IMG/VR virus record: IMGVR_UViG_3300025407_001045
Location: 1-31,537 of that record
Strand: one strand, 5' to 3'
DNA from: a virus
Length of the DNA stretch: 31,537 nucleotides
In this document: positions 1-31,537 of the stretch, piece by piece
How the letters are laid out: each line of letters opens with the position of its first letter
Position numbering within the stretch: the first letter of the stretch is position 1
Made by a program: the position numbers and the translations under genes
Notes under the pieces: model-generated
What the model was told of the DNA's origin: nothing
Databases searched by the model: none
The model's input: only the letters and a program-made list of their open reading frames with translations

Positions 1-941
1 TAGCACCGAGAACACCTGAAAGTGAAATTGAACCACAATATATGGACATTGCATTTTCATTACAGACTCATTACGAAAGATTATTCTTTGCAATGTTGAA
101 TAATTTTCATTCACACTACCCAATGGATAATTTATGTTTAAGTGGTGGTTGTGCATATAATGGTTTAGCAAATGGTAAGATAACTCTAAATACTCCGTAT
201 AAGAATGTTTATGTACCACCTGCTCCATCTGATGCTGGTAGTGCTATTGGTTGTGCATTATATGAATTTTATAAACACAATCCTACACACCCAAAGGTAG
301 ATAACCATAATCCCTATTTAGGTCCTCATTATCACAATGCAGATTATCTTAATGTACTTCATAGACTTGTTCCTAAAGATAAGATTAAACACACTCTAAA
401 CCCGATGTCACTACATAAGCAAGTAGCTGAGTTGATTCATAAAGGAGCAATTGTAGGTTGGTTTAAAGGTAGTAGTGAATTTGGACAAAGAGCATTGGGA
501 CATCGTTCTATTTTAGCTAACCCAACTATTCCAGATATTAAACCTAAAGTTAATAGAGTAATTAAAAAAAGAGAAGGTTTCCGGCCATTTGCTCCTATGG
601 TACTTGCAGATGAAGCCAATAACTACTTTGAAATGTTAGGACAAGAAGTTCCTTATATGAATCAAGTATTTAAGGTTAAGGATGGTTTTATTGCAGGTTT
701 ACCATCAATTACTCACGCCGATGGTACAGCAAGAGTTCAGACAGTAAAGAGAGAATTTAATACAGACATATATTTCTTACTTAAGGAATTTAAGAAACTA
801 AGTGGATATCCTATTCTACTTAATACCTCATTCAATTTAAGAGGTCAAACAATAGTATTAGATCCTGAAACTGCTATTAAAACATTTTACGATTGTGAAA
901 TGGATTATTTAGTTTTGGGTAGTTATATCATTAGTAAGTAA
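1..941 (+). CDS. Carbamoyltransferase, NodU/TobZ family, C-terminal part (5' truncated by window edge)
   Basis: The frame is open from base 3 to the TAA at 939-941, so the gene begins upstream and the ATG at 42 is probably internal. Family members transfer a carbamoyl group from carbamoyl phosphate (through carbamoyl-adenylate) to a hydroxyl group. Visible family signatures are the GGCAYNGLANGK-type segment (about nt 156-180), the PPAPSDAGSAIG segment (about nt 219-250), and the hallmark EFGQRALGHRSILA block (about nt 477-518) followed by FRPFAPMVL. Typical members have about 550-600 residues, so roughly half is present. Phage relatives have been reported to carbamoylate hydroxymethylated cytosine, while others act on sugars or antibiotics. 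The substrate here is not visible. It lies just upstream of the baseplate genes, with 34 bases to the next ATG. The family call is firm; the role is open. Confidence 0.88.
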   Translation, partial: APRTPESEIEPQYMDIAFSLQTHYERLFFAMLNNFHSHYPMDNLCLSGGCAYNGLANGKITLNTPYKNVYVPPAPSDAGSAIGCALYEFYKHNPTHPKVDNHNPYLGPHYHNADYLNVLHRLVPKDKIKHTLNPMSLHKQVAELIHKGAIVGWFKGSSEFGQRALGHRSILANPTIPDIKPKVNRVIKKREGFRPFAPMVLADEANNYFEMLGQEVPYMNQVFKVKDGFIAGLPSITHADGTARVQTVKREFNTDIYFLLKEFKKLSGYPILLNTSFNLRGQTIVLDPETAIKTFYDCEMDYLVLGSYIISK

Positions 942-955
942 GTTTTTATTTACAC

Positions 956-967
956 AATATTTATAAA
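956..967 (+). promoter_or_regulatory. Candidate late promoter motif (ATATTTATA class)
   Basis: AATATTTATAAA lies in the 34-base gap before the gene at 976, with 10 bases between the core (957-965) and that ATG. The same core recurs in five other gene gaps of this window. It resembles the -7 element TAnnTTTG of Bacteroidota promoters without a clear -33 partner, and its reverse complement contains the T4 late consensus TATAAATA. The function is inferred. Confidence 0.4.
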
Positions 968-975
968 AAAGATTT

Positions 976-1398
976 ATGGAAAGTGTAGACATGAATTTTC
1001 CTTTATTTAAGGGAAAAACATTTAGTGATTTGTTGGGAGATATCTATGAAAACCAACAAGCAAAAAAGAAAAACATTTCAGCATTAATTGAGGAAATGAG
1101 AAAGTTAGTTACTTCAACCAGAGATGTAGTGACTGTTGGTCCTATTATTACTCAATTGATAGAAGCTAGTATTAGTAATGATGACCACCTTATTAAGATT
1201 GCGAATATAGCACAAAAGTTAGTATTAGCAAACACTAAGAAGGCAGGTGATGAAGGTTGGTTAAGTGAAGATGATAAGAAAGCATTATTAGAGGAAATGG
1301 ATGCAACTGCAAAAGAAATAACACAAAATACAGAAGATAAGATTGAAGATTTAGAATTTGAAATTGAAAACTTAAAAGAAACATTGGGTAGTAAATAA
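976..1398 (+). CDS. Small helical protein upstream of the baseplate spike gene, unknown function
   Basis: This protein of 140 residues is not recognised. It is predicted almost wholly alpha-helical and highly charged. The last third (about residues 95-137) is acidic with a heptad-like pattern ending near EFEIENLKETLG, which suggests a short coiled coil. It has no signal peptide or membrane segment. Its TAA shares one base with the ATG of the spike gene (TAATG), so the two are translationally linked and a baseplate or tail-assembly role is likely by context only. A second in-frame ATG at 991 would remove five residues and give a longer leader after the promoter-like motif at 956-967, so the exact start is uncertain. 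Confidence 0.75.
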   Translation: MESVDMNFPLFKGKTFSDLLGDIYENQQAKKKNISALIEEMRKLVTSTRDVVTVGPIITQLIEASISNDDHLIKIANIAQKLVLANTKKAGDEGWLSEDDKKALLEEMDATAKEITQNTEDKIEDLEFEIENLKETLGSK

Positions 1399-2699
1399 TG
1401 GCTAATTTTTTCCAATCACAACAAGTTTCTGCAAATTTTGCACCTAATACAACTGGATTGCAATACGACATTGCATTGGTTCATAGTGTAGTATTGAATA
1501 TAAGTGATATTAAAAATCCAATACAAGATTTAGATAAAGCATATTCTGAATTTAAAGATAGTGATTATATAGACAAAGATGGATTATATTATGGTGCTAT
1601 TTATTATAGAAAGCCTGGTGCAGCGGTTGAAATAAATGAAGATAAATTATCGGTTGCATATCCTTTAAGAAGAGAGTTTTTACAAATACCCGTAAAAAAT
1701 GAGACTGTAAGAATTTATAATATATCGGGTAGAGATTATTACGAAAAAATAACTCCAGAAAATTCTCCAAACTTTAATACAGATACAACATTAGTTTTAT
1801 ATGGATTGAAAACTACAAAGGAGACTGATGGTGGTAGTAATAGTAATTTAAACAATTATCAAGAAACTTCACAAACGGGCATAGCTAATTCGGATAAAGG
1901 TACAAATACTTCTGATAATATAAAGGATGGGTTTGGTGGTAAATATTTTAAAAGAAATATGAAAATTCATCAATTAGCTATGAATGAGGGTGATACTATA
2001 ATTCAAGGTAGATTTGGACATTCAATTCGTTTTAGTGGATATATACATGATGATAAAACAAATGGAACATCTTATCCTGCAATATTAATTCGTAATGGAG
2101 AAAGTTCTAATAATCAACAAAAGAAAATATATGATGTAGTAAGTGAGGATGTAAATGGTGATGGTAGTTCAATACAAATAACATCCGGTCAATATAAAAC
2201 ACTTTTTAATTCTACAAATGTAAAAGTTAGTAAAGAAGCAAATTCTAACTATCCATCTTCAGATAATTTAATTGGAGATCAAATAGTAGTTAATACAGGT
2301 AGAATAATTCTTTCATCAAAAAATGCAGAGACATTTTTGTTTAGTAAAAAAACATTTAGTATCTTTACTGATGATATTGTTACAATAGATACTGAAAAGG
2401 GTTATACACTTATTTCTCAAAATGGTAATATTGAAATAAATGCTAAAAATAATAAAAATGTTATATTAGCAGTTAATAGTGGTGGTAAAGTATTTCATGG
2501 TAAAGATGGTGCAGACCAACAGGCTATCTTAGGTAACAAATTAGTAGATTTATTGGGACAATTAATCGATGCAATAGATGCTATGACAATTGCAACACCA
2601 TCTGGTCCATCGGCTCCTGGTCCTATTGATAAATCACCATTTAATAATATAAAGAATCAATTGAAAGATACTCTATCTAAAAATAATTACCTTATCTAA
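1398..2699 (+). CDS. Baseplate central spike, gp5-like, without lysozyme domain
   Basis: This protein of 433 residues probably forms the trimeric tip of the tail tube that pierces the host envelope. The middle part (about residues 185-310) has the pattern of an OB-fold spike domain, with GDTIIQGRFGHSIRFSG followed by an AILIRNGE strand. The following region (about 300-375) is a run of short beta repeats (GRIILSSKNAETFLFSKK, then QNGNIEINAKNNKNVILAV), as in beta-helical needles. It closes with the QQAILGNKLVDLLGQLIDAI segment common at the end of such phage spike proteins. T4 gp5 carries a lysozyme domain; none is seen here, and a separate hydrolase is encoded immediately downstream. It overlaps both neighbours by one base (TAATG). 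The spike assignment is by pattern and position. Confidence 0.7.
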   Translation: MANFFQSQQVSANFAPNTTGLQYDIALVHSVVLNISDIKNPIQDLDKAYSEFKDSDYIDKDGLYYGAIYYRKPGAAVEINEDKLSVAYPLRREFLQIPVKNETVRIYNISGRDYYEKITPENSPNFNTDTTLVLYGLKTTKETDGGSNSNLNNYQETSQTGIANSDKGTNTSDNIKDGFGGKYFKRNMKIHQLAMNEGDTIIQGRFGHSIRFSGYIHDDKTNGTSYPAILIRNGESSNNQQKKIYDVVSEDVNGDGSSIQITSGQYKTLFNSTNVKVSKEANSNYPSSDNLIGDQIVVNTGRIILSSKNAETFLFSKKTFSIFTDDIVTIDTEKGYTLISQNGNIEINAKNNKNVILAVNSGGKVFHGKDGADQQAILGNKLVDLLGQLIDAIDAMTIATPSGPSAPGPIDKSPFNNIKNQLKDTLSKNNYLI

Positions 2700-4021
2700 T
2701 GTGGTCACAATTCTATGATGAAGTAGGAACTAAAATGAAACAAGCCGATTGGAAATCTTCGGATGAATGGGCAAATTATTTTAGTAAGAAATATGATGAG
2801 TGTATAAAGAGAGGATTTGATAATACTACAAAAAATCCAATTAAAAAAGGTAATGTAGAATTGATGAATACACTTTTACAATCAGCAGCGGCAATTTCTT
2901 TAGCAGCTTCTAATCCATCATTTTATAGTTCATACATTACATTATTAGGAAATGCGGTTGTTGGATATTGGACGGGTTCCGAATTACAAAACACTTCTAT
3001 TCCGGTATTTCCTGCACCTGGTACATTAGTTAATTTATCTGTTACTTCTAATGTTGTTACTAATCCTGGTAAATTTTCAAATGGGGTTACTCCTCCAATT
3101 ACAAATGTAGATGAATTTCTAAAATTGTTTATAAGTTTAGCACAATTGCATTTAACTACAATACAAGGTAGTTGTTATACAATTTCACAATACCCACCAC
3201 CATTACCACCTGGACCTGGTGTTATAAGTTGGACCGGATATAAAGTTGAAATGGGTAAATTAAATTCAACTCAATCAATTGCACCATATGAAATTAATAA
3301 TGCAGATTTTAAATTAACTAATGATGAAACAATAGGTGCAGAAAACGATTTGAAAAAAGCAGATGAAACAATTGTAGAGGTTAAACAAAAACAAGCTACA
3401 AAAGAAATATCAGATGATGAAGCAGTTATATTATTAGAATCTTCATACGAAGCAAAGGAATTAGCTACTTATAAAATTTCTACCGGTATGAATGTTAGTG
3501 TTGGTGTAGATGTTGATATTTTGAATAATATACAACAGTCTACCGAAGATGATAATATTGGAAAACGAATTGTAGCATATGCAAAAATAGCAGCATCTAT
3601 TCCAGTTTTAGAAACACCTGCAACTTCAAATTATGGTGGATATGTTACTACATATTTAAATGCAGTAGGTATTAATCGTCCTGCATTTTGGTGTGCAGCA
3701 GCTGTTAGTTATTGGTTTAAACAAGCAGGAGCCCATTCACCCAATTCTGCCAGTTGTGCCAAATGGAAATCTTGGGCAATTAGAAATGGATTATGGTCAT
3801 CCACTCCAGTGTATGGTGCAGCTATTATTTATTCAAATGCAGCGGGTCATCCACATCACATTGGTATAGTTGCAGACCCTAACCCAAATGCACAAGGTAG
3901 AATTACATCAATAGAAGGAAATACTACGGGTGGTGGATTTAATAGAGATGGTGTAGGGGTATTTGTAAAGAATCCAAGATTAGGAGCAATTAATGGATTT
4001 ATTATCCCAAAAAAGAAATAA
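2699..4021 (+). CDS. Tail-associated peptidoglycan hydrolase with C-terminal CHAP-type domain
   Basis: This protein has 440 residues. Roughly residues 300-440 look like a CHAP cysteine amidase/endopeptidase: WCAAAVSYWFKQAG with the presumed nucleophile Cys332, a HHIGIV strand with His387, and IEGNT with Glu406/Asn408. This is the Cys-His-Glu/Asn order of that family. Such enzymes cut peptide or amide bonds in the cell wall. The N-terminal 200 residues contain a proline-rich stretch (QYPPPLPPGPG) and no recognised domain, and probably anchor the enzyme in the baseplate. An acidic, lysine-rich helical linker lies at about 205-260. The gene starts on the last base of the spike gene, suggesting that spike and hydrolase work together and replace the lysozyme part of T4 gp5. 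NlpC/P60 is the main alternative fold. Confidence 0.75.
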   Translation: MWSQFYDEVGTKMKQADWKSSDEWANYFSKKYDECIKRGFDNTTKNPIKKGNVELMNTLLQSAAAISLAASNPSFYSSYITLLGNAVVGYWTGSELQNTSIPVFPAPGTLVNLSVTSNVVTNPGKFSNGVTPPITNVDEFLKLFISLAQLHLTTIQGSCYTISQYPPPLPPGPGVISWTGYKVEMGKLNSTQSIAPYEINNADFKLTNDETIGAENDLKKADETIVEVKQKQATKEISDDEAVILLESSYEAKELATYKISTGMNVSVGVDVDILNNIQQSTEDDNIGKRIVAYAKIAASIPVLETPATSNYGGYVTTYLNAVGINRPAFWCAAAVSYWFKQAGAHSPNSASCAKWKSWAIRNGLWSSTPVYGAAIIYSNAAGHPHHIGIVADPNPNAQGRITSIEGNTTGGGFNRDGVGVFVKNPRLGAINGFIIPKKK

Positions 4022-4052
4022 TAAATAATTATATATAGTAAAAACACAATTT

Positions 4053-4538
4053 ATGGATCAAAAAGAATTAATTAAGGCATTAGTGAAGGTTTTAAGAGAA
4101 GATATTAAAAAAACTCTTAAAGAAGAAATTCGCAAAGCTGTACATGAAGTTCTAAACGAACAAGTTTCAGAACCTACTCAAAAACCAAGAGTAAATGAAG
4201 ATTATCAATTTAAATCAAAAGATGATGGTGGTTGGGGAACAATAGATTATTCACAACGACAAGCAGCGCCAACTAGACCTATGATATCACCTGATATGTT
4301 AGGATATGGTGATGGATTTAATGATTATATGCAACCTGAACAAGCACCAGCAAGTAATTGGGGTGGTCGTGGAGATGAAGAATATGGTTCTTATTTACAA
4401 GGACAAGAAGAAGGTGGTATTCCATTACATGTTAAGGCACAAATTGCAGCACAAAGAAATCCACAGGCAACAGCTCCTGTATTAAAAGCTTTGAATAGAG
4501 ATTATTCTCAATTAGTAAAAAAATTCAATAAGGGGTAA
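4053..4538 (+). CDS. Conserved-looking small baseplate-region protein, unknown function
   Basis: This protein of 161 residues is not recognised. Residues 1-40 form a very charged helix (repeated Lys/Glu with KEEIRKAVHEVLNEQ). The middle (about 50-125) is low-complexity and rich in Gly, Asp, Pro and Gln, so probably disordered. The C-terminus ends with a short helix, LKALNRDYSQLVKKFNKG. This helix, linker, helix layout would suit an adaptor or chaperone of the wedge. It lies between the hydrolase and gp25 genes; the 31-base leader AAAAACACAATTT before the ATG is A-rich and has no Shine-Dalgarno sequence. It ends two bases before an ATG-TAA pair and six bases before the GTG start of gp25. Confidence 0.7.
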   Translation: MDQKELIKALVKVLREDIKKTLKEEIRKAVHEVLNEQVSEPTQKPRVNEDYQFKSKDDGGWGTIDYSQRQAAPTRPMISPDMLGYGDGFNDYMQPEQAPASNWGGRGDEEYGSYLQGQEEGGIPLHVKAQIAAQRNPQATAPVLKALNRDYSQLVKKFNKG

Positions 4539-4543
4539 TGTAA

Positions 4544-4969
4544 GTGGCATTTGAATTAGAAAAATCATTTGTAATTGATACACAAGATAAATCCGTTGGT
4601 TTAGCATTGCCTATTGGTGGTGCAAATAACGGATATTTTGCTGTAAATTATACTACAAAAGATCAAATAAAATCTAATTTAAAAAACTTAATATTAACTG
4701 AGCCGGGTGAAAGAATATCAAATCCAACATTCGGTACTCCATTAAGACAATTTATATTTGAACCATATGAGGAAGGTGAGTTTGAATCAAAAATTGAAAA
4801 TGTTATAACAACTGCAATATCAAAGTATTTACCTTATGTTACAATTGAATCTATTATATTTGAAAATAACAATGATAACAAAGATAAACATTTGGTAAAT
4901 TTAGAATTAAAATATTCAATAAACTTTTCAGCAATTCCAACAACTGATACATTAACAATTTCATTATAA
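4544..4969 (+). CDS. 25: Baseplate wedge protein gp25 (GPW/gp25 family)
   Basis: This protein has 141 residues; T4 gp25 has 132. Members sit in the inner baseplate and start tail-sheath assembly. The family signature is clear at about residues 52-75: LTEPGERISNPTFGTPLRQF followed by IFEP. The first ATG near the junction (4538) reads ATG-TAA and cannot be used. The reading begins at the GTG at 4544, giving MAFELEKSF. An AGGGG run at 4531-4535, eight bases upstream, could serve as a Shine-Dalgarno sequence but also codes for the end of the previous gene. Only one base separates its TAA from the gp6 ATG, so the two wedge proteins are likely co-translated. The identification is firm. Confidence 0.93.
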   Translation: MAFELEKSFVIDTQDKSVGLALPIGGANNGYFAVNYTTKDQIKSNLKNLILTEPGERISNPTFGTPLRQFIFEPYEEGEFESKIENVITTAISKYLPYVTIESIIFENNNDNKDKHLVNLELKYSINFSAIPTTDTLTISL

Positions 4970-4970
4970 A

Positions 4971-6977
4971 ATGGCACTTAATCCAATAGATAAAAGCTGG
5001 TCAACAAATAAAAAAGATATTAAATATGTGAATAGAGATTTCACATCTTTAAAACAGGCTTTAATTGAATTTACAAAAACATATTTCGCAAATACTAATA
5101 GTGATTTTAGTGATGCATCTCCTGGTATGATGTTTATAGAACAAGCCGCTTATGTGGGTGATGTTTTATCATACTATACCGATGCACAATTAAAAGAATC
5201 CTTTATTAACATTGCAAGTAATTATTCAAACATACTTACTCACGCACAAAACTTTGGATACGTTCCTAAGATTAGTAGACCGGCTACAACTACATTGACA
5301 GTTTATCAAACCGTTCCATCTAATAATGGTGAACCGGATTTTAATTATTGTGTTAAGATTAAAGCAGGAATGCAAATACAATCACAATCAAATTCAGGTG
5401 TTACATTTATAACAGAGGATGTGGTTGATTTTACCGATGCTAATGGTAGAACGGTTTCTGTATTAACTACCGATACAACAGGCACACCTCAACTTTATTT
5501 ATTAACAAAAACAGTTAAGGCGATTAGTGCAAATGTAGTAACTGAAACTTTTCCATTGGGAACATTTACACCAAATCCAACATTTAATATTGTAGATTCT
5601 AATTTTATAAAAATAATATCGGTTACTGATAATGCAAACACTTATTATGAAGTTCCGTATTTGGCACAAGAAATGGTGTATGTAAAACAACCAAATGCAT
5701 CTATATATGATTCAACATTGGCAGGTAATAGTGATGTTACACCATACACATTAAAATTAGTTAAAACCAATAGAAGGTTTACTACAAGAGTAATTGATGT
5801 TGATACCGTTCAATTAAGATTTGGTGCAGCAAGTGAGACAACGGCAGATGAAATGATTGTTCCTAATACTAAAAATGTTGGTTTGGGTTTAAACAATTCA
5901 ATAAATAGATTAGATGCATCTTTTGACCCATCTAATTTCTTAAAAACATCTACATATGGTATAGCACCATCCGGTATAGGAAATACTTTAACAGTAACAT
6001 ATCTAAGTGGTGGTGGGATTTCATCAAATGTAAAATCTAATGATTTAAGAAAAATAACAGGTATTGATTTTGATGAAGAATTATTATCTTTTAGTAATAT
6101 ATCATTACCTACATATCAACAATCAAAAGCTTCAATAGCAGTAGATAATTTAATTCCTGCTACGGGTGGTAGAGGTATTGAAACATTAGATGAAATTAGA
6201 GAAAATGCAATTGCAAATTATGCATCACAAAATAGATGTGTAACAGCATCAGATTATGAGGTTAGAGCGTTATCATTAGACCCTTCATTTGGTAGTATAG
6301 CAAAAGTATATGTAGAACAAGATTCTTCAGCAGATATAACTCCTACACAAAATATATTAAGAGATCCTGCTGCTAGAGCACAATTTGTAGCATTCACAAA
6401 ATCTTTGGTAGGTTTAAGCGAAGCAGATACTAAAATTGCAATAGATACATTCTTACAATCTAAAGGAACTGTTAATTCAAATAATAACCCATTTGCAATC
6501 AATATGTATACATTGGGGTACGATAGTAATGGAAATCTTACACAACTTAATGATGCAACTAAAAACAACCTTAAAACGTATTTAAACGAGTATAGATTGA
6601 TTACAGATGCAGTGAATATATTAGACGGATTTATTATTAATATTGGAGTTAATTTTCAAATAACAGTTTATTCAAATTATAATAAAAGTGCAGTTGTATT
6701 AGCATGTGTACAAGCCGTAACTAATTATTTTGATATTAATAATAGAAAAATAAATCAACCTATTAATTTAAGTGAATTAGAATTAGAATTAGCAAATGTT
6801 GAAGGTGTGGCATCCGTTCCTAGTGTTGAAATAATTAATATTGCACAAGATGGATATTCTCTATATACTTATGATATAAAGGCAGCAACACAAAATAAAA
6901 TTGTTTATCCTTCAATGGATCCTTCTATTTTTGAATTGAAGTTTCCTAATACGGATATTAAAGGGAGAGCATTATAA
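4971..6977 (+). CDS. 6: Baseplate wedge protein gp6
   Basis: This protein has 668 residues, very close to T4 gp6 (660). Gp6 dimers form the ring of the inner baseplate that changes shape when the tail contracts. The N-terminus has the typical opening with NRDFTSLKQALIEF, then DASPGMMFIEQAAYVGDVLS and a Y-rich helix, and NFGYVPKISRPA. The middle is beta-rich, and the region around GGRGIETLDEIRENAI to RCVTASDYEVRAL (about residues 395-430) is the baseplate J/gp6 core shared with P2 gpJ. The C-terminal part contains INQPINLSELELELANVEGV. It sits directly after gp25 and overlaps the next ATG by one base. The identification is firm. Confidence 0.93.
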   Translation: MALNPIDKSWSTNKKDIKYVNRDFTSLKQALIEFTKTYFANTNSDFSDASPGMMFIEQAAYVGDVLSYYTDAQLKESFINIASNYSNILTHAQNFGYVPKISRPATTTLTVYQTVPSNNGEPDFNYCVKIKAGMQIQSQSNSGVTFITEDVVDFTDANGRTVSVLTTDTTGTPQLYLLTKTVKAISANVVTETFPLGTFTPNPTFNIVDSNFIKIISVTDNANTYYEVPYLAQEMVYVKQPNASIYDSTLAGNSDVTPYTLKLVKTNRRFTTRVIDVDTVQLRFGAASETTADEMIVPNTKNVGLGLNNSINRLDASFDPSNFLKTSTYGIAPSGIGNTLTVTYLSGGGISSNVKSNDLRKITGIDFDEELLSFSNISLPTYQQSKASIAVDNLIPATGGRGIETLDEIRENAIANYASQNRCVTASDYEVRALSLDPSFGSIAKVYVEQDSSADITPTQNILRDPAARAQFVAFTKSLVGLSEADTKIAIDTFLQSKGTVNSNNNPFAINMYTLGYDSNGNLTQLNDATKNNLKTYLNEYRLITDAVNILDGFIINIGVNFQITVYSNYNKSAVVLACVQAVTNYFDINNRKINQPINLSELELELANVEGVASVPSVEIINIAQDGYSLYTYDIKAATQNKIVYPSMDPSIFELKFPNTDIKGRAL

Positions 6978-8059
6978 TGGTATTATTTTATACCGCATCA
7001 CAAGATGCAACTATATATTTACAACAACCTTACCAAAATACTGGTATAGATGAAGTATTGGAAATATCTAAAGTATATTATGGCGATACACCTGATATGA
7101 GTAGAGTATTAATTCAATTTGATAACATTGAATTACCAGATGTTCCATTTAGTGCATCTTTACAATTAAAAATAACTAAAGCAGATGAAGTTCCTGCAAG
7201 ATTTAGTATTGAAGCATATCCTATTAGTGGAAGTTGGGAAATGGGTACTGGTACTCGTTTCGATAATTTAACTACTAATGGTGCAACTTGGATGTATCGA
7301 AATGGTGATAATACATCAATTAATTGGTATACAACAATGAATGGTATTACCGCATCTTATTCTCAATTTGTAACAGGTGATAGTAGTGGTTGGGGAGGTA
7401 GTTGGTATACAAGTTCAATATCAACACAATCATTTAATTATAGATTAGATGATATTAATTTAGATGTTACTCAATTCTTTGAAAGATGGGCAGATAATGA
7501 ATTAGTTAATAATGGAATTATATTAAAGTTTCCAACGGCAAATGAACAAGATACCGTAGATTATGGTAGTATTAAAATATTTTCAAAAGAAACCAATACA
7601 ATATATCAACCTAAATTAGTAATTACTTATTTAGAAGATGATAGTATTAGTGGAAGTTTAGTGGATATTACAGATTATATTAATAGTAGTTCATATGATG
7701 TTCAATATAGAGTGTATTCTCCAAATATTAAAACATCTTATAATGAAGGACAAAAGGTAACTATAAAAGTGGATGCTAGAGAATTGTATCCGGTAAAACA
7801 ATTTAATTCTACTTTTGCATATCAGGTAAAATATTATTTACCTACAACATCATATTATTCAATTATAGATACCGTAACAAAAGAAACTATAATTCCTTAT
7901 TCTGATGCAAGTAGAGTAATACAAGGTGAATTTAATAATTTGGTAAAATTAAACTTAACCAACTGGCCTATTGGTAGAAACTACACATTATTGGTAAAAA
8001 CAATAGATGTTGATAACGAAGAGATTTTTGAAATAGGTTCATTTGATATTTACGAATAA
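6977..8059 (+). CDS. Baseplate-region beta-sandwich protein (DNRLRE-like), function unknown
   Basis: This protein has 360 residues. The first 210 or so resemble DNRLRE/carbohydrate-module-like sheets: FYTASQDATIYLQQPYQNTG, then DMSRVLIQFDNIELP, a long aromatic-rich region around SGSWEMGTGTRF, a helix with LDVTQFFERWAD, and a closing PKLVITYLED. The remainder (about 220-360) looks like another all-beta domain. T4 has gp7 at this place after gp6, but I see no similarity to gp7. The TAATG overlaps on both sides place it in the same translational chain as gp6, so a structural role in the baseplate or its periphery is inferred. The family call is tentative. Confidence 0.7.
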   Translation: MVLFYTASQDATIYLQQPYQNTGIDEVLEISKVYYGDTPDMSRVLIQFDNIELPDVPFSASLQLKITKADEVPARFSIEAYPISGSWEMGTGTRFDNLTTNGATWMYRNGDNTSINWYTTMNGITASYSQFVTGDSSGWGGSWYTSSISTQSFNYRLDDINLDVTQFFERWADNELVNNGIILKFPTANEQDTVDYGSIKIFSKETNTIYQPKLVITYLEDDSISGSLVDITDYINSSSYDVQYRVYSPNIKTSYNEGQKVTIKVDARELYPVKQFNSTFAYQVKYYLPTTSYYSIIDTVTKETIIPYSDASRVIQGEFNNLVKLNLTNWPIGRNYTLLVKTIDVDNEEIFEIGSFDIYE

Positions 8060-9132
8060 TGGCAATAGAAACATCATACATTAATTTTAGTGATTTAAAT
8101 TCAGAATCAACAATGTCTGCTAAGTTGTATATTGACCAATATGATGCAACTCAATTAGCAAATGCTATTGATATTAAAGTTACTGAATTAATTACAGGAT
8201 TACCAACTGCAAGTTTAGATTTAGTTCCAAAACCTGTATATGATGCAGAAGTATCACATAGTGCAGATTTACAATTGCAAGTAAATATTTTAACAACAGA
8301 TAACGATGCATTAAAATCTAGAGTTCAATCATTATTAGCAGATAGTAGTTCTTTATATACTGATAATGATTCTTTAAGAGTTGCCGCAGCTAAGTTACAA
8401 AATACAATAGATTCGGTTCAACAAACAACATTAGAATTAAGAACTAACTTAACTACATCTTTAACTAAAGCAATTAATGAAGCAACTGAAAGAACTGCAT
8501 TAGAAGCAGAGAATGCGGGTTTAACGGCTCAAAAGAATGCTTTAATTAAACAGATTGATACTTTAAACAATTTATTAGCACAAGCAAATGCAACAATACA
8601 AGTAGCACAACAACAATTAAGTGCTAAACAACAAGCAGTAGCTGCGGGTGGTGTTTCTACTGGTGAATTATCCACAATAGTTTTTTCAAATGGAGATCCT
8701 ACTAAGTTAATTCAACAAGGTGTAATGATATCTCAGGATTATGGTGGTGGATATGGAAGTAATGCAAAGGCAGGTCAATTTGCAGCAAGTGGTAATCCAT
8801 TTGCTAGCACATATCAAACATATTTCGATGTAGTAGCTGGACCTAAAGATATATCTGTTAATATATCATTTAAAGGTGATGTATTACAATCTCCTTGGAA
8901 TTTAGGAGTATCTTTACCAGTTCAATTAAAAGCAAATCAAACTCAAAGATTTCAAATGGATTCTCCATCTGCATACTTAAATCAATTACCTGGTCAAAAT
9001 GGTGGTGGATTGTTTTCACATTCATCTCCAACACAATTAAATTATACTATGACTATAACAGCTACAGATATAGACCCTAATGGTAAAATTGAAAACAAAG
9101 ATTTTGTAATGAGAATATATAATCATAACTAA
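8059..9132 (+). CDS. Structural protein with central coiled coil and C-terminal beta domain
   Basis: This protein of 357 residues is not recognised. Residues 1-70 are mixed. About 75-200 form a long Ala/Gln/Leu-rich coiled coil, seen as repeated LQLQVNILTTDNDALKSRV and AQKNALIKQIDTLNNLLAQA patterns. The last 150 residues are a Gly- and aromatic-containing beta domain starting at STIVFSNGDPTKLIQQG. This stalk-plus-head design is usual for trimeric attachment or fibre-linker proteins. It overlaps the DNRLRE-like gene by one base and is followed after two bases by the next gene. A virion role is inferred from its position inside the baseplate block; nothing shows a catalytic activity. Confidence 0.68.
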   Translation: MAIETSYINFSDLNSESTMSAKLYIDQYDATQLANAIDIKVTELITGLPTASLDLVPKPVYDAEVSHSADLQLQVNILTTDNDALKSRVQSLLADSSSLYTDNDSLRVAAAKLQNTIDSVQQTTLELRTNLTTSLTKAINEATERTALEAENAGLTAQKNALIKQIDTLNNLLAQANATIQVAQQQLSAKQQAVAAGGVSTGELSTIVFSNGDPTKLIQQGVMISQDYGGGYGSNAKAGQFAASGNPFASTYQTYFDVVAGPKDISVNISFKGDVLQSPWNLGVSLPVQLKANQTQRFQMDSPSAYLNQLPGQNGGGLFSHSSPTQLNYTMTITATDIDPNGKIENKDFVMRIYNHN

Positions 9133-9134
9133 TT

Positions 9135-10355
9135 ATGGCAATAAACGATTTCCAAAATATTGAAAATATTAATCTTAATTTAGATTCAACAGCACAATTA
9201 ATTGCATCTAAAGATTTAACGATATTCAAAACAGGCGCGAAAAATATCACTGATTTTGGAATGTCTAATAATGATGTTATTGAATTTAGAATATATGATA
9301 TTTCGAACAACTTATTACAACAAACAGGTGGTAATAATGTAAGATATATTCATAAAGATGATTTATCAAAATATCTATTAAGTACAACTGACCCTATTAC
9401 ACAAGAATTGATTTATAATATTGATGTTGAAAAATTAATTTATGAAGCAGGCTATGGTAATGGACAATTTAAAGTTTCATTTAATTTTTTAAAAAATTAT
9501 TTAGGAAATGAGGATAAGAAACAAAGAGTATGGATACATGAAGTTTCACCTAGTAGAACTGAAATTAGAATAATGCCTTTATTGGGAAATGATGAAATTT
9601 TGAATCAAAAAATTACAAATAGATACAATTCTTTTTTAGATAAAGCAAATGAATTAAGAGAAGTTATTACTAATATAGAAAATACAATAGATTCAATTGA
9701 ATTACAAATTAGTGATTTAATTGATAACTATTTTATTTCAACTCATGGTAAAGTGTGGTTAGATAAAGTTATAGCTGATTATAAATTTAATCATCTATCT
9801 TATACTTCATTTAAAACAAAAGTATTTAGTGATTTTAAAAATTCAGTTTACTATCAATTAAATGGTAAAGAATTTAATATTAATTCAGCTAATTATGGTA
9901 ATAAAACAAATACACCATTTAATATAGATGAATTTTATAAAACAAATGATATAATATCAATATTACAAAATAGATTACATGAATCGATTGAATATAATTC
10001 ATCATTTATTACACAATATGATATTCCACAAATTGTAAAAGATTATACACAATCAAAAACTGATTCACAATTATTACAATCATTATTAGATACAACTTAT
10101 ACAACAAAAAGTAATCTAACACAAAACGATAAATTAGGTATAGTAAATAAAACACCAGTTACAATTGATACAACACCTATTACAACAATAAAAGAAGATG
10201 TGATAGTACCTACTCATATTGCAGATCCATTGCCAGTAGAAACAACTACTCCAATATATAGTGGAGGTGGTGGAGGTTCGTATTCAAATGGAACATATTC
10301 AATGTATACTGGATTATCTAATTATATTGATTTTAATACAAACTATTTTAAATAA
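9135..10355 (+). CDS. Baseplate/tail structural protein with C-terminal Gly-rich tail, unknown function
   Basis: This protein of 406 residues is not recognised. The N-terminal 165 residues look beta-rich with the segment FKTGAKNITDFGMSNNDVIE and end near TEIRIMPLLGNDE. About 170-230 is a helical stretch (NELREVITNIENTIDSIELQ). The C-terminal 80 residues are Thr/Pro-rich and finish in a glycine run followed by aromatic residues (YSGGGGGSYSNGTYSMY). It starts two bases after the preceding TAA with no Shine-Dalgarno sequence (ACTAATT before ATG). Only 15 bases separate it from the giant tail protein downstream. By position it is a virion protein; no enzymatic motif is seen. Confidence 0.68.
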   Translation: MAINDFQNIENINLNLDSTAQLIASKDLTIFKTGAKNITDFGMSNNDVIEFRIYDISNNLLQQTGGNNVRYIHKDDLSKYLLSTTDPITQELIYNIDVEKLIYEAGYGNGQFKVSFNFLKNYLGNEDKKQRVWIHEVSPSRTEIRIMPLLGNDEILNQKITNRYNSFLDKANELREVITNIENTIDSIELQISDLIDNYFISTHGKVWLDKVIADYKFNHLSYTSFKTKVFSDFKNSVYYQLNGKEFNINSANYGNKTNTPFNIDEFYKTNDIISILQNRLHESIEYNSSFITQYDIPQIVKDYTQSKTDSQLLQSLLDTTYTTKSNLTQNDKLGIVNKTPVTIDTTPITTIKEDVIVPTHIADPLPVETTTPIYSGGGGGSYSNGTYSMYTGLSNYIDFNTNYFK

Positions 10356-10356
10356 G

Positions 10357-10367
10357 GATATTTATAA
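10357..10367 (+). promoter_or_regulatory. Candidate late promoter motif (ATATTTATA class)
   Basis: GATATTTATAA fills most of the 15-base gap before the ATG at 10371, leaving only four bases between the core and that ATG. If it is a promoter, the mRNA for that ATG would be nearly leaderless, or the real start is the next in-frame ATG at 10407. Confidence 0.38.
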
Positions 10368-10370
10368 GTA

Positions 10371-13300
10371 ATGTTAGACTATTTAAGTAATTTATATTCC
10401 CAAAATATGGATGGTGCTACATACACACCATTCACTTCATTAGATGTCCTTAATAGTAGTTATGGAAATAATGGGGGTAGTATAACAAGTGGAGATAGTT
10501 CACAAATTAATACAAATACACAAATTGTTCCGCCACCTACACCAACTGGTGCAGATATAAAATTATTTTTAGATAATATAGGAACATATAAGAATCAAAT
10601 TACTTTTAATGTACAAGGTCAATCTTATAATGAAGGTTCAGTATTATCAATTGATTCAAATACAATTAATGATAGTTTAGTAATTAAACCAATAGTAAAT
10701 GATGGGTTTACATTAAAAAATTATTTTGAATTAAAAAAGACATTAGTAAATGATACTATACTAATTGATGGTGTATATGAGCCAACAAAAGTTCCTGGTA
10801 TTACTTTAATTACATATAATGGTGATGGTTCTACACAAGCAACATCTGATTATGCTTTACCACAAACTATTGATTTGGGTTTTGATTTAACTCAAACACC
10901 AACAGTAAAAACATTTACAAGAATACAAAATGTTTATTTAGTTACAAACTACAATAATACTCAATTAAATAGTGAATTAGAGGTAACAATAAATTCTGTT
11001 GACTTAGTATCACCTAAAACAATAAGAATAGGTGATTCGGTTGATATAACCAATGTAAATAATACTTCATCGGATTTATCTATTTCAATTAGTGGTTTAT
11101 CATCATTTGATTTAAGTAATATTAGATGGCAATATTCTAGTAAATTTAATAGTAATAGTACATTTGATATTAATGATTTTAATATATTAACATCGGATAA
11201 TTCTGGATTATTAAGAAGTTCTGATTTTAATTCTAATATTATTTTATTAATTGAAGTAACACCAAATACATCTAATTATCCTACACTAACATTAGGTGTA
11301 AACGATATTAGTTATAATATAGCAGAAAGTGTATTTACAAATAAAAGTTCTAAATTAATTTCAATTCCATATAATGCAAGTAAATTAGATGGTATTAAAA
11401 TAACAACACCATATAGAACATTTACTCAGGCGGTAAGTAGAAACGCAGAATTAGATTTACAAAACGATTTTCAAAATAACGAAGGTCAATTTAAAATATT
11501 ACTTACTCCATATTCAGAATTATATGGTGATGGTGTTACACAATCAATTATAGTAACAATTAATAAAGTATTAGATACACCTATTATTGATAAAATAGAT
11601 TATCCAACAAATGTAGTAATACCTGTTTATAGTTTTGGTGATACTAATTTTACAATATCATTTGAAAGTAATTTAGCTACAAACGTATTTATTTATCATT
11701 CAACTGAGGATTACTCTAATTTATTTGGTAATTTTAATTCAAAAGATAGTATTGAACTTAATTATAATTCTATAAAGTCATTTAATGCAAATGCAAAATT
11801 AGATTTATTATTAGTTCCATATAATGGAAATATAAAGGGAGAAATTGAAAGAATTAGTATTTTATTTGATGATCCTGGATTTTATGTTTCTACACAAAAT
11901 TTAAAAGATGAATTATTTAATGCAATTGCATCTCAATTAAAATTTAATTTAAATAAACCAAATTATTTAAATCATTTAGCATCATTTGATATTGATGATA
12001 AACAAATTATAATTTCAAATTGGGATACTGATAATACAACTTTTACTAAATTTAAGAATGATGAATTAGGTAATAAAGTTCCAGATGGAGAAATAAATAA
12101 AAGTATTGTATTAAAATTATACGAACCATTACCTACTAATATTAACAAAAATGATTTATTATGGGTATCTGAACTTGTTTCTTTACCAATACTTCAATCA
12201 GTAATTGTATCTGGAACACTTACTGATAATACTATACCATTAAGACCCGCTAATTTTAATATTGAAGTTGATTTTGTAAAAGGTCAATCTACCGGTTTTC
12301 AATCATATGATGGATTAATATTAAGTGGTTCACAAAGTTCTCAACAAATAGTAGATACATATTTAGTTCAAAACTTTATAGATATCGAAGGAATTAATAT
12401 AGATTATACAGATTTTTCTAATTTTGTAAAATATAGTAGTGCAGTTGAAAGATTAGCTAATTTTAAATATAAAAAAGATTTAATAGACTTTTATGATAAT
12501 AAAATAGAAGTATTGTTACCATCTGCTAGTTTTTTACCAACTGTTCAATTAGATATTATAAATTATGAAAATAATAAAAATACATTAATTAATGGTTTTG
12601 ATAATTGGGAAAAATATTTACAAAACAATGTATTTACTGGTTCTATTTCAACAAATGATTTATTATTAAATGAATATAACACATATTTAAGTAATGCAAC
12701 TATATACGATAAGGAAAATGTAAATTCATTAAAATCAAATATTCCAAATCATATTATAGAAGATAGTGGAAATTTAGATTTCTTATTGTTCTTAGATATG
12801 ATAGGAAACTATTTTGATATTATATGGTCTTACATAAATGGTATAAGCGATCAAAAGAAAATTGCAGAAACTAATAAATCTGGTATAGAAGATAAATTTT
12901 TATATCAATATTTGGAATCATTTGGTTGGGATGCTAAAAATCTTAATTCTAATAAACAACTTTGGAACTATGTATTTGGATTGAACGATGCAGGTTTAAA
13001 TAACACATATACATCAGATGAATATTTAGGTGATAATACAATACAAATTACACCAGAACAAGCTACTAATCAAGTTTGGAGAAGAATTGCAAATAACTTA
13101 CCATATCTATTAAAACATAGAGGTAGTGTTAGAGGTATTAATGCATTATTGACTTGTTATGGTATAGCTTCATCAAATCTTTCTATAATGGAATTTGGTG
13201 GACCTACAATCGATACCGTAGTAGATACTCCTAAATTTATATACGATAGTTTAACTTATAATTTAGTATTTGATAATAAAAATGCAAATTTAATAATACC

Positions 13301-15218
13301 ATTCAATGGAACACCAAAACCACAGGCAATTGAATTTAAAGTTAAGCCTGCTGAATTTGATAATTATGGATTTATAAATTCTAATGATTTTCAATTAGGT
13401 ATTGTTGTAAATGGACATGGTTCAAATAAGTTTGGTAATTTTACAATTAATCATACACAAGTTGTAGGTGAACCATATCCTTTTTATGATGGAAATTATC
13501 ATAGTATTTTGGTAAATAAAGTAGGTGATACAATTACACTTTATGCAAAAACAAATGATAAAGATAGAATCATACAAAGTGGACAATGGAGTGCAACAAT
13601 CGATGGAAGTTTATATGAATCAACTACACAGATTGAATTTGTTGGATTTAGTGGTTCATTAGAGGAATTTAGATTATGGCAAACACCATTAAGTGAAAGT
13701 GTATTTGATAATCATGTTATAATGCCTGAAGCTATAAATGGTAACACAATTTATAGTTCAACTGAAGATTTATTATTAAGATTAGATTTTGAAAGAGCAC
13801 AAGATTTATCTTTAACGGGTTCAATAAATAATGTAGCTCCAAATTTAGGATATATTGATTCTATTACAACAGATCAATTTGGTATATCAGCAACTTATCC
13901 ATATAATTATGAACCAGTAGAAAGAGAGTTATCATTGATAATTCCTAATAGTGGTGCAAGTAGATATTATACTAATAAAGTAAGATTAGAATCACAAGAA
14001 TTAATATCCAATTTATCACCAACTCAAAGAGCAACTAAAAAGGCATTTGAAACATCTACAAAAGATTCTAATAGAGTAGGGTTATTATTCTCTCCTAATA
14101 AAGATTTAGATTTAGATATTGCAAAATCTTTAGGTGGTGAATCGTTTGATGATTATATTGGTGACCCTCAATATGAATATGGATATACAAATTATCCTGA
14201 ATTAGATACTTTAAGAAATTATTATTTTGAAAGAGTAGGTGAAAGAAACATATATGAGTTTATTCGTTTAGTTAAATTTTACGATAAATCTTTATTTGTT
14301 AATTTAAAAGAAATGTTACCAGCTAGAGCAAATGTAACTACCGGTCTTTTAATAGCACCTCATTTATTGGAAAGAAATAAAATAAATGTAAATAGACCTA
14401 AAGCAGAAGCAGAAATCTTAGAAGGAGTTATAACTGATACTCAATTTAGTATTTTAGATGGTTCATATGAAGTATTAAATAGTGAATTAAATTTAGAAGA
14501 TAGTTTATCTAATATATCCATAATTAATGAAGATTTACCAGCTATTATAGATGCAACTGAAACTTACATTTTTAACGCAACAAATTTAAGTTATAAAGCA
14601 GAAATTAATACTATTGAAACTACATTGGCAGCAGGTGAGGTTGATTCACATTATGGAGTTATAAATTATAAAAGAATAAGTAGTTCTATACAAACTGAAT
14701 TCGACTTAATGAATGCTGGACAAGTTGTAGGTATGGACCAAAACTATATTGATTATGGATTTAATACTATGTTTGATAATGGTTATGGTAAATACACATA
14801 TGAAGAAAATGGTATATTTAAATCAAAGGGTGTTAGAGCATTTTTAGTAACAAAAAGAAATGGTGTAATTACTAAATTAAATAAAAATGGTGTTAGTGGT
14901 AGTGAAGCAAATATTTATACATCTTCTTATACTGAAGAATTATTAATACAGGATATTGGAATATCAAGTGGTAGTTTAGCGGGAGATCCTAATATTGTAA
15001 GTATAGTTACTGCAAGTGGTTATTTACCATCTCATTATATTTATAAAGGAGAGAAACACACTGGTATTCAAAATTTATTCTTTAGAGGTTCTAAACAAAC
15101 AAGTGATACTACGATAGATGGAAAATCGCCGGTAGAAACATTTGTAACTAATCCAACTAAATTAAGAGTTACGGCACAGGGTAGAAGTAACAATGAACCT
15201 ATATTAGAAGTAGATTAA
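10371..15218 (+). CDS. Giant tail/baseplate structural protein with LamG-like domain (1615 residues)
   Basis: This is the longest gene in the window. Residues 1-800 are mostly beta-rich, Asn/Ser/Thr-rich repeats consistent with stacked sandwich domains. About 830-945 is helical and ends in RIANNLPYLLKHRGSVRGIN, a KGT/G-type motif of phage tail proteins of the gpI kind. About 960-1145 resembles a laminin-G/concanavalin domain (QAIEFKVKPAEFDNYGF to GSLEEFRLWQTPLSESVFDN). About 1240-1350 holds YFERVGERNIYEFIRLVKFY and LPARANVTTGLLIAPHLLER, a segment I associate with large phage tail proteins. It could do the job of T4 gp7 or gp10 at the baseplate rim and bind surface glycans through LamG. ATG 10371 is used; ATG 10407 is an alternative. 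Confidence 0.82.
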   Translation: MLDYLSNLYSQNMDGATYTPFTSLDVLNSSYGNNGGSITSGDSSQINTNTQIVPPPTPTGADIKLFLDNIGTYKNQITFNVQGQSYNEGSVLSIDSNTINDSLVIKPIVNDGFTLKNYFELKKTLVNDTILIDGVYEPTKVPGITLITYNGDGSTQATSDYALPQTIDLGFDLTQTPTVKTFTRIQNVYLVTNYNNTQLNSELEVTINSVDLVSPKTIRIGDSVDITNVNNTSSDLSISISGLSSFDLSNIRWQYSSKFNSNSTFDINDFNILTSDNSGLLRSSDFNSNIILLIEVTPNTSNYPTLTLGVNDISYNIAESVFTNKSSKLISIPYNASKLDGIKITTPYRTFTQAVSRNAELDLQNDFQNNEGQFKILLTPYSELYGDGVTQSIIVTINKVLDTPIIDKIDYPTNVVIPVYSFGDTNFTISFESNLATNVFIYHSTEDYSNLFGNFNSKDSIELNYNSIKSFNANAKLDLLLVPYNGNIKGEIERISILFDDPGFYVSTQNLKDELFNAIASQLKFNLNKPNYLNHLASFDIDDKQIIISNWDTDNTTFTKFKNDELGNKVPDGEINKSIVLKLYEPLPTNINKNDLLWVSELVSLPILQSVIVSGTLTDNTIPLRPANFNIEVDFVKGQSTGFQSYDGLILSGSQSSQQIVDTYLVQNFIDIEGINIDYTDFSNFVKYSSAVERLANFKYKKDLIDFYDNKIEVLLPSASFLPTVQLDIINYENNKNTLINGFDNWEKYLQNNVFTGSISTNDLLLNEYNTYLSNATIYDKENVNSLKSNIPNHIIEDSGNLDFLLFLDMIGNYFDIIWSYINGISDQKKIAETNKSGIEDKFLYQYLESFGWDAKNLNSNKQLWNYVFGLNDAGLNNTYTSDEYLGDNTIQITPEQATNQVWRRIANNLPYLLKHRGSVRGINALLTCYGIASSNLSIMEFGGPTIDTVVDTPKFIYDSLTYNLVFDNKNANLIIPFNGTPKPQAIEFKVKPAEFDNYGFINSNDFQLGIVVNGHGSNKFGNFTINHTQVVGEPYPFYDGNYHSILVNKVGDTITLYAKTNDKDRIIQSGQWSATIDGSLYESTTQIEFVGFSGSLEEFRLWQTPLSESVFDNHVIMPEAINGNTIYSSTEDLLLRLDFERAQDLSLTGSINNVAPNLGYIDSITTDQFGISATYPYNYEPVERELSLIIPNSGASRYYTNKVRLESQELISNLSPTQRATKKAFETSTKDSNRVGLLFSPNKDLDLDIAKSLGGESFDDYIGDPQYEYGYTNYPELDTLRNYYFERVGERNIYEFIRLVKFYDKSLFVNLKEMLPARANVTTGLLIAPHLLERNKINVNRPKAEAEILEGVITDTQFSILDGSYEVLNSELNLEDSLSNISIINEDLPAIIDATETYIFNATNLSYKAEINTIETTLAAGEVDSHYGVINYKRISSSIQTEFDLMNAGQVVGMDQNYIDYGFNTMFDNGYGKYTYEENGIFKSKGVRAFLVTKRNGVITKLNKNGVSGSEANIYTSSYTEELLIQDIGISSGSLAGDPNIVSIVTASGYLPSHYIYKGEKHTGIQNLFFRGSKQTSDTTIDGKSPVETFVTNPTKLRVTAQGRSNNEPILEVD

Positions 15219-15244
15219 AAATAATGTAAAGAAAAAATATTTTA

Positions 15245-15255
15245 TATATTTATAA
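15245..15255 (+). promoter_or_regulatory. Candidate late promoter motif (ATATTTATA class)
   Basis: TATATTTATAA lies in the 55-base gap before the gene at 15274. It has 19 bases between the core and the ATG, the most conventional leader length of the set. It matches seven of eight positions of TAnnTTTG, but no convincing TTTG lies about 20 bases upstream. Confidence 0.42.
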
Positions 15256-15273
15256 AAGAATAATAAACAAACT

Positions 15274-15897
15274 ATGGCATATTTAGATAACACAACGATT
15301 ACAGTAGATGCTATCCTTACAAAAAAAGGTAGAGAAAAATTAGCAGCTGGTCAACCATTAAACATCTCACAATGGGCATTAGGTGATGATGAAATTGATT
15401 ATAATTTATACGATCCAGCACATCCAAAGGGTTCAGCATATTATGATGCAGCTATTTTAGCAACTCCAATTTTGGAAGCTAGTCCAGATGAAACTCAAGC
15501 ATTAAAATATAAATTAGTAACACTTCCTAGTGGTACTGTTAAGATACCTGTTGTTTCTATTAATGTTCAAACTATTGCAGCTAAAACAACTGGTGGTCAA
15601 TTTCCTATTACACCTTCAACTTCACCAGCAGGTAATTTGAATGGTGGTTATACCGCAGTTTTAGGTAATAAGAATGCAGGTACAATCGTAGGTGCTGGTT
15701 TAGCAAATGTAACAACAACTTCAACTACATTTACAAATAGTGTAACTGCAACAGCAGAAGTAGTTAAGGGTATGACATTTACATTCATTCCTAATAGTTC
15801 ATTAACTTCAACAATAACAACAACATTGACTATATTTGGTAACGAAACTGGTGGTAGTATTACTATTCCTGTTACTGTTACTTATGTAGCTGCATAA
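15274..15897 (+). CDS. Conserved virion structural protein (207 residues)
   Basis: The N-terminal 100 residues have a sharply defined pattern: LDNTTITVDAILTKKGREKL, then QWALGDDEIDYNLYDPAHPK and ALKYKLVTLPSGTVKIP. I recognise this as a recurring small structural protein of T4-like and other large phages, without an agreed function. The C-terminal half is Thr/Ser-rich and beta-stranded, ending in a TLTIFGNETGGSITIPVTVTY strand pair that looks like an Ig-like domain. It begins with an A-rich, Shine-Dalgarno-free leader (AATAATAAACAAACT). A single copy lies directly before the two related tail proteins and is likely part of the same baseplate or fibre-attachment assembly. No enzyme motif is present. 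Confidence 0.78.
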   Translation: MAYLDNTTITVDAILTKKGREKLAAGQPLNISQWALGDDEIDYNLYDPAHPKGSAYYDAAILATPILEASPDETQALKYKLVTLPSGTVKIPVVSINVQTIAAKTTGGQFPITPSTSPAGNLNGGYTAVLGNKNAGTIVGAGLANVTTTSTTFTNSVTATAEVVKGMTFTFIPNSSLTSTITTTLTIFGNETGGSITIPVTVTYVAA

Positions 15898-15912
15898 AAT
15901 AAATAAACGAAT

Positions 15913-17133
15913 ATGGCAACTTTAGGTTCAAATACTGGTACACAACTTACCAATGATTTAGCAACATATCTTAATCAACAAAAGCAAAATGCTAATGGAA
16001 CATTAGATACAACTCAGTTAGCAGCTATCATTAATAATTATCTTACAACAGGTGAGAAATTAGTGATGGAAACTAATGTAACTACAAATTCAGTATATAA
16101 ACAATTTAATACAACAGATGTAGTTCCTGCTAAAAATGAAGTAGTAACAACTGGTTTGTGGAGTAATGGTAGTGGAAGTTTATATACTTTTTATACAAGT
16201 TCAACTACAACTATTGCAGGTGCAAGTGGTTCTACAACTTCTCCTTATTATTACAATGTATATGCTTCAAATTTAACTGGTTCATCACCTGTTGAATTTG
16301 CGGTAACATATGGTGAAATAAGTGGTGCGGGGGTTCCAACAACTGCAATCGATCAGAATTCAACATTAGCAACTAAAGCTACTTATTTCCAATATAGAGC
16401 TTTATTAACTGATAGTGCTGATAATTTCTTTACTTTTTATAGTGGAAGTACTCCAGATGCATTTGCTTCAGATGACTTTTACGCAATTAACTTAAGTAGA
16501 GCAAATTATAGAGAAAGAGTAGATGCCGGCAATTGGAGTATTAGTTTGAGTGGTTCTAATGGTTTATTTACATTCATAGATGATAGTAATAATAAATTCG
16601 AATCTAACACAGCTGGTTTAACTGTTTATAACATTGTAAGTGGTTCATTAAATTTAGGAACAAATCAAAACGCAACTATATCAACATATACCGCATCAAA
16701 TGGTGTTGGTTATGGTAAGTTCTATCCTGATTTTGGTATTTTAATATTTAGTCCAGATGCATTGGCATCAACCGTTGGTTCTGAATTAAGTGGTTCATCT
16801 CAAACTTCAACATACGATTATACTCAACTTAAATTCTTAAGTGCAATTCAAAAGGGTGGTAATTTTGAAGCAAGAAGAATTGAAAATGTATCAACTGCAC
16901 ACTATTTTGTAAGAGTTAATAACAGAGAATTTAATTTTTCTAATAACCCTACTTATACTGATTCTACTGGTTCATTTACTCAACCAACATTCACAACAGA
17001 TCCTTTATCTTATATTACAACAATTGGTTTATTTAACGATGCAAATGAAATGATTGCAGTAGCTAAAACATCTCAACCAATAGCTAAATCATTCAGTAAA
17101 GAATTATTATTGAAAGTTAAATTAGATTTCTAA
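15913..17133 (+). CDS. Tail protein, paralogue A of a shared C-terminal module
   Basis: This protein has 406 residues. It is Ser/Thr/Gly-rich and mostly beta, with a short N-terminal helical part (residues 1-50, QLTNDLATYLNQQ). From about residue 190 it parallels the next gene: a GNWSISLSGSNG strand, YGKFYPDFGILIFSPDALA, and finally LSYITTIGLFNDANEMIAVA followed by KTSQPIAKS near the end. The downstream protein has matching segments (IYSHGLIIITNDALG and APYITTIGLYDDNMDMVAVA followed by KLAKPVKS). This indicates an old duplication or a shared docking module. The ending is compact and looks like an intact C-terminus. A rho-independent terminator follows 22 bases after the stop. The virion role is inferred from the neighbours. 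Confidence 0.75.
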   Translation: MATLGSNTGTQLTNDLATYLNQQKQNANGTLDTTQLAAIINNYLTTGEKLVMETNVTTNSVYKQFNTTDVVPAKNEVVTTGLWSNGSGSLYTFYTSSTTTIAGASGSTTSPYYYNVYASNLTGSSPVEFAVTYGEISGAGVPTTAIDQNSTLATKATYFQYRALLTDSADNFFTFYSGSTPDAFASDDFYAINLSRANYRERVDAGNWSISLSGSNGLFTFIDDSNNKFESNTAGLTVYNIVSGSLNLGTNQNATISTYTASNGVGYGKFYPDFGILIFSPDALASTVGSELSGSSQTSTYDYTQLKFLSAIQKGGNFEARRIENVSTAHYFVRVNNREFNFSNNPTYTDSTGSFTQPTFTTDPLSYITTIGLFNDANEMIAVAKTSQPIAKSFSKELLLKVKLDF

Positions 17134-17155
17134 GATATTCAATCTTATATAAAAC

Positions 17156-17187
17156 AAACCCAACCTTAAAAAGTTGGGTTTTTGTTT
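17156..17187 (+). terminator. Rho-independent terminator
   Basis: The nine-base arm AAACCCAAC (17156-17164) pairs perfectly with GTTGGGTTT (17173-17181) across an eight-base loop, and is followed by a T-rich tail TTTGTTT. It lies 22 bases after a stop codon and just before a promoter-like motif. It is the only convincing intrinsic terminator I found in the window. Confidence 0.85.
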
Positions 17188-17192
17188 ATTGG

Positions 17193-17202
17193 AATATTTA
17201 TA
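17193..17202 (+). promoter_or_regulatory. Candidate late promoter motif (ATATTTATA class) right after a terminator
   Basis: AATATTTATA starts six bases after the terminator's T-tract and has seven bases between its end and the ATG at 17210. Its place right behind a terminator supports its being a point where transcription restarts. The region where a -33 box would lie is occupied by the terminator stem, so such a promoter would depend mainly on the -10 region. Confidence 0.45.
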
Positions 17203-17209
17203 TTAGATT

Positions 17210-18247
17210 ATGTTAAAACAAATTCCTAAATCCGATATTAATTATAGACCATTTAAGGTTTATAAAACATTTACTCTTACTGAAAGTGATGTTACTGCTT
17301 CTTTGGCATTTAATCATACGGGTAGTACGGATTCATTATCACCAATAGAATTAACTGAACAAGGATTATATCACCAATTATACACAATGTATTATAGGGA
17401 TCCGCATAATCCGTTCACATCGTATGGTGATATATTGCCAATTTCTGAATCTTATAATACTACAACTTCACAAAGATATTTAAGTGGTTCGGCGTATGTT
17501 TTACCTATACCACAAAAAATGTATGGAGAAGGAATACAACCTGGTAGTGTTATTTTAAATAGTAATGTTACCGGTGATTATTCTATGGATGATTCATATG
17601 GTAATTTAATTTCAGATACTAATGAATTTATATTAATTTCATTAAATGTTCAAGATGGAACTTTTACATTTTTAGATTCAATTGGAAATCAAAATACGTT
17701 ATCCTTTACCGAAATTAATATGAACAATGGTATTATTTCAATAGTAGGACAACTAAATTCGTTTACAAACTTTTCGGCAAATATAAATGGTGATTTAATT
17801 AGTTTTGTTGGTGTAATAGAAGGAAATCCAAATATTAGTAAGAGAATAGTAGGTAATGTTATTTATTCACATGGATTGATTATAATTACAAATGATGCAT
17901 TGGGAAATAATTTAGGATATTTTAATAATTACAATTTAGAATATAAATCTACTAATACCATTTATGAAAATGAAATATTATTGGTAGTAGAAGAAGATGA
18001 GTTTAATGTATCTACTAACCCAACATCTGAAGTAGAAATTACAAGTTCTTTATTTCAATCTCCATTATTTGCAGATTATATGTATAGTTCATCAGTAGAT
18101 ACTACCGGTTCGTATTTAGCACCTTATATAACTACAATTGGGTTATATGATGATAATATGGATATGGTAGCAGTTGCTAAATTAGCAAAGCCGGTTAAAT
18201 CAATGCCAGACTTACCTGTAAACTTTTTAGTAAGATTTGACACATAA
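17210..18247 (+). CDS. Tail protein, paralogue B of a shared C-terminal module
   Basis: This protein of 345 residues is all-beta and Ser/Asn/Thr-rich. The N-terminus (IPKSDINYRPFKVYKTFTLT) is the kind of opening seen in tail or baseplate proteins that dock by their first strand. No later in-frame ATG keeps it, so the start at 17210 is favoured despite the short leader. The C-terminal 120 residues parallel the gene upstream: IYSHGLIIITNDALG, and APYITTIGLYDDNMDMVAVA with KLAKPVKS just before the end. It is separated from paralogue A by a terminator and a promoter-like motif, so the two are probably made from different transcripts. The structural role is inferred from its position; no catalytic motif is visible. 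Confidence 0.75.
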   Translation: MLKQIPKSDINYRPFKVYKTFTLTESDVTASLAFNHTGSTDSLSPIELTEQGLYHQLYTMYYRDPHNPFTSYGDILPISESYNTTTSQRYLSGSAYVLPIPQKMYGEGIQPGSVILNSNVTGDYSMDDSYGNLISDTNEFILISLNVQDGTFTFLDSIGNQNTLSFTEINMNNGIISIVGQLNSFTNFSANINGDLISFVGVIEGNPNISKRIVGNVIYSHGLIIITNDALGNNLGYFNNYNLEYKSTNTIYENEILLVVEEDEFNVSTNPTSEVEITSSLFQSPLFADYMYSSSVDTTGSYLAPYITTIGLYDDNMDMVAVAKLAKPVKSMPDLPVNFLVRFDT

Positions 18248-18249
18248 CA

Positions 18250-18260
18250 TATATTTATAT
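18250..18260 (+). promoter_or_regulatory. Candidate late promoter motif (ATATTTATA class)
   Basis: TATATTTATAT lies two bases after a TAA stop, with 14 bases between the core and the ATG at 18274. It would drive the 70-residue gene and the endonuclease gene behind it. Confidence 0.42.
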
Positions 18261-18273
18261 TAAACAAAATACA

Positions 18274-18486
18274 ATGGCAATAATAGATACATACAATAAA
18301 AGTGGAATAGCAGATAAAATTGGTAATAATGCTAAAACATCTGGATTTATACCTAATGAACAACAAGGTAATCCTTCACAATTCGATTTAACTGCAACTA
18401 CTTTAGATAAAAAGGATTTAAATGGTAATTCAACTGCACCATATACTCCAAAGAAAACTTACGAAGACGTTACTCCTAGACAATAA
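18274..18486 (+). CDS. Small protein of unknown function (70 residues)
   Basis: This protein is not recognised. It is polar with no predicted membrane segment: a short N-terminal helix (MAIIDTYNKSGIADKIG), then a probably disordered Asn/Thr/Pro-rich part ending in PYTPKKTYEDVTPRQ. It has its own promoter-like motif upstream and an A-rich leader (TAAACAAAATACA). It stops two bases before the endonuclease ATG, so the two are co-expressed. It could be a small virion component or a partner of the nuclease; nothing in the sequence decides. That it is a real gene is supported by the tight fit between neighbours. Confidence 0.65.
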   Translation: MAIIDTYNKSGIADKIGNNAKTSGFIPNEQQGNPSQFDLTATTLDKKDLNGNSTAPYTPKKTYEDVTPRQ

Positions 18487-18488
18487 TA

Positions 18489-18899
18489 ATGGCAAAGAAA
18501 AAAGTTACAAAAAGTAGTGGTTGGGTAGCAAAAAAGAATGGTTTTAAAAGTGGTTTAGAAGATTCAGTTTCCCAACAAATAGAGAGTAAAGGAATTAAAG
18601 TAGAATATGAAACAGAAAAAGTTAGTTATATCATACCTGCTTCACCTCATACTTATCATCCTGATTTTAAGTTACCTAATGGTATCAGGATAGAAACGAA
18701 AGGTAGATTTGTAATAGCTGATAGAAAGAAACATTTATTAGTTAAAGAACAAAACCCTCAATTAGATATTCGTTTTGTATTTACCAATTCAAAGAATAAA
18801 ATTAACAAAAATTCTAAAACTACCTATGCAGATTGGTGTGATAAGAATGGGTTTAAGTATTCCGATAAGGTAATACCAGATGAATGGTTTACCGAATAA
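18489..18899 (+). CDS. Endonuclease I, T7 gp3-type Holliday junction resolvase
   Basis: This protein has 136 residues; T7 endonuclease I has 149. The family cuts branched DNA such as four-way junctions, helping recombination and clearing branches before packaging. The PD-(D/E)XK site is complete: SGLED with Glu24, YHPDFKLPNG with Asp59, and IETKG with Glu69 and Lys71. The 10- and 2-residue spacings equal those of T7 Asp55, Glu65 and Lys67. Other family hallmarks are DRKKHLLVKEQNP, DIRFVFTNSKNKI and the TTYADWCDKNGF tail. T4 itself uses endonuclease VII (gp49), so this is a replacement type. It is followed by the primase and Mre11-Rad50-like genes, which fits a recombination and replication module. 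Confidence 0.93.
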   Translation: MAKKKVTKSSGWVAKKNGFKSGLEDSVSQQIESKGIKVEYETEKVSYIIPASPHTYHPDFKLPNGIRIETKGRFVIADRKKHLLVKEQNPQLDIRFVFTNSKNKINKNSKTTYADWCDKNGFKYSDKVIPDEWFTE

Positions 18900-18931
18900 T
18901 TTGGTAATTTCGACTAATTTCCGTATATTTG
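18900..18931 (+). promoter_or_regulatory. Bacteroidota-type promoter before the primase gene
   Basis: TTTG (18900-18903), a 20-base spacer, then TATATTTG (18924-18931) exactly fits the TTTG/N19-21/TAnnTTTG (-33/-7) pattern of Bacteroidota vegetative promoters. The primase ATG follows only four bases later, so the mRNA would be leaderless or nearly so. It lies in the 36-base gap after the endonuclease gene. Confidence 0.5.
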
Positions 18932-18935
18932 ATAT

Positions 18936-19937
18936 ATGGAGATAATACAACTTTTTGATAAATACATAGGACCAAGCAAAGCTCTTAAGAAAAATGAGTA
19001 TGCATATCATTGTCCTTTCTGTCATCATCACAAACCAAAATTACAAATAAACGATAAAACACATAAGTTTCATTGTTGGACTTGTAATGCCGGTGGTAAT
19101 CTTATTTATTTAGGTAAAAAGATTGGAATGAGTGATGTAGACCTAAACGAATTATTAGCTAAATGTGGTATTAGTGAAGAAACCCGTCGCAAATTAAAAG
19201 ATGATTGGACCGGAACTCTTAAGGAATTATTAGATAAACTTTGGCAAGAAGAGGAAGAACAAGAAGCTGAAAACACATCACAATTATTATTACCAACAGA
19301 ATTTAAGTCAGCATTAGAACTGAAAATAGATAAAAAGAATCCAATTGAAGGGCATGCTATAAAATATCTTAAAGAAAGAGGTATAACTAAAAAACATATT
19401 ATTAGATATAATATTGGATTTTGTGCTAAGGGGTTATATGCTGGTAGAGTTATTATTCCATCATATGATACTAGAAATCAATTAAATTATTTTATAGCAA
19501 GAAGTATATTTCCTGATGAGAAACAAAAGTATAAAAATCCTCCTGTATCTAAAGATGTTATAGTTTTTGCTAATCAAATTGATTGGTCGCAACCTATTAC
19601 TTTATGTGAGGGTGTATTTGATGCTATAGCTCTGAAACGTAATGCCATTCCACTTTTAGGTAAGTTTGTTCAGAAAACACTAATGGGTGCATTGAAAAAT
19701 ACTAAACCAGATGTTTATATTTGTTTAGATAATGATGCACAAGAAGATGCTTTAGTATTATATGATAAAATTAAATCATATGTAAAGTCGGTGAGAAACA
19801 TTAAGTTATATGGTAAGGATGCGGGTGAAAATAGTTTCTCAAATATTTTGAAATATCAGAAAAATTCCGTAACTTTGAGTTGGGAAAGCTTAATAAGAGA
19901 AAAACTATTATCTTTTAATAGTAGTTCATTAAAATAA
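18936..19937 (+). CDS. 61: DNA primase, gp61-like (CHC2 zinc finger plus Toprim)
   Basis: This protein has 333 residues; T4 gp61 has 342. It makes RNA primers for lagging-strand synthesis with the replicative helicase. The zinc site is formed by Cys26 and Cys29 (HCPFC) and Cys47 and Cys50 (HCWTC), followed by the AGGNLIYLGKKIG helix. The Toprim core has Glu225 in LCEGVFDAIAL, and Asp265 and Asp267 in ICLDNDAQ, which hold catalytic Mg2+. About residues 95-125 form an acidic linker (QEEEEQEAENT). The start is fixed because no other ATG precedes the zinc finger. It has its own host-type promoter and is followed eight bases later by the recombination-nuclease gene. No helicase domain is attached, so a separate helicase is expected elsewhere. 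Confidence 0.92.
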   Translation: MEIIQLFDKYIGPSKALKKNEYAYHCPFCHHHKPKLQINDKTHKFHCWTCNAGGNLIYLGKKIGMSDVDLNELLAKCGISEETRRKLKDDWTGTLKELLDKLWQEEEEQEAENTSQLLLPTEFKSALELKIDKKNPIEGHAIKYLKERGITKKHIIRYNIGFCAKGLYAGRVIIPSYDTRNQLNYFIARSIFPDEKQKYKNPPVSKDVIVFANQIDWSQPITLCEGVFDAIALKRNAIPLLGKFVQKTLMGALKNTKPDVYICLDNDAQEDALVLYDKIKSYVKSVRNIKLYGKDAGENSFSNILKYQKNSVTLSWESLIREKLLSFNSSSLK

Positions 19938-19945
19938 AAACACAA

Positions 19946-22900
19946 ATGAATAAATTAAAAAGAATTTATCACATTGCAGACATTCACATTAGAAACTTAA
20001 AAAGACACCAGGAATATAGAGAAGTTTTTAATAGATTATTTGAAGACATTAAAAAGAAGGGAACTGAAGATTCCCTTATTTATTTAGCTGGAGATTTGGC
20101 TCACGCTAAATTAGAAATGTCACCGGAGCTTCTTAACGAAATTAATTATTTTCTTAAGAAGTGTTGTGAATTATGTCCTACTATTCTAATTGCTGGAAAT
20201 CATGATTGTAACTTAAACAATGTTGGTAGATTGGATGTATTGAGTCCAATTGTAGAAGCATTAGATTTACCTAACTTAACTTATTTAAGAGATACTCAAA
20301 CTTATACCTATGGGGGTGTAAGATTTGATTTATTTTCTATTTTTGATGATAAAGAAAATTGGAAGTTTGAACCATTACTTTCAGATACAACTAATATAGC
20401 ATTATTTCACGGACCGATTTTAGATGCCACTACTGATGTAGGTTATCATATTTCTTCTAGACATTTTACAACTGAAATGTTTGATGGATATGATTTAGCT
20501 TTATTAGGTGATATTCATAAAAGACAAACTATGATTTCTCCAGATGGTTGTAAAGTAGTTTATCCTGGTTCCCTTATTCAACAAAATCATGGTGAGAAAT
20601 TAACTGAACATGGTTATGCTATTTGGAATATTAGTGATTTATCAGTTGAATATGTAGATGTTCCAAATGATTATGGTTATTATACTTTACATGTAGAGAA
20701 TGGTATTGTACCTGATGTAACTGATATGCCACTTAAACCTAGATTAAGAGTGTTGGTTTCTAAAACAGATGCATCAGATTTGAAAAGGGTTACAACTGAA
20801 ATTAAAAAGAAATATAAAGTAGATGAGTTTACAATTACTCGTACTGATACATTAGCCCGTTTAAGAACAGGTAATAGAGATGGTAAGTTAAATGTAGGTA
20901 ATGTAAATGACCCTCAATATCAATCCGGTCTTATCAAAGATTATTTAGGTAGAAACTATATGTTAGATGCCGAAACATTAGGTAAGATTGAAGATTTGAA
21001 TACTAAATTAAATAAGAAACTTACAGATGAAGATTTAGTTAAGAATATAACTTGGAAACCAATTCGTTTTGAGTTTGATAATATGTTCAGTTATGGTGAA
21101 GATAATATCGTTAACTTTGATAATATGAAAGGGTTAATGGGTGTGTTCGCTCCAAACGCCGCAGGTAAATCCTCTCTATTCGATGCACTTTCATTTTGTA
21201 TATTTGATAAGAGTAGTAGAGCATTCAAAGCAGCTAATATCTTAAACAATCGTAAGACAGAATTTAAGTGTAAGTTAGAGTTTGAAATCAACGATGAAAA
21301 ATTCTTTATTGAGAGAACTGCTAAATTAGCTAAGAAAGGTGACACGGTTAAAGTAGATGTAAACTTTTGGAGATTAGAGGGGGATGAACTAATTTCTTTA
21401 AATGGAAACGAAAGGAGAGATACGGATAAAGCAATTGAAAGTTATTTGGGAAAGTACGAAGATTTTGTACTAACAGCATTATCTTTACAAGGAAACAATT
21501 CTCTATTCATTGATAAGTCACAATCAGAAAGAAAGGATTTATTAGCTCAGTTTATGGGTATTAATGTATTTGATAAGTTATATGATTTAGCAAGTGAGGA
21601 TATTAAAGAAGTTCAGGTCTTATTAAGAAACTTTAAGAGAACCGATTTTACATCAGAATTAGCAACAGCTGAAACTAAATTAGAAGAACTTAATGATGAG
21701 TATGAAGAATTAGAAATTGAAAAAGAAAGTTACGAAGATAGACAAGATGAATTAAATGAAAAGATAACTGAATTATCAGCTCAATTAGTTCCAATGGATG
21801 GTAATTTGAATATTGATGATTTGAATACTAAAAAGGAAAAATTAGAAAATAGTTTAGAGGAATTAAAAGAATTAAGTATTGCTAAAGCTGGGAACATTAG
21901 TGATATTATTGGTAAGGTAGTAGAACTAAAAAAATTACTGGCTGAAAAAGCAACTCCTAATGGTATTGATATAGAAATTGTATATTCTAATTATAAAAAA
22001 GAACAAGCAAAGTTATTAGAAGCAACTAAAGTATATGATACTGCAAAATTACATTTGAGTTTAGCAGAGGAAAAGATTAAACATTTGGATAAACATGAAT
22101 ATGACCCTAATTGTAAATTCTGTTGTGATAATACTTTTGTAAAAGATGCAACAAATGCAAAAAACGCATTACCTCAATTACAAGAAATAGTAAATCAAGC
22201 ACTAATAGATTGTACAGGTATTCAACAAACTTTAGATACAATGGAAGGTATCGAGAAACAATATAACGAAGTAGTTGATTTAAAAGCTAAAATACAAAAG
22301 GGAGTTCAAGCACATACCAATAGAACTTTAGAGTTTAATGGTATGATTACTCAAAAAGAATTATACGAAGCACAATTAACGGCTGTTGAAATGGATATTG
22401 TAAGATACCACGCCAACGAAGCAAACATTCAAAACAACAATGTATTGAATGGACAAATTGAAACTATTAAAGTTCAATTAGCAAGTGTAACAAAAGATTT
22501 AAGAAATATTAATTCTACCCTATTGCAAGTTAATGGTGATATTGCAAAAGCAAATTCTTATATAACTACCATTACACAAAAGATGGAAGAAGCTAAAGGA
22601 TTAGAAGAACAATATCAAATTTACGAATATTATTTAGATGCAGTTAAGCGAGATGGTGTATCATATGAATTGATTGCAAAGGCTCTACCAGTGATAGAAG
22701 GTGAGGTTAATAACATCTTACAACAAATTGTAGAGTTCGGTATCGTCTTTGATATGAGTGGCAAGAATGTGAACGCTAGAATTGTTTATGAGGATCAAAG
22801 TTGGCCATTGGAGATGTGTAGTGGTATGGAGAAATTTATTAGTGGATTGGCTATTAGAGTTGCACTTATTAATGTATGTAACTTACCTCGTCCAAACTTT

Positions 22901-23092
22901 TTAGTAATTGATGAAGGATTTGGTACATTAGATAGTGATAACTTACAATCTATATTTATGATGTTCGATTATCTTAAAACACAATTTGATTTCATTAATA
23001 TAATTTCTCACTTGGATGCAATGCGAGATATTGTAGATACATTGGTTGAAATTAAAAAAGTAGATGGTTTTTCTCAAATTCAATATAAGTAG
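19946..23092 (+). CDS. Fused Mre11-Rad50 (SbcD-SbcC) type recombination nuclease-ATPase, gp47-gp46 in one chain
   Basis: This protein has 1048 residues. In most phages and bacteria the nuclease and ATPase are two genes (T4 gp47 339, gp46 560 residues). Residues 1-350 are the Mn-dependent nuclease, with Asp12/His14 (ADIH), Asp50 (AGD), Asn85-His86-Asp87 (GNHD), His155 (FHG) and Asp189/His191 (GDIH). From about 370 follows the Rad50-like ATPase: Walker A APNAAGKSS (402-410), the Q-loop in SLQGNNS, two coiled-coil arms around a zinc-hook CKFC (Cys723, Cys726), signature CSGMEKFISG (958-967), Walker B FLVIDEGFGTLD (Asp989, Glu990) and an ISHLD switch. It is complete, with no frameshift at the join. 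It probably resects DNA ends for recombination-dependent replication. Its stop is the window's only TAG. Confidence 0.93.
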   Translation: MNKLKRIYHIADIHIRNLKRHQEYREVFNRLFEDIKKKGTEDSLIYLAGDLAHAKLEMSPELLNEINYFLKKCCELCPTILIAGNHDCNLNNVGRLDVLSPIVEALDLPNLTYLRDTQTYTYGGVRFDLFSIFDDKENWKFEPLLSDTTNIALFHGPILDATTDVGYHISSRHFTTEMFDGYDLALLGDIHKRQTMISPDGCKVVYPGSLIQQNHGEKLTEHGYAIWNISDLSVEYVDVPNDYGYYTLHVENGIVPDVTDMPLKPRLRVLVSKTDASDLKRVTTEIKKKYKVDEFTITRTDTLARLRTGNRDGKLNVGNVNDPQYQSGLIKDYLGRNYMLDAETLGKIEDLNTKLNKKLTDEDLVKNITWKPIRFEFDNMFSYGEDNIVNFDNMKGLMGVFAPNAAGKSSLFDALSFCIFDKSSRAFKAANILNNRKTEFKCKLEFEINDEKFFIERTAKLAKKGDTVKVDVNFWRLEGDELISLNGNERRDTDKAIESYLGKYEDFVLTALSLQGNNSLFIDKSQSERKDLLAQFMGINVFDKLYDLASEDIKEVQVLLRNFKRTDFTSELATAETKLEELNDEYEELEIEKESYEDRQDELNEKITELSAQLVPMDGNLNIDDLNTKKEKLENSLEELKELSIAKAGNISDIIGKVVELKKLLAEKATPNGIDIEIVYSNYKKEQAKLLEATKVYDTAKLHLSLAEEKIKHLDKHEYDPNCKFCCDNTFVKDATNAKNALPQLQEIVNQALIDCTGIQQTLDTMEGIEKQYNEVVDLKAKIQKGVQAHTNRTLEFNGMITQKELYEAQLTAVEMDIVRYHANEANIQNNNVLNGQIETIKVQLASVTKDLRNINSTLLQVNGDIAKANSYITTITQKMEEAKGLEEQYQIYEYYLDAVKRDGVSYELIAKALPVIEGEVNNILQQIVEFGIVFDMSGKNVNARIVYEDQSWPLEMCSGMEKFISGLAIRVALINVCNLPRPNFLVIDEGFGTLDSDNLQSIFMMFDYLKTQFDFINIISHLDAMRDIVDTLVEIKKVDGFSQIQYK

Positions 23093-23102
23093 ATATTTAT
23101 AA
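23092..23102 (+). promoter_or_regulatory. Candidate late promoter motif (ATATTTATA class)
   Basis: GATATTTATAA overlaps the last base of the TAG stop of the nuclease gene and has 17 bases between the core and the tail-fibre ATG at 23119. It marks the return from DNA-processing genes to virion genes, as expected for a late promoter. Confidence 0.45.
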
Positions 23103-23118
23103 GAAATACCTACTATAA

Positions 23119-26100
23119 ATGGCTGTTGATATAAAAGTTGCACCGGATGAAAAATTAGAATTAGTTCAAACATATATTACTGATACTAATCCAAATTCTG
23201 ATTATTTTGTTATAAGTGAACTTCCTGATACATTTTCTGGAGGTAAAAACGCATTCTTAATAGCAGGTAGTGATAAGTTATTAGCTAATACAGAAGTAAA
23301 AGTTCAAGTTAGAGATGCAGCGGGTAATGTTTGTTATATAGAATTTTCAAACGGATTACCTACTGAATATTATGAAGGTAATTCTAAAGTAGTTGCAGTT
23401 TATGTATATCCTACACTTACTTCTTTTGGACCTGCAACAATTACTGTATTAGGTCAATTAAAAGATGTTCCTACTGAATGGAGTGGTTTATATAATGTAA
23501 AATGGCAAAAACAGGTTAATATAAATCCTGCATTAGCAAATACAACTAGAGTAAGATTATATAAAAGACCATTAGTTACAATTTCAGAAATATTAGAACC
23601 ACTTTATTCAATTGTTAGTGGTAGTAAAGTAGCCTCATTAGTTACACAATCATTTGCATCAATTAAAGTAAATCAATTAGAAACTTTTGCAGGAGATGTT
23701 GCTAGAGTAAAAGTATATAGAACATCAGCAGGAGATATAGCAGATTATGAATTAATTCAAGATATATCGATAGAAGCAAAAAATCTTTTAACTACATATG
23801 CTTTAACAGGTAGTGTAGTTGGAAATGCAGGTATATTTGGTCCAGATAGTTTAAGTAAAGTTTGGAATACCGGTTCATTAAATGCACAATTAAATTCAAC
23901 GTACATTAATGATGGTTTGCAATTAGATGGACATGGATTGCTTACATATACATCATCCTTAAATTTATTAAGTTCAAATACATACGAATTAGAATTAGAT
24001 ACATTTTTTACAGGTTCAACTTCAACAAATTTAGTAGCATACATTAGTGGTACACACAATGGTGCAATTCCAATTACTACATTTAGTGGTTCAATTCCAA
24101 CTAAAAACTTTGGTACTACTACAATACCATTTACAATACCTAATGATGAACCAACTGCAAGTTTATATCTTTCACAATCAGCAAGTGAATGGCATGTTGG
24201 AAATATTTCATTAAACCTTTCACAAGATACAGCATTTTCACCAAACGAAGTTAGTTTTATTACATCTATGCCAACGGTATTAGGCAATGAAACGTTTAAT
24301 TTTAAGTTTGAATTATATGATATAAACAATAACTATGTACCAATTGCAATAACACAAAGTGCTTTATTTACAGGTGGTAATAATAATGTAGGTGGAACTT
24401 TACTATTAATTAGTGGATCAACATCGGCATCAAATGCAGCAATATTAGCCTTATCACAATCAGTAAGTGGAACAATTGGTGTAGTAACTGGTAGTGTATC
24501 ATATGTAAGTACAAGTGTATCTCAATCATTTTATACATCATCAGTATATTCGGCATCATTACAAAGTTCATCTTTATATATTAGTTCATCTATTAGTGGA
24601 ACAATATCAAATGTATCTCAAAGTGTAAGTGGAACAATATCATTTGTAAGTTCATCTTTGAGTAGTAGTATATCATCATCTATATCAACTTCAATTGCAT
24701 TTGCTAGTCAATCTGTATACAATTCATTATCATCCTCATATGCAAAAGTTCAACAACTAGCAGATGGTGGATATAGTGGTTCTTTTATTAGTGGGAATGT
24801 AATGTATGCACCGGTAGTTGGTGGACAATTAGGATATTTTAGTAGTTTATTTAGAGTAGGTCAAGAACCTGGTTCAATTTATTTAGATGCTAGAACTTCT
24901 ACAAGAAAAATATACATAGGTGGAGTAAATTCAACCGGTTCATATAATAGTGGAAGTACTCCAGTTTATATGGATAGTGCTGGAAATTTTTCATTAGGTT
25001 CTGGATTATTATGGGATGGTTCATCATTGACAGTGAATGGTACAATAAATGTAACGGGTGGAAATGCAGCCACACAAGCATATGCAAGTAGTTCAGCATT
25101 CACACAAGCAAATACAGCATATACAAATGCAGTTTCAACGGCAAGTGGTAGTTCATACACAATGGCAACTACATCTGCAAATTCAGCATACACAAATGCG
25201 TCAGCAAGTGCGTATACAATGGCAACCGTATCATCTAATACGGCATATAATAATGCAAAATCAGTAGCAGATAGTATTGCAAATGGAACATATAGTGGTG
25301 GAACATTAATAACTGGAACAAGTATAGTATCTCCTACAATAGCAGGTGCAAATGGCTATTTTTCACAAACTTTTAAAGTAGGTAATGGTGGTATTACATT
25401 AGATGGAGTTAACAAATTAATTTATGTAGGTGCAGGACATTTTAACAATGCAGATACTGCATTCTATGTAGATAATAGTAGTAATTTTTCGTTAGGTAAT
25501 AAACTTAGTTGGGATGGTTCAACATTAACAGTTAGTGGAACAATTAATGCAAATGCAGGAACTTTTAGTGGAAACATTACATCTACTGCAACTATTAGTG
25601 GTGGAACTATTTCAGGTGGAACTATTTCAGGGGGTAGTATTACAATTGGTAGTAATTTTAGTGTAGATACGGGTGGTAATATGGTTGCTAGTAATGCTAA
25701 TATAGCAGGGGCAATTACCGCCGGTAATGGTTCAACTATTGGTGGTTGGACAATATCAAACTCACAAATATATGTACCAAATGCAATAAATTTAGATGCA
25801 ATTGCAAAACAAATATCAGTTGCAGATGCATCTGGTGTTCCTAGAGTTGTATTAAATCAAAATGCAAGTTTATCTTCATTAACAGGTGGTGGTGGTTCAA
25901 GTGGAGGTTATGGTGGTGGAAGTGGAACTAGTGGAACTAGTTTTTCTAGTACAGTTACAAGTTTTACTGCAAATAATGGACAAACTTATGTTGTAAGTGC
26001 TAATATAAATCAATCAGATGCAGCATATGCAATTACGTTAAATACATTTGGATATTATAGTGGATATTATTCAACATTTATTTACATAACAAATGGTTCA

Positions 26101-26817
26101 ACTACTTATACATTATTTAGTTTTAGTCATTCAATATCTCAAAAGAATAGCACGTATTCGGCTTTAGGTGGTATTAATGGAAAATCTGGAACCCTTTCAT
26201 TTACAGGTGATGGAACTACATGGTCTATAACAACATACACATATTATTCCGGTCCAAATACAATTGATTATTCTAACTATGGATTATCTTCACCTTCATT
26301 TAATTACTCATATGCAGTTGATGTATCTAAAACTGAAATAATACCTGGTGGTTTACAAGTTGTAACAACCTCAACTCAATATGTTCAAGCACCAAGAACG
26401 GCAGGCACAGCATTAATCGTTGGAGGTAATATAACTGCAACCGGTACAATAACACCAGGTGTATCGGATGGTAGGTTAAAAGAAAATGTAGTTAATATAG
26501 ATAAACCATTGGATAAAATAAATAATATAAATGGTGTTTATTTTAATTACACAGATGAAGCAAATATGTTTGTACCACATTTAGGTAAAAATAGACAAGT
26601 TGGAGTTATTGCACAAGAAATAAATTCTGTATTTGAAGAAATACCAGAATTAACTCCAATATCTCCATTTGATAATGATGGACAAGGAAATTCAAAAACA
26701 GGTCAAAATTATATGACTGTTCAATATGAAAAATTAGTACCTTTATTAATTGAGGGTATAAAAGAATTATCTAAAAAAGTATCTTCATTAGAAGCACAAT
26801 TAAGTGGTTCAAAATAA
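23119..26817 (+). CDS. Tail fibre with C-terminal S74 intramolecular chaperone (1232 residues)
   Basis: It probably binds the host surface. Residues 1-160 look like a virion-attachment domain and 160-430 are beta-rich. About 430-545 are a Ser-rich repeat region (variants of SQSVSGTI). Two related beta modules of about 100 residues follow (nt 24766-25068 and 25279-25578), separated by Ala/Thr/Asn-rich repeats (YTMAT and NxAYTNA). A Gly-rich region and a receptor-binding-like part come next. The end (about 1115-1232) is a peptidase S74 chaperone: SDGRLKEN with the presumed Ser1116/Lys1121 dyad, VGVIAQEINSVFEEIPEL, YMTVQYEKLVPLLIEGIKEL, and a final coiled coil. In this family the chaperone trimerises the fibre and then cuts itself off just before that Ser. 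The glycosyltransferase cassette follows after six bases. Confidence 0.9.
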   Translation: MAVDIKVAPDEKLELVQTYITDTNPNSDYFVISELPDTFSGGKNAFLIAGSDKLLANTEVKVQVRDAAGNVCYIEFSNGLPTEYYEGNSKVVAVYVYPTLTSFGPATITVLGQLKDVPTEWSGLYNVKWQKQVNINPALANTTRVRLYKRPLVTISEILEPLYSIVSGSKVASLVTQSFASIKVNQLETFAGDVARVKVYRTSAGDIADYELIQDISIEAKNLLTTYALTGSVVGNAGIFGPDSLSKVWNTGSLNAQLNSTYINDGLQLDGHGLLTYTSSLNLLSSNTYELELDTFFTGSTSTNLVAYISGTHNGAIPITTFSGSIPTKNFGTTTIPFTIPNDEPTASLYLSQSASEWHVGNISLNLSQDTAFSPNEVSFITSMPTVLGNETFNFKFELYDINNNYVPIAITQSALFTGGNNNVGGTLLLISGSTSASNAAILALSQSVSGTIGVVTGSVSYVSTSVSQSFYTSSVYSASLQSSSLYISSSISGTISNVSQSVSGTISFVSSSLSSSISSSISTSIAFASQSVYNSLSSSYAKVQQLADGGYSGSFISGNVMYAPVVGGQLGYFSSLFRVGQEPGSIYLDARTSTRKIYIGGVNSTGSYNSGSTPVYMDSAGNFSLGSGLLWDGSSLTVNGTINVTGGNAATQAYASSSAFTQANTAYTNAVSTASGSSYTMATTSANSAYTNASASAYTMATVSSNTAYNNAKSVADSIANGTYSGGTLITGTSIVSPTIAGANGYFSQTFKVGNGGITLDGVNKLIYVGAGHFNNADTAFYVDNSSNFSLGNKLSWDGSTLTVSGTINANAGTFSGNITSTATISGGTISGGTISGGSITIGSNFSVDTGGNMVASNANIAGAITAGNGSTIGGWTISNSQIYVPNAINLDAIAKQISVADASGVPRVVLNQNASLSSLTGGGGSSGGYGGGSGTSGTSFSSTVTSFTANNGQTYVVSANINQSDAAYAITLNTFGYYSGYYSTFIYITNGSTTYTLFSFSHSISQKNSTYSALGGINGKSGTLSFTGDGTTWSITTYTYYSGPNTIDYSNYGLSSPSFNYSYAVDVSKTEIIPGGLQVVTTSTQYVQAPRTAGTALIVGGNITATGTITPGVSDGRLKENVVNIDKPLDKINNINGVYFNYTDEANMFVPHLGKNRQVGVIAQEINSVFEEIPELTPISPFDNDGQGNSKTGQNYMTVQYEKLVPLLIEGIKELSKKVSSLEAQLSGSK
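25600..25629 (+). repeat. Perfect tandem duplication of a 15-base unit in the tail fibre
   Basis: GGTGGAACTATTTCA occurs twice head to tail (25600-25614, 25615-25629) and a third, diverged start follows. Each unit encodes five residues, giving the repeated ISGGT in a beta-rich, glycine-containing part of the fibre. In-frame units of this kind can gain or lose copies by slippage and so change fibre length. Confidence 0.8.
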
Positions 26818-26823
26818 AATGTT

Positions 26824-27837
26824 ATGTTTGATTTATTAGTTACAACTGGGGCAGGTAATGTTCCTATGGGTGGTAGTGATTTATGGGTAAACAATTTTAT
26901 AGAAAATGTAATACCATTTTTAGAACATCCAACCGTTTTATTAATTGATGGTAGAATGCCTAATGGGTTTGATCCTGATTCTATATCATGTCAATATGTA
27001 TTTGGAAAGGAAAACGCTTTATTAGTAGAACCTCTTTTAAGAAATTGTAGAAGAATACATTTTTTACATAACAATTATTATCGTAGAGATGAATTGTGGG
27101 AATATAAAAATAAATTTCATACTATATTCTGTCACGCATACATTAAAGAAATTATAAATACTAATGTAGATTTAGGATTAGATAGAGTTTATTTACCTAC
27201 TACAATGGATTTACAATGGGAACAAGATGTAATGAATCAATGTAAACAAATAGTTTGGATTGGTTGTAATGATGGTTTAGTACAAAAAGATTTCAAAGAT
27301 AAATGTATTCAAATTCCAAACTACTACGAATTTCAGATTAATAATGAATATCGTTGGATGATAGATAAGATAGGATATGCAGCCCGTAGTGAGACACGAA
27401 AATGTTTTCATTTTTTAGATGGACATAGGGGATATGCATGTACGGATTGGATGGGATATGAAAATCTTAAAGAAGGATTAAACTTAGATTTAAAAAAGGT
27501 AAGATTTTATCCATATAATTTGGAAAATCATAGAAATTTCTTTAACTTAGACTTTACGGTATTTCACGGTTGTTATGTAAATGAACCTTTTGGGTATTCT
27601 ATATTTAACGCAGTAGATTATGGTAAACTTCCAATACTAAACAAATATTGGATGCCAAGAATACCATACAAATATAGAGCATCAACAAAAGAAGAATTTG
27701 ATAAAATGTATGAAATAATGTGTAATGATTTTGAAGTTGAAAGACAATATCAATTTAAATTATTAAAATCAGCATTATTAAAATATGATAACAAACGCGA
27801 ATGGATATTAGAAATAGTTAATTTATTAAATAAATGA
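26824..27837 (+). CDS. Putative GT-B glycosyltransferase (GT4-like)
   Basis: This protein has 337 residues. The N-terminal half opens with LLVTTGAGNVPMGGSDLWVN, where GG-S resembles the glycine loop of GT-B enzymes that positions the acceptor. The C-terminal half has NEPFGYSIFNAVDYGKLPIL (Glu254-Pro-Phe-Gly257), matching the EPFG/E-AM-G-PV nucleotide-sugar motif of GT4 enzymes. However, the second usual Glu is Asn262. FYPYNLENHRNFF lies before it. There is no signal or membrane segment, so it is cytoplasmic. It begins six bases after the tail fibre and overlaps the methyltransferase by four bases (ATGA, the only TGA stop here). An ATG at 26819 is out of frame. Its sugar and acceptor cannot be read from the sequence. 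The alternative is a non-catalytic relative. Confidence 0.68.
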   Translation: MFDLLVTTGAGNVPMGGSDLWVNNFIENVIPFLEHPTVLLIDGRMPNGFDPDSISCQYVFGKENALLVEPLLRNCRRIHFLHNNYYRRDELWEYKNKFHTIFCHAYIKEIINTNVDLGLDRVYLPTTMDLQWEQDVMNQCKQIVWIGCNDGLVQKDFKDKCIQIPNYYEFQINNEYRWMIDKIGYAARSETRKCFHFLDGHRGYACTDWMGYENLKEGLNLDLKKVRFYPYNLENHRNFFNLDFTVFHGCYVNEPFGYSIFNAVDYGKLPILNKYWMPRIPYKYRASTKEEFDKMYEIMCNDFEVERQYQFKLLKSALLKYDNKREWILEIVNLLNK

Positions 27838-28589
27838 TAACAAATAAAGATTACATTAAAAATCATATTTCAAATAATCAAGAAATAGATGAGTATGGTG
27901 ACCAGGTTTTAATAAATGTTCCATATCGTTGGTCACATGGAGCAACTGATGACCATTTGGGGGATGGTTTAATTATATATTCTCTTATTCAATATATGAG
28001 AGCTAAGGTTTGTGTTTGTTTAGGTAGTGGTGGTGGATTTATACCAAGAATAATGACACAAGCTCGTTATGATTTGCATTCTCAAAATATATTTGAAGGC
28101 AATAACGATTATAATCATGGAGATATTGGATGTACATATATTGTAGATGCTGCAAATGGTATTGGTGGTAATGTAAATTGGTTAAAAGAAGAATCTTATT
28201 TTAGAAGAACATTCTGGCCAAGAATTATAAATGATACAACTGCAAACGCATTTCATAATTATTTTGTATTAAATGATATTAAAATTGATTATTTACATAT
28301 TGATGCGGGACATTCATATGAAAATGTAAAGGAAGATTTTGATTTATATTCTCAGTTAATGAGTCCAAACGGTATTATATCAATTCATGATACCGACCCT
28401 AATTATGCAGATAAATACATAGTTACAAATGAAGTGAAGGATAGGGGTGATTTTGATGATTGGAACGGACCCATTCAATTAGCAAAAGAAATAGATACTG
28501 ATAAGTGGGAAGTATTTAATTTATTCAATTTTGGAATTCTAAAAAATAAACCAGCATCTACTGGATTAACATTAGTAAGAAGAAAATAA
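27834..28589 (+). CDS. Class I SAM-dependent methyltransferase (Methyltransf_24-like)
   Basis: This protein has 251 residues. The SAM-binding loop is visible as VCVCLGSGGGFIPR (about residues 57-70). The second half has the strongly marked segment IDYLHIDAGHSYENVKEDFD (Asp157, His160), then SPNGIISIHDTDP (His185, Asp186). This is the D-x-x-HSYE-V-x-D and HD pattern of the Methyltransf_24/TylF-like group, several of which methylate sugar hydroxyls. It overlaps the GT-B gene by four bases and the next glycosyltransferase by one, so the three are translated as a unit. A role in O-methylating a sugar placed by the neighbouring transferases is a reasonable inference, not shown. No DNA-methylase DPPY/NPPY motif is present. 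Confidence 0.82.
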   Translation: MITNKDYIKNHISNNQEIDEYGDQVLINVPYRWSHGATDDHLGDGLIIYSLIQYMRAKVCVCLGSGGGFIPRIMTQARYDLHSQNIFEGNNDYNHGDIGCTYIVDAANGIGGNVNWLKEESYFRRTFWPRIINDTTANAFHNYFVLNDIKIDYLHIDAGHSYENVKEDFDLYSQLMSPNGIISIHDTDPNYADKYIVTNEVKDRGDFDDWNGPIQLAKEIDTDKWEVFNLFNFGILKNKPASTGLTLVRRK

Positions 28590-29428
28590 TGAAAAGATTA
28601 GTTACCGTCACCGGAAGTAGAACAAATACACTTACCCATTTTTTTAAATACTATCAAACTTTAGTAGATGAAATATATGTTGTAGTATACGAATGGGAAG
28701 GTATGAGCACATATGATGAAGTAGAAAGAATATCAAAACAATTTCCTAATGTTAATATTGTTAAACGTTCTAAAAAAGAAAAATTTAATTGGGAGCATGT
28801 AACATATCTTTACAATCAAACTAAAATGTTACATCCAAATGATTGGTGGATAGTTGCAGATGATGATGAGTTTCATGTATATTCAAAAAATTTAAATGAA
28901 ATAATAGAAGATTGTGATAAAAATGGTTGGGATTTAGTTAGAGGTGGTTTTGTAGATAGAATAGGTAAAGAGGGTGAATTTGTAGAATTAAAAGAAGATG
29001 AATATATATTTCAACAATTTCCATTAGCAGGTTTTTTTCGTTATCCTTTAAGTGGAGCATGTCCTAATAAAATTTGTATAATGAAAGGATATATAGAATT
29101 AACACCTGGTCAGCATTATGCAAAAATAGATGGACAAACAACTTGGAAATGGCAAGGTTGGAATCATCCTTTAATCGCACCTACAAACAAATATAGTGTA
29201 ATAGTTAATCATTTTAAATGGGATAGTACCTGTGTTGATAGAATAAAACAAGTAGCAGATATTAATCAAAGATATTCATATTCAAAAGAATATCAGGAAA
29301 TGTACGATGCTATAAAACTAAATAATTTTAAGATTGATATTTATGATGAGAGGTTTATGATTGAAGAATGTGGCTGGTATCAGTATTCTAAATGGGATAA
29401 ACTTTTTAAAATAATTCAGTCTATTTAA
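28589..29428 (+). CDS. GT-A type glycosyltransferase (GT2-like, Glyco_tranf_2_4 pattern)
   Basis: This protein has 279 residues. It starts directly with a Rossmann-like strand (KRLVTVTGSRTNTLTHFFKY) and keeps a clear metal-binding motif, WWIVADDDEFH (Asp91-Asp92-Asp93-Glu94), about 90 residues in. This is the usual place for the DXD that holds the nucleotide sugar. Further on, GACPNKICIMKG, GQHYAKIDGQTTWKWQGWNH and IVNHFKWDSTCVDRIKQ resemble the acceptor side of GT2/GT92-like enzymes that contain His and Trp at the end. There is no membrane segment. It is translationally coupled to the methyltransferase (TAATG). It probably adds a sugar to the same product as its neighbours; donor and acceptor are unknown. 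Confidence 0.78.
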   Translation: MKRLVTVTGSRTNTLTHFFKYYQTLVDEIYVVVYEWEGMSTYDEVERISKQFPNVNIVKRSKKEKFNWEHVTYLYNQTKMLHPNDWWIVADDDEFHVYSKNLNEIIEDCDKNGWDLVRGGFVDRIGKEGEFVELKEDEYIFQQFPLAGFFRYPLSGACPNKICIMKGYIELTPGQHYAKIDGQTTWKWQGWNHPLIAPTNKYSVIVNHFKWDSTCVDRIKQVADINQRYSYSKEYQEMYDAIKLNNFKIDIYDERFMIEECGWYQYSKWDKLFKIIQSI

Positions 29429-29460
29429 TTTGGTTTTATAAATAAAATTCGTTACATTTA
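29429..29460 (+). promoter_or_regulatory. Bacteroidota-type promoter before the LamG-galactosyltransferase gene
   Basis: TTTG (29429-29432), a 20-base spacer, then TACATTTA (29453-29460) matches the -33/-7 Bacteroidota pattern except for the last G. The ATG is three bases further on. The spacer also contains an exact TATAAATA (29437-29444), the T4 late promoter consensus, with 19 bases to the ATG. Either element could be the real one. Confidence 0.4.
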
Positions 29461-29463
29461 AAT

Positions 29464-30945
29464 ATGGTTAATCATAAATTAGCAATAATAGTACCTTATA
29501 GGGATAGAAGAGATCATTTAGATATATTTATTCCACATATGAAAGAATTTCTTAAAGATAAAGGAATTTCTTATAAAATATTTGTGGTAGAACAAGCAGA
29601 TGATAAACCTTTTAATTATGGTAAATTATGTAATGCTGCATTTAGTTTAATTAAAGATGATTTTGATTATTTTTGTTTTCACGATGTAGATCAATTACCT
29701 ATTAATGATAGTTGTGATTATTCTTATAAAGATTATCCATTACATTTAGCAACAAGAGCATCTGCACATAATGATAGATTACCATATTTACAATATTTTG
29801 GTGGCGTAGTTTTATTTACAAAAGAAGATTTTGAAAAAATTAATGGTTACTCAAATGAATATTATGGTTGGGGTTATGGTGATATAGATTTATTATTTAG
29901 ATCTTCTGAAAAAGAATTAGATGTAGATTATGTATATGCATATCCTAAAGTAAATAGTGAATACGAAGTTGGGGAAATGCAAGAAACCGATTCATTAAAA
30001 TCAGAAAAAATACATTCTATTAAATTTGATGGTGAAACATTTTTAGAAATTAAACCAAATAAATTTCTAAAAGACTTAACAACGGATAGTTTTACAGTTT
30101 CGATGTGGATTAAACCAGAAGATAATTTATTGAAACAGCAATATATTTTAAGTTGGCCTGGTTTCAATTCCGGTATTTCTTTGAATTTAGATAATCAATT
30201 AATTTTCAATTTTTGGAACTCACAAAAAATTTATTATTACAATTATAAAAAGATTAAACCGAACGAGTGGAATCATTTAATTGTTAATATAAACTTTGAT
30301 GATAACAAATTAAAAATGTGGTTGAACGGAATTGAGTTACAACCAAATAAAGATGCATCCGTTAATTTTAAAACACCATTGTACGATTATTCAAATTCAA
30401 ACATTTATATTGGATGTGGTTCAATTAATAAAGAATTTTACACAGGCGAATTAAGTAATCTTTATATGTTTGATTATACTCTAACACCAGGTGAAATTGA
30501 AAAATTATATTTGAATGGATTATATTCTAATAAATTTTTACAAACAAAATTTGAACCAGTATTAAGATATGAGTTTGATAATTTCTATAAACAATATTTC
30601 ATAGATAAAAGTAAAACACATAATCACGCTAAAGTATTTGGTAAAGCAGGTACAGATTATCTTAAGTTAGTATCAGAAACTACAATACAAAAGGTAACTG
30701 AAATACCTGTACCACATAGAGTTGCAGGTGAATACCAATCATTAGAACATGAAGGTGATTTAGACATTAAAGATAAATTTAATGGATTTGATCCAGATAC
30801 ATTAGAAAATAAAAAGATTTTCTTTGAAGATATATTTTCAAAAAAGTTTTCAACAGATAAAATTGGATTAAGTTCTCTTAAATTTAAATTAATTGAGAAT
30901 GAAGAATTTAACGATAAAACAAATTGGATTAAAGTAATATTATAA
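29464..30945 (+). CDS. Beta-1,4-galactosyltransferase-like enzyme with an inserted LamG domain
   Basis: This protein has 493 residues. Residues 6-165 follow the beta4GalT pattern: LAIIVPYRDRRDHLDIFIPH, VVEQADDKPFNYGKL, CFHDVDQLP (Asp74-Val-Asp76 binds metal) and QYFGGVVLFTKEDFEKINGY, then YGWGYGDIDLLFR (Asp140, Asp142). About 183-355 is a LamG/concanavalin sandwich (IKFDGETFLEIK to SNLYMFDYTLTPGEIEKLYL), with a linker to about 412. Residues 415-493 appear to return to the beta4GalT fold: HRVAGEYQSLEHEG (His429 fits the third metal ligand) and IGLSSLKFKLIENEEF ending IKVIL, like the final strand of animal enzymes. So the lectin-like domain seems inserted, not appended. The start cannot be later. 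It probably transfers galactose or a related sugar; the LamG part may hold the glycan acceptor. The nested reading is inferred. Confidence 0.82.
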   Translation: MVNHKLAIIVPYRDRRDHLDIFIPHMKEFLKDKGISYKIFVVEQADDKPFNYGKLCNAAFSLIKDDFDYFCFHDVDQLPINDSCDYSYKDYPLHLATRASAHNDRLPYLQYFGGVVLFTKEDFEKINGYSNEYYGWGYGDIDLLFRSSEKELDVDYVYAYPKVNSEYEVGEMQETDSLKSEKIHSIKFDGETFLEIKPNKFLKDLTTDSFTVSMWIKPEDNLLKQQYILSWPGFNSGISLNLDNQLIFNFWNSQKIYYYNYKKIKPNEWNHLIVNINFDDNKLKMWLNGIELQPNKDASVNFKTPLYDYSNSNIYIGCGSINKEFYTGELSNLYMFDYTLTPGEIEKLYLNGLYSNKFLQTKFEPVLRYEFDNFYKQYFIDKSKTHNHAKVFGKAGTDYLKLVSETTIQKVTEIPVPHRVAGEYQSLEHEGDLDIKDKFNGFDPDTLENKKIFFEDIFSKKFSTDKIGLSSLKFKLIENEEFNDKTNWIKVIL

Positions 30946-30955
30946 AATAAAGTAT

Positions 30956-31222
30956 ATGGCAAAAGACGTAAAAACTGATAACTTAAGTATTGAAGAAAGA
31001 ACAGTTTTGGCTTTAGAAAGACAAGCAAAAGCATATGAAAGAATGGCCGGAGCTCAAGAAGATTTAGCTGATTGGTTTCATGGATTCGATAGAAAAACTT
31101 GGACTGAAAAGTTAGAATGGTACTTACATGAGTTCTACCAAATTATGAAAACTAAACAAGTAGGTGGTTCTATATCTAGACCTGATAGAGGTTATGAGAG
31201 AGAAGCGGATGAGCAAAAATAA
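30956..31222 (+). CDS. Small charged helical protein between two galactosyltransferase-like genes
   Basis: This protein of 88 residues is not recognised. It is mostly helical and charged. The first 50 residues (SIEERTVLALERQAKAYERM) form an amphipathic helix, and WFHGFDRKTWTEKLEWYLHE is a Trp-rich segment that could bind a partner. The basic, Gly/Arg-containing end is probably flexible. There is no signal or membrane segment. Its leader (AAAATAAAGTAT) has no Shine-Dalgarno sequence. It overlaps the next galactosyltransferase-like start by 14 bases, so translation of the two is probably coupled. A helper of either transferase is possible, but nothing in the sequence shows it. Confidence 0.68.
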   Translation: MAKDVKTDNLSIEERTVLALERQAKAYERMAGAQEDLADWFHGFDRKTWTEKLEWYLHEFYQIMKTKQVGGSISRPDRGYEREADEQK

Positions 31223-31537
31223 AAAACTAGCAGTTGTAGTTCCTTATAGAGATAGGAAATCACATTTAGATATTTTCATAGAATATATGGAAACTTATTT
31301 AAGTGAATATGATTATTCTATTTACATTATTGAACAGAAAGATGATAGACCTTTTAATAGAGGTAAACTTCTTAATATTGGTGCAAAAGTAGCAATGAAA
31401 GAAGGATGTGATTATTTTGCCTTTCATGATGTTGATATGTTACCACAACCAGGCGTTGATTATTCTTTTGCAGATGTTCCTACACATTTATCTACTGAAT
31501 TAGATGGTGATGTTCCATTTTTAGATTACTTTGGTGG
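31209..31537 (+). CDS. Second beta-1,4-galactosyltransferase-like protein, N-terminal part (3' truncated by window edge)
   Basis: The frame opens at ATG 31209 and is still open at the window end (109 complete codons). It follows the same pattern as the gene at 29464: LAVVVPYRDRKSHLDIFIEY, IIEQKDDRPFNRGKLLNIGA, FAFHDVDMLPQPGVDYS (metal-binding Asp-Val-Asp) and FLDYFGG at the edge. FNRGKLLN is closer to animal beta4GalT than the FNYGKLCN of its neighbour. The two are paralogues from a duplication or separate acquisition. Whether this copy also carries a LamG insertion cannot be seen. Its start overlaps the 88-residue gene by 14 bases in another frame, and the family motif begins six residues after the Met, so the start is well supported. 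Confidence 0.85.
   Translation, partial: MSKNKKLAVVVPYRDRKSHLDIFIEYMETYLSEYDYSIYIIEQKDDRPFNRGKLLNIGAKVAMKEGCDYFAFHDVDMLPQPGVDYSFADVPTHLSTELDGDVPFLDYFG

Follow-up and report, generated by a model that had tools for sequence, protein, structure and literature searches.

A phage gene described here encodes a glycosyltransferase of the GT7 (beta4-galactosyltransferase, or beta4GalT-like) type whose fold is almost certainly split by a LamG lectin-like domain, with the last third of the enzyme resuming on the far side of the insert. Nested GT7-LamG proteins are a widespread and conserved variation on a familiar enzyme family, the one that includes the enzyme making milk sugar. The gene lies in IMG/VR record IMGVR_UViG_3300025407_001045, a 31.5-kb virus fragment (hereafter the window, the whole 31,537-nucleotide stretch that was analysed; G+C about 25-34%). 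Its source is an uncultured tailed phage, with baseplate-wedge, primase and SbcC-like genes related to those of Microcystis phage Mel-JY01 and Flavobacterium phage immuto; tRNA and Rfam scans across the window give no matches. The open reading frame is intact, running on the plus strand from an ATG at 29464 to the end of the stop codon at 30945 and encoding 493 amino acids. The original prediction, made from the letters alone, placed beta4GalT motifs in the N-terminal part and a LamG-type sandwich after them, and both are borne out. Pfam finds Glyco_transf_7N (PF13733) at residues 3-86 (E 6.6e-24, 84.5 bits against a cut-off of 27), Glyco_transf_7C (PF02709) at 94-158 (E 1.2e-17, 63.8 bits against 23) and Laminin_G_3 (PF13385) at 203-345 (E 4.4e-17, 63.1 bits against a curated cut-off of 27.6), and the N-terminal motifs align with beta4GalT1. 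The domains stand as predicted, with their limits refined to about 1-165 for the first GT part, 180-395 for LamG and 417-493 for the second GT part (Table 1).

Table 1. Features of the nested GT7-LamG gene and its neighbours, in window coordinates.
Feature	Coordinates	Strand	Basis or remark
Long tail-fibre-like protein with Peptidase_S74 (endosialidase-chaperone) at its end	23119..26817	+	PF13884 8.5e-13; directly upstream of cassette
337-aa protein, first cassette gene after tail-fibre gene	26824..27837	+	No Pfam match
Methyltransferase (Methyltransf_24)	27834..28589	+	Pfam; position conserved in relatives
Family-2-like glycosyltransferase	28589..29428	+	Pfam Glyco_tranf_2_4 E 1.3e-5, just under cut-off
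GT7 (beta4GalT-like) glycosyltransferase with nested LamG, 493 aa, position-1 paralogue of three-gene array	29464..30945	+	
GT7 fold, first segment (residues ~1-165)	29464..29958	+	Pfam 7N and 7C; PDB beta4GalT1/7 match at 3-155; model elements 5-160
HDVD (residues 73-76), DxD motif	29680..29691	+	Asp76 = bovine beta4GalT1 Asp254 by alignment
WGYGDID (residues 136-142)	29869..29889	+	Trp136=Trp314, Gly139=Glu317, Asp140=catalytic Asp318, Ile141=Asp319
Nested LamG-like sandwich (residues ~180-395)	30001..30648	+	Pfam Laminin_G_3; profile matches; Foldseek; model strands
GT7 fold, second segment (residues ~417-493)	30712..30942	+	Tail homology; model elements 423-492 against 160-221 of an uninterrupted relative
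His429, expected metal ligand	30748..30750	+	Aligns with bovine beta4GalT1 His347 via uninterrupted GT7
Small 88-aa ORF between paralogues 1 and 2	30956..31222	+	Similar small ORF in relatives
Start of position-2 nested paralogue, cut by contig end	31209..31535	+	52% identity over residues 3-113

In the window protein, single-sequence searches detect GT7 no further than residue ~158 and LamG no further than ~345, the picture that would be expected from an end-to-end fusion in which a truncated GT7 is followed by LamG and then by an unrelated C-terminal tail. A phmmer search of the PDB likewise matches beta4GalT7 and beta4GalT1 at residues 3-152 only (E ~1e-33 to 1e-29), so the C-terminal GT part is invisible to a single sequence. 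Family profiles tell otherwise. An HMM of the C-segment, built from residues 412-493 of nested proteins only, recognises the tail in 67 of 72 uninterrupted GT7 proteins but gives no match among 1,440 shuffled tails, and in those uninterrupted proteins the C match abuts the N match (offset -16 to +2). Comparing nested with uninterrupted C-segments by hhalign gives 98.5% probability (E 1.7e-15, 75 columns), against 0.2% for a control pairing LamG with the tail. Across 2,808 ORFs from a further set of loci, the same HMM yields 69 matches, and all 69 also carry the GT7 first segment. The whole-family profile and human beta4GalT1 align collinearly in two places, residues 3-155 with 64-217 and 427-477 with 233-281, LamG falling between them; the second stretch alone is weak. 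Against the PDB, the C-segment profile has beta4GalT1 as its top match and in the right place, but weakly (E 0.12), a comparison superseded by that with the uninterrupted GT7 proteins. Modest additional evidence comes from covariation within the nested family (Neff ~68), where the top 150 pairs are enriched for N-C pairs (32 seen, 19 expected) and depleted for N-LamG (27 seen, 49 expected).

The tail is thus homologous to uninterrupted GT7 tails, collinear with beta4GalT1 and, as described below, folded with high confidence in the expected order of elements. The tail homology refutes an end-to-end fusion, to which we now give next to no credence, and since the nesting rests on homology to uninterrupted GT7 proteins it is shown independently of any structure model. 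It is near certain that residues ~417-493 supply the final third of the GT7 fold, with LamG nested within that fold. This upholds the nested insertion that had been proposed in place of an end-to-end fusion, together with two finer assignments: by alignment with uninterrupted GT7 proteins, VAGEYQSLEHEG corresponds to the segment carrying the metal-binding His, and IGLSSLKFKL to the DGLNSL strand. Landmark residues of this second segment are P417, R419, G422-x-Y-x-x-L-x-H429, N449 and G468-L469.

The AlphaFold2 model of the window protein, made with 96 family sequences, has a mean pLDDT of 95.2 and a pTM of 0.89. Its first GT elements are E5-12, H16-29, E36-44, H52-66, E69-73, E77-79, E115-119, H120-125, H139-149 and E155-160; after the LamG strands come E423-426, H432-440, H444-458, E475-483 and E486-492. 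An uninterrupted viral relative, L169 (pLDDT 94.2, pTM 0.92), is modelled as E7-13, H17-33, E38-45, H54-65, E71-75, E79-83, E115-119, H120-125 and H139-150, followed by E160-163, H173-187, E204-212 and E215-221, and Foldseek aligns it end to end with beta4GalT1 (229 columns, TMq 0.89). The modelled nested protein has the same element order as L169, split by LamG. This order, and the alignment of His429 with the conserved metal His of the uninterrupted family, answer only indirectly to the original prediction's two conditions, a C-segment that completes the galactosyltransferase sheet and a His429 close to Asp76. Foldseek of the nested model against beta4GalT covers the N-segment only (~152-162 columns), presumably because a local alignment does not cross the 230-residue insert. 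This result and the single-sequence PDB search, both reaching no further than the N-segment, were set aside as tests of nesting, neither supporting nor refuting it.

Alignment with uninterrupted GT7 proteins puts the insertion after the strand behind the W-G-x-G-x-E-D-D-D helix and before the R..GxY..LxH strand. Using what we take to be the beta4GalT1 sequence between the two aligned stretches, this corresponds to ~334-339 in bovine beta4GalT1 numbering (a numbering consistent with the mutant names in PDB titles), some 5-10 residues before the metal ligands Met344 and His347 and the mobile loop of beta4GalT1, which closes over the acceptor. LamG directly precedes the strand that carries His429. 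In every copy, all three paralogues and the bacterial homologue described below included, it sits ~10-20 residues ahead of the predicted metal site. Animal beta4GalT 1 and 7 (CAZy GT7) share with the window protein the GT-A fold, the DxD and WGxG..D motifs, a His at the aligned metal-ligand position and a DGLN-like strand; they have no inserted domain, whereas the nested protein has a LamG of ~215 residues before the strand with this His. Uninterrupted bacterial and viral GT7 proteins (for example L097, L169, L100 and L115) are homologous to both segments, and many have a similar Ser/Cys-x-x-His metal segment; they are ~200-300 aa long, lack LamG and fall outside the nested clade.

The original prediction had also called for a search of phage proteins for the same nested order, and the order proves common. 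A first scan of viral contigs returned nine full-length relatives, at 32-94% identity to the window protein. Scanning IMG/VR with the family profile raised this to at least 72 loci, most with two or three copies; in them the order GT7 first segment, LamG, C-segment occurs in at least 211 ORFs, of which at least 158 are unique, forming at least 95 clusters at 80% identity. In eight contigs longer than 100 kb that were searched whole, three full copies are found in seven and two in the eighth, each set within one region. A quick tree on the GT columns alone gathers the nested proteins into one clade (SH-aLRT 93), the sole exception being a fragment of 93 aa. This exception, L141, an apparently uninterrupted row in the nested clade, was considered as a case of LamG loss and dropped, its 93-aa frame standing at a contig start. 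Within the clade, genes at positions 1, 2 and 3 for the most part group separately, a pattern most simply explained by one insertion and a later triplication.

INPHARED gives no matches to the window protein, to its N-domain or to paralogue 3. A first scan of genome contigs, with patterns from the window protein alone, also found no nested copies; the family profile later found them there, in contigs binned with bacteria. One apparently bacterial example, L092:5950-7440, has SNF2, kinase, GT2, ABC-transporter and HlyD genes on its flanks, and since its contig looks cellular the nested design is not strictly phage-borne. Such bacterial copies are rare. Among open-licence PMC papers, no description of a GT7 with LamG or with an inserted lectin domain was found.

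Alignment with beta4GalT1 pairs Asp74 and Asp76 (the DxD motif) with Asp252 and Asp254, Tyr111 with Tyr289, Trp136 with Trp314, Gly139 with Glu317, Asp140 with catalytic Asp318, Ile141 with Asp319 and Asp142 with Asp320; His429 aligns with the conserved metal His of the uninterrupted GT7 family. The window copy differs from animal beta4GalT at three positions, Glu317 to Gly, Asp319 to Ile and Met344 to Ser (Ser426). The original prediction named Gly139 and Ile141 correctly and took them to suggest a different acceptor, but they are derived states: of the 158 unique nested relatives, 128 have Glu at position 139 and 106 have Asp at position 141. The acceptor-contacting Glu of WGWGGEDDD is a specificity feature of the animal enzymes and does not define the GT7 fold family. 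Most relatives keep this Glu, and most keep donor-site Tyr111, whose place at Tyr289 we take, from family knowledge, to fit a UDP-Gal donor. Both substitutions, Glu to Gly and Asp to Ile, are genuine, but to judge from the aligned residues they are confined to a lineage, belonging to the position-1 paralogue and not to the architecture; position-2 and position-3 copies usually keep E-D-D-D. Because most relatives do so, L003:8167-9612 for example, a different acceptor is conceivable at most for the position-1 paralogue.

Might the window protein instead be a degenerating pseudoenzyme that serves the active paralogues at positions 2 and 3 by acting as a scaffold or lectin? Divergence does mark the position-1 clade out from the others. 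Several of its members (L054, L056, L059, L062, L065, L069 and L081) have Trp for Asp140 and have lost His429, and three further copies (L008, L009 and L010) have Asn for Asp76, again with His429 lost; the window copy itself has IGLSSL in place of DGLNSL, and Gly at the Glu317 position, which weakens the case for normal activity. The same copy, however, retains Asp76, Asp140, Asp142, Trp136 and His429. The Ser at its Met344 position is no sign of decay either, Ser or Cys being usual there across the family, including in copies with canonical E-D-D-D, and its frame is intact, with relatives at 32-94% identity conserved along their full length. A pseudoenzyme is on balance rather unlikely, and since Asp76, Asp140 and His429 are kept, the window protein is probably active as an enzyme, with an altered acceptor site. 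Across the unique nested relatives, Asp76 is kept in 152 of 158, His429 in 139 and both in 138, and all five proteins without Asp76 also lack His429. Paired loss of Asp76 or Asp140 with His429 goes in the same direction wherever copies differ, but amounts to two or three independent pairs and carries no significance; it was dropped as proof of a contact between these residues, the losses being few and clustered. Separately, the Trp-for-Asp lineage of position-1 proteins (L054, L056, L059, L062, L081) retains full length, and its members are possible pseudoenzymes.

The reading that we favour, and consider fairly likely as a whole, is that of an active GT7 whose nested LamG holds the acceptor, acting as one of three paralogues in a cassette that builds a phage-made glycan; activity and acceptor holding are the weaker parts of this statement. 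Such a GT-A enzyme of beta4GalT-like type would take its hexose, probably galactose, from a UDP-sugar and transfer it with inversion and in dependence on a metal ion, while LamG would keep the acceptor glycan close to the active site. The three paralogues would act in turn, together with the cassette's other transferase, its methyltransferase and its radical-SAM protein, building or capping a glycan during infection, whether on the virion or on the host envelope. This choice of donor, acceptor and linkage draws on family knowledge. For the LamG segment, profile matches to PF13385, to sialidase lectin domains and to pentraxins, along with a Foldseek match in fold, place it among the LamG/concanavalin A-like domains, and we infer that it binds glycan; holding the acceptor would be the most economical reading of its position. 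It differs from PF13385 domains in lying inside an enzyme fold. Where glycosyltransferases carry lectin modules, these are normally attached terminally, as in the GalNAc-Ts, GT-A enzymes with a C-terminal ricin-type domain, which likewise pair a glycan-binding module with a GT-A enzyme but as end-to-end fusions. Alpha-lactalbumin, which acts on beta4GalT1, is a separate subunit, and the nested LamG may be likened to the same role played within one chain. Tentatively, and with rather less confidence than in the favoured reading, LamG could be a built-in acceptor-selecting module by the mobile loop, and phages could have diversified it into three enzymes that assemble one defined glycan step by step. 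A conserved family that carries such a module within its catalytic fold, close to the predicted metal site, is a natural system for testing how a binding domain may set acceptor choice or processivity.

LamG could alternatively serve as an anchor, fixing the enzyme to the virion or the cell surface and binding no acceptor. The cassette does come after a tail-fibre gene, and there is a precedent in another virus, whose particle contains LamG-type proteins and a putative beta4GalT (PMC7507832). Anchoring alone, however, would give no reason for nesting just before the predicted metal site in every copy, and Pfam finds no tail or capsid attachment domain in the window protein; we regard anchoring as improbable.

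The neighbourhood is that of a glycan-building cassette, in which the nested gene usually stands as three adjacent paralogues. In the window the order is Peptidase_S74 fibre, 337-aa protein, methyltransferase, family-2-like glycosyltransferase and nested GT7-LamG. Relatives continue with three nested genes, then a radical-SAM protein, a stand-alone LamG protein and sometimes a sugar epimerase. Counterparts of the family-2-like glycosyltransferase occur in L003, L028, L064, L033 and L094, and a complete nested orthologue of the truncated position-2 gene is present at L003:6746-8164. As the nested family occurs at 72 or more IMG/VR loci, in a conserved glycan cassette, and INPHARED gives no match, it marks a sugar-modifying programme of uncultured phages. 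The radical-SAM protein after the third nested gene (L003:9615-11012 and counterparts) is itself conserved, with a CLAKW..HNHSCHHP motif, and the L003 protein has no match in INPHARED.

The target of the cassette could be the phage's own virion proteins, for instance the adjacent tail fibre, and not host O-antigen or capsule. This is a serious contender, if somewhat short of an even chance: the cassette directly follows the fibre gene on the same strand, whereas in pelagimyophages the glycosyltransferases of a tail-fibre-rich host-recognition cluster have been read as modifying the O-chain against co-infection (PMC7029224). Pelagimyophages, too, are T4-like and have radical-SAM and glycosyltransferase genes close to their tail fibres; GT8 is given there as the leading family, and galactosyltransferases are not mentioned (PMC7029224).

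The LamG domains of the cassette, nested and stand-alone alike, have a D-x-S-G-N-x-N strand after the F-D-G/F-T-V-S-x-W strands (window 29998-30660; L014:12012-12812; L084:11452-13230), that is, at the end of the domain and not at its start. In the LamG of phage Mel-JY01, the one comparator, the D-x-S-G-N-x-N strand precedes them. A circular permutation common to the nested and stand-alone forms is possible on this pattern. At the start of the contig (window 3-941) lies a Nol-like carbamoyltransferase, another small-molecule or glycan-modifying gene.
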